From positions 1 to 39,521 of the forward strand of contig VBKI01000074.1 in NCBI GenBank assembly GCA_005879535.1: DNA of 39,521 nt. Direction: 5' to 3'. This document shows positions 1 to 39,521 of this stretch, in pieces. This stretch comes from Deltaproteobacteria bacterium. Its GTDB lineage: Bacteria; Myxococcota; Myxococcia; Myxococcales; 40CM-4-68-19. Position 1 is the first letter of the stretch. Each line of letters begins with the position of its first letter. The translations under genes and the position numbers were made by a program. The notes beneath the pieces were generated by a model. The model was not told where the DNA came from. It was given only the letters and a program-made list of their open reading frames with translations, and did no database searches.

Positions 1-31
1 GCGGTCGACCAAATTCTGACTGCAGCACTGC

Positions 32-1519
32 CTACGGCGGCAGGACCGTTTCGCCGTACGACAGGTACCGATCGACGTGTTGCGCTGCGGATCGACCTTC
101 CTTGATCGCCCACACCACCAATGACTGCCCGCGAGACATGTCTCCTGCCGCGAACACGCCGGGAACGCTGGTCATCCGGGTCTGGTCGGTCCAGACGTTG
201 CCCTTCTCGTCCAGCTTCACCCCGAGCTGCTGCAGGAGCGGCTTCTCCGGCCCGATGAAGCCCATGGCGAGCAGAACCAGGTCCGCGGGGATCACCCGAT
301 CCGTGCCCGGAATCTCCCGCGGTCCGAACCGGCCATCCGGAGTCTTCACCCACTCCACGTCGACCAGCAACAGCTCCTGTACGTTCCGCTTCTCGTCCGC
401 CAGGAACCGCTTCGTCATGACGGAGTAGACGCGCGGGTCCTTCCCCCACATCGCCTTGGCCTCATCCTGCCCGTAATCGAGCCGGTAGATCTTCGGCCAC
501 TGCGGCCATGGATTGTCGGGCTGCCGCACCTCGGGCGGCCGCGGCAGAATCTCGAGCTGCGTGATGCTCCGCGCGCCGTGCCGCATCGCGGTCCCGACGC
601 AGTCCGTCCCGGTATCGCCGCCGCCGATCACGACGACGTGCTTGCCCTTGGCGGAGGTGTATTTTCCGTCCGCGTGCTTCGAATCGAGCAGCGACTTGCT
701 GTTCGCGGTGAGAAACTCCATCGCCGGATAGATGCCGTTCAGGCTTCTTCCTTCGACGGGCAAATCGCGCGCCTGTGTCGCGCCGCCGCAGAGCACCACC
801 GCCTCGTAGTCGCGCAGCAGCTGGTCGGCCGGCAGGTCCTTGCCGACCTCCACCCCCGTGACGAACCGCACGCCCTCCTCCTCCATCAACCCAACCCGCC
901 GGTCCACCAGACGCTTGTCGAGCTTCATGTTCGGGATGCCGTACATGAGCAAGCCGCCGATGCGGTCGCTGCGCTCGAACACGGTCACCTCGTGCCCGGC
1001 GCGATTGAGCTGTGCCGCCGCCGCGAGACCCGCCGGGCCCGATCCCACCACCGCGACCCGCTTGCCGGTGCGAACCGGGGGCGGCTGCGGCTGCACCCAC
1101 CCCTCCGCGAAGGCACGGTCCGCGATGGCCTCCTCGATCATCTTGATGTTCACCGCCGGCAGATCGATCGCCACCGTGCAGCTCCCCTCGCACGGCGCCG
1201 GACAGACCCTGCCCGTGAACTCGGGGAAGTTGTTGGTCTTCGCGAGCCGGATCCAGGCCTCTTTCCACTGCCCGCGCCAGACCAGGTCGTTCCACTCGGG
1301 GATGAAGTTGTTCACCGGGCATCCCGACGCCATTCCGTCGAACAGCTTCCCCGTGTGACAGAAGGGAACCGCGCAGTCCATGCACCGGCCGGCCTGCTCG
1401 CGCAGCGTCTCCTCCGCGAGCGGGAAGTGCATTTCCTCCCAGTCGCGGATGCGCTCGAGATGCGGGCGCTCGTGGACCGGCTCGCGGGCGTAGTCGAGGA
1501 ATCCCGTCGGCTTGCCCAT
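32..1519 (-). CDS. gltD: Glutamate synthase small (beta) subunit
   Basis: This 495-residue protein is the NADPH-oxidising subunit of glutamate synthase, which passes electrons through FAD and Fe-S clusters to the large subunit for glutamate synthesis from glutamine and 2-oxoglutarate. The N-terminal third holds the cysteine clusters CMDCAVPFC, a GCPVNNFIP stretch and CPAPCEGSC, which ligate the [4Fe-4S] centres. An FAD-binding Rossmann motif ([15 protein letters not shown]) follows, then an NADPH motif ([13 protein letters not shown]). Length and domain order are normal for GltD. The start ATG follows the gltB stop codon directly (TAGATG), so the two are co-transcribed and probably translationally coupled. 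The gene looks intact although its partner is broken. If the gltB lesions are real, GltD would have no full-length partner; GltD-like proteins can also serve other oxidoreductases, but nothing here suggests that. Confidence 0.96.
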
Positions 1520-2737
1520 CTAGTTGCCGCCCACCCGCGCTTCGTCCCGCGCGTTCGCTTCGAATGCCGCCATCTCCGCCTGCTCCGCCGAAAGACCCTG
1601 CGCGCGGAACTTCTCCTGCGCGTCGAGCATCCGCCGGTAGTCGTTGGGCAGCACGCGGACGATCTTCGCCGCGTTTTCTCCCCAGCGCTCCAGCACCCTG
1701 CGGGCCAGCGCGCTCCCGGTGAAGTCGCGGTGCCGCTCGATCATTCTTCGAACCACCGTCAGCTCCGACTCGGTGGCGGCACCGAGCTGGACCATCTGCG
1801 GGTTGCAGCGGCTGGCGAAACGGCCGTCGGCATCCAACACGTAAGCGACGCCGCCCGACATCCCGGCTGCGAAGTTCCGCCCGGTAGGACCGAGCACCAC
1901 CACGCGGCCGCCGGTCATGTACTCGCAGCCGTGGTCGCCCACGGCCTCGACTACCGCATCGATCCCGGAGTTGCGCACGCAGAACCGCTCGCCGGCGACG
2001 CCGCGGATGTACGCTTCTCCCGACGTGGCGCCGTAGAACGCGACGTTGCCGATGATGATGTTCTCCTCCGGCACGAATCGCGCGCCCTCGGGCGGGAAGA
2101 CGATGATGCGTCCGCCGCTCAGGCCCTTGCCGATGTAGTCGTTCGCGTCGCCCTCGAGCAGAAGAGTCATCCCGCGAGGGATGAACGCGCCGAACGACTG
2201 GCCCGCGGAGCCCTTGAAATGAAAGTGGATGGTGTCGTCGGGCAAGCCCTCGGGCCCGTAACGCCGCGTCACCTCGCTCCCGGTCATCGTACCGACCACG
2301 CGGTTGGTGTTGCGGATGGGCAGCATGGCGCGCACCGGCGTCTTCGCGTCCAGCGCTGGCTTCGCCAGCTCCAGCAGTGTCGTTCCGTCGAGCGACTTCT
2401 CCAGAGCGTGGTCCTGCGGCTGCCGGCAGGTGCGGCCGTAATGCTTGGGGACCGTGGGCTTGAAGAGGATCCGGCTGAAGTCGACGTTCCGCGCCTTCCA
2501 GTGATCGACCGCTCGGCGCATCTCGATGCGCTCCGACCGCCCGACCATCTCCTCGACGGTGCGGAAGCCCAGCTCCGCCATGTACTCGCGCACTTCCTGG
2601 GCGATGAAGCGCATGAAGTTCACCACGTGCTCGGGCTTTCCGGCGAACTTGGCGCGCAGCCGCGGATCCTGGGTGGCGATCCCGACCGGACAGGTATTGA
2701 GGTGGCAGGCGCGCATCATGATGCAGCCCAACGCCAC
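1520..2737 (-). CDS. gltB: gltB 3' fragment: Fe-S loop and C-terminal beta-helix domain
   Basis: This is the last open piece of the broken gltB, 405 codons from a GTG at 2737. Homologous sequence in the same frame continues upstream to 2770 ([12 protein letters not shown]), so the GTG is just the first usable codon and probably not a real start. It contains the cysteine loop for the [3Fe-4S] cluster ([19 protein letters not shown]) and the glycine-rich right-handed beta-helix domain typical of the GltB C-terminus ([15 protein letters not shown]-type repeats, here [16 protein letters not shown]). It ends directly at the gltD start. The fragment lacks the flavin-binding core and is not expected to be active alone. 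Confidence 0.75.
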
Positions 2738-2770
2738 CAGCGGGGCGGTGGCGAAGCCGAACTCCTCGGC

Positions 2771-2774
2771 TAAT
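2771..2774 (-). other. gltB lesion 2: frame-shifting deletion
   Basis: Here the downstream frame ends in LNDLRSR (Arg codon 2777-2775) and the original frame resumes at [15 protein letters not shown] (Ala codon 2770-2768), with four bases between. Intact GltB has about 21 residues in this place, including the TDGQLKTGRDV flavin-site segment. About 62 nt appear to be missing. With the roughly 34 nt of lesion 1 the total is a multiple of three, which is why the outer pieces share one frame. Confidence 0.7.
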
Positions 2775-3214
2775 GCGGCTGCGCAGGTCGTTCAGGACCA
2801 GCACTTGATGGGTCTCGGCGAGGCCCAGCTCCCAGGGAATGCCGGCGTGCTTGATCGACGTCAGCGGGGAGGCGCCGGTGCCGCCGTCATGACCGGAGAT
2901 CAGCACCACGTCGGCGTGCGCCTTGGCGACGCCGGCGGCGATGGTCCCGACCCCCAGCTCCGCCACCAGCTTCACACTGATGCGGGCGTCCCTGTTCGCG
3001 TTCTTCAGGTCGTGGATCAGCTCCTTGAGATCCTCGATGGAGTAGATGTCGTGGTGCGGCGGCGGCGAGATCAGTCCCACGCCGGGAGTGGCGTGGCGCA
3101 CTTTCGCGATCCACGGATAGACCTTGGCGCCAGGAAGCTGGCCCCCTTCCCCGGGCTTGGCGCCGTGCACGATCTTGATCTGCTGCCCGCGGGCGTTGAC
3201 CAGGTAGTAGTTCG

Positions 3215-6073
3215 TCACGCCGAAGCTTCCAACTGGTACCGGGCAGGATCCTCGCCGCCTTCGCCGGTATTCGACTTGCCGCCGATGCGGTTCATGGCCA
3301 CGGCGAGCATCTCGTGCGCTTCCTTGGAGATGGAGCCGTAGCTCATCGCGCCCGTCTTGAAGCGGCGCATGATCGACTCGACCGGCTCGACCTCGTCGAG
3401 GCGCACCGGCTTGGTGGCGGTGCGGAAGTCCATCAAGCCGCGCAGCGTGCAGAGCTGCTTCGACTGATCGTCGACCAGCGCCGAGTACTCCTGGAAGGCG
3501 CGGTAGCTTCCCGTCCGGCAGGCGTGCTGCAGCTTGTGGATGGTCTCCGGATTCACCAGGTGGAACTCGCCTCCGGAGCGGTACTGGTACTCGCCGCCCG
3601 CGGGGAGGCTGGTGTGCACGATGGGCCGCTTGGGCGGAAAGCCGCGCTCGTGGCGCATCCGCGCTTCCTTGGCGACGACGTCGATGCCGACTCCGCCCAC
3701 GCGCGACGCCGTCCAGGTGAAGTACTCGTCGACGAAGTCCTGCGAGAGCCCGATCGCCTCGAAGACCTGCGCGCCGTGGTAGCTCTGCACGGTGCTGATC
3801 CCCATCTTGGAGATCACCTTCACCATCCCCTTGGCGACCGCCTTCAGGTACTTCTTCTCCGCGTCGGCGGCGGGACCCGGGATCAGGCCCTGCTTCACCT
3901 GATCGTGCACGGTCTCCATCGCCAGGTACGGGTTCACCGCGCTGGCGCCGTACCCGATGAGCAGCGCGAAGTGATGCACCTCGCGCGGCTCCCCGCTCTC
4001 CACGATCAACGAGCAGCGCGTCCGCGTTCCCTCGCGGATCAGGTGGTGGTGCAGCGCGGACACCGCCAGCAGCGAGGGAATCGGCGCCGCCTCCGCGTCG
4101 TGGCCGCGATCCGAGAGCACCAGCAGATTGAACCCTTCCGCGACGCACTCGGAAGCCTTCCAGCGCAGGTCCTCGAGCGCGCTGCGCAGCGCCGCTCCGT
4201 CGCCGCTGGGCTTGAACAGGGTGGGAAGCTTGACCGCCTTGAACCCGTGCGTCCCAGGGCCGCCGTCGAGCGCGCGGATCCTCGCCAGCTCGTCGTTGGT
4301 GAGGATGGGAGAAGGCAGCGCGAGCTGGCGGCACGACTCCGGCCCGGGCTCTAGCAGATTGCCCTCGGGTCCGATCGACGTCTCCGACGACATGATGATC
4401 TCTTCGCGGATCGCGTCGACGGGCGGATTGGTGACCTGCGCGAAGAGCTGCTTGAAGTAGTTGAAGAGGAGTTGCGGTCGCTCGGACAACACGGCGAGTG
4501 GCGTGTCGGTCCCCATCGAACCCACGGCCTCGTTGCCCGTGGTCGCCATGGGCGTGATCAAGAGCTTCACGTCCTCGGACGTGTACCCGAAGACCTCCTG
4601 CCGGCGAATGACGGTCTCGCGATCGGGATGGATCGGTCGCACCGGCGTCGGCAGATCCTGGATGCGGACCATCGATTTGCGCAGCCATTCGCCGTAGGGC
4701 GCCTGCCGCGCGATACGCTCCTTGAGCTCCTCGTCGGAGACGATGCGCTGCTGCTCGGTGTCGACGAGGAAGATGCGGCCCGGCGGCAGCCGCCCCTTCT
4801 CCAGCACTTTCTCGGCGGGGATGTCGAGGACGCCGACTTCGGAGGACATCACCACCAGGTCGTCGGTCGTGACGTAGTAACGCGAGGGCCGCAGGCCATT
4901 GCGATCGAGCACGGCGCCCACGCGAACGCCGTCGGTGAATGCGATGGAAGCCGGCCCGTCCCAGGGCTCCATCAGGCATGAATGGAACTCGTAGAACGCC
5001 TTCCGTTCGGCGCTCATCGTCTCGTCCCGCACGTACGGCTCGGGCACCATCATCATCATCGCGTGCGGCAGCTCGCGGCCGGCGAGCGTGAGCAGCTCGA
5101 GGACGTTGTCGAACATCGCCGAGTCGGAACCCTCGGTGTCGACGACGGTGAGGATCTTCTTCAGGTCGCTGCCAAAGAGCCGGGACTGCATCATCGACTG
5201 GCGCGCGTGCATCCAGTTGATGTTGCCGCGGAGCGTGTTGATCTCGCCGTTGTGCGAGATGTACCGATACGGGTGCGCTCGCCCCCAGGAAGGGAACGTG
5301 TTGGTGGAGAACCGCGAGTGCACCATCGAGATGGCCGACGAGACGGCGGAATCCTGCAGGTCCAGATAGAACCGCCGCAACTGCCCGGCGTTGAGCATCC
5401 CCTTGTAGACGATGGTCTTGGAGCTGAGGCTGGGAATGTAGAAGTAGCCGCGTCCAGGGATGGCGGACCGCGAGACCTTCTTCTCCAGGAGCCGCCGGAT
5501 CACGTACAGCTTGCGCTCGAACGCCGCATCGGCCTCCGATGCTCCGCGCGTTCGCGCTCCGCCCGTCGCCGGCGAAGCCGGCTCCTCCTCGATGTCCGCG
5601 GCGCGCCCGATGAAGACTTGCCTGATCACCGGCTGGCTCGCCTTCGCCGACCCCCCGAGCGTCGAGTTGTCGGTCGGGACGTCGCGCCAGCCGAGGAGCT
5701 GCTGGCCCTCGTCGCGGATGGTCTCGTCGAACAGCCGGTAGATGGCCTCGCGGCCCGGCTCGCTGGGAGGCAGGAACACCATCCCGACGCCGTACCTGCC
5801 GCGCCCCGGCAACCCAAGACCGAGCTTGCCGCATTCCGCGGCCAGGAAGGCGTGCGGCGTCTGCAGCAGGATGCCGGCGCCGTCGCCGGTCTCCTTCTCC
5901 GCTCCCGTCGCGCCGCGGTGCTCGAGGTTGCAGAGGACCTCGAGCGACTTCACGACGATGTCGTGCGAAGGCCGGCCCTTGATGTCGACGACGAACCCGA
6001 AGCCACACGAGTCGTGCTCGAGCGCCGGATCGTACAGGCCTTGCGCGGGAGGAAGCCCTGCTTCTGCTGCCAT
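3215..6073 (-). CDS. gltB: gltB 5' fragment: glutamine amidotransferase and central domains
   Basis: This is the first open piece of the broken gltB, 952 codons. It starts with a short propeptide ending before Cys23, the N-terminal nucleophile that hydrolyses glutamine. Conserved Ntn-amidotransferase motifs follow ([23 protein letters not shown]), then the central domain and the first part of the FMN synthase domain ([33 protein letters not shown]). The frame ends at a TGA at 3215-3217, a few codons after the conserved PARY motif, because the following segment is missing. If expressed as it stands, the product could be a glutaminase-like fragment without the FMN and iron-sulphur centres. It would not make glutamate. 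See the full-length entry for the lesions. Confidence 0.8.
3225..3235 (-). other. gltB lesion 1: frame-shifting deletion
   Basis: On the minus strand the reading frame passes from ...DPARYQ (Gln codon at 3235-3233) to [11 protein letters not shown] (Phe codon at 3224-3222) with only 8 nt between. In E. coli GltB, as I recall it, about 14-15 residues including a KQVASGRFGV motif lie between ARY and FGVT. About 34 nt therefore appear to be missing and the frame shifts. The inner residues VGS before FGVT, in the downstream frame, resemble the end of the lost motif. Confidence 0.7.
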
Positions 6074-6374
6074 GTTCATCCCTTGTACGGGGCATCGGAA
6101 ACCCCGAAATTCATAGTTCAACGCAGCGGGGCGCTGAACGCAACGTGATTCTGCCGCGCTGCGGCAATGCCCCCGCGAGACTCAGACAAAAACGTCGGAA
6201 TCACCGGCCGCTGAACGGTGCAGTGACCGCCGATGTGGCGGCGTCAGCCGTCCCGATGCGGCGGAACGAGCCGTCCAGCTTCTCGCGCCCGAGCAGCGCC
6301 CGGTCAACCCCTTGCGCTTGCATCCAGGTAGCCAGCCGTGCTTTTTCCTGCAGCCCCATCCTTGGAGAATTCGC
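6074..6374. other. Intergenic region between divergent gltB and the Asp-box lipoprotein gene
   Basis: About 300 bases lie between the two divergent starts and must hold both promoters, but I cannot point to clear -35/-10 pairs. A small perfect inverted repeat, TGCCGC-GCT-GCGGCA, lies at 6152-6166. The element GCTGAACG occurs at about 6133 and again at about 6210, and GTTCAACGCA lies just beside the first copy. Such repeats could bind a nitrogen or amino-acid regulator of gltBD, but the match to any known operator is not evident. Near the right end TTGGAGAA (6362-6369) is the ribosome binding site for the gene at 6375. No convincing small gene is present. Confidence 0.4.
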
Positions 6375-7817
6375 ATGCCCCGCCGCATTGCGCTCGCGTT
6401 CGTCGTCGCCGCCGTGGCCTGCTCGGGAGACCTCCCGTCGCTCTCGACGCAGCAGGAGGACATCACCGTCTCGAAGGTCGTGGACGTCAGCCAGGACGAG
6501 CTGTCGGAGAACGAGACGCCCATCGCCGTCAATCCGACCGATCCGCAGAACCTCATCACCGGCGCGAACGATTGGAACTACAACGACGGCTGCGCGATGA
6601 ACGCGAGCTTCGACGGCGGTAAGAGCTGGACGCCGGCGCTGCCCAACGGCTACTTGCCTGGGGTGACGAAGTTCACCAACGACCCCGCGGTGCCAGGAAC
6701 GGGCATGTACGACGCGGGCGGAGACCCGCAGATCGCCTTTGGCCCCGACGGAACCGCCTACTACGTCTGCCAGGCCTTCAATTTCTTCCCGCCGTTTGAA
6801 ATTGCGCTGCTCGTCTCGCGCTCCTCCGACGGCGGCAGGACTTGGCTGGACGGCGTCAGCGAGAAGCTCGCCAAGGTGAACGCCTGGCAGGGCAACGGCA
6901 AGGAGAAGGGCTCAAACGGTCAGTTCGCCGACCACGAGTCCATCCATGTGGATACGCATCCGGGCAGCCCGTACTACGGGTCGGTCTACGTGACCTGGGT
7001 GCAGTTCAACGGCAACGTGCACTCGCCGGTCTATGTCTCGTACTCGCGCGACGGCGCACGGAACTTCACTGCGCCGATCAAGGTGACCTCTGGCAACATC
7101 CGGAACAACCAGGATGCGCGCATGGTCTCCGCGCCCGATGGCACCCTCCATCTCACTTTCGACAACGGCCTGCAGGGCCACAAGGGACTCGCGTTCTTCA
7201 CAACCAGGTCGACCGACGGAGGCAACACCTGGAGCGATGCGGTGGAATTCGCGCTCCTGGCGAATCCGGTCTGCACCTTCCCGCCGTACTGCTTCAACAT
7301 CGCCGGGCTGCCCTTCCGGTCGGGCGGAACGTACGCGGCCCCCGCCTTCGATCCGGTGCGCAATCGACTGGTAGCGATCTGGCCCGACATCGTCGGACAG
7401 TACGCGCAGATCTACATGTCGTGGGCGCCGGCGAGCGATCTGAGCCGCTGGTCGACCCCGGTGGCCATCGCGCCAGCCGCGGGTGACAGATTCCAGAACG
7501 AGCTCACCATCGCCCCCAACGGCCGCTACGACGTGTCGTTCTACGACCGCAGCTACACGAAGAATGCGCAGGTGGACGTCACCTACGCGCAGAGCCTCGA
7601 CGCCGGCGTCACGTGGGCGACGCGCAGGGTGTCTCAGAAGAGCTTCGATCCCGGGGTTTGGGGCGTGCCCAGCTCGAACGCGCAGGGTTTCCGGCCGTTC
7701 ATCGGCGACTACAACGGGCAGTACTCGACGAACTCGTCCGTCGGCATCGCGTGGACCGGAGTGTCGGCGCCAGCGCCGCTGAACCTGGACATCGATTTCG
7801 CGGCGGTCACGCCTTGA
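6375..7817 (+). CDS. Lipoprotein with sialidase-like Asp-box (BNR) repeats
   Basis: The product is a 480-residue exported protein built as a beta-propeller. The ATG at 6375 is chosen because TTGGAGAA lies 5 nt upstream and the protein then begins with a classical lipoprotein signal (MPRRIALAFVVAAVACSG, lipobox AVAC). At least four Asp-box motifs (S-x-D-x-G-x-T-W type) are visible: ASFDGGKSW, SRSSDGGRTW, TRSTDGGNTW and SLDAGVTW. Asp-boxes occur in sialidases and in many other surface propellers. I do not see the full arginine triad of a true exo-sialidase, so the substrate is unknown. The gene stands alone on the plus strand and ends 11 bp from the convergent PanE-like gene. Confidence 0.8.
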   Translation: MPRRIALAFVVAAVACSGDLPSLSTQQEDITVSKVVDVSQDELSENETPIAVNPTDPQNLITGANDWNYNDGCAMNASFDGGKSWTPALPNGYLPGVTKFTNDPAVPGTGMYDAGGDPQIAFGPDGTAYYVCQAFNFFPPFEIALLVSRSSDGGRTWLDGVSEKLAKVNAWQGNGKEKGSNGQFADHESIHVDTHPGSPYYGSVYVTWVQFNGNVHSPVYVSYSRDGARNFTAPIKVTSGNIRNNQDARMVSAPDGTLHLTFDNGLQGHKGLAFFTTRSTDGGNTWSDAVEFALLANPVCTFPPYCFNIAGLPFRSGGTYAAPAFDPVRNRLVAIWPDIVGQYAQIYMSWAPASDLSRWSTPVAIAPAAGDRFQNELTIAPNGRYDVSFYDRSYTKNAQVDVTYAQSLDAGVTWATRRVSQKSFDPGVWGVPSSNAQGFRPFIGDYNGQYSTNSSVGIAWTGVSAPAPLNLDIDFAAVTP

Positions 7818-7828
7818 TTTGAGTCCCG

Positions 7829-8812
7829 TCACGCCGACGGCGACGCTGCGGCGCGCGCAAGCTGGCGCACGAGCGCGAGCACCGACTCGCACGTCGGCAC
7901 CGGGACTGCGGTCAGGCGCGCCATCTCGACTACCGCCCCCAAGAGGGCGTCGATCTCCATGGGCCGCCCGCGCTCCAGGTCCACCAGCGTTGACGGCTTG
8001 TGAGACCCGACCTCCGCCGCCCCCGCGATCCGCGCGTCGACGTCCAGCGGAAGCTTCACGCCGACCTTCTCGGCGACGCCCTGCGCTTCCACCATCATCG
8101 TCCGCGCCAGCGCCCGGGTCTCGGGGTTGGCGATCACGGCATCGAGCGGCGACCGCGTGAGCGCGCAGATCATGTTGAACGAGAGGTTCCCCCAGAGCTT
8201 CACCCACAGGTTCTCGCGAATGCGCGGCCGCACCGGCGCCCGCAGACCCGCCTTGATCATGAGCTGCGAGAACACCTGCGCCCGCTCGCTCTTCGAGCCG
8301 TCGGGCTCGCCGAGATCGAATCGGTTCGAATAGGTGTGCTCGATCACGCCGGGCGCGACCAGGTCGGTCGCAGGGTAGACGATGCAGCCGACGACGCGCG
8401 GCGGCGGCAACAGGTCCCAGAGCTTTCCGTCCGGATCGACGCTCTGCAGGCGCGTGTTCTCGTACCGCCCGCCCGATTTGTAGAAGTACCACCAGGGGAC
8501 GCCGTTGATCGCCGGCACCAAGGTGGTTTGCTTGCCGATCAGGTGCTGGATCGAGGGCGCAGCCGCCGGCAGCGAGTGCGCCTTCACCGCGATGACGACG
8601 AAGTCCTGCGCTCCGAGCTCGCGGGCGTCGTCGGTGCACCGCGGTCGCACGACGATGGTCTCGCCGCCGCTGCGGAGGGTCAGCCCATTCGCCTTCATCG
8701 CCGCCAGATGCGGACCGCGTGCGACGCAGCTCACGTCCGCCTCGCCGGCGCTCGCCAACTTCGCCGCCACGTAGCCGCCGATGGCGCCGGCGCCAAAGAC
8801 GCAGACGTTCAT
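7829..8812 (-). CDS. 2-dehydropantoate 2-reductase (PanE/ApbA) family protein
   Basis: This 327-residue NADPH-dependent reductase has the N-terminal Rossmann motif MNVCVFGAGAIGGYVAAKL. It also has the family signatures VVIAVKAHSLPAA, the NGVPWW loop and the NLWVKLWGNLSFN helix, which carries the conserved catalytic lysine region. Family members reduce ketopantoate to pantoate in CoA biosynthesis, but many paralogues act on other 2-keto acids. Its start overlaps the stop of the upstream acyl-CoA ligase by four bases (ATGA), making it the last gene of the PHA operon. No other pantothenate gene is nearby, so a role in 2-oxo/2-hydroxy acid metabolism linked to this operon is as likely as pantoate synthesis. 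That is inference. Confidence 0.85.
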   Translation of the reverse strand: MNVCVFGAGAIGGYVAAKLASAGEADVSCVARGPHLAAMKANGLTLRSGGETIVVRPRCTDDARELGAQDFVVIAVKAHSLPAAAPSIQHLIGKQTTLVPAINGVPWWYFYKSGGRYENTRLQSVDPDGKLWDLLPPPRVVGCIVYPATDLVAPGVIEHTYSNRFDLGEPDGSKSERAQVFSQLMIKAGLRAPVRPRIRENLWVKLWGNLSFNMICALTRSPLDAVIANPETRALARTMMVEAQGVAEKVGVKLPLDVDARIAGAAEVGSHKPSTLVDLERGRPMEIDALLGAVVEMARLTAVPVPTCESVLALVRQLARAAASPSA

Positions 8813-10341
8813 TTGTCGAGCCCCAGCTTTGCCGCCAGCCCGATCCGCTGCAGCTTTCCCGTCGGTCCGCGCGGCAGCTCGGTGACGAAGACGATCTTGT
8901 GCGGCACCTTGTAATGGGCGAGGTGCTTTCCGGCGAATTCCCGCAGCTCACGCTCGGTGGCCGTCTTCCCTTCCTTCAGCACCACCGCGGCCGCCACTTC
9001 CTCGCCCAGGTTCTCCTGCGGCATCCCGAACGTGAGCGCGAGTTGGACCGAGGGATGGTCCATCAGCACGACGTCGACCTCCAGCGGCGAAACCTTCTCG
9101 CCTCCGCGGTTGATCATCTCCTTCAGGCGACCGATGATCCGCAGATACCCGTCCTCGTCGAGCGAGCCTTGGTCGCCCGTGCGGAACCAGCCGTTGACGA
9201 ATGCCTTGGCGTTCGCTTCCGGGTTGTTGACGTAGCCGCGGGTGACGTTGGGACCGCGCACCACGATCTCGCCGCCCGCGCCCTGGGGAAGCAACGTGCC
9301 GGCATCGTCCATGATGCCGACCTCCGGGCCGGCGGCAATGCCGACCGAGCCGGGCTTGCGCGGCCGCGGAGGCAGTGGATTGGAGGCCATCTGGTGAGAC
9401 GCCTCGGTCATTCCATACGCCTCGATCACCGGCGCCTGGAACGCCGCCTCCAGCTCCGCCATCAGGCGAGGGCGCAGCGAGGCCGACGACGAGCGGAGCA
9501 ACCGCAGCCGCCGGCGAGCGAGGATCTCCTTGTTCCGCTCGGCGCGGCCGAGGATCGCGCGATGCATGGTGGGAACGCCAGTGGTCCAGGTGGGGTGAAT
9601 CTCCTCGACCCAGTGGAAGAAACGCAGCGCATTGAACCCCGGGGTCACGAACACCTGCGCTCCCGCGGAGAGCGACGACAGCACACCCGCCACCAGCCCG
9701 TGGATGTGGAAGAGCGGCATGATCTGCAGGCAAGTGTCGTCCGGCGTCAGCGCGAGCGCGGCGGCGATGTGCCTCGCCGAGGCGCTCAAATTCGACTGCG
9801 TGAGCGGGACGAGCTTCGGGCGAGCTGTGGTTCCGCTGGTGTGCAGCAAAAGCGCGATGTCCTCACCCTTCCCGGTGCCCGGCGACTTCGCCTTTCCACG
9901 CAACGTCGGGGGAGCCTCCAGCCGGAAGGCCCCCGCGCCCTTTGCAGGCTCCGGATGCAGCTCGACGACGGGGATGGAGAGCTTCGCCGCCACCTTTCGC
10001 GCTGGCGAGTCCACGCCGGCCTCGACCACGAGGGCCTTCGGGCTCAGGTCGCCCAGGTAGAAGTCGAGCTCGTCCTCGCGGTAGCCGGGATTCAACGGCG
10101 CCGTCGCGACTCCCGTGGCGAGGCACGGGAAGGCAGCGGCCATTTCCGGCCCGTTGCGCAGGACCATCGCGACGCGGTCGCCGCGTCCGATTCCCATCGC
10201 GTTGACGGCGTCGATGGTGCGCGCCGCCAGCTCGCGCAAGGCGTGCCAGGTCAGCGGCTTCGAAGAATCGGGCGCGCTGATGGCGCTCGATCCGGCGGCG
10301 CCCCGCGAGAGCTGCGTCAGAATGGCGTCGGGATCCTGCAC
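8809..10341 (-). CDS. AMP-dependent acyl-CoA synthetase, oxalate/medium-chain type
   Basis: This 510-residue ANL-superfamily ligase activates a carboxylate with ATP to an acyl-adenylate and then a CoA thioester. Visible motifs are the P-loop LLLHTSGTTARPKLVPLTQ, the adenine/hinge region RTGDQGSLDEDGYLRIIGR followed by LKEMINRGGEKVSP, and the C-terminal catalytic lysine in RGPTGKLQR. The N-terminal segment ATAPLNPGYREDELDFYL resembles oxalyl-CoA synthetases of the AAE3 type, but the substrate cannot be read from sequence. It starts with GTG 13 nt after the hydrolase-like gene and overlaps the PanE-like gene by ATGA. Its place in a PHA synthase operon suggests that it activates a hydroxy acid for polymerisation or recycling. 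Confidence 0.88.
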   Translation of the reverse strand: MQDPDAILTQLSRGAAGSSAISAPDSSKPLTWHALRELAARTIDAVNAMGIGRGDRVAMVLRNGPEMAAAFPCLATGVATAPLNPGYREDELDFYLGDLSPKALVVEAGVDSPARKVAAKLSIPVVELHPEPAKGAGAFRLEAPPTLRGKAKSPGTGKGEDIALLLHTSGTTARPKLVPLTQSNLSASARHIAAALALTPDDTCLQIMPLFHIHGLVAGVLSSLSAGAQVFVTPGFNALRFFHWVEEIHPTWTTGVPTMHRAILGRAERNKEILARRRLRLLRSSSASLRPRLMAELEAAFQAPVIEAYGMTEASHQMASNPLPPRPRKPGSVGIAAGPEVGIMDDAGTLLPQGAGGEIVVRGPNVTRGYVNNPEANAKAFVNGWFRTGDQGSLDEDGYLRIIGRLKEMINRGGEKVSPLEVDVVLMDHPSVQLALTFGMPQENLGEEVAAAVVLKEGKTATERELREFAGKHLAHYKVPHKIVFVTELPRGPTGKLQRIGLAAKLGLDK

Positions 10342-10354
10342 GGTGTCGCGTCTA

Positions 10355-11443
10355 TCACGGACGCGCCTCCCCAGCGTGCATCGGTTCGCCGGATCCGTCC
10401 ACCTCGAAGCGCAACTCGCGATCGCCGAGGTTCTCGAAATGGCTCTCGACTTCCGCCTCGCTGACGTCGGCGAGCGACGAATGCCGCCACCTGGGCTTCT
10501 GGTCCTTGTCGATCAAGACGGCGCGCACGCCTTCGTAGAAGTCCGGGCCGGCGATCACGTGCATCATCGCGCGGTACTCGAGCGTCAACGCGTCTTCGAT
10601 CTCGAGAGCCGAGCCCTCCTGATTGACGCGCAATGCGAGCTTGAGGCTGAGCGGCGAGGCGCGATCCATCGCCGAGAGCGCGTCCTTTGCCCACTGCGAA
10701 TCCTCGCTCCGCAGCGCGGAGACGATCGCCTCGACCGTGTCGTGCCGGAAGCAGCGATCGATCGCCGGCCGCAGCGCCGCCAGCCTCGATCTTCCCGGAT
10801 CGGCGGCGAATCGCGCCACCACGGCGCCGACGTCCGCCGACTCAGTCGCCAACGCCTCGGCGAGCCCGGCGAACCGCGCTTGCGGCACGAAATGCCGCGC
10901 CAGCCCAAGGGACATCGCGTCCGCGGCATCCGCGCGCGCGCCGGTGAGCGAGAGAAAGAGACCGATCTTTCCGGGCGTACGGCCGAGGAACCGGGTGGCA
11001 GCGACGTCCGGAAACGACCCGATGAAGACCTCCGGCATGGCGAATACGGTGGTCTCCGAGGCGACGCAGTGTGAGCCGTTCACCGAGAGACCCGCTCCGC
11101 CGCCCATGGTGATTCCGTGCGTCAGCGCAACCCATGGTTTGCGGAAGCGGTGGATGCGCCGCATCAGGTGAAACTCTTCGCGGAAAAGCTCCGTCTTGTA
11201 GTCGCCGGGCCCAGGCGGATGATGGCGTGAGGCGTGCACGGCGCGCACGTCGCCGCCGGCGCAGAACGCGCGTCCTTCGCCGCGCAGCATCACCGCGTGC
11301 ACGGAGCGATCCGACTCCCAGGCGGCGATTTGCCGATCGAGCGAACGGACCATCTCCAGCGTCAGCGCGTTGAGCGCTTTCGGCCGGTTCAGCGTGGCGA
11401 CGCCGAGCCGGCGCCGCTGTTCGAACTGGACGCTGTCGATCAT
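10355..11443 (-). CDS. 3-hydroxyisobutyryl-CoA hydrolase-like crotonase-fold protein
   Basis: This 362-residue crotonase-superfamily protein has the length and motifs of the HIBCH subgroup rather than short enoyl-CoA hydratases. It shows GRAFCAGGDVRAV (first oxyanion-hole segment), GITMGGGAGLSVNG (second) and FAMPEVFIGSFPDVAATRFL, whose Glu and Asp match the catalytic pair of HIBCH. HIBCH releases 3-hydroxyisobutyrate in valine degradation. Its start overlaps the phaC stop (TGATG), so it is translated with the PHA synthase. In this setting it could trim or recycle hydroxyacyl-CoA, including branched C4 species such as those made by the neighbouring 2-HIBA locus. An enoyl-CoA hydratase role supplying PHA monomers is the main alternative. 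Confidence 0.85.
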   Translation of the reverse strand: MIDSVQFEQRRRLGVATLNRPKALNALTLEMVRSLDRQIAAWESDRSVHAVMLRGEGRAFCAGGDVRAVHASRHHPPGPGDYKTELFREEFHLMRRIHRFRKPWVALTHGITMGGGAGLSVNGSHCVASETTVFAMPEVFIGSFPDVAATRFLGRTPGKIGLFLSLTGARADAADAMSLGLARHFVPQARFAGLAEALATESADVGAVVARFAADPGRSRLAALRPAIDRCFRHDTVEAIVSALRSEDSQWAKDALSAMDRASPLSLKLALRVNQEGSALEIEDALTLEYRAMMHVIAGPDFYEGVRAVLIDKDQKPRWRHSSLADVSEAEVESHFENLGDRELRFEVDGSGEPMHAGEARP

Positions 11444-12522
11444 CAGTCGGACCGTGCTGCAATCCACGATTCGACCTTGGGCCACGTCCCCTTCGACGCC
11501 CCGCTGCCGGCCATCACGCCGATGTGACCACCCGGGACCTTCAGCTCCGTCTTGTCCAGGCTCCCCACCTTGTCGAGCAGCCGCGCAGACTGGCATGGCG
11601 GCGTGATGTGGTCGTCGACGGCGATGACGTTGAGGAGGTTCGCCCGCAGGTCGTTCAGATCGACCTTCTCGCCGCGGATGGTGAGCGTACCGTTCATCAG
11701 CTTGTTGCCGCGATAGAAGTCGACGATGAACTGGCGGTAGGCGCCGCCCGCGAGCGGGATGGCGTCGTTCACCCAGGTGTTCATGGCGTGCCAGGACTCG
11801 ACCACCTTCGGGTTGTCGAGGTTGTCCAGCAGCCGCACGTAGCCGCCGACGAAGTTCTCCACCGGCTTCAGCATCTTGGCGCCGTAATCGATCAGGCCGG
11901 CGGGCATGTTCCCGAACGCCTGCAACACGCGATCGACGTCGAAGTACCGCTCCTCGGTCATCCTCGCGAGCGAGATCTGCTCCCTGTCGGTGAAGTCCAG
12001 CGGCGCGGTCAGCAGGATCAGGCTCTTCAGCCCCTCTACGTTCCCGCGCAGCGACGCATAGAGCGTGGAGAGCATCGCTCCGATGCACCAGCCAAGCAGG
12101 TTGAACGTTTCCGAGCCGGAAACCGCCTTCAGCTTGCGCACCGCGCGGGGGATGTACTCCAGGGCGTAGTCGCCGAGGTTCATCTCCGCGTCTTCGGGAC
12201 CCGGGACGCCCCAGTCGAGCAGGTAGAGGTCGTATCCCTTGTTCAGCATGTACTCGACGAAGCTGTTTCCCGGGCGCAGGTCGAGGATCGACGAGCGGTT
12301 CATCAAGGCGAAGATCAGGAGCAGAGGGATGCGGTGGCGCTCCTCCGCCGGCTTCACAGGCGTGTACCGGTAGAGCGTCGCTTTGTTCAGCGTCCAGATG
12401 GCCTGGCGCGGGGTCTGGCCGATGGGTGCTTTGGTCGTGGTGACTTTGACCAGGTTATCGACCATCGTGGAAAACCGATCGAGGAGACCCGGCGAGCTTT
12501 CTTGCGTGCCGGCCAAGGTCAA
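11443..12522 (-). CDS. phaC: Class III poly(R)-hydroxyalkanoate synthase, PhaC subunit
   Basis: This 359-residue alpha/beta-hydrolase-fold polymerase has the length of class III PhaC (about 355), not the roughly 590 of class I. The lipase-like box is GWCIGA with catalytic Cys146. The Asp lies in AVDDHITPP (303-304) and the general-base His in PGGHIGVMAG (333). The conserved segments NRSSILDLRPG and GYDLYLLDWG are also present. It polymerises (R)-3-hydroxyacyl-CoA, normally 3-hydroxybutyryl-CoA, at the granule surface with a PhaE partner. The partner gene directly upstream overlaps it by ATGA, and the downstream hydrolase-like gene overlaps it by one base. Confidence 0.93.
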   Translation of the reverse strand: MTLAGTQESSPGLLDRFSTMVDNLVKVTTTKAPIGQTPRQAIWTLNKATLYRYTPVKPAEERHRIPLLLIFALMNRSSILDLRPGNSFVEYMLNKGYDLYLLDWGVPGPEDAEMNLGDYALEYIPRAVRKLKAVSGSETFNLLGWCIGAMLSTLYASLRGNVEGLKSLILLTAPLDFTDREQISLARMTEERYFDVDRVLQAFGNMPAGLIDYGAKMLKPVENFVGGYVRLLDNLDNPKVVESWHAMNTWVNDAIPLAGGAYRQFIVDFYRGNKLMNGTLTIRGEKVDLNDLRANLLNVIAVDDHITPPCQSARLLDKVGSLDKTELKVPGGHIGVMAGSGASKGTWPKVESWIAARSD

Positions 12523-12926
12523 GCCTCCTTGGCGGCGATGGACGACCCGTTGTCAGGCTTCACCTCGCGATCGCGCGCCGCCGGCCCGCGCTGAGGCCGC
12601 GGTCCCGCCGACCGTCGAAGCTGCTCGAGAGCGGCGCCGAGATCGTCGAGCGTCATCTCGATGTGCGTGAGCCGCTGGGCGATCCCGAGGACTTCTTCCC
12701 GCGAGGGCATGTTCATCTGCGCCAGCAGCGGAGACATTACCGACTCGCTGGCCTTGCGGAAGAGCGCCAGGCCGAGCAGCGCCGGCTTGACGATCATCCC
12801 CTGCAGCCGCTGGTACTCGTGCGAGCTGGTGAGGTTGAGCGCCAGTTTCGCCCAGGCGTCCATGACGCCGTCGCGCGCATCCTGCAACAGCTTCTTGACG
12901 TCGATCTTCTTCTCGGCCTCGCCCAT
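12519..12926 (-). CDS. Short PhaE-like PHA synthase subunit
   Basis: This 135-residue, mostly helical protein is coupled to phaC by an ATGA overlap, the place where class III/IV operons carry phaE or phaR. It has the segment LLAQMNMPSREEVLGIAQRL followed by a heptad-like helix (THIEMTLDDLGAALEQLRR). This resembles the C-terminal 'MN(M/L)PTRSEVDxLxRRxxELRR' region of PhaE. It is far shorter than Allochromatium PhaE (about 350) or Bacillus PhaR (about 200), so the N-terminal part is largely missing. The C-terminal tail is charged and probably disordered. GGAGG lies 5-6 nt upstream of the ATG. The assignment rests on context and the C-terminal motif; a phasin-like granule protein is the alternative. 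Confidence 0.65.
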   Translation of the reverse strand: MGEAEKKIDVKKLLQDARDGVMDAWAKLALNLTSSHEYQRLQGMIVKPALLGLALFRKASESVMSPLLAQMNMPSREEVLGIAQRLTHIEMTLDDLGAALEQLRRSAGPRPQRGPAARDREVKPDNGSSIAAKEA

Positions 12927-13013
12927 GTTCGCCTCCGCGATCAGTGATCTAATCCACTGGACAGGGAAAAGGGTACCCCTGCCGGAGGATGGCGGTTGGG
13001 TTCTCGAGGCCAG

Positions 13014-13042
13014 GGTCCGGCCGCCCGTTGGGCGACCGGACC
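13014..13042 (-). terminator. Strong hairpin between phasin and phaE-like genes
   Basis: An inverted repeat lies 8 nt beyond the phasin stop. The arms are GGTCCGG (13014-13020) plus CGCCC (13022-13026), pairing with GGGCG (13030-13034) plus CCGGACC (13036-13042), with a single internal C/A mismatch and a GTT loop. It gives 12 GC-rich base pairs. There is no T-run after it on the minus strand, so it is not a textbook intrinsic terminator. It may cause partial termination or protect the phasin mRNA 3' end, so that phasin exceeds synthase. Confidence 0.6.
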
Positions 13043-13050
13043 GATACCAC

Positions 13051-13308
13051 TTACGCCTTGGGCGTGAAGAGATCCGCGGCGCTGCGGGTCGCCGCCAGCA
13101 CCAGCTTCCGCCACTCGCCGCCGATCTGCTCGGCGAAGGCGATCTGCTCGTGCGCGGCGCGGTTCGCGCCCTCCACGAGCTCGTTCATCTGTGCCACGCT
13201 CTTGCTCTGCAGCCTGGCGAGCTCGGCAACCGCCGCCTCGAAGCGAGCGGTCTGCTCCGCGATGAGCTTTTCCATCGTGGGAATGGTCTTCTCGGTCTGT
13301 TCGGCCAT
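13051..13308 (-). CDS. phaP: Small phasin-like PHA granule protein
   Basis: This 85-residue protein begins MAEQTEKTIPTMEKLIAEQ and is almost wholly helical. It contains the phasin-type stretch FEAAVAELARLQSKSVAQMN, then helical segments rich in Ala, Glu and Gln ending with SAADLFTPKA. Phasins coat PHA granules and are made in large amounts. At 85 residues it is shorter than most (110-190). Its position as first gene of the PHA operon, with its own promoter and operator-like repeats, supports the call. The ATG at 13308 is preferred over an upstream ATG at 13398, which would place translation over the promoter; GGAG lies about 11 nt upstream. The strong hairpin follows its stop. Confidence 0.72.
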   Translation of the reverse strand: MAEQTEKTIPTMEKLIAEQTARFEAAVAELARLQSKSVAQMNELVEGANRAAHEQIAFAEQIGGEWRKLVLAATRSAADLFTPKA

Positions 13309-13356
13309 CTTGTCGTTGCTCCGGTATAAGAACGGGTCGTTGCCGGCCCGTTGGTT

Positions 13357-13374
13357 TTGTGCAGTGCAACATAA
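13357..13374. repeat. Operator-like repeat, copy 1 (TTGTGCAGTGCAACATAA)
   Basis: This 18-bp element contains the odd palindrome TGCA-G-TGCA and recurs with one mismatch 45 bp away. It covers the -10 and the predicted start of the phasin promoter. PHA operons are commonly controlled by PhaR, which binds granules and TGC-rich DNA; known sites in Paracoccus and Rhodobacter are of the CTGC-N-GCAG kind. The resemblance is suggestive, not proof. Confidence 0.6.
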
Positions 13375-13395
13375 CGTCTCGCTCTGCGCTGTCAA
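13368..13395 (-). promoter_or_regulatory. Sigma-70-type promoter for the phasin/PHA operon
   Basis: On the minus strand there is a perfect -35 hexamer TTGACA (13395-13390), a 16-bp spacer and TATGTT (13373-13368) as the -10, matching four of six consensus bases. Transcription would start near 13361, leaving about 53 nt of leader before the phasin ATG. The -10 lies inside one copy of the 18-bp repeat (13357-13374), and the other copy lies just upstream of the -35. That is the layout of a repressed promoter. Confidence 0.6.
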
Positions 13396-13401
13396 CATGA
13401 A

Positions 13402-13419
13402 TTGTGCAGTGCAACGTAA
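13402..13419. repeat. Operator-like repeat, copy 2 (TTGTGCAGTGCAACGTAA)
   Basis: This second copy is identical to the first except at one position (G for A) and has the same orientation. It sits 7 bp upstream of the -35 of the phasin promoter and 42 bp before the start of the divergent alpha/beta hydrolase. A protein bound here could affect both genes. The 45-bp start-to-start spacing is a little over four helical turns. Confidence 0.6.
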
Positions 13420-13460
13420 ACCCGCGGCGAAGCAGGTGCCTGTAGAGGGAGGGAGGGGCG

Positions 13461-14297
13461 ATGACCCAGGACATTGACCTGGAACTGTCGTCGGGAAGGC
13501 TGCACGCCCTGCGGTGGGGCCGCAGAGGGTCTTCGCCCGTGATCTGCATCCCGGGCCTCTCCTCGAATGCGCGCGCCTTCGACGCCATTGCAGCGGCTCT
13601 GACGCGGGAGGGGCATGAAGTGGTCGTGCTCGACCTGCGCGGACGCGGTCGCAGGCCGGCGGGCAGCCCCGGGACGCACGGTTGGCGGCGGCACGCCGAG
13701 AACGTGCTGGAAACGGCGCGTTTGCTCGAGTTTGCGTCCTTCGATCTCGTCGGCCACTCCATGGGCGCGTTCATCGCCATGCAAGCGGCTGCTTTGCGCG
13801 GGGACGGCATCCGGCGGCTGGTGCTGATCGACGGCGTCGGCGTGCCTGAAGCGGCGGCGATTCCACCCCTCCTCGCTGCAGTGCAACGCCTCGAAACCGT
13901 GTACCCGAGCCGGGAGGCGTACTGCGCGATGGTCCAGAGCCACGGAACGGCGGTCCCCTGGGACGAGCTCTGGAAGGAACATTTCCTCTACGAGCTCGAG
14001 GACGTGCCCTTCGGCGTCAGGCCGCGCACGTCGAAGGCGGCGGTGTTCGAGGACGTCGTCTACGGTTCGCAGCACGATGCAAGGACGTTCTGGCCGTCTC
14101 TTGACATGCCCACGCTGCTGGTCCGCGCCGCGCGCCCGCTGACGCCGGGCGGGGGGTCCGTGGTGGGCGCCGCGCTGCGCGACGAATTCATCCGCGCGGT
14201 GCCGTCCGCGAAGACGCTCGACGTCGATGCCAACCACTATGGCGTGATGGCGCACCCGGAAGCGCTGCGCGCCATCACTGGCTTTCTCACTTGTTGA
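13461..14297 (+). CDS. Alpha/beta hydrolase
   Basis: This 278-residue cytosolic alpha/beta-hydrolase-fold enzyme has an oxyanion-region motif ICIPGLSSNARAFD, a nucleophile elbow GHSMGAF, and a late His in NHYGVM that would complete the triad. GGGAGGGAGGGG directly upstream of the ATG is a strong ribosome binding site. It is divergent from the phasin gene and shares the operator-like repeats with it. That suggests a role with PHA or hydroxyacyl metabolism, for example an esterase, oligomer hydrolase or thioesterase. It does not resemble classic intracellular PhaZ depolymerases, so the substrate is unknown. Its 3' end overlaps the convergent MFS gene by 11 bp. Confidence 0.85.
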   Translation: MTQDIDLELSSGRLHALRWGRRGSSPVICIPGLSSNARAFDAIAAALTREGHEVVVLDLRGRGRRPAGSPGTHGWRRHAENVLETARLLEFASFDLVGHSMGAFIAMQAAALRGDGIRRLVLIDGVGVPEAAAIPPLLAAVQRLETVYPSREAYCAMVQSHGTAVPWDELWKEHFLYELEDVPFGVRPRTSKAAVFEDVVYGSQHDARTFWPSLDMPTLLVRAARPLTPGGGSVVGAALRDEFIRAVPSAKTLDVDANHYGVMAHPEALRAITGFLTC

Positions 14298-15609
14298 CGA
14301 GCTGGGCCGGCACCCGGAACACGAGCAGGCTCGCGATCGTCATCGAGGCCGCGATCACCCACAGCGCCGGACTGGCGCTGCCGGTCGCGTCCTTGATCCA
14401 GCCCACCATGTACGGCGCCACGAAACCGGAGATGTTGCCGACCGAGTTGACGAAGGCGATGCCGGCGGCGGCCGCTGCGCCGCCGAGGAAAGCGCCCGGC
14501 AGGTTCCAGAATTGCGACACGGTGGTGCAGACGCCCGCCGCGCCGATCGTCAGGAACAGCATCGAGAGCGCGGTGTTGTGGCTGAAGGCGGTGCTCAGGG
14601 CGAGGCCAAGCGCGCCGAGGATGCCCGGCGTGGACAGGTGCCAACGCCGCTCGCGCTTGTCGTCGGAGCGGTGGCTGACCCAGATCATCGCGATGGTGCC
14701 AGCGCCGTAAGGGATGGCCGTGAGCAGGCCGACGTTCAGGGCGTCCTTCACGCCGCTGGCCTTGATCAGCGAAGGCAGCCAGAAGCTGACGCCGTAGAGA
14801 CCCATGAGGAAGAACGCGTAGGTGACGGCGAGCAGCCACACCTTGGGCTCGCTGAACGCGTCCTTCATCGAGTGGTGCTCCTTCTTTCCCGCCTCCTCCT
14901 TGACCGCGTTTTGCAGCACCCGCCTCTCTTCCTCGCTCAACCATTTGGCGTGATGGATGTCGTCGGTCAGGTAGAAGAGCGCGACGACGCCGGCGAGGAA
15001 TGCTGGCAACGCCTCGAGCAGGAACAGCCACTGCCACCCTGCCCAGCCGTTCACGCCTTGGAACGTCTGCATGATCCAGCCGGAAAGCGGGCCGCCGACG
15101 ACTCCAGAGATGGGAATACCGGTCAGGAAGAACGCCATCACCCGCCCGCGCCTCTGCGCCGGGTACCAGTACGTCAGGTACAGGAGGATGCCCGGGATGA
15201 ATCCGGCCTCCGCCGCGCCGAGCAGGAAGCGCAGGATGTAGAACGAGGTTGGCGTCCTCACGATCATCATCAGGCCGGCGAGGATGCCCCAGGTGATCAT
15301 GATGCGGCCGATCCAGACCCGCGCACCGACCCGATACATGATCAGGTTGCTGGGCACCTCGAAGAGGAAGTACCCGATGAAGAAGATGCCGGCGCCGAGG
15401 CCGTAGACGGTCTCGCTGAATTTGAGATCGCTGAGCATCTGTAGCTTCGCGAACCCGACGTTCACCCGATCGAGGTACGCGAACACGTAGCAGGCAAAGA
15501 GGAACGGCAAGAGCCGCCAGGTCACCTTCGAGTACGCCCTCGCTTCGACGGTGTCGCCCTGCGGCACGATGCCGGGCGCGACGCCGGCGGTGGTCACATT
15601 CGTCGCCAT
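14287..15609 (-). CDS. MFS transporter, anion:cation symporter (ACS) family
   Basis: This 440-residue membrane protein has about twelve hydrophobic segments in two halves joined by a charged loop (HHAKWLSEEERRVL, residues about 215-245). Features typical of the ACS/phthalate-tartrate transporter family are YLDRVNVGFA in the first loop, GYFLFEVPSNL, the RFLLGAAEAGFIPG motif and YWYPAQRRGR. The family imports organic anions, often hydroxy- or aromatic acids, with protons. It starts 13 bp after the hcmA stop, with GAGG upstream, so it is the fifth gene of the hcm operon. The most economical guess is uptake of 2-hydroxyisobutyrate or a related C4 hydroxy acid; that is inference from position. Confidence 0.85.
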   Translation of the reverse strand: MATNVTTAGVAPGIVPQGDTVEARAYSKVTWRLLPFLFACYVFAYLDRVNVGFAKLQMLSDLKFSETVYGLGAGIFFIGYFLFEVPSNLIMYRVGARVWIGRIMITWGILAGLMMIVRTPTSFYILRFLLGAAEAGFIPGILLYLTYWYPAQRRGRVMAFFLTGIPISGVVGGPLSGWIMQTFQGVNGWAGWQWLFLLEALPAFLAGVVALFYLTDDIHHAKWLSEEERRVLQNAVKEEAGKKEHHSMKDAFSEPKVWLLAVTYAFFLMGLYGVSFWLPSLIKASGVKDALNVGLLTAIPYGAGTIAMIWVSHRSDDKRERRWHLSTPGILGALGLALSTAFSHNTALSMLFLTIGAAGVCTTVSQFWNLPGAFLGGAAAAAGIAFVNSVGNISGFVAPYMVGWIKDATGSASPALWVIAASMTIASLLVFRVPAQLVNK

Positions 15610-15622
15610 GACATCCCTCGCC

Positions 15623-17311
15623 TCAGTAGACCGGGTTCTCGCGGTAGGTCCCCCACAGCTTCTTCAGCTTCTCGACGATGTCGCCCATGCTGGCGCCCTC
15701 CCGCACCAGCTCGATGGTGACGGGCATGATGTTCTGCGACGGGTCCGTCGCCACCTTGACCAGCTGCTCGAGCAGCGCGGACACCTTGGCGTTGTCGCGC
15801 TCCTTGCGGATCCGGCGGAGGCGGTTGATCTGACGGTCCGCCGTGGTCTCGTCGTGCGGATGGATCTCGACGTCGAACTTCTCGTCGGGCTCGACGAACG
15901 TGTTCACGCCGATCACCGGCTTCTCGCCCGTCTGCTTCTTGATGGCGGTGTCGTAGGCGTAGTCGGCGATGTGCTTCTGGAACCAGCTCTCCTGGATCAG
16001 CTTGATGGTCCCGCCGAGCTTGTCCACCTCGTCGATGATCTCGAAGATCTTCTTCTCGTAGTCGTTGGTGAGCGACTCCACGAAGTACGAGCCGCCCAGC
16101 GGGTCCACCACGTTGGCGGCGTTCGTCTCCTCGGCGATGATCTGCTGCGTCCGGAGCGCGATCTTCATCGCCTCCTCGGTAGGGATGGCGAAGGCTTCGT
16201 CCATGCCGTTGGTGTGGAGGCTCTGCGCGCCGCCCAGCACCGCCGAGAGCGCCTGGAACGCCGTCCGGATGACGTTGATCTTGTACTGCGGCCGGGTCAG
16301 GCTGGCGGCCGCCGTCTGGCAATGGAAGCGCAGGCGCATCGACTCGGGGTTCCTGGCGCCGAATCGGTCGCGCATGATTTTGGCGTAGGCGCGGCGCACT
16401 GAGCGGAACTTGGCGATCTCCTCGAAGAAGTCGTTCTGGCAGACGAAGAAGAAGGCGAGCCGCGGCGCGAACTCGTCCACGTTCATCCCTGTCTTGGTGA
16501 CCTCCTCCACGTAGGTGATGAGGTTGCACAGGGTGAACGCGACCTCGTGCAACGGCGAGGATCCAGCCTCGGAGATGTGGTAGCCCGAGATGTTGATCGG
16601 GTTGTACCGCTTCATGTTGCGCGCGCAGTACGTGATGCAGTCGCGTACGATCCGCACCGACGGCTCGATGGGGAAGATGTACTCCTTCTGCGCCATGTAC
16701 TCCTTGAGGATGTCGGCCTGGATCGTCCCCGAGAGCTTGTTCAGATCGAATCCGCGCTTCTCCGCCAGGACCACGTACATGGCGAGGAGGATCCAGGCGC
16801 TGGGGTTGATGGTCAGGGAGACGGAGATCTTCTCCAGATCGATCTCGTCGAAGAGCGCCTCCATGTCGGCGACGGTGTCCACCGCGACGCCTTCGCGGCC
16901 CACCTCGCCGTCGCTCATCGGATGGTCGGAGTCGTAGCCCATCAGCGTGGGCATGTCGAAGTCGACCGAGAGGCCGGTCTGGCCCTGGGAGATGAGGTAC
17001 TTGAACCGCTTGTTGGTGTCTTCGCCCGTCCCGAACCCGGCGATCTGCCGCATGGTCCAGAACCGGCTGCGGTACATGGTCGGGTACGGACCGCGCGTGA
17101 AGGGGAACCTGCCGGGCAGCCCGACGTCCTCCACCGGCGTTTCCTGCGCGTCGAGCACGGTGTACGTGCGCTTCACCGGGAAGCCGCCGCTCGTATAGAA
17201 CTGGTCCTTCCGCTCCTTCTGTTTGGCGAGGAACGACTTGACCTCGCGCTGCTCCCACTCCCGGACCTCGTTCTGCACTGCCTGGGGATTTTCCAGCTCG
17301 ATTTTGCTCAT
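15623..17311 (-). CDS. hcmA: 2-hydroxyisobutyryl-CoA mutase, large (substrate-binding) subunit
   Basis: This 562-residue TIM-barrel subunit of a split adenosylcobalamin-dependent acyl-CoA mutase is not an ordinary methylmalonyl-CoA mutase. The residue before AGFGTGED is Ile90 (RQIAGF), where methylmalonyl-CoA mutase has Tyr and isobutyryl-CoA mutase has Phe. The motif LSVDFDMPT places Asp117 where methylmalonyl-CoA mutases have a small residue. EYMAQKEYI gives Gln208 where methylmalonyl-CoA mutase has Arg. Ile90, Asp117 and Gln208 are the residues, at the same numbers, described for HcmA of Aquincola tertiaricarbonis, which interconverts 2-hydroxyisobutyryl-CoA and (S)-3-hydroxybutyryl-CoA. 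The protein closely follows that sequence as I remember it, including length and the WGTYRE end. It starts 3 bp after meaH; the cobalamin-binding subunit is encoded at the other end of the operon. Confidence 0.88.
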   Translation of the reverse strand: MSKIELENPQAVQNEVREWEQREVKSFLAKQKERKDQFYTSGGFPVKRTYTVLDAQETPVEDVGLPGRFPFTRGPYPTMYRSRFWTMRQIAGFGTGEDTNKRFKYLISQGQTGLSVDFDMPTLMGYDSDHPMSDGEVGREGVAVDTVADMEALFDEIDLEKISVSLTINPSAWILLAMYVVLAEKRGFDLNKLSGTIQADILKEYMAQKEYIFPIEPSVRIVRDCITYCARNMKRYNPINISGYHISEAGSSPLHEVAFTLCNLITYVEEVTKTGMNVDEFAPRLAFFFVCQNDFFEEIAKFRSVRRAYAKIMRDRFGARNPESMRLRFHCQTAAASLTRPQYKINVIRTAFQALSAVLGGAQSLHTNGMDEAFAIPTEEAMKIALRTQQIIAEETNAANVVDPLGGSYFVESLTNDYEKKIFEIIDEVDKLGGTIKLIQESWFQKHIADYAYDTAIKKQTGEKPVIGVNTFVEPDEKFDVEIHPHDETTADRQINRLRRIRKERDNAKVSALLEQLVKVATDPSQNIMPVTIELVREGASMGDIVEKLKKLWGTYRENPVY

Positions 17312-17314
17312 GAG

Positions 17315-18271
17315 TCAGGCTCCCATTCCTTCGATTAATTTCTCGCCGGCGGCATAGGGATTGATCTCGCGCGATACCAGGCGGTCGGCCATCGCGCTCA
17401 CGCGACCGGCGCTGCGCTCGTTGAAGCGGATGCGCAGCAGGTCCTCCGCCGTCTTCAGCATGCGGAATTGCGCGATCTTGCGGCTACGCGTGCGGCCGGC
17501 TTCCGAGCTGGCAAGGAACGCCTTGTGCTTCTCCAGCGCCGATTCCAGCTCCGCGAATCCCTCGCCCTTCAGCGAGCTGGTGGCGATGACCGGTGGCCGC
17601 CAGGCGGCGCTCGCGTCCAGCGAGATGCCGAGCGCGAGCATCTGCTTGAGGTCGCTGATGGTGCTGCGCGCATCGGGTCTGTCGCTCTTGCTCACCACGT
17701 GGATGTCCGCGATCTCGAGGATGCCGGCCTTGATCGCCTGGATCTCGTCGCCCAGGCCGGGAGCGGAGACCACGAGCGTCGTGAGAGAGGCGCTGGCGAT
17801 CTCCACCTCGTCCTGCCCCACGCCCACGGTCTCGATCAGGATGTAGTCGAAGCCGGCCACGTCGAGGATGTCGACGGCGTCGAGGGTGGCGCGCGCCATC
17901 CCGCCCAGCGCGCCGCGCGTCGCCATGCTGCGGATGTACACGCCCTCGTCGCCCGCCAGATCGCTCATGCGGATGCGGTCGCCCATGATCGACCCGCCCG
18001 AGTACGGGCTGGAGGGATCGATGGCGATGATCCCGATCTTGTGACCTGCCTTGCGCAGGTGCCCGGCCAGGACGGAGACCATCGTCGACTTGCCGCTGCC
18101 GGGCACCCCGGTGATGCCGATCACGTGGGCCTTGCCTGCGCGAGAGTACACTTCCCCGAGCGTGTCACGGCACTCCGGATCAGCGGCTTCCGCGCGGCTG
18201 AGCAGCCGCGCGATCGCCGCCACGTCGCCCTTGAGCACGCGTGGAAGCAGATCGCGCGAAGGAACCCTCAT
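17315..18271 (-). CDS. meaH: MeaB-like G-protein chaperone of the B12 mutase
   Basis: This 318-residue SIMIBI-class GTPase of the MeaB/ArgK family loads and repairs the cobalamin cofactor of acyl-CoA mutases. It has the P-loop GVPGSGKST, the Mg-binding segment IIAIDPSSPYSGGSIMGDRIRM, the switch motif IETVGVGQDEVEIA and the guanine-specificity loop SKSD. The C-terminal RIRFNERSAGRVSAMADRL region is the usual dimerisation part. It overlaps the ligase by ATGA and ends 3 bp before hcmA. In 2-HIBA loci the corresponding gene is called meaH. The dedicated copy here fits the operon making a complete mutase system; a general MeaB serving several mutases is the alternative. Confidence 0.9.
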   Translation of the reverse strand: MRVPSRDLLPRVLKGDVAAIARLLSRAEAADPECRDTLGEVYSRAGKAHVIGITGVPGSGKSTMVSVLAGHLRKAGHKIGIIAIDPSSPYSGGSIMGDRIRMSDLAGDEGVYIRSMATRGALGGMARATLDAVDILDVAGFDYILIETVGVGQDEVEIASASLTTLVVSAPGLGDEIQAIKAGILEIADIHVVSKSDRPDARSTISDLKQMLALGISLDASAAWRPPVIATSSLKGEGFAELESALEKHKAFLASSEAGRTRSRKIAQFRMLKTAEDLLRIRFNERSAGRVSAMADRLVSREINPYAAGEKLIEGMGA

Positions 18272-19713
18272 GGCGGAATGACCTGGTTCTGCAGCTTCTG
18301 GTTCAGCTCGCGGAAGACCTCCCGGTCGTCGACCACGCGGCGGGCCTTGAAGTCCGTCCGCGGGAAGGTGCCCGGAGGAACCACTTCCACGCCCGCGCGG
18401 AGCCCGAGCATGGTGTGGATCCGCTTCGCTACCGTCTCTTTGAACGCGGCGAGCTTGCCTTGCTTCTCGACCTCGGGCGTCGGCTCGACGCGGAGGAGCA
18501 GCTCGTCCATCTTGGCCCCGCTGCGGCTGATGATGATGCGATGCTCGCCGCCGTAGCCCTCGACCTGGTTGAGCGCGGCGTCGATCTCGCTCGGATACAC
18601 GTTCTCGCCGCGGATGGTGAACATGTCGTCGATGCGGCCGAAGATTCCGTTTGGCAGGCGCGGATAAGTCCGCCCGCACGGGTTCGGCTCGTTGGTCCAT
18701 TGCGTGAGATCGCCGGAGACCAGCCGGATCATGGGCTGGGAGGTGCGCTCGAGCTGCGTATAGACGGGCGTGCCGCGCTGGCCGTACGGCACGCGGTGGA
18801 AGTTGGCCGGATCGCAGACCTCGGTATAGACGACGTCCTGCCAGCAAAGCATCCCGGGCGTCTGTTCCGAGCCACCCACGTTCATCCAGGGCGTGATCTC
18901 CGCCATCGAGCCGGAGTCGTAGACCTTGCCGTTGTAGGCCTGCTCGATCCGGTCCTTGACGCCGGGTACCGACGCTCCCGGCTCGCCGGAGAAGAACAGC
19001 CGCCTGATCCCGAAATTCTTCGGATCGACGCCCTCCTTCTCCGCCACCTCCGCGAGGTAGAGCGCGAACGAGGGCGTCCCGTAGAACGCCTGCGGCTTCA
19101 TCGTGTTCATCCACTGCACCGCCCGCGACGACATCCCCGGCGCGCCGGCCCCGAACGGGAACGCCTTGCAGCCCAGCCGCTCGGCACCCGCAAGCGCACC
19201 CCAGCTCCCCATGTAGAGGCTGAAGATGGCGGCGACGAAGACCATGTCGCCGGGACGGATGCCCATGCCGTACATGATCCGCGCGTGCGCGTTGGCGATG
19301 TTGCGCCAGTCGTCCCGGCCGACGGCGAAGGCGGTGGGACGGCCGGTCGTGCCGGAGGTGCCGTGCACGTGGAAGATCTCCGACTCGGGAATGCAGAGAT
19401 AGTCGCCGAAGGGCTCCACCCGCTCCTGCGCCTTGCGCAGATCGGTCTTGGTGATCACCGGGCACTTCGACTCGAAGTCCTCCAGCGACCGGATCTGATC
19501 CGGGTGAAAGCCCGCCTCATCCCACTTCTTCTTGTAGAACGGCGCCTTCTCGTACGCGTAGCGGCAGAGCTTCTGCAGGCGCTCCACGATGGCGCGCTCG
19601 CGGTCGCCCGCGGGCATCGTCTCGCGCGTAGGGAACCAGTACCGGCTGCCCGCTTCCGGGCGGTACGTATCGTCGTAGCGCGGAGGCCACGACCAGTATT
19701 CCATCTCGGCCAT
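18268..19713 (-). CDS. hcl: PaaK-family CoA ligase, probable 2-hydroxyisobutyrate-CoA ligase
   Basis: This 481-residue adenylate-forming ligase of the phenylacetate-CoA ligase type has the P-loop HGTSGTTGRPTAF, the motif LFFSGEPGASVPG, YDSGSMAEITPW in the acyl pocket region, and RIDDMFTIRGENVYPSEID at the domain hinge. No phenylacetate genes are nearby. It lies between hcmB and meaH, exactly where the 2-hydroxyisobutyrate-CoA ligase (HCL) gene sits in the hcmB-hcl-meaH-hcmA order I recall from Aquincola tertiaricarbonis. HCL also belongs to this family. The call therefore rests on order plus the diagnostic mutase residues. It begins 16 bp after the hcmB stop and ends with an ATGA overlap into meaH. 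Substrate specificity itself cannot be read directly. Confidence 0.78.
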   Translation of the reverse strand: MAEMEYWSWPPRYDDTYRPEAGSRYWFPTRETMPAGDRERAIVERLQKLCRYAYEKAPFYKKKWDEAGFHPDQIRSLEDFESKCPVITKTDLRKAQERVEPFGDYLCIPESEIFHVHGTSGTTGRPTAFAVGRDDWRNIANAHARIMYGMGIRPGDMVFVAAIFSLYMGSWGALAGAERLGCKAFPFGAGAPGMSSRAVQWMNTMKPQAFYGTPSFALYLAEVAEKEGVDPKNFGIRRLFFSGEPGASVPGVKDRIEQAYNGKVYDSGSMAEITPWMNVGGSEQTPGMLCWQDVVYTEVCDPANFHRVPYGQRGTPVYTQLERTSQPMIRLVSGDLTQWTNEPNPCGRTYPRLPNGIFGRIDDMFTIRGENVYPSEIDAALNQVEGYGGEHRIIISRSGAKMDELLLRVEPTPEVEKQGKLAAFKETVAKRIHTMLGLRAGVEVVPPGTFPRTDFKARRVVDDREVFRELNQKLQNQVIPP

Positions 19714-19729
19714 TGTCGACCCCGTCTGG

Positions 19730-20137
19730 TTATCGCGCGCCGCGCTCGCGGACGAGACGGCGCACCGTATCGACGATCACGTTCGGGGGCGTATCCTGGA
19801 GAAGGATCTCGGCGACCCCCAACTTCTTCAGCGCGACTACGTCCTCGTCGGGGATCACGCCGCCTCCGAGGAGGATGATGTCGTTGACGCCTCGCTCCTT
19901 GAGCCGCTTCATGATCCGCGGGAAGGCGGTCATGTGAGCGCCCGAGAGGAGGCTGACGCCGAGCACGTCGACGTCTTCCTGCACGGCGGCGTCCACCACT
20001 TCTTCCGGAGTGCGGTGCAGGCCGGTGTAGACCACGTCCATGCCCGCGTCTCGCAAGCAGCGAGCGACGACCCGGACGCCGCGATCGTGGCCGTCCAGGC
20101 CGACTTTTGCCATCAGCACGCGAATATTCTCGGCCAT
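19730..20137 (-). CDS. hcmB: 2-hydroxyisobutyryl-CoA mutase, small cobalamin-binding subunit
   Basis: This 135-residue flavodoxin-like B12-binding domain holds adenosylcobalamin base-off/His-on. The signature is complete: KVGLDGHDRG with lower-ligand His17, then LGVSLLSGAHM, then an ILLGGGVIPDED loop. It ends with the usual DTVRRLVRERGAR helix. It is the first gene of the hcm operon, with GGAGG 6 nt before the ATG. Encoding the B12 domain apart from the catalytic subunit is typical of isobutyryl-, 2-hydroxyisobutyryl- and archaeal methylmalonyl-CoA mutases. The sequence alone would not tell these apart; the HcmA residues do. Confidence 0.88.
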   Translation of the reverse strand: MAENIRVLMAKVGLDGHDRGVRVVARCLRDAGMDVVYTGLHRTPEEVVDAAVQEDVDVLGVSLLSGAHMTAFPRIMKRLKERGVNDIILLGGGVIPDEDVVALKKLGVAEILLQDTPPNVIVDTVRRLVRERGAR

Positions 20138-20207
20138 TACTGCCTCCGGGCCAGGGGAAGGACAGCCCGCTCGATCGGCGTCCGTATTTCGTATGCGGTG
20201 TGCGCTC

Positions 20208-20233
20208 TTGACATGAGTGTACGCACGTGTCAA
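20208..20233. promoter_or_regulatory. Inverted repeat, candidate operator between hcmB and the GntR gene
   Basis: A 26-bp imperfect palindrome lies in the 156-bp divergent gap. It starts with TTGACA and ends with TGTCAA, and 20 of 26 positions are symmetric around a central TACG. It is placed to control both hcmB, 71 bp away, and the GntR gene, 60 bp away. The TTGACA arms also look like back-to-back -35 boxes, but I find no good -10 at the right distance on either strand. Confidence 0.5.
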
Positions 20234-20293
20234 CCGGTGCGGTAGAACTCGTCTCGCCGAAGCAATTCGCGCAATGGTGCGCACTCCAAACGA

Positions 20294-21049
20294 ATGCGGC
20301 ACTCGACGGTCCAGACGCTGAGGCCCGGCCCGACGCTCATCGAGCAGGCCTACGAAGCCATCCTCGAAGCGATCTGCGCCGGGCGGCTGGCGGCTGGCGA
20401 GCGGCTGAACCAGGACGCCCTCGCCGCCCGCCTGGGCATCTCCCGTCAGCCCGTCGGACAGGCGCTCTCCGTCCTCAAGGCACAGGCTTTCGTGCGTGAC
20501 ACGGGACGCCGCGGTTTGATCGTCGCTCCTTTGGAGCGAGAGTTCTTCCGCGCCATCTACGAGCTCCGCGAGGCGCTCGACTCGTTGGCTGCGAGCCTGG
20601 CCGCGCAACGGTGCCGGCGAGGCGATGCGGCGGAGGGGCGCAAGCTGCTCGCCGAAGGCCGTCGCGCCGCCCGGTCGGGCCGTGTCGATGCGCAAATCGA
20701 AGCGGACATGCGGTTCCACCTCTGGATCTGCCAGGTGGCGGGAAACCCGCTGCTCTCGGACACGATGCGCCTGTACTGGAGCCACCTGCGCCGGGCGATG
20801 AGCGAGGTGCTCCAGCAGCCGGGGCGCCGCCACCAGGTCTGGGATGAGCATGAGGCGCTGCTGAACGGCATCATCAAACGGAATCCCGCTGCAGCAGCCC
20901 ACCATGCGACGGTGCACGCGCGTGCCGCGAGCAAAAGCATCGTGACGCTGCCCACCGCGGACACGCCGCCGCGTCGCCGGACCGCGCACGGCGGCGACAG
21001 GCGCCGGACGAAGCGTGAACGCAGGTCCACAGTCGAGGCTCTGAAGTGA
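20294..21049 (+). CDS. GntR-family transcriptional regulator, FCD (FadR) subgroup
   Basis: This 251-residue regulator has a winged-helix DNA-binding domain at about residues 12-75 (IEQAYEAILEAICAGRLAAG, ISRQPVGQAL recognition helix, DTGRRGLIVAPL wing). An all-helical FCD effector domain follows to about 215; candidate metal/ligand residues include the Asp and His in DMRFHLWICQVAGN and the DEHEALLNGI and HHATVHARA helices. FCD regulators usually sense small carboxylic acids. It is divergent from the hcm operon and coupled to the ThDP enzyme by a GTGA overlap, so it very probably controls both, with a 2-HIBA-derived acid as likely effector. The last 30 residues are basic and probably disordered. 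No clear Shine-Dalgarno precedes the ATG, so the start is less certain. Confidence 0.88.
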   Translation: MRHSTVQTLRPGPTLIEQAYEAILEAICAGRLAAGERLNQDALAARLGISRQPVGQALSVLKAQAFVRDTGRRGLIVAPLEREFFRAIYELREALDSLAASLAAQRCRRGDAAEGRKLLAEGRRAARSGRVDAQIEADMRFHLWICQVAGNPLLSDTMRLYWSHLRRAMSEVLQQPGRRHQVWDEHEALLNGIIKRNPAAAAHHATVHARAASKSIVTLPTADTPPRRRTAHGGDRRRTKRERRSTVEALK

Positions 21050-22773
21050 ACCCTCCCATTCCATCGGCCAGCTCCGCTGCGGGCGTCGTCGCGCGCTTCC
21101 TCAAGGCGCGCGGCGTCGACCGCATCTTCGCCCTCTGCGGCGGACACATCATGCCGGTCTGGATGCGCGCCGACGCCGAGGGCATCCGCATCGTCGACGT
21201 GCGCGACGAACGCGCCGCGGTGCACATGGCGCACGCGCATGCCGAGCTGACAGGTACCCTGGGAGTCGCGCTGGTCACCGCAGGACCGGGCGTCACCAAC
21301 GCGATGACGGGAATCGCGAACGCTCACGTCTCGCGCGCTCCGGTGCTGGTGCTTTCGGGCCTCGTACCGCGGCCGCAGGAGAACCGCGGAGGGCTCCAGG
21401 ACATGGTGCACACCGACCTGGTCCGGTCGATCACGCGCTATGCGCGCACCGTGCGCGAGGCGGCCCTGGTGCTGCAGGAACTGGACGAGGCGGTGTCGCG
21501 CGCCTTCGGGCAGGGGGGAGAGCCCGGTCCGGCCTACGTCGATTTCCCCACCGATACCCTTCGCGGCGAGGTGCCGACGCGTGTCCAGCTCGACGAGCAC
21601 TTCCGGCCAAAGTCTCCGGCGCTGCTCCTGCCGGATCCGAAGGCGGTCGACGCCGCGGTGGAGCTGCTCTGGTCCGCTCGCCGCCCGCTGCTGATCACCG
21701 GCCGCGGGGCTCGCGGCGCCGGGGCGCAGCTTCGGCAACTGCTCGAGAAGGTGCCCGCGGTGTACCTGGACACCGGCGAGAGCCGGGGCCTCGTTCCGGA
21801 CGAGCACGCTTCGGTCGTCGCCGCGATGCGCGGCACCGTGATGACCGAGGCGGACGTCATCGTCACGGTCGGACGGCGGCTGGACTTCCAGCTCGCGTTC
21901 GGGTCTCCCGCCGTGTTCGGCAGCGCCCGTTTTCTCCGCATCGCGGACGTGGCCTCCGAAGTGCGCGACAACCGCCGCGGCGCCGTCGAGCTGTTCGCGA
22001 GCCCCGCGGCTGCCCTGAGCGCGATGGTGGACGCGGCCGGCGACCGGCCGCCGTCCGTCGACCGTGAATGGGCAGCCGGCCTGCGCAAGCGGCACCTCGA
22101 GCGCGTGGTCAAGCTGCGCGAGACGATGGCGCACGCGCCCGACGGCAGCGACGGACGGATGCATCCCAACCGGTTGCTCGCGGCGCTGCAGGCGAAGCTG
22201 CCGCGGGACGCCATCGTGGTCGCTGACGGCGGCGACTTCCTCAGCTTTGCGCGCGTCGGGCTCTCCTCCTCCGCGTACCTCGATCCTGGCCCGTTCGGCT
22301 GCATCGGCGTAGGCGTTCCATTCGGAATCGCCGCCAGCCTCGCTTTCCCCGGCCGCCTGGTCCTGGTCGCGACCGGCGACGGGTCGTTCGGCTTCAACGC
22401 CATCGAGCTCGATACCGCCGTCAGGCATCGTGCCGCACCGGTCTTCGTGGTGGCGAACAACGGCGCATGGCAGATCGAGGTCCACGATCAGACGTCGACT
22501 TATGGCCGCGTCGCCGGCACGAAACTGCAGTTCGCCGATCATGCGGCGATGGCGCGCGCTTTCGGCATGCACGCCGAGCGCGTCGAGCGGGCGGACGATC
22601 TGCCGGGCGCGATCGATCGGGCATTCGCGCGGCGGCCCTCGCTGCTCGATGTCGTCGTCACGCCGGAGGCAGTCTCCGCCGACGCCAAATCCGGTCTCGC
22701 CTGGGTCCCGGATCTGCAACCGCTCGCCGCCTGGGACGAAGCGGAACGCGCCTGGCGCCAAGGAAGCTCTTGA
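21046..22773 (+). CDS. ThDP-dependent enzyme, candidate 2-hydroxyacyl-CoA lyase
   Basis: This 575-residue protein has the three-domain acetolactate synthase/2-hydroxyacyl-CoA lyase architecture. The N-terminal domain has CGGHIMPVW and the catalytic glutamate in DVRDERAAVHMA (Glu55). The C-terminal domain carries the ThDP-Mg motif GDGSFGFNAIELDTAV...VVANN. After the NN comes GAWQIEVHDQ. From memory, the actinobacterial 2-hydroxyisobutyryl-CoA lyase has a marker glutamate (Glu493) in the comparable loop, so Glu478 here is a candidate equivalent. That enzyme splits 2-hydroxyisobutyryl-CoA to acetone and formyl-CoA, and its gene lies next to hcl. Position beside hcl/hcm supports this reading. An acetolactate synthase or benzoylformate decarboxylase-like role remains possible. 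The start is GTG, overlapping the regulator stop. Confidence 0.7.
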   Translation: MNPPIPSASSAAGVVARFLKARGVDRIFALCGGHIMPVWMRADAEGIRIVDVRDERAAVHMAHAHAELTGTLGVALVTAGPGVTNAMTGIANAHVSRAPVLVLSGLVPRPQENRGGLQDMVHTDLVRSITRYARTVREAALVLQELDEAVSRAFGQGGEPGPAYVDFPTDTLRGEVPTRVQLDEHFRPKSPALLLPDPKAVDAAVELLWSARRPLLITGRGARGAGAQLRQLLEKVPAVYLDTGESRGLVPDEHASVVAAMRGTVMTEADVIVTVGRRLDFQLAFGSPAVFGSARFLRIADVASEVRDNRRGAVELFASPAAALSAMVDAAGDRPPSVDREWAAGLRKRHLERVVKLRETMAHAPDGSDGRMHPNRLLAALQAKLPRDAIVVADGGDFLSFARVGLSSSAYLDPGPFGCIGVGVPFGIAASLAFPGRLVLVATGDGSFGFNAIELDTAVRHRAAPVFVVANNGAWQIEVHDQTSTYGRVAGTKLQFADHAAMARAFGMHAERVERADDLPGAIDRAFARRPSLLDVVVTPEAVSADAKSGLAWVPDLQPLAAWDEAERAWRQGSS

Positions 22774-22776
22774 GGC

Positions 22777-24585
22777 TCACTGGAGCGGTGGCCGCACCGG
22801 GACGGTGAGCGACACCTGCGAAATGCTCGTGACCGAAGGGACGCGGCTGGGCGCGAGATACGGGCTGTCCACATTCGTGATCTCCAGGCGCAGGGTGTCG
22901 CCCTCGCCGATCTCGATCAAGTTGCCGTACGTTTCGATTTCGACCTCTCGCGCGCCGAGCGGCAGCGCCGGACTTCCGGAGTCGAGCGTACGCGTGCCAC
23001 GCGTGATCAGCGTTTCGCCGGACGGCGCGACCTGGTACAGGCGCACGTCCAGCTGCACGCGCCAGGCAGCCGTTTGCGCGTGGAACGAGACGACGGGCTG
23101 GCCGGCCACGAGGAACGGCGCCGCCACAGGCGAGGGTTTCGCGTCAGCCGCGACCTGGGCAGCGGCGACGACGTATGTTGCTACGTCGCCGGGCACGACG
23201 TCCGGCGCCGGCGCCCTGCACGCCGTCTCGAGCTGCTCGCAGCCGGCGAACAGGAACGGGTCCGAGAAGACGCCACCGGCGTTTGCGGGGTTGAACGTGA
23301 GCACGGCGTCACCGGCAAGGTGTTCGGTGGCCTGCGCCGTCTTCAGATCGTCGACCGATGGCACCCGCAGCACGTCGCCGCCGTTTTCGTCGAACGCAAC
23401 GTCTCGCGGTCGCGTCACCGCTGCCAGCACGTCATATGACGCTGTTCCGCTGTTTTTCAGGTGGACATCGAGCCAATCGAAGACGCGATCGAGCGCGTAG
23501 TCGACTTCTCCGGACTTGTTCGCCGCGCGCGGGTGCCCGATATCGCCGAAGTATTCGGCGATCGGGTACGCGGGATCGATCTTCCGCAGGGCGCGGTACA
23601 TGCGCAACGCCTCGGGCAAGGGAAAGAGGTCGTCCGTGAACCCCTGCAGCTCGAAGACCGGGAGCTGCGCCGCGCCGCTCTTCGCGTTGTCCTTCACCGT
23701 CTGGAAGAATTTGTCCTGCCACCAGATGGAGCGATACCCCGCGATCCCGTCGACGATCTGCGCGCCGACCGGCGGCAGGTTGTTCGGCTCCGTCCCGAGA
23801 ATGTACGCGTTCCAGATGAAGAGGTAGTCGGGGTAGTTCGGGTACGGGCGATCGCGATCGCGGCGCAATCCGCCGAGGAAGAGCCCTTCCAGGTAGCTCA
23901 GCTTGTAGGACCCCGGCACGTCGATCGAGTTCGTCGCATCGCCGTTCGGCCGCAGCGCGCCGAGCAGGTCCGTCCAGGGAACGATCGGTACGATCGTGCG
24001 GATATGGACATGGTTCCGCGCGGGCGTGCCAAACTGAGGCTGCAGCGCAGCGAGCCACGACTGCCCTCCGCCGTAGGACGCGCCGAGAACCGCCACGGCG
24101 CCGGGATCGACCTGCGCTGCATAAGCATCGACAACCTGCGCGATCAAGCTGCGGAGATCGCGCAGCTCGACGTTGAGATCGGCAAGGTTCACCTGTCCCC
24201 AGGACTTGCCGAATCCTCGGGCGGAGTACCGCAGCACCGCGTACCCGCGCAGCAGCAGCTTGTCATCCCAACTGGAGTCGCTTTGCTTGCTCCCACCGTA
24301 CCCGTGCAGGTTCACGACCAGCGGGAAGGGCGCGGTGCCACCGGGGATCTTCAGGGTTACGTCCAGCGCCGTCCCGTCGACATCGCTGGCGAGGAAGCCC
24401 GAGCATTCCATCGGCGCGGCGGAAGCGTTGCACGTGAGCCCGAGCGCCGTCCCGGTTCCGGTGAAGAGACCGGTCCGCGTCGTATCGGGGCCGAACGTGT
24501 GCTGCGGCGGCAGCGGGTCGTCCGCGAGCAGCGGAAAGGACGAGAGAGCTGCGAGCAAGCTGATGAGCGCAAACCACCGTCGCAT
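22777..24585 (-). CDS. Secreted S15/CocE-type X-Pro dipeptidyl-peptidase-like hydrolase
   Basis: This 602-residue exported protein starts with signal peptide MRRWFALISLLAALSSFPLLA; the ATG at 24585 has GAGG 6 nt upstream. The alpha/beta-hydrolase domain (about 80-400) shows VVNLHGYGGSKQ, the nucleophile elbow GASYGGGQSW, an Asp in FELQGFTDDLFP and a His in GDIGHPRA. The C-terminal part is a jelly-roll-like beta domain (REVEIETYGNLIEIGEGDTLRLEI), as in S15 peptidases and cocaine esterase-type acylases. It acts outside the cytoplasm on peptides, esters or amides; which one is unknown. It is divergent from livK by 121 bp and ends 3 bp from the convergent ThDP gene. Confidence 0.85.
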   Translation of the reverse strand: MRRWFALISLLAALSSFPLLADDPLPPQHTFGPDTTRTGLFTGTGTALGLTCNASAAPMECSGFLASDVDGTALDVTLKIPGGTAPFPLVVNLHGYGGSKQSDSSWDDKLLLRGYAVLRYSARGFGKSWGQVNLADLNVELRDLRSLIAQVVDAYAAQVDPGAVAVLGASYGGGQSWLAALQPQFGTPARNHVHIRTIVPIVPWTDLLGALRPNGDATNSIDVPGSYKLSYLEGLFLGGLRRDRDRPYPNYPDYLFIWNAYILGTEPNNLPPVGAQIVDGIAGYRSIWWQDKFFQTVKDNAKSGAAQLPVFELQGFTDDLFPLPEALRMYRALRKIDPAYPIAEYFGDIGHPRAANKSGEVDYALDRVFDWLDVHLKNSGTASYDVLAAVTRPRDVAFDENGGDVLRVPSVDDLKTAQATEHLAGDAVLTFNPANAGGVFSDPFLFAGCEQLETACRAPAPDVVPGDVATYVVAAAQVAADAKPSPVAAPFLVAGQPVVSFHAQTAAWRVQLDVRLYQVAPSGETLITRGTRTLDSGSPALPLGAREVEIETYGNLIEIGEGDTLRLEITNVDSPYLAPSRVPSVTSISQVSLTVPVRPPLQ

Positions 24586-24706
24586 ATCGGACCTCGCACG
24601 TCTTCTGCCCTCGTATGCACGCGGGCAATCGAGCGCAACCCGCCACGGCTTGCGCATGCAGGGCGCTTGCGGTAACGCACGATGCCTCGACGGCAAGGAG
24701 ACCCCC

Positions 24707-25870
24707 ATGAGCGTCGCGCGCCGGTGGTCGATTCCGCTGTTGCTGCTTCTCATCGCTGCGGGATGCAAGGATCAGGGCGCGCAGGCGCCGGCTTCCGGCA
24801 CCAGCGGCTCGACGGCGGCGCCCGCCGGCGGAGCGGGCGCAACGATTGGAGCCGCTCTCAGCCTGACCGGGCCGGCCGCCTCGTACGGTGCGCTGCAGCG
24901 CGCCGGCATCCAGGCGGCGCTCGAGGAGGTCAACGCGGGCGGCGGGGCGAAGCTGAATGTCCTGATCGAGGACGACTCCTCCACCAAGGAGCAGGGCATC
25001 ACGGTCTTCCAGAAGTTCATCAACCGCGACAAGGTGAGCGCCATCATCGGGCCGACGCTCTCCAATACCGCCAGCGCCGCGGATCCCCTCGCGCAGCAGG
25101 CGAAGGTTCCGGTCCTCGGAATCTCCAACACCGCGCCGACCGGCATCACCGACATCGGCAACTACATCTGGCGCGACTCGCTCACCGAAGCGCAGGTCAT
25201 TCCCGGCGCCTTCAAGAAGGCGCAGGAGAAGCTCAAGTTCAAGAGCGCCGGCGTTCTCTACGGGAACGACGACGTCTTCACCAAGGCCGGCTACGACGTG
25301 ATGCAGAAGGCGCTCGCCGATCTCGGCGTGAAGGTGGTGGGGACGCAGACGTTCGCCAAGCCGGATCGCGATTACAACGCGCAGCTCACGGCGCTGGTGT
25401 CGGCGAAGCCGGACGTCCTGGTGGTCTCCGCTCTCGCGGACAACGCGGCCGCCATCGTCACGCAGGCGCGGCAGCGCGGCTGGACAGGCGCGATGCTCGG
25501 GGGCAATGGCTTCAACAGCCCCGCGTTCATCAAGAACGCCGGCGCCGCTGCGGAGGGCGTCATGGTGGGCACTTCCTGGAACTCGCTCAGCCAGGATGCC
25601 GCCAACCAGAAATTCCTCGCGGCGATGAAGAAGACGGGCGTGAACCCCGACCAGTTCTCCGCCCAGGCCTACACGGGCGTGATCATCCTGGCGGAGGCCG
25701 TCAAGCAGGCCGGAGGCAAGACAGGCCGCGAGGACATCAACGCGGGCCTCGCGAAGGTGAAGGATCTCGACACCCCGCTGGGGAAGTTCTCGTTCACGCA
25801 GGGCCGCGATGCCCGGCACGAGCCCAGTGTGCAGCAGGTCAAGGACGGCAAGTTCCAGATCGTCCAGTAG
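24707..25870 (+). CDS. livK: Branched-chain amino-acid-type ABC transporter substrate-binding lipoprotein
   Basis: This 387-residue periplasmic-binding protein of the LivJ/LivK (type I, HAAT) family begins with a lipoprotein signal (MSVARRWSIPLLLLLIAAGC) and a low-complexity Ala/Gly/Ser linker. The binding fold starts at GATIGAALSLTGPAASYG. The ATG at 24707 follows AAGGAG. Ligand-pocket residues of the family lie around IIGPTLSNTASAADPLAQ and the SNTAPTG loop. Members bind Leu/Ile/Val but also aromatic acids, amides, urea and hydroxy acids. The operon ends with a hydroxy-acid dehydrogenase-like gene, which suggests a non-amino-acid ligand; that is inference. It runs into livH with no gap (TAGATG). 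Confidence 0.92.
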   Translation: MSVARRWSIPLLLLLIAAGCKDQGAQAPASGTSGSTAAPAGGAGATIGAALSLTGPAASYGALQRAGIQAALEEVNAGGGAKLNVLIEDDSSTKEQGITVFQKFINRDKVSAIIGPTLSNTASAADPLAQQAKVPVLGISNTAPTGITDIGNYIWRDSLTEAQVIPGAFKKAQEKLKFKSAGVLYGNDDVFTKAGYDVMQKALADLGVKVVGTQTFAKPDRDYNAQLTALVSAKPDVLVVSALADNAAAIVTQARQRGWTGAMLGGNGFNSPAFIKNAGAAAEGVMVGTSWNSLSQDAANQKFLAAMKKTGVNPDQFSAQAYTGVIILAEAVKQAGGKTGREDINAGLAKVKDLDTPLGKFSFTQGRDARHEPSVQQVKDGKFQIVQ

Positions 25871-26749
25871 ATGGGCCAGCAAGTCCTCAACGGCATCTTC
25901 CTGGGGAGCATCTACGCTCTCTTCGCCGTCGGCTACACGCTGGTGTTCGGCGTCCTCGACATCCTCAACCTGGCGCACCAGGCCGTCTTCATGCTGGCGG
26001 CGTTCGTGGCCCTCGCGCTGGTCGCCGACGCGCACCTCTCGCTCTGGGTCGCCCTCCCCCTCGCCGTCGTCGCCGGTGGCCTCATCGGGATCGTCCTCGA
26101 GCGGCTCGCCTTCCGCCCGCTCCGCGGCCGCGCCGACTCGAACATCTCCGGTCTGATCAGCTCGCTCGCCATGGCTACGGTGTTCGAAGCCATCGCCCTG
26201 CAGATCTTCGGACCGGATATCTCCCGCTTTCCGCAGGATACCTTCCCGGACCGCGTCATCCAGATCGGCGGCGCAACGGCGTCGCTCTTGCAGATCTGCA
26301 TCGTCGCCATCTCGGTGGTGTTGATGGCGGTGCTCACGCTGCTGCTGGCGCGGACGCGTCTCGGGCGCCAGATCCGTGCGGTCGCCGAGAGCCCGCGCGC
26401 GGCGCGCATCCTCGGCGTCAACGTCGACCGCGCCATCGCCATGGCGTTCTTCCTCTCCTCGGCCCTGGGCGGCGCCGCCGGAGTGCTCTTCGGGCTCGCC
26501 TTCAATTCCATTTCGCCGGACGTCGGCCGCGGCGTCGAGCTGAAGGGCCTCGCGGTGATCATCCTCGGGGGGATGGGGAGCATCCCCGGCGCCGTCATCG
26601 CCGGTTTCGCGCTCGGCGTGATCGAGGTCTTCACCGTCGCGCAGCTCGGGTCGTCGTTTCGCGACGTGGTCTCGTTCGCGGTGCTGTTCCTGGTGTTGAT
26701 CGCGCGGCCCCGCGGGCTGCTCGGACGCGCAGCGGCACGCGAGGCCTGA
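25871..26749 (+). CDS. livH: HAAT ABC transporter permease, LivH type
   Basis: This 292-residue inner-membrane permease has about eight hydrophobic segments. The LivH opening QQVLNGIFLGSIYALFAVGYTLVFG is nearly canonical, as is GVLDILNLAHQAVFMLAAF. The later segments RQIRAVAESPRAARILGVNV and IILGGMGSIPGAVIAGFALG form the coupling region that contacts the ATPases. The start codon directly follows the livK stop. It works as a heterodimer with LivM. Confidence 0.94.
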   Translation: MGQQVLNGIFLGSIYALFAVGYTLVFGVLDILNLAHQAVFMLAAFVALALVADAHLSLWVALPLAVVAGGLIGIVLERLAFRPLRGRADSNISGLISSLAMATVFEAIALQIFGPDISRFPQDTFPDRVIQIGGATASLLQICIVAISVVLMAVLTLLLARTRLGRQIRAVAESPRAARILGVNVDRAIAMAFFLSSALGGAAGVLFGLAFNSISPDVGRGVELKGLAVIILGGMGSIPGAVIAGFALGVIEVFTVAQLGSSFRDVVSFAVLFLVLIARPRGLLGRAAAREA

Positions 26750-26752
26750 ACC

Positions 26753-27622
26753 ATGGACCTGTTCCTTGCCTACCAATCCTTGCTCGCGTTCGTGGGCATC
26801 AATGGCCTGCTCGCGCTCTCCGTGTACGCGACGCTTTCCTGCGGGCAGCTCTCGCTGGCCAACGCCGGCTTCATGGCCATCGGCGCCTATACGGGCGCGC
26901 TGATCACGTTGCACGCCAAGGGCGTGCCGTTCGTCGCCGTGCTCGCTGCTTCCGCATTGGCGCCCGCCATCGTGGCCGTTCCCCTCGGTCTGCCCGTGCT
27001 GCGGCTGCGCGGCGTTTTCCTCGCCATCGCCACCGTCGGCTTCGGCGAGGTCGTGAGGCTCGCCTTCGTCAACTGGGACTACACGAACGGCGCCATGGGC
27101 CTCGTCGCCATTCCCCAGCGGACGAAGCTGTGGACCATCGCGCTCTCGCTTGCCCTCACGCTCTTCGTGCTGGGGCGACTGCGCGGCTCGCGTACCGGTT
27201 ACGCGCTGGAGGCGATCCGCGAGGACGAGACGGCGGCGCGCACGATGGGCATCTACACCACCGGCCACAAGATGGCGATGCTGGTGCTGGGAGCTGCGAT
27301 CGCCGGCCTCGCCGGAGGTCTGGAGGCGCACTTTACGTTCATGGTCGCGCCCGGCACGTATCGCTTCGAGCGCGTCGTGGAATGGCTGGTGCAGGCGGTG
27401 GTCGGCGGCACCGCCGCCTTCTACGGTCCCGTCGTCGGCGCCGCGTTCCTCACCGTGCTTCCCGAGGTCCTGCGCGAGGCCGGCGCGCGGTTGGGGCTTG
27501 CTCCGGGTCCATTCCGGCTCTTCCTGAACGGGGCCATCCTCCTGGCGGTGATCCTCTACCTCCCGAACGGCCTGGTCTCTCTACCCGCCCGCTTCCGTCG
27601 CCGCGCAGCGGGTCTCGCGTGA
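26753..27622 (+). CDS. livM: HAAT ABC transporter permease, LivM type
   Basis: This 289-residue second permease has many hydrophobic segments and the LivM signatures LSCGQLSLANAGFMAIGAYTGA, IATVGFGEVVRL and LEAIREDETAARTMGI, the last being the coupling helix. It starts 3 bp after livH and overlaps livG by GTGA. The short N-terminus lacks the extra helices seen in E. coli LivM, as is common outside enterobacteria. It is the partner of LivH. Confidence 0.93.
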   Translation: MDLFLAYQSLLAFVGINGLLALSVYATLSCGQLSLANAGFMAIGAYTGALITLHAKGVPFVAVLAASALAPAIVAVPLGLPVLRLRGVFLAIATVGFGEVVRLAFVNWDYTNGAMGLVAIPQRTKLWTIALSLALTLFVLGRLRGSRTGYALEAIREDETAARTMGIYTTGHKMAMLVLGAAIAGLAGGLEAHFTFMVAPGTYRFERVVEWLVQAVVGGTAAFYGPVVGAAFLTVLPEVLREAGARLGLAPGPFRLFLNGAILLAVILYLPNGLVSLPARFRRRAAGLA

Positions 27623-28377
27623 CGCTCGCGCTCGCCGGCGTGTCGCGTGCGTTCGGAGGCGTGCGCGCCGTGGATGACGCCACGTTCACCGTCGGCGATG
27701 GCGAGGTGCACGGGCTGATCGGCCCCAACGGCGCGGGGAAGACGACGCTCCTGAACCTGATTTCCGGACTGCTGCGGCCCACCGCGGGAAAGATTGAGCT
27801 GGACGGACGCCGCATCGACGGCCTGCCGCCGAATCGCATCGCCGCGCTCGGCGTGGCGCGGACGTACCAGAACATCCGCCTCTTCGGCGGTCTCTCCGCT
27901 GTGGACAACGTCGTGGTCGGCGAGCACCTGCACCGGCATGCGCCGTTCTGGCGCCATCTGCTCCTCCTGCCCTCGGCGCGCGCGGAGGAGCGGACGGCTC
28001 GCACGGAGGCGGATGCGGAGCTGGCGCGCGTGGGGATGCGCGAGCGCGCCTCGACGCGCGCGTTCAATCTTTCCTACGGCGAACAGCGCCGCGTCGAGAT
28101 TGCTCGCGCCTTGGCCGCGCACCCGAAGCTGGTGCTCCTCGACGAGCCCACCGCCGGGATGAACCCAAACGAGGCCGCCGCCGTCGCCCGGCTCGTCCGC
28201 GACGTGACGAAGCAAGGGCGGGCGGTGCTGCTCATCGAGCACAACGTCCGGCTGGTCATGCAGCTCTGCGATCGCATCACCGTCCTCAACTTCGGCAAGG
28301 TGATCGCGAAAGGAACCCCTACCGAGGTCGGCAAGGACCCGACGGTGATCGCCGCCTACCTGGGAGAAGGCGCGTGA
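27619..28377 (+). CDS. livG: HAAT ABC transporter ATPase, LivG type
   Basis: This 252-residue ATPase starts with GTG inside the livM stop (GTGA). It has Walker A GPNGAGKTT, the family-specific GVARTYQNIRLFGGLSAVDNV around the Q-loop, signature NLSYGEQRRVEIARAL, Walker B LVLLDEPTAGMNP and the switch His in IEHNV. The NPNE segment after Walker B is typical of LivG. The C-terminus IAKGTPTEVGKDPTVIAAYLG is the normal LivG end. It pairs with LivF on the cytoplasmic face. Confidence 0.94.
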   Translation: MTLALAGVSRAFGGVRAVDDATFTVGDGEVHGLIGPNGAGKTTLLNLISGLLRPTAGKIELDGRRIDGLPPNRIAALGVARTYQNIRLFGGLSAVDNVVVGEHLHRHAPFWRHLLLLPSARAEERTARTEADAELARVGMRERASTRAFNLSYGEQRRVEIARALAAHPKLVLLDEPTAGMNPNEAAAVARLVRDVTKQGRAVLLIEHNVRLVMQLCDRITVLNFGKVIAKGTPTEVGKDPTVIAAYLGEGA

Positions 28378-29114
28378 ACGGGCCACTCCTCGAGGTGCGC
28401 GACCTGCGCGTCGCTTACGGCCACGTCGAGGCGGTGCGCGGGGTATCGCTCTCGGTGGCAGCGGGAGAGATCGTCGCGCTGATCGGGCCGAACGGAGCCG
28501 GGAAGAGCAGCACGTTGAATGCGATCGGCGGCCTCTTGCGTCCGACGGGCGGGAGCGTCCGCCTCGAGGGCCGCGAGCTCGCCGGTGTCGCTTCCCACGC
28601 CGCCGTCGCCGCCGGCATCGTGCTGGTCCCGGAGGGTCGCGCAATCCTGCAGCGGATGAGCGTCGCCGAGAACCTCCGCATCGGCGCCGAGGCGCGGCCC
28701 TGGCCCGGGGGCCGTGAACAGGCGCGCGCCGCCATCGAGGATCAGATCCGGCGGTTCCCTTCCCTGCAGCGGCGACTGGACGCTCCGGCGGGCGCGCTTT
28801 CCGGAGGCGAGCAGCAGATGCTTGCCATAGCCCGCGGTGTTCTGGCACGGCCGAGGATCCTCCTCCTCGACGAGCCATCGATGGGGCTTGCGCCTCTGCT
28901 GGTGCGGCAGATCTTCGACATCGTCGGCGACATCCACCGGCAGGGAACGACCATCCTGCTCGTCGAGCAGAACGCGCGCATGGCGCTCCAAGTGGCGCAG
29001 CAGGCGTACGTGCTCGAGCGCGGCGAGGTCGCACTGCACGGTCCTGCGGCGGAGCTTGCGCAGGACCCGAGGCTGCAGGCGGCGTATCTTGGAGGAGACG
29101 TCGAGGCGTCGTGA
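28374..29114 (+). CDS. livF: HAAT ABC transporter ATPase, LivF type
   Basis: This 246-residue ATPase starts with GTG inside the livG stop. It has Walker A GPNGAGKSST, the LivF motif VLVPEGRAILQRMSVAENLRIG, signature ALSGGEQQMLAIARGV, Walker B ILLLDEPSMGLAPLLV and the switch His position occupied by Gln (LVEQNARMAL), which is normal for LivF. Its stop overlaps the next start (GTGA), tying the dehydrogenase-like gene to the transporter operon. Confidence 0.94.
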   Translation: MNGPLLEVRDLRVAYGHVEAVRGVSLSVAAGEIVALIGPNGAGKSSTLNAIGGLLRPTGGSVRLEGRELAGVASHAAVAAGIVLVPEGRAILQRMSVAENLRIGAEARPWPGGREQARAAIEDQIRRFPSLQRRLDAPAGALSGGEQQMLAIARGVLARPRILLLDEPSMGLAPLLVRQIFDIVGDIHRQGTTILLVEQNARMALQVAQQAYVLERGEVALHGPAAELAQDPRLQAAYLGGDVEAS

Positions 29115-30214
29115 CCATGCCGGAACACATGATCCCCCCAGCGACGCTGCACCGATGGACCGCCGATCTCTGGCGGGCCGCGGGATCCAGCGAACGGGAG
29201 GCGGCGCTCGTCGCCGACCACCTGGTCGGCGCCAACCTGTCCGGTCACGACTCTCACGGCGTGGGCATGACGCCCCGCTACGTGAACGCGCTGCTGGAGG
29301 GCGATCTGCAGCTGAACCGGAAGGTCGAGGTCGTCTCCGACACCGGATCCATTCTCGCCATCGACGGTCAGCGGGGGCTCGGACAGTCTGTCGCCTTCCA
29401 GGCAATGGAGCTTGCGATCGGGCGCGCCCACCGCGACGGCGTCTGCGTGATGGGATTGCGAAACGCGCACCACATCGGACGGGTGGGGCATTGGGCGGAA
29501 CAGGCCGTCGCCGGCGGAATGGTCTCAATCCACTTCACCAACGCGGTGTCGGCGCCGCCGATGGTCGCGCCGTATGGAGGAACCCAGGCACGGTTCCTCA
29601 CCAATCCGTTCACGGTCGGCATCCGCGGGCCCGGCGGCGATCCCATCGTGCTCGACTTCGCCACCAGCGCCATCGCGCACGGAAAGGTGCGCGTCGCCTA
29701 CAACCGCAAGGTCAAGGTGCCGCCGGGCTGCCTGATCGATGCCGGGGGCTGTCCCACCGATGACCCCACCGTGATGTTCGAGCCCGAAGAGGGCCCACGC
29801 GGCGCGCTGGTCCCGTTCGCGGCGCACAAGGGCTATGCGCTGGCCATGATCTGCGAGCTGCTCGGCGCGGCGCTCACCGGCGGTCCCACCACGCGGCCTG
29901 GGAACATGACGATGAAGAGCGCCATCTGGAACAACATGCTGGTCATCGTCTTCGACTCGACGAGGCTGGGGTCGTCCAGCGCGTTCGAGAGCGAGGCGCG
30001 CGCGTTCATCGAGTGGGTGCGCTCGGCTCCGCTCTCCGGCGAGATCGACTCCATCCTGATGCCGGGCGATCCGGAGCGTCGCTCGCGCAAAGCGCGCGCC
30101 AGCGGCGTGCCCGTCGACGGCGGCACTCTCGCGCAACTCGACGGCGCCGCGGAGGCCATCGCGCGCACGAGGGGACGTTCGCCGGGGCCGCTCTCCGCCG
30201 CGCTTCAGTGCTGA
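29111..30214 (+). CDS. Ldh2/malate-L-lactate dehydrogenase family oxidoreductase
   Basis: This 367-residue NAD(P)-dependent dehydrogenase of the LDH2/MDH2 family is distinct from classical lactate or malate dehydrogenases. It has the catalytic motif SGHDSHGVGM, the LRNAHHIGRVGHWAE segment, the substrate loop FTNAVSAPPMVAPYGG, and PFAAHKGYALAMICELL. Family members reduce or oxidise 2-keto/2-hydroxy acids such as malate, lactate, ureidoglycolate, sulfolactate and 2,3-diketogulonate. A GTG start overlaps livF; an ATG two codons later is a possible alternative. As last gene of the liv operon it probably acts on the imported compound or its product. It overlaps the convergent PilZ gene by 10 bp. 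Confidence 0.88.
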   Translation: MTMPEHMIPPATLHRWTADLWRAAGSSEREAALVADHLVGANLSGHDSHGVGMTPRYVNALLEGDLQLNRKVEVVSDTGSILAIDGQRGLGQSVAFQAMELAIGRAHRDGVCVMGLRNAHHIGRVGHWAEQAVAGGMVSIHFTNAVSAPPMVAPYGGTQARFLTNPFTVGIRGPGGDPIVLDFATSAIAHGKVRVAYNRKVKVPPGCLIDAGGCPTDDPTVMFEPEEGPRGALVPFAAHKGYALAMICELLGAALTGGPTTRPGNMTMKSAIWNNMLVIVFDSTRLGSSSAFESEARAFIEWVRSAPLSGEIDSILMPGDPERRSRKARASGVPVDGGTLAQLDGAAEAIARTRGRSPGPLSAALQC

Positions 30215-30885
30215 GTTGCAGCCCGCGTCGCCGCAAGCTCGGCCGAGATGGCCTCGTCGAGCTTGTTGATGACCTGCTCCCGCGTGCGCCCCTCGGTGTC
30301 GTTCCAGCCGATGACGGCGCAATGGCAGTCGAAACCGCCGTGCTCGCAGCCAGCGACGTTCAGACGGGGCCCGACGGAGCGGAGCGCGGCGCGATAGAGG
30401 TTCCGGTCGTTGCCGGCCGCTTCGCGCAGCGCGCCGCTGAGACAGTAGCTGCCGTTCGCAGCGCGCGGATACAGCTGCGTCCAGCCCTTGTCTCGCAACA
30501 GGTCGCGCGCGATCGAGAGAAGCCGGGCGGCGGGCGCCTTCGGGTCGCGCAGCAGCGAATCGATATACCGCGTGACCCGCTCTCGGAACGTGGCGTCTTC
30601 GGCGACGAACTGCACGCCGAAGCCGTGTCCAGTCGTGCGCGCCCGGGCTTTCGGCGCGCCGGAACTGTAGAGGACCTTCGCCTGCACCGGAAGGGGAGGG
30701 TCGCCGTCGGGCAGCTCGAGCGCGACCGGCACCAATGCTCCGACCGGGAGCTCACGGTCCGTGCGGACGAACATGCCTCCGACGCTGAGGCTCGTCGCCT
30801 CGTTCACGCGCGTCCCGTCGCCGTCGGAAAAGGCGACGCGAAGTGAGACGGGATAGCGGGGGCTTGCTCGAAGCACCGGGTTCAA
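30205..30885 (-). CDS. PilZ-domain protein with C-terminal DUF6197-like domain
   Basis: This 226-residue protein has two parts. Residues 5-100 are a PilZ domain with RxxxR as RASPR (6-10) and the loop TSLSVGGMFV, where Ser replaces the usual Asp/Asn of the D/NxSxxG c-di-GMP motif, so binding may be weak. Residues about 118-220 (ARDLLRDKGWTQLYPRA, SYCLSGALREAAG, AVIGWNDTEGRTREQVINKL) match my memory of the DUF6197 family, whose function is unknown. The start is TTG at 30885 with GGAGGG upstream; no better start exists. A hairpin precedes it. c-di-GMP effectors of this type are common in Myxococcota, but this partner domain is unusual. Confidence 0.7.
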   Translation of the reverse strand: MNPVLRASPRYPVSLRVAFSDGDGTRVNEATSLSVGGMFVRTDRELPVGALVPVALELPDGDPPLPVQAKVLYSSGAPKARARTTGHGFGVQFVAEDATFRERVTRYIDSLLRDPKAPAARLLSIARDLLRDKGWTQLYPRAANGSYCLSGALREAAGNDRNLYRAALRSVGPRLNVAGCEHGGFDCHCAVIGWNDTEGRTREQVINKLDEAISAELAATRAATQH

Positions 30886-30901
30886 CGGATATGCCCTCCG
30901 T

Positions 30902-30932
30902 CTACCTCCGTCCTAGCCACGGACGGCGGTAG
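30902..30932 (-). promoter_or_regulatory. Hairpin just upstream of the PilZ gene
   Basis: The arms CTACC+CCGTCC (30902-30913) and GGACGG+GGTAG (30921-30932) pair with one mismatch around a 7-nt loop. It ends 16 nt before the TTG start. On the mRNA its 3' arm contains ACGGAGG, and the same ACGGAGG occurs again as the presumed ribosome binding site directly after it. It may hide or duplicate the binding site, or end transcripts from the upstream S9 gene. Confidence 0.45.
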
Positions 30933-30963
30933 GTTTCAAGGAGGGGGGCTATGACGGAGCGGA

Positions 30964-30990
30964 TGGATGGAGGTCCGGCCGGCCCATCCA
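30964..30990 (-). terminator. Terminator-like hairpin after the S9 peptidase gene
   Basis: TGGATGG (30964-30970) pairs with CCATCCA (30984-30990) around a GC-rich 13-nt loop. It lies 12 nt beyond the S9 peptidase stop codon on the minus strand. There is no T-run, so termination is uncertain, but the position suits a 3' end. Confidence 0.4.
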
Positions 30991-31002
30991 CACACATGCG
31001 TC

Positions 31003-33003
31003 TCACCGGGGCGGTTGGACGGGGGCGGCCTTCAGATGGGAGTCGAACCAGCCGACGATTCGTTCGACCCGATCGCGCACGTGGTCGGGGCGCTGGATCC
31101 GATGTCCTTCGTCCTCGTAGACGACGAGCTGCGTCTCCACGCCGAGCGCCTTCAATGCGTGCCAGAACTCGTATCCCTGAGGGAGCGGGACCTCGGCGTC
31201 GCGCTCTCCGTGCAACACGAGCGTCGGCGTCCTCACGTTGCGGATGAAGGTGATGGGGCTGGAGCGCGCGTAGACCTGCGGGTCTTCGTACACGCTCTTG
31301 CCGAAGTAGGGCAGCATCCACTGGTCGATGCGATTCTGCCCGTAGTAGCTCTGCCAATCCGCGATGCCGGCGCTGGCCACGGCGGCGGCGAATCGGTGCG
31401 TGCGGGTGACGGCCCACATCGTCATGTAGCCACCGTAGCTGTGGCCGTAGATGCCGACGCGCTTCGGGTCGACGGGAGCGACGCGCACCGCCGCGTCCAC
31501 TCCCCGGACGATGTCGCGAAGATCTCCGTACCCGAAGTCCTTCACGTTGGCGCGGGTGAATGCTTCGCCACCGCCGAACGATCCCCGCGGATTTGGCATC
31601 AGCACGTAGTAGCCCTGGCTCGCGAGGAGGAGCGCCGTCTGCGACCACGACGGGCGCACCGCCGACGCCGGACCGCCGTGGACGATCACCACCATCGGCG
31701 CCTTCGTCCCGAGCGCAGGCGGCTCGCCGGGTGTGAGCAGCCAGCCTTGCACGTCGAAGGCGTCGCTCTTCCAGCGCAGGCTGCGCGCTGCTCCCGCCAC
31801 TGGCCGCAAGGCGGCGTTCCGCTGCGTGACGGGTTGCCACGTTCCCAAGGCGCCGGCGATGACCTCGGGAGCCCGATCGAAGCTCTCGCGCACCGCAGCG
31901 GAGACGTTGCCGTCCCCGGAAAAGCTCCCTCCGACGGACCACTCCACGTGAACGTTCTCTGCACCGCGCCAGAGGATTGTGGGCTTGCCGCCGGCCACCG
32001 GCACGGACGCGAAGGCAGAGGTGCCCTCGATCTGGAGACCGAGGAGGATCTCGCCCGGCTTCAGCCAGCGAAGCGTGGCGGGCGTGCCGCGCAGGCCGGC
32101 CGTCAGGTTGCGCGGCTTCGAGCTTCCGTCCCCCGGCACGACGAAGATGTCTCCGCCGTTGGCGCCGGCGTCGCTCATCAGGCCTTCGATGAAGGCGATC
32201 CGGCTGCCGTCCGGGCTGAAGGTCGGCTCGCAGATCTGCAGGGACGGCGAATGCACGACGCGCGCCGCCCCCGTGTGCGTGTCGATGGAGAACAGCTTCG
32301 CGATCCACCAGTTGTCATCGCCCGACCCATGGGCGCCCGTCGCCGCCACCGCGCCGCCGTCGGGACGCCAGTCGTACTCGTAGAGGAAGAGGTCTGGCGG
32401 CGAGACCGCCCGCAGCGGCGCGCTGCCGTCCGCCGGAACGAGCGCCAGCCGCTGCTCCTTCACCTGCTCGTCCACCACTCCGGTCCGACGCGCCGCCGGC
32501 TTGAGCGGGCCTTGCTCGTCGGCGCCGCCCTCGATGAAGAGGACCGCGATCTCGCGGCCGTCGGGCCGAAACCGCGGCTTGGAGAGATGACCGGAAACTT
32601 GCGTGAGCTGCCGTACCGTCGCGTTGCCGAGGTCGGCGACATAGAGCTGCAGCTGGTGCGGCTGCGCCGCGTCGGAGAGGAAGGCCAGCGATCTCCCGTC
32701 GGGACTGAAGTCGAGGTCGTGTTCGTCGTGCGCCTTGCCGTCTTTTCCGGCGGTGAGGCGCACCGGAGTGGCGGACGGGGTCGTCCGGTCCAGGACCTGG
32801 ACGATCGACTCGTCTGGCGAGGGCCCGTCGGGCGTCTGCACCTGCTCCACCCAGCCGACGCGAGCTCCGTCCCGCGACAGCGCCACGTCATGCAGCTCGA
32901 CGGTCGACTGGAGCGTCCGGAGCACCGACGCCGGATCCGGCCCGGCGGCGGCTGGGAATGCGATGAACGACGCAGCGATGAGAGAGCGCATCGGCCCGAA
33001 CAT
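31003..33003 (-). CDS. Secreted S9-family prolyl oligopeptidase-like peptidase
   Basis: This 666-residue serine peptidase has the dipeptidyl-peptidase/acylaminoacyl-peptidase layout. An N-terminal beta-propeller with WD40-like PD40 repeats (SPDGRSLAFLSDAAQ, SPDGSRIAFIEG) is followed by a C-terminal alpha/beta-hydrolase domain. The triad is Ser in YGHSYGGYMTMW, Asp in LHGERDAEVP and His in YEDEGHRIQ. A short signal-like N-terminus (MRSLIAASFIAFPAAAGP) points to export. Either the ATG at 33003 or the one at 32991 may be used: GGAG is too close to the first and slightly far from the second. It is the last gene of the AraC-headed operon, 12 bp after the VOC gene. Confidence 0.9.
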   Translation of the reverse strand: MFGPMRSLIAASFIAFPAAAGPDPASVLRTLQSTVELHDVALSRDGARVGWVEQVQTPDGPSPDESIVQVLDRTTPSATPVRLTAGKDGKAHDEHDLDFSPDGRSLAFLSDAAQPHQLQLYVADLGNATVRQLTQVSGHLSKPRFRPDGREIAVLFIEGGADEQGPLKPAARRTGVVDEQVKEQRLALVPADGSAPLRAVSPPDLFLYEYDWRPDGGAVAATGAHGSGDDNWWIAKLFSIDTHTGAARVVHSPSLQICEPTFSPDGSRIAFIEGLMSDAGANGGDIFVVPGDGSSKPRNLTAGLRGTPATLRWLKPGEILLGLQIEGTSAFASVPVAGGKPTILWRGAENVHVEWSVGGSFSGDGNVSAAVRESFDRAPEVIAGALGTWQPVTQRNAALRPVAGAARSLRWKSDAFDVQGWLLTPGEPPALGTKAPMVVIVHGGPASAVRPSWSQTALLLASQGYYVLMPNPRGSFGGGEAFTRANVKDFGYGDLRDIVRGVDAAVRVAPVDPKRVGIYGHSYGGYMTMWAVTRTHRFAAAVASAGIADWQSYYGQNRIDQWMLPYFGKSVYEDPQVYARSSPITFIRNVRTPTLVLHGERDAEVPLPQGYEFWHALKALGVETQLVVYEDEGHRIQRPDHVRDRVERIVGWFDSHLKAAPVQPPR

Positions 33004-33015
33004 ACTCCGGCTGGC

Positions 33016-33384
33016 TCAGGTCCACTCGTTGGCGTGGTCCTTCAGCGGCCCCCGCTGCAGATTGATGACGCAGAAACGCTGCCCCGTGGGCGCCTCCAGG
33101 ACCCACCAGGTCTTCACGCGTCCGACCCGGCGCGCGCCAAGCGCTTCCAGCCGCTTCACTTCCGCCTCCTGGTCGTCGGTCTCGATGTCGAGGTGGATGC
33201 GGCTTGGATGATCGACCTTCTGCACGAGCAGGATCGGCTCCTCCGCGCTCCCGGCGAGCTGACGGTACTCACCGTCGGCCCCTTCGATGCGCCGGCCCAG
33301 GGCGGCGCTCCAGAAGCGCGCCGCCTCGTCGGCGTTTTCCGTCCTGCAATCGATCACGAACGTGCTCAGCCTGCTGTGATGCAT
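33016..33384 (-). CDS. VOC-family (glyoxalase-like) protein
   Basis: This 122-residue protein has two beta-alpha-beta-beta-beta modules, as in Glyoxalase_6/VOC proteins: TENADEAARFWSAALGRRI opens the first, and RIHLDIETDDQEAEVKRLEALGA then WVLEAPTGQRFCVI forms the second. VOC proteins bind a metal or small ligands and include resistance proteins that sequester or modify antibiotics. The residue pattern does not identify a ligand. It sits between the amidohydrolase/ABM gene (17 bp gap) and the S9 peptidase in an apparent operon. Confidence 0.82.
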   Translation of the reverse strand: MHHSRLSTFVIDCRTENADEAARFWSAALGRRIEGADGEYRQLAGSAEEPILLVQKVDHPSRIHLDIETDDQEAEVKRLEALGARRVGRVKTWWVLEAPTGQRFCVINLQRGPLKDHANEWT

Positions 33385-33401
33385 GGGACGCCCCTTTCCG
33401 G

Positions 33402-35009
33402 TCACGGCACCCAGGCCGCGTCGAAATGAACGGACTGCTCGTCGTGGCGCGTGAGCAGATGCGCCGCCTTGGGATGGATCACGGACTTCGTCCGGCCCTT
33501 GCCGGCGAACTCCTCGATCGCAGCCCACGAATCCCAGGTGGTGATGGTCACGAACTCCACCTCGTCGCCCGCCGCCCGCCGCAGCACCCACGAGCCGCCG
33601 TAGCCCTTGATGCGGTGGATGCCGGGCAGGATTTCGTCGCGCAAAAGGCGATTGTACTCCTCGGCGTCCTTCGTTTTCGTCCACCCATGCCAGACCCGCA
33701 TGATCATCGGATGCTCTCCCTTTGGCGCCGGGACTGATGCCCGCGCGTCCTTGACGACCGCCCCTTCCTTCATCACGAAAACGACGTTCTCCAGCGCGGA
33801 CACGTCGCGCGTCGGGTCGCCCCGGACGGCGACGAGATCGGCGACCTTCCCTTTCGCGATCGATCCCGCCTCGTCGGCATGTCCGAGCATCTCCTGGGCG
33901 TTGATGGTCGCCGCCTGGATCGCCTGCAGGGGCGTCATCCCTCCGCGAACGAGAGCGGCGAACTCGCGCGGCAGCAGGTCCGGCGAGTTGTCCAGGCCGA
34001 AGACGATCCGCAGGTGGTGCGCGATCGCGCGCTTGAAGGCGGGCCCCTGTGCCGAGATGATCCTGCGAACCTTGGCGAGCATGACCGGCTCGAGTCCCAG
34101 CTTCTCTCCCTGCTCGGCGCCGTACTGGAACGTGTAGAGCGTCGGCACCAGCCAGGTGCCGCGCTTTTCCATCAGCGCCGCGCCCTCGTCGTCGAGCATG
34201 GTGCCGTGCTCGATGGAGTCCACGCCGGCGCGTACCGCCGCCTTGATCCCGCCGGTTCCCTCTGCGTGCACCATCACCCGCCGTCCGGCGCGATGCGCGA
34301 CTTCGACCGCCCGGGCGATCTGCTCGTCGCTCAGCTCCTCGCGGGTATAGTCGCTGAACGGATCGACGATGCCACCGGTGCCCATCAGCTTGATCCAGTC
34401 GGCGCCGTATTTCAGGTCGCGGCGGACCACGGTCGCGACCGCATCGGGAGTGTCGGCGAGATTGAAACGGTCGAGGCGCTGATCGGCGGCGAGCTGGTTC
34501 GCGTCGCCGTGCCCGCCAGTGACCGTGACGTAGCTTCCTGCAGCGTAGATGCGCGGCCCCTGGATGAAGCCGCGCGCGACGCCTTCCCGGAGCGCGAACT
34601 GGCCGTAAGCGCCGTCGATCTCTCCGGCGTCGCGAACCGTGGTGAACCCGCGGTCGAGCCATTCCTTGAGGTTGCTCACTCCCCAGATGGCGCCCTGCGC
34701 AGACGACATCCGCAGCGAGCCGATGGCGGAGATGTCCTTGAGGTTGCCGAGCAGGTGCGCGTGGCAGTCGGCGAAACCGGGGAGCACCGAGAGGTCTCCG
34801 AGATCGATGATCGCGGCATCCGGAGCGCCGGAGCGCGCCTGCGCGAACGGCAGGACAGACTCGATGCGGCCGCCGGCGACGACGATCCCCTGGTCCGCCG
34901 ACCAGGTTCCTTTCTGCACGTCGAGGACGCGGGCCGCGCGCACCAAGGCGCGCGGCTCGGCCGCCGCCGCTGCGGCCCACAAGGACAACAGGACGATTGC
35001 GCTGCGCAT
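33402..35009 (-). CDS. Exported amidohydrolase fused to a C-terminal ABM-like domain
   Basis: This 535-residue protein has a signal peptide (MRSAIVLLSLWAAAAAA) and an imidazolonepropionase/Xaa-Pro-dipeptidase-like metal-dependent amidohydrolase domain to about residue 423. Metal-site motifs are CHAH, the Lys in WIKLMGTGG, VMVHAEG, SIEHGTM and the Asp in FGLDNSPD. From Met435 a second unit (MIMRVWHGWTKTKDAEEYN to the end) is a complete antibiotic-biosynthesis-monooxygenase-like ferredoxin-fold protein of about 101 residues, normally encoded separately. The linker DNA holds a good ribosome binding site right before Met435, so the fusion may have arisen by loss of a stop codon and both forms may be made. 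The gene follows the AraC regulator by 7 bp. If fused and exported, the ABM domain is extracytoplasmic. Confidence 0.85.
   Translation of the reverse strand: MRSAIVLLSLWAAAAAAEPRALVRAARVLDVQKGTWSADQGIVVAGGRIESVLPFAQARSGAPDAAIIDLGDLSVLPGFADCHAHLLGNLKDISAIGSLRMSSAQGAIWGVSNLKEWLDRGFTTVRDAGEIDGAYGQFALREGVARGFIQGPRIYAAGSYVTVTGGHGDANQLAADQRLDRFNLADTPDAVATVVRRDLKYGADWIKLMGTGGIVDPFSDYTREELSDEQIARAVEVAHRAGRRVMVHAEGTGGIKAAVRAGVDSIEHGTMLDDEGAALMEKRGTWLVPTLYTFQYGAEQGEKLGLEPVMLAKVRRIISAQGPAFKRAIAHHLRIVFGLDNSPDLLPREFAALVRGGMTPLQAIQAATINAQEMLGHADEAGSIAKGKVADLVAVRGDPTRDVSALENVVFVMKEGAVVKDARASVPAPKGEHPMIMRVWHGWTKTKDAEEYNRLLRDEILPGIHRIKGYGGSWVLRRAAGDEVEFVTITTWDSWAAIEEFAGKGRTKSVIHPKAAHLLTRHDEQSVHFDAAWVP
33707..33723 (-). 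promoter_or_regulatory. Internal ribosome binding site and start codon inside the fused gene
   Basis: Within the linker between the two domains the minus strand reads AAAGGGAGAG (33723-33714), six spacer bases, then ATG (33707-33705) in frame. Translation from here would give a free 101-residue ABM-like protein without signal peptide, ending at 33402. The codons involved (Pro-Lys-Gly-Glu-His-Pro) do not force such a purine run. Confidence 0.55.
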
Positions 35010-35016
35010 CGCCGCC

Positions 35017-35856
35017 CTATGCGACGTCGGACGACGTCCCCGCTTGCGCTTTCTTGCGCAGCAGCGAGGGCGCAGTCCCGAACCGGCGCCGGAACGAGCG
35101 GATGAAGTGGCTGAGGTTTCCGAAACCGACGGCGTAGCAGGTGGTGGTGACGCTCTCGCCGTCGAGCAGCATGGAGCGGGCTCGATCGAGGCGGACGTCG
35201 CGCAGCAGCCGGTGCGGCGGCGCTCCGATCAGCGACCGGAACACGCGCGCGAAATGGAAAGGGCTCATCCCCACGGACGACGCAAGCGAGGCGAGCGTGT
35301 GTGGCTCGTCGGAGTGCAGAAGGATCCTCTCGTGCGCCAGCTCGACGCGGGCAGCGTGGCGGCGGAGCTGGAGCTCGTCGTAGATGCGATGCGGCAGCTG
35401 CGGACGGACCGCCGCCTCGATCAGCTCCGTCGTCCAGGAATCGAGCGCCGCGACGCTGCGGCGCTGCAGGATGCGATCGAGTTGCAGGCGGAGGAACGCG
35501 AGCCGGTTGCCGGGATGGAACACGGGCACGTGTGCGGTTCCCGCGAGCCAGCCCTCGCGCTCGATCTCGCGCTCGAAGCCGTCGCGAAAGCGGATCGTCA
35601 TGCACGTATCCGCGGGCACGCCTTCGAAGTGGACGTACCTTTGGACGGTGCGCGGATGCCAGGCGAACGCGGCACCGCGCCTGAGGCGCCAGAACCGCCT
35701 CCCGATGCCCAGACCGAACTCGCCGGAATCGACGAAGTTGATGCAGTAGTGGTCGCAGACCTCCTCCGCCGTCCCCGCGGGCACCGGACCGCCGCCATGA
35801 TCGAAGCGCGAGACGAGAACGCTGGGAGTCTCGAGAAGGGCCTGCATCGAGCTCAT
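35017..35856 (-). CDS. AraC-family transcriptional regulator
   Basis: This 279-residue regulator has an N-terminal cupin-like sensing half (YCINFVDSGEFGLGIGRRFWRLRRGAAFAWHP) and a C-terminal double helix-turn-helix. The first HTH is LASLASSVGMSPFHFARVFRSLIG and the second is CYAVGFGNLSHFIRSFRRRFG followed by PSLLRKK. The start is placed at ATG 35856 (MSSMQALLE); an upstream in-frame ATG at 35907 would run into the divergent promoter region. It lies 7 bp before the amidohydrolase and is divergent from the secreted ABM-like gene, so it probably controls both units in response to a small molecule. Confidence 0.88.
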   Translation of the reverse strand: MSSMQALLETPSVLVSRFDHGGGPVPAGTAEEVCDHYCINFVDSGEFGLGIGRRFWRLRRGAAFAWHPRTVQRYVHFEGVPADTCMTIRFRDGFEREIEREGWLAGTAHVPVFHPGNRLAFLRLQLDRILQRRSVAALDSWTTELIEAAVRPQLPHRIYDELQLRRHAARVELAHERILLHSDEPHTLASLASSVGMSPFHFARVFRSLIGAPPHRLLRDVRLDRARSMLLDGESVTTTCYAVGFGNLSHFIRSFRRRFGTAPSLLRKKAQAGTSSDVA

Positions 35857-35868
35857 GCCCGGACGATA

Positions 35869-35927
35869 GCAAGCGCGTGCCTCCGGCTCCAGCGCCGGGC
35901 AGAGCAAGAAACCGCAAGCTTACGTGC
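35869..35927. promoter_or_regulatory. Possible AraC half-sites in the divergent promoter region
   Basis: Two related words in the same orientation lie in the 106-bp gap: GCAAGCGCGTGC (35869-35880) and GCAAGCTTACGTGC (35914-35927), spaced 45 bp apart. AraC-type regulators often bind direct repeats. The copies differ by a two-base insertion, so the case is weak. Confidence 0.25.
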
Positions 35928-35962
35928 TGCGCAAGGGGCAGGAGCCGGGGCGAGGAGGTGCC

Positions 35963-36349
35963 ATGTCCGTCAAGGTCGCGATTCTGGCAATGGTGATCGG
36001 CGCGGTTCCGGCGGCGCCCCGGAGCGGTGGCACGACGGCCCGGATCGCGCGCGTCTGGAACGGCCAGGTCTCGTCCGCGCGCGCTGACGAGTACGAGCGC
36101 TACCTCTACGACAACGGGATCAAGGCGTTGCGGCGCACGCGAGGCAATCTCGGCGCGCAGATGTTCCGGCGCGCCGCCGGCGAACGCGCATATTTCGTGG
36201 TCATCTCGTACTGGCCCTCGGAGGAGTCCATCCGGGCCTGGGCCGGCGAAAATCTGACGAAGACGCGCATGTTGCCACGCGATCCGGAGTTTCTCATCGA
36301 CCCGGAGACCGAGGTGAAGCACTACGTCATCGCCGCGGACGAGCGGTGA
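35963..36349 (+). CDS. Small exported ABM-like (dimeric ferredoxin-fold) protein
   Basis: This 128-residue protein has a signal-like N-terminus (MSVKVAILAMVIGAVPAAP) and one antibiotic-biosynthesis-monooxygenase-like domain: TARIARVWNGQVSSARADEYERYL, a middle strand YFVVISYWPSEESIRAWAG, and an ending EVKHYVIAADER. It shares the opening 'RVW.G.......YE.YL' and the 'W.S...I..(A/W)AG' pattern with the C-terminal domain of the fused amidohydrolase across the AraC gene. Such domains may be cofactor-free oxygenases, haem-handling proteins or stress proteins. The ATG at 35963 follows GGAGGTG. Its stop overlaps the next start (GTGA). Confidence 0.78.
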   Translation: MSVKVAILAMVIGAVPAAPRSGGTTARIARVWNGQVSSARADEYERYLYDNGIKALRRTRGNLGAQMFRRAAGERAYFVVISYWPSEESIRAWAGENLTKTRMLPRDPEFLIDPETEVKHYVIAADER

Positions 36350-37713
36350 GAACGCTGCGACTGCTCCTGCTGCTCTGCCTGGTTCCAGCGCTCGCGGGCG
36401 CGGTGGATGAGGCGGAGTTTGCCCGGCGCAGGCGCGCGCTCATGGAGCAGATTCCCGACGGCATCGTGCTGCTGCGATCCAGCTCGGCGATGACGTGGGA
36501 GGCTTCGTCCTTCCGCCAGGATCCCGCCTTCTATTACTTCACCGGCCTTGCCAACGCTCACCAGGCGATCCTCGCGATCGACGGCGGTGCGAAGGAAACG
36601 TGGCTGTTCGCGGGACCCGCCCCCGAGTCCACGCTCTTCGTCCCCGATCTTCGCGGGCTCGAGTCGATCTTCGTGGCGCCCGGAGCAGAATCAGAACACG
36701 CCCTCGGACTCGAGCACGTCGTCCCTTGGGACGAACTGACCGGCGTCGTCGGATCGAGGCGCACGCAGGATGGCAAGGTCGCGCTGTATGTCGACAGCGG
36801 CGGCTTCGCCGGCGCTCTCTCGCTGGGCGGGAATACGCCCAAGGGCGTACCTCCGGTCGAGCCGTCCTGGGCCGTCTGGCGGAAAGTCGTCCACGATCTC
36901 TGGCCCGACGCGGAGATCAAGGATGCAACGCCGATCCTAGACTCGGTCCGGGCAGTGAAGTCGCCGGCGGAGATTGCGCTGCTGAAGAATGCGGCGGACG
37001 TGACGCTGCCGGCTTTCTGGAGCGCGGTCGCCGCCATCAGAACGGGAAGGCGCCAGCGCGCGGTGGAGGCAGCAGTGGTCTCGGCATGCGTGGAAGCAGG
37101 AGCGGAAGGGCCTTCGTTCTGGCCCTGGATTCGTAGCGGACCGTCGGCGGGACCGGCTTCTCTCTTCGAGGCGCTCGCGGACTACCACAACCTCGATCGC
37201 GCGATGATGGGCGGCGAGCTGGTCCGCGTCGACCTGGGCTGCGAGCTTCGTTTGTACAAGGCGGACTACGGCCGGACGATCCCCGTCTCCGGCCGATTCG
37301 ACGAGGGTCAGCGCGAAGTTCTCGAGCTCCTCGTCGGGGCGTACCGGGCGGGCGTGGCGCAGATGCGTCCCGGGGCAAACCAGGCAGGTGTCTTTCGTGC
37401 GACGGCCGCCTATGTCATCGAGCGGCGAGACCGCCTGAAGACGCCATTGGCACGGGAAGCGGCGGCAACGGTCGACGAGCGCACCGCGTTCTTCCTCCAC
37501 GGCATCGGCCTCGATCTGATCGAGACGAGTCCGCCGGTGTTCCGGGCTGGCAACGTCATCTGCTATGAGCCGCGGTTGACGGCGCGTGATCAATCGTTCT
37601 TCGTCGAGGATACGTTCCTGATCACGGCCAGCGGGGCGGAACGGATCAGCCCCGAGCTGCCGTACACGGCCGAGGGGCTGGAGAAGGAGATCGCGAGGCG
37701 ACGACGAAAATGA
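36346..37713 (+). CDS. Exported M24-family Xaa-Pro aminopeptidase
   Basis: This 455-residue aminopeptidase P-type metallopeptidase has a signal peptide (MRTLRLLLLLCLVPALAGA; GTG start). It also has the N-terminal AMP_N creatinase-like domain (FARRRRALMEQIPDGIVLLRSS, FYYFTGLANAHQAIL) and the pita-bread catalytic domain. Metal ligands are visible as Asp in VRVDLGCE, Asp in KADYGRTIP, His in FFLHGIGLD, Glu in VICYEPRL and Glu in FFVEDTFLIT. It removes N-terminal residues before proline. It overlaps both neighbours (GTGA upstream, ATGA downstream), so it is co-translated with the ABM-like protein and the propeller/phosphoesterase. Confidence 0.9.
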   Translation: MRTLRLLLLLCLVPALAGAVDEAEFARRRRALMEQIPDGIVLLRSSSAMTWEASSFRQDPAFYYFTGLANAHQAILAIDGGAKETWLFAGPAPESTLFVPDLRGLESIFVAPGAESEHALGLEHVVPWDELTGVVGSRRTQDGKVALYVDSGGFAGALSLGGNTPKGVPPVEPSWAVWRKVVHDLWPDAEIKDATPILDSVRAVKSPAEIALLKNAADVTLPAFWSAVAAIRTGRRQRAVEAAVVSACVEAGAEGPSFWPWIRSGPSAGPASLFEALADYHNLDRAMMGGELVRVDLGCELRLYKADYGRTIPVSGRFDEGQREVLELLVGAYRAGVAQMRPGANQAGVFRATAAYVIERRDRLKTPLAREAAATVDERTAFFLHGIGLDLIETSPPVFRAGNVICYEPRLTARDQSFFVEDTFLITASGAERISPELPYTAEGLEKEIARRRRK

Positions 37714-39521
37714 GATCCGCATGTGCGCTCCTGCTCGTTTCCGCGGCTGCGGCCGGTACGCCCTCGCTCCTGCCAACCGGCCAGCGGCTCGACGCCGAGG
37801 GCACCGTTCTGGATCTGGGCAGCATGCCGATGGGAATGGCGATGGCGCCCGGCGGCAAGAAACTGATCGTCGTGCTCAGCGGCTGGCGCGAGCAGGGAAT
37901 CCAGGTCGTCGATCTGCAGTCGCTGCGCGTCACGCAGACGATTCCGCAGCCCGCCGCCTTCTACGGCGCCGCCTTCTCGTCGGACGGGACGACGCTCTTC
38001 GTCTCGGGTGGCAACGATGATGCCGTCTATTCTTATGCCTGGGACGGCGAGAAGGCGGAGCTGCGCAGCCGGATCGTGCTCGGTGAGCAGAAGCCGGATC
38101 AGACGGGCTCGCGATATCCCGCAGGCATTGCTGCCGCTCCGCGCGGGGCGCTCGTCTACGTGGCCGAGAACGTAGGTGACGCGCTGGCCGTGGTGGACGC
38201 GAAGACCGGCAACGTCGTGCAGCGCCTTCCCACGGACCACTATCCGTATGCGGTCGAGGTCGCGAGCGACGGGCGCGTCTACGTCTCCGCTTGGGGCGGC
38301 GATACCGTTTCCGTCTTCCGCACTCGGGCCGACGGAATGCTCGTCTCCGCTGGACGTCTTCGGGTCGGCCGCCATCCCTCGGCGTTGAGGGTGGACTCCA
38401 AGGCAACGCGTCTCTACGTCGCGCTCGCCGGCAGCGACCGCATCGCCGTCGTCGACACGCGTGCCCGTCGTGTCGTTCGCTTCCTCAATGACGCAGCCCC
38501 GGCGGGACCCGCGGAAGGAAGCACGCCCAACGCGCTCGCGCTTTCAGCGGACGGATCGAGGCTGTTCGTGGCGGAAGCGGATAGCAACGCCATCGCCGTC
38601 TTCGACCTCGCCGCGGGCGGACGCGTGCCCGTCGCGCGCATCCCGACGGATTGGTACCCGACGGCTGTCCTCAGCGGGGAAGGACGGCTGCTGGTGCTCA
38701 GCGGGAAGGGGCGCGGGACGCGCGCCAATCCCGACGGTCCGATTCCTGGCCAAGGTATCCAGCGTCCGCTGGGGTACGCTCTCGGGCAGCTCGGCGGGAC
38801 GCTGCGAGTGTTGCCCGGTCGGTTTCGTGGAGCGCAGCTTCGCGCCCTGTCGGGCCGCGTCGCAGCGGCCAACGGCTGGAGGAGACGCGCACCGCGCCGC
38901 TATCCGCCTTTCAAGCACGTGGTCTACATCATCAAGGAGAACCGGACTTACGATCAGATCTTCGGCGACCTCGAGGAAGGCGACGGCGACCGCCGCCTGC
39001 TGTTCTTCGGACCGGACTCGACGCCGAATCATCGCGCGCTCGCACGGAGGTTCGGGCTGTTCGATCGGTTCTTCACCAACGCGGAAGTGAGCTCGCAGGG
39101 ACACCTCTGGTCGACGGCCGCGTACGTGCCCGATTACGCGGAGAAGACGGTGCCGTCGCTCTATTCCAACCGGCGCGCGGACGTCGACGGAGATGAGGCT
39201 GCAGAGCCCGAGCGCGGCTTCCTCTGGACGCTCGCCATCGAGAAGGGAATCACCTTTCGCGACTACGGAGAGATGGTCCACGGGCCGCAGGGATGGCCGG
39301 TCACGCAGCGCCAGCTCGGCGCCGACGTGAGCCCTTCGTATCCGCCGTTCAATCTCGAGATCCCCGACCAGAAGCGGGCCGACGCCTGGATCGCCGAGCT
39401 CGAGCAGTTCGCAGCCGAAGGCGAGATGCCGCAACTGGAAATCCTGCACCTGCCGGGCGATCACACCGCCGGCGCGAATCCGAAGTACCGGACGCCGCGT
39501 GCCTACATGGCGGACAACGAC
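37710..39521 (+). CDS. Beta-propeller (YncE-like) / phosphoesterase fusion protein, 3' end missing
   Basis: This reading frame is open from ATG 37710 to the window end (604 codons) and has no stop in view. It begins with a probable signal peptide (MRSACALLLVSAAAAG). Residues about 20-340 are YVTN/YncE-type propeller repeats (GIQVVDLQSLRVTQTI, ALAVVDAKTGNVVQRL, IAVVDTRARRVVRFL). From about residue 400 a PF04185-type phosphoesterase domain follows, with the hallmark KHVVYIIKENRTYDQIFGDL and FFTNAEVSSQGHLWSTAAY. Such bifunctional proteins are exported and probably hydrolyse phosphate esters; the substrate is unknown. The four-base overlap with the M24 gene shows that it belongs to the same operon. 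The C-terminal part, including remaining metal ligands, lies outside. Confidence 0.85.
   Translation, partial: MRSACALLLVSAAAAGTPSLLPTGQRLDAEGTVLDLGSMPMGMAMAPGGKKLIVVLSGWREQGIQVVDLQSLRVTQTIPQPAAFYGAAFSSDGTTLFVSGGNDDAVYSYAWDGEKAELRSRIVLGEQKPDQTGSRYPAGIAAAPRGALVYVAENVGDALAVVDAKTGNVVQRLPTDHYPYAVEVASDGRVYVSAWGGDTVSVFRTRADGMLVSAGRLRVGRHPSALRVDSKATRLYVALAGSDRIAVVDTRARRVVRFLNDAAPAGPAEGSTPNALALSADGSRLFVAEADSNAIAVFDLAAGGRVPVARIPTDWYPTAVLSGEGRLLVLSGKGRGTRANPDGPIPGQGIQRPLGYALGQLGGTLRVLPGRFRGAQLRALSGRVAAANGWRRRAPRRYPPFKHVVYIIKENRTYDQIFGDLEEGDGDRRLLFFGPDSTPNHRALARRFGLFDRFFTNAEVSSQGHLWSTAAYVPDYAEKTVPSLYSNRRADVDGDEAAEPERGFLWTLAIEKGITFRDYGEMVHGPQGWPVTQRQLGADVSPSYPPFNLEIPDQKRADAWIAELEQFAAEGEMPQLEILHLPGDHTAGANPKYRTPRAYMADND

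Follow-up and report, generated by a model that had tools for sequence, protein, structure and literature searches.

The 39,521-nucleotide stretch analysed here (the window) carries a class III-type PHA synthase gene, phaC, preceded by a phaE-like gene and a small phasin-like gene, all on the minus strand behind one predicted promoter; an alpha/beta hydrolase gene runs divergently from the other side of that promoter (Table 1). The closest named PhaC, 77% identical, lies in an assembly labelled 'Deltaproteobacteria bacterium' (L018). Downstream of phaC are an enoyl-CoA hydratase-like gene, judged from a reading of its frame, and then a gene for an AMP-binding acyl-CoA ligase.

Table 1. Predicted features of the phasin promoter region and its flanking genes in the window
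Feature	Coordinates	Strand	Basis or remark
phaC, class III-type PHA synthase	11443..12522	-	TIGR01836, 344.9 bits over residues 16–357, cut-off of 365.3 not reached; class III is the nearest class
phaE-like small subunit (135 aa), next after the phasin-like gene in reading from the promoter	12519..12926	-	Position before phaC
Phasin-like gene, 85 aa	13051..13308	-	Gene order; resemblance to proteins in the same position in relatives
Proximal PhaR operator (predicted)	13357..13374	.	Shares TATGTT with the -10 and covers the predicted start; matrix score 27.7; complete in 3 of 9 phasin promoters (G000, G004, G008)
-10 TATGTT	13368..13373	-	Start inferred near 13361
-35 TTGACA	13390..13395	-	Promoter scan and promoter alignment
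Distal PhaR operator (predicted)	13402..13419	.	6 bp upstream of the phasin -35; matrix score 20.4; counterpart in 9 of 9 phasin promoters
Alpha/beta hydrolase, divergent, possible second target	13461..14297	+	PF00561

Scans of Pfam and NCBIfam gave no match for the 85-residue protein at E ≤ 0.001, and PF09361 is absent from the genome. What the original prediction called a phasin gene is therefore termed phasin-like, a name that gene order and likeness to like-placed proteins of relatives uphold and that no family model confirms at this threshold. The protein may still work like a phasin: it is small, its predicted fold is one long helix (residues 12–81; mean pLDDT 86.8, pTM 0.44), and in relatives its gene lies between phaR and phaC. 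Across nine like-placed proteins M1, K14, R22, E29, and R67 are invariant, and a search of solved structures with the phasin alignment returned weak, unrelated matches (best E 0.14). The 135-residue phaE-like protein likewise has no match in either database at E ≤ 0.001; its counterpart in the related genome G008 reaches PF09712 at E 0.018, below the cut-off.

The phasin-like and phaE-like genes are 124 bp apart. The intervening DNA encodes a strong hairpin of 13 bp that lacks a U-run, and the 130-nt stretch 12927–13056 folds at −60.2 kcal/mol (z −3.09); if the two genes share a transcript, this hairpin could keep its phasin segment more abundant. No second minus-strand promoter and no minus-strand terminator was found in positions 12900–13520. 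The phasin leader contains a short stem-loop at 13331–13352 that is terminator-like on the plus strand, with a fold that is not unusual (z −1.25).

Upstream of the phasin-like gene an 18-bp element occurs twice in the same orientation, as TTGTGCAGTGCAACATAA (proximal) and TTGTGCAGTGCAACGTAA (distal). As originally predicted, the copies are 45 bp apart start to start; the gap between them is 27 bp, and they differ at one base of 18. Each has the core TGCRNYGCA, here TGCAGTGCA, and the predicted palindrome TGCA-G-TGCA holds apart from its centre base. Allowing three mismatches, the 18-mer is matched twice in the window, where 0.01 matches are expected, and nowhere else in the whole genome (5,162,731 bases). 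A weight matrix trained on 17 sites in relatives, with the window's own sites excluded, picks out the same two copies and no other site in the 39.5 kb at a score of at least 6; in 111,034 bases of background DNA it returned 16 sites at that level and a single one at 12 or above.

The only promoter-like site in a scan of positions 12900–13520 is TTGACA/16/TATGTT on the minus strand (13395..13368; shuffles gave a mean of 0.0). It is of the sigma-70 type, and the consensus quality claimed for it is confined to the perfect −35, TATGTT agreeing with the −10 consensus at four of six positions. The claimed placement of the copies agrees with the scan: one overlaps the −10 and extends past the predicted start, and the other ends 6 bp short of the −35, so that one site sits upstream of the −35 and one over the −10 and the (predicted) start. 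Looping between the copies, which had also been suggested, is not needed, since 45 bp is short and falls between whole helical turns (45–46 bp in three genomes, or about 4.3 turns) and the spacing follows from the −35/−10 geometry. More distant loop partners, namely sites 0.5–0.8 kb away in relatives, were likewise set aside; gene calls place those of G008, G012, G018, G019, and G052 before phaR.

A search of 60 related genomes with the 85-residue protein gave phasin-like matches in eight, the genome itself included, and a further genome, G052, was added through its operators. When the nine phasin promoters (G000, G004, G008, G032, G028, G012, G019, G018, and G052) are aligned on the −35, an operator lies 6–8 bp upstream of TTGACA or TTGACG in every one, and the spacer is 16 bp in eight and 17 bp in one. 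The full proximal copy, fused to the −10, occurs in three promoters, all of the family to which the window belongs. Both copies are kept in G004, a member of the same genus, and in G008, at distances of 46 and 45 bp respectively, despite base changes in and between them.

Gene order links these promoters to phaR, phasin-like, and phaC genes. According to gene calls on the fetched stretches, phaR directly precedes the phasin-like gene in seven relatives (G004, G008, G012, G018, G019, G028, and G052), and phaC directly follows it in five (G012, G018, G019, G028, and G052), after only 6 bp in G019 and 10 bp in G018. A reductase gene and a phaE-like gene intervene before phaC in G008; no phaC follows in G004, and neither phaR nor phaC was seen on the stretch read from G032. 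In G012, a TTATGTTGC...GCACAA block also precedes a gene for acetyl-CoA acetyltransferase (L153), at a distance of 20 bp. G008 has, in order, the hydrolase, one operator, phaR, a pair of operators, and the phasin; the window lacks a phaR between hydrolase and phasin, so that relative to the G008 order phaR has probably been moved or lost.

The combination of operator and −35 is specific. Among 145 genomes of the order, the composite pattern TGTCAA-N6..8-TKNTGCRNYGCANMA gave a single match in each of 19, and its backwards control gave none. Profiles built in this analysis matched a phasin at 18 of the 19 loci and a PhaR2-type protein (see below) at 17, the exceptions being L184, with a phasin only, and L172, with neither. 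Seven of these 19 genomes had been used to build the pattern; among the 12 new ones, 11 contain both genes. In its exact form the pattern misses the window, owing to a single mismatch in the distal copy, and G052, which has TTGACG. The L172 match (genome G177) lies away from phasin and phaR, with a downstream frame that reads as an XRE-type regulator-like protein, and is probably a chance occurrence.

Scattering of the motif without relation to PHA genes had been named in advance as a finding that would speak against PhaR control. At the strict level it was not seen: of 15 exact sites in seven phasin genomes (G000, G004, G008, G018, G019, G028, and G052), the pha contig holds 14, two of which fall within a gene (G004 at 445 and G052 at 9031). 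With the looser pattern TKNTGCRNYGCANMA about half the sites lie elsewhere, as 52 sites in nine genomes divide equally, 26 on the pha contig—some of them within genes—and 26 off it, against 18 for the backwards control; G012 and G032, counted with this looser pattern, have 7 of 12 and 1 of 11 sites on the pha contig. Sites, mostly TGGTGC...GCACCA, also occur in family f4, whose genomes nearly all lack a phasin match; composition therefore matters, and exact-site counts per genome are no proof. In these GC-rich genomes the lone palindrome is not specific; the pair, or the operator plus a −35, is.

Beyond the order, 67 phaC neighbourhoods from other phyla (622,221 bases) contain 35 sites with at most one mismatch, versus 5 for the backwards pattern. 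A site within 2.5 kb upstream of phaC occurs in 18 of 43 genomes with PhaR and in 0 of 7 without it (Fisher p 0.04), a weakly supportive comparison that is confounded by phylum and drawn from 50 of the 67 loci, the other 17 having been left out by choice and not at random. PhaR-bearing Planctomycetes have no sites within 2.5 kb upstream of phaC. At five acidobacterial loci (L021, L027, L031, L034, and L035) TGTTGCASTGCAGCA lies about 1.2 kb upstream of phaC, and at other acidobacterial loci a divergent phaR lies 1.0–1.9 kb upstream.

The published motif and layout, the conservation, and the linkage to phaR together lend strong support to the PhaR-type repressor first proposed for the phasin promoter, and the two palindromes are very probably PhaR binding sites. 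The genome encodes two PHB_acc_N (PF07879) proteins that might occupy them, PhaR1 on contig C87 (L003) and PhaR2 on contig C47. Both score 93.9 bits against PF07879, over the cut-off, and neither reaches the 109.45 required by the PhaR equivalog model TIGR01848 (PhaR2 99.6 bits, PhaR1 83.3). In a tree of 47 PhaR domains, PhaR2 groups with seven phasin-linked PhaRs (support 98/92), and PhaR1 falls into a separate clade (99/99) with 29 further PhaRs of the order. The PhaR2 gene adjoins a gene that reads as depolymerase-like, with a similar neighbour in G004. Membership of the clade that adjoins phasin in relatives makes PhaR2 the likely regulator. Autorepression, also part of the original prediction, is supported in relatives by an operator in front of phaR, but not in this genome: near its own phaR genes no strong operator was found, the best scores being 8.8 (10 kb around the C47 gene) and 7.0 (9 kb around the C87 gene) versus 27.7 and 20.4 at the phasin promoter.

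The operators might be real but read by PhaR1, either by itself or jointly with PhaR2. The DNA-binding family of PhaR1 is the same, at an equal score, its C-terminus is weakly phasin-like (PF05597 at E 0.00025 and TIGR01837 at E 0.0018, both under the cut-off), and PF07879 proteins occur in 59 of the 60 related genomes. That near-universality, however, sets PhaR1 apart from phasins, which matched in only 8 of 60, and the phaR genes beside operator-bearing phasin genes belong only to the PhaR2 clade; we consider a role for PhaR1 improbable. A regulator of another family is less probable still: other regulators do recognise TGC-rich palindromes, and the operators were assigned from sequence, but motif, two-site layout, and linkage to phaR genes all fit PhaR. 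Chance, or a recent functionless duplication as the single difference in 18 bases might suggest, is very improbable, given two matches against 0.01 expected and the persistence of both copies in G004 and G008 while bases in and between them changed.

The favoured reading, which we hold with high confidence, is that the palindromes are PhaR operators, that repression of the phasin promoter is released by granules, and that PhaR2 is the regulator. In the absence of PHA granules, PhaR would occupy both operators, the distal one next to the −35 and the proximal one across the −10 and start, and would so keep RNA polymerase from using the promoter. Once granules appear, PhaR would be drawn onto the polymer and off the DNA—release through granule binding is described in the available text of a review (PMC9049629)—and the phasin would be made, perhaps along with the phaE-like and phaC products encoded behind it. 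A more speculative extension, to which we give limited credence, starts from the PHA synthase gene that follows the phasin-like gene: the promoter under PhaR control may drive this gene too. The polymer would then induce its own synthase by removing PhaR, creating a self-reinforcing switch between granule-free and granule-filled cells that the second operator, complete in this family alone, would tighten. Control of the synthase by its own product is thus a testable prediction.

The divergent hydrolase had been put forward as a second target, and PhaR control of it is plausible. Its relative in G008 starts at an operator; no plus-strand promoter for the hydrolase was found in the scan of 12900–13520. 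Some weight for the idea comes from the composite loci. In 9 of the 18 with a phasin the −35 faces the phasin, and in the other nine it points at a divergent gene, in the direction leading off from phaR; such genes may likewise belong to the regulon. Eight of these nine genes were read: seven encode a secreted-looking protein with the motif CRxGADCASGxC and one, in G012, an MFS-like permease. At L175–L178 and L180–L182 the CRxGADCASGxC protein is divergent from phaR and is faced by the PhaR-type promoter, and at several of these loci an alpha/beta-hydrolase-like lipoprotein follows; the CRxGADCASGxC protein is a possible new PhaR target.

Within the hydrolase gene itself, at 13877–13888, lies a third exact 12-base copy, TGCAGTGCAACG, for which shuffles gave an expectation of 0.00. 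Its alanine and glutamine codons are rare ones (across five window genes, GCT 0.05, GCA 0.06, and CAA 0.14). The fit to the operator fails in the left arm, and the matrix score of this copy is under 6. No counterpart was found in the G008 hydrolase. This copy could act as an auxiliary site.

An operator combined with a phasin promoter is an arrangement already known from other bacteria; among the open-access literature matches listed, no paper deals with PhaR operators in Myxococcota or Acidobacteriota. The present work would extend a much-studied product-sensing switch of proteobacterial bioplastic storage to a lineage for which no report was found in that literature. The promoter signature (operator, 6–8 bp, TTGACA) led to PHA genes at all but one of its 19 matches, among them genes for phasin-like proteins that family models miss.

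Three published systems allow comparison, each through the available text of its source. The Ralstonia eutropha PhaR consensus is YTKNTGCRNYGCANMAR, with the core TGCRNYGCA, and at phaP1 of strain H16 one PhaR site lies directly upstream of the −35 and another around the start, a further site being predicted inside phaP1 (PMC12849132). The window resembles this promoter in its palindrome with a one-base centre, the TGCRNYGCA core, the sites at the −35 and start, and the sigma-70 phasin promoter; over 17 positions of the consensus, copy 1 has one mismatch and copy 2 has three, which is the limit used in that study. Unlike R. eutropha phaP1, as far as that text describes it, the phasin-like gene of the window is followed by a phaE-like gene and phaC, and the putative cognate phaR is unlinked and without an operator.

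In Herbaspirillum seropedicae, PhbF (PhaR) recognises TG[N]TGC[N]3GCAA, as shown by footprinting, gel shifts, and reporter repression, and binds eleven PHA promoters (PMC3206438). Each window copy fits that motif with one mismatch in either direction; by contrast with the eleven promoters reported in the text available, only one promoter was found in the window's genome at the stringency used. PhaR (AniA) of Sinorhizobium meliloti has sites at the phaP1 and phaP2 promoters, where two palindromic copies flank the −35 (PMC12542648). The window shares the two palindromic copies on a phasin promoter, whereas the S. meliloti sites, in the same partial text, differ in that their arms are extended and AT-rich and the regulon is wide. 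Wherever sequence allows a comparison, autoregulation excepted, the window promoter follows the known PhaR plan.

Follow-up and report, generated by a model that had tools for sequence, protein, structure and literature searches.

An amidohydrolase–ABM gene fusion that keeps a Shine-Dalgarno-like sequence and a start codon at its domain joint

The gene at 33402–35009 on the minus strand of contig VBKI01000074.1 from a Deltaproteobacteria bacterium (the window, i.e. the whole 39,521-nucleotide stretch of DNA that was analysed) is almost certainly a genuine fusion, in which an exported-type amidohydrolase is joined in frame to a complete antibiotic biosynthesis monooxygenase (ABM)-like domain. 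An internal Shine-Dalgarno (SD)-like sequence and an ATG, Met435, are present where the second domain begins, and both are also found in a fused gene from a second genus of the same family (genome G008, contig VBKL01000064.1). We regard it as marginally probable that two genes merged here by loss of a stop codon, that the ribosome binding site and start codon of the second were retained, and that the merged gene gives both a full-length exported protein and an internally initiated free ABM protein. The pairing of an amidohydrolase with an ABM domain, with a retained internal start, is the new element; the open-licence papers and genome collections searched contained no previous account of these two domains together. 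The parts of the gene are as follows.

33402–35009, minus strand: amidohydrolase–ABM fusion gene, 535 aa, stop codon at 33402–33404, taken from the list of open reading frames
34956–35009, minus strand: predicted Sec signal peptide, residues ~1–18 (MRSAIVLLSLWAAAAAAE), from the hydrophobic N-terminus in the sequence
33738–34946, minus strand: amidohydrolase domain, residues 22–424, from PDB relatives and motif positions
33708–33737, minus strand: linker, residues 425–434, not conserved with G008 in the codon alignment
33714–33723, minus strand: internal Shine-Dalgarno-like sequence AAAGGGAGAG (in G008, CAGGGAGGT), from the sequence, duplex energies and a recoding control
33705–33707, minus strand: internal ATG, Met435, aligning with the start codon of standalone ABM genes
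33405–33707, minus strand: ABM/IsdG-fold domain, 101 aa, from AF2 and Foldseek, ~11.4 kDa if made alone

The fusion and its two halves

From its ATG the reading frame continues without interruption along 535 aa, and the product is ordered as predicted signal peptide, cog1228-type amidohydrolase (residues ~22–424), 10-residue linker and complete ABM/IsdG-fold domain. An open frame across such a short linker is not by itself strong evidence, as a short GC-rich stretch is often open by chance; the stronger support for the fusion comes from purifying selection on both halves and from the shared architecture. Between the window and G008, dN/dS is 0.17–0.19 for the amidohydrolase half and 0.22 for the ABM half, values that indicate purifying selection, with both halves constrained. 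The G008 gene is fused in frame in the same way and is 78% identical over its full length, and its linker is longer by exactly one codon, so that the frame has been kept through an insertion or deletion in two assemblies. That the fusion could be an assembly or sequencing error, with a stop codon removed or the frame shifted in the linker, was a worry attached to the original prediction, and both the single draft assembly of the window and the standalone occurrence of the two halves as a rule would fit it; the independent G008 assembly, from another genus and with its one-codon difference, answers this worry and makes such an error very improbable. The two sequences from the window and G008 are the only fused ones known. 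A further genome from the same genus as the window (G006) encodes an amidohydrolase that is 94% identical, on a contig that ends at residue 248.

The amidohydrolase half matches Pfam Amidohydro_1 (PF01979) over residues 75–419 with an E-value of 1.6e-47, and its 162.9 bits are well beyond the cut-off of 25. Among solved structures it is closest to the Caulobacter carboxypeptidase Cc2672 (3MTW, E 2.7e-75), the Zn-dependent arginine carboxypeptidase 3BE7 and the Xaa-Pro dipeptidase 2QS8; these share the domain at fusion residues 22–420 and the metal-ligand motifs, they end at about residue 420, and none of them spans the C-terminal ABM half. Motif position and the 3MTW alignment point to H83, H85, K207, H248, H268 and D340 as candidate metal ligands, which complete the HxH, Lys, His, His and Asp set. 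Hydrolysis of peptides or amino-acid conjugates is the likely activity. The score against NF051886, the NCBI model for Xaa-Pro dipeptidase of the Caulobacter type, is 369.1 bits against a curated cut-off of 500, i.e. that of a related protein which is not a member by this rule, so that the assignment stops short of an exact substrate. The signal-like N-terminus is also present in G008 and in the standalone orthologues (L168, L188 and L189), so the cog1228 orthologues resemble the fusion in their exported-type N-termini.

For the unit that begins at Met435, the AF2 model has a mean pLDDT of 95.4, and its best PDB matches in Foldseek are IsdG/IsdI and ABM entries (E 3e-5, TM ~0.7). The Pfam ABM family (PF03992) scores only 14.0 bits on the fused domain alone (E 0.059), which is under the gathering cut-off of 23.1; 32 of 51 aligned relatives match this family at E<=1, with a best E-value of 5.8e-9, and plasmid relatives that are 51–52% identical to the fused domain are annotated as antibiotic biosynthesis monooxygenase. 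Homology to members, together with a predicted fold of the dimeric alpha/beta-barrel type, would therefore place the fused domain in PF03992. The structures of IsdG/IsdI, MhuD and ActVA-Orf6 have the same fold by prediction, share 11–20% identity with the fused domain in the listed structural matches, and belong to proteins with a heme or quinone chemistry of their own. No heme-degrading, IsdG-like identity is claimed for the fused domain, as the match is in fold alone and sequence identity is low; dimerisation or small-molecule oxidation may be its role. When the full-length protein is modelled, linker residues 417–433 fall below a pLDDT of 50 and the ABM half stays high, so that in the model the latter is an autonomous domain on a flexible tether. 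Residues 84–184 of this full-length model are poorly predicted, the alignment being shallow, and only its linker and ABM parts were used.

Considering where the two halves came from, the fusion is, on sequence comparison, the derived state, two whole genes having been joined in frame, because relatives of each half stand alone and their ends match the joint. Three standalone amidohydrolase orthologues (59, 56 and 55% identity), one in a Blastocatellia genome and all within the phylum of that genome, end level with the start of the linker and are not followed by an ABM. All of the other ABM relatives fetched (79/79) are likewise standalone and start at the equivalent of Met435; they are 40–60% identical and span many bacterial and archaeal phyla. 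The drop in GC3 from 0.88 in the flanking domains to 0.60 in the linker of the window gene and 0.64 in that of G008 is consistent with the linker being former non-coding, intergenic DNA. Of the original proposal, that the ABM unit had been a separate gene whose upstream stop was lost, the joining of once-separate genes is thus borne out by the standalone relatives; the intermediate it implied, a split amidohydrolase–stop–ABM tandem, was not found in 80 ABM loci, in 27 of their genomes, in 297 genomes of the phylum of genome G214 or in the window's own class, and it is from the C-termini of the standalone amidohydrolases that we infer the stop loss itself. Other long open frames upstream of ABM genes, at L137, L160 and L108, were considered and rejected as fusions; going by their translations, they read through non-coding or out-of-frame DNA.

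The proposed internal start at Met435

Read along the minus strand, AAAGGGAGAG (33723–33714) is followed by the six nucleotides CATCCG and then by the ATG (33707–33705), which bears out the earlier claim that the ABM unit begins at Met435 with six-base spacing; a longer stretch 5' of Met435 reads CCAAAGGGAGAGCATCCG in the window and GCACAGGGAGGTCCGGCG in G008. The linker residues are PKGEHP in the window and AQGGPA in G008, AGGGAG and its spacing are common to both, and the internal SD is stronger in G008, with GGGAGGT. Pairing energies were calculated with an assumed anti-SD, the 16S rRNA being absent from the window's assembly, and the predicted pairing at Met435 is −7.7 kcal/mol in the window and −11.3 in G008, with weaker values at the genes' own starts (−3.0 and −2.1, respectively). 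For the standalone ABM relatives the median SD energy is −6.9. A comparison set of 805 internal in-frame ATGs, drawn from 136 genes of the window's genome, has 2.1% that are as good as the window's −7.7 and none as good as the −11.3 of G008, and in each of the two genes the SD of Met435 ranks first among the nine internal ATGs that are conserved in both.

When the six residues before the Met were recoded with random synonymous codons, the window value was matched in 38% of cases and the G008 value in 1.8%. The first figure means that the window's SD alone is unremarkable for a K–G–E linker, and what gives the internal SD its weight is the G008 site, together with the lack of conservation among the linker residues. 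Coincidence, i.e. an SD-like match produced by a purine-rich Lys–Gly–Glu linker that happens to precede a domain-starting Met, would fit that figure and the roughly 2% of internal ATGs that are equally good, but it is an unlikely explanation, as Met435 is the residue at which standalone members of the family begin and the stronger G008 site is built from different residues. The RNA structure around the internal start was nothing unusual (fold z-score −0.45), and the start is not marked by any further signal.

A second alternative accepts the fusion as true and regards the internal ribosome binding site as a mere relic, such that translation yields the full-length exported protein alone, to which the ABM domain contributes, for instance by dimerisation or by handling of the substrate. 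The conserved fusion frame and domains would suit this, as would an SD that is ordinary for its residues in the window, the conservation in genus g22 of another fusion (an ABM N-terminal to an alpha/beta hydrolase) and the occurrence of exported ABM-like proteins in the order. A relic would, however, be expected to decay, yet the SD of G008 is near perfect despite the changed linker residues. We consider the relic explanation possible, if not probable, and use of the internal start at Met435 today is, on the strength of the sequence comparison, about evenly balanced. The claim that an internal ribosome binding site has been kept holds in so far as the SD and the ABM start are also found in the second genus.

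A proposed merger and its precedents

In the merger that we favour, an ancestor of the family would have carried an exported cog1228-type amidohydrolase gene and a small cytosolic ABM-fold gene, which merged through loss of the intervening stop codon and left the ribosome binding site and start codon of the ABM gene inside the merged gene, within a disordered linker. Translation of the full length, starting just behind the AraC-family regulator gene described below and probably coupled to it, would give an exported amidohydrolase that carries an ABM domain; coupling is proposed in view of the weak SD at the fusion gene's own start. A ribosome that initiates at Met435 would make a 101-aa ABM protein, free and unexported, with no signal peptide. 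We infer from this arrangement all of the steps from translation onward, namely export, initiation at the internal site and the function of either product. We suggest only tentatively that one gene serves two compartments, with the ABM domain tethered to the exported amidohydrolase outside the cytoplasm and free in the cytosol, and that selection has kept the internal start. G008 has no match to this ABM subfamily apart from the fused copy, so that there an internal start would be the sole source of the free, ancestral form. Most genomes of the family are without this ABM, which means that the free protein is not essential in the group. A decayed remnant of the fused ABM end (EVEFVTITTWESWAAIEEFAGK...FDAVWVP, ~84% over 25 residues) was observed at 1366–1602 of L065 in G002, a genome from the same genus as the window, with no amidohydrolase detectable beside it.

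The nearest precedent is in type III secretion, where an internal start in the FliM–FliN-like gene SctQ/YscQ yields a FliN-like C-terminal protein that is needed for assembly (PMC4295842). SctQ/YscQ/SpaO are similarly fused genes with an internal start that is kept and a C-terminal part resembling a protein that elsewhere has its own gene (FliN), and it is the C-terminal third that supplies their short product (PMC4295842). For the amidohydrolase–ABM gene, the internal SD and start are kept in one other fused relative, G008, which makes two sequences in total, and the C-terminal part is homologous to a separately encoded family from its first Met. The systems differ in that both SctQ-type products have been shown, are cytosolic and bind each other, whereas the amidohydrolase–ABM products are predicted and would occupy different compartments. 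The standalone ABM-like proteins that begin MISRIWHGWT, annotated as antibiotic biosynthesis monooxygenase, reach 60% identity with the fused domain, share its Met start and mostly have an SD; they differ from it as separate genes outside any amidohydrolase frame, in 79/79 of those fetched.

The fusion would be a clean natural case of two operon genes merged, with the start signal of the second surviving and relatives of both halves known unfused. Use of the internal start would mean that the merger altered where a protein acts while its old form was kept. Annotation pipelines would be expected to give the 535-aa product only.

Neighbouring genes and other ABM proteins of the order

Three neighbouring genes bear on the surroundings of the fusion.

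35017–35907, minus strand: AraC-family regulator gene (Pfam HTH_18, E 6.6e-24), 7 nt upstream of the fusion gene
33016–33384, minus strand: glyoxalase-like gene (Pfam Glyoxalase_6, E 2.3e-23), 17 nt downstream of the fusion gene
35966–36349, plus strand: second ABM-like protein, with a signal-like N-terminus and outside the fusion (PF03992, E 1.6e-5)

An AraC regulator also lies 5' of the fusion in G008 with the same 7-nt gap (on L069 the regulator ends at 10112 and the fusion starts at 10104), and the two regulators are 59% identical. The sequence after the stop codon of the G008 fusion holds no glyoxalase-like gene at the equivalent place.

The second ABM-like protein of the window is 34% identical to the fused ABM domain, is encoded ~1 kb from the fusion gene, and has the SD GGAGGT at its start (−12.6). 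Four genomes of family f6 encode ABM-like homologues (L191–L194), 41–51% identical to it, whose N-termini resemble signal or lipobox sequences. Several genomes of genus g22, which belongs to the same order, share a conserved 372-aa protein in which an ABM-like domain is fused to an alpha/beta hydrolase (L048, L049, L057, L062 and L195–L197); it resembles the amidohydrolase–ABM gene in joining a related ABM to a hydrolase, and differs in that the ABM is N-terminal, the hydrolase is a different one and there is no signal-like N-terminus, so that no second start is needed. The expectation that an exported ABM domain tethered to an amidohydrolase would be unusual is weakened by these proteins: as to export, by the window's second ABM-like protein and its L191–L194 homologues with their signal-like N-termini, and as to tethering, by the g22 fusion.

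The gene for the second ABM-like protein overlaps by 4 nt (GTGA) with an exported-looking M24 aminopeptidase P gene at 36346–37713 on the plus strand, and an S9 peptidase gene is present at 31003–33003 on the minus strand. The locus holds, in total, three exported-type peptidase-like enzymes (S9, M24 and the amidohydrolase) and two ABM domains. The glyoxalase-like frame is open for 654 codons (33016–34980, minus strand), and so covers the greater part of the fusion gene, though in a different frame; this is most likely an artefact of GC-rich sequence, because the family match covers 33016–33384 only.
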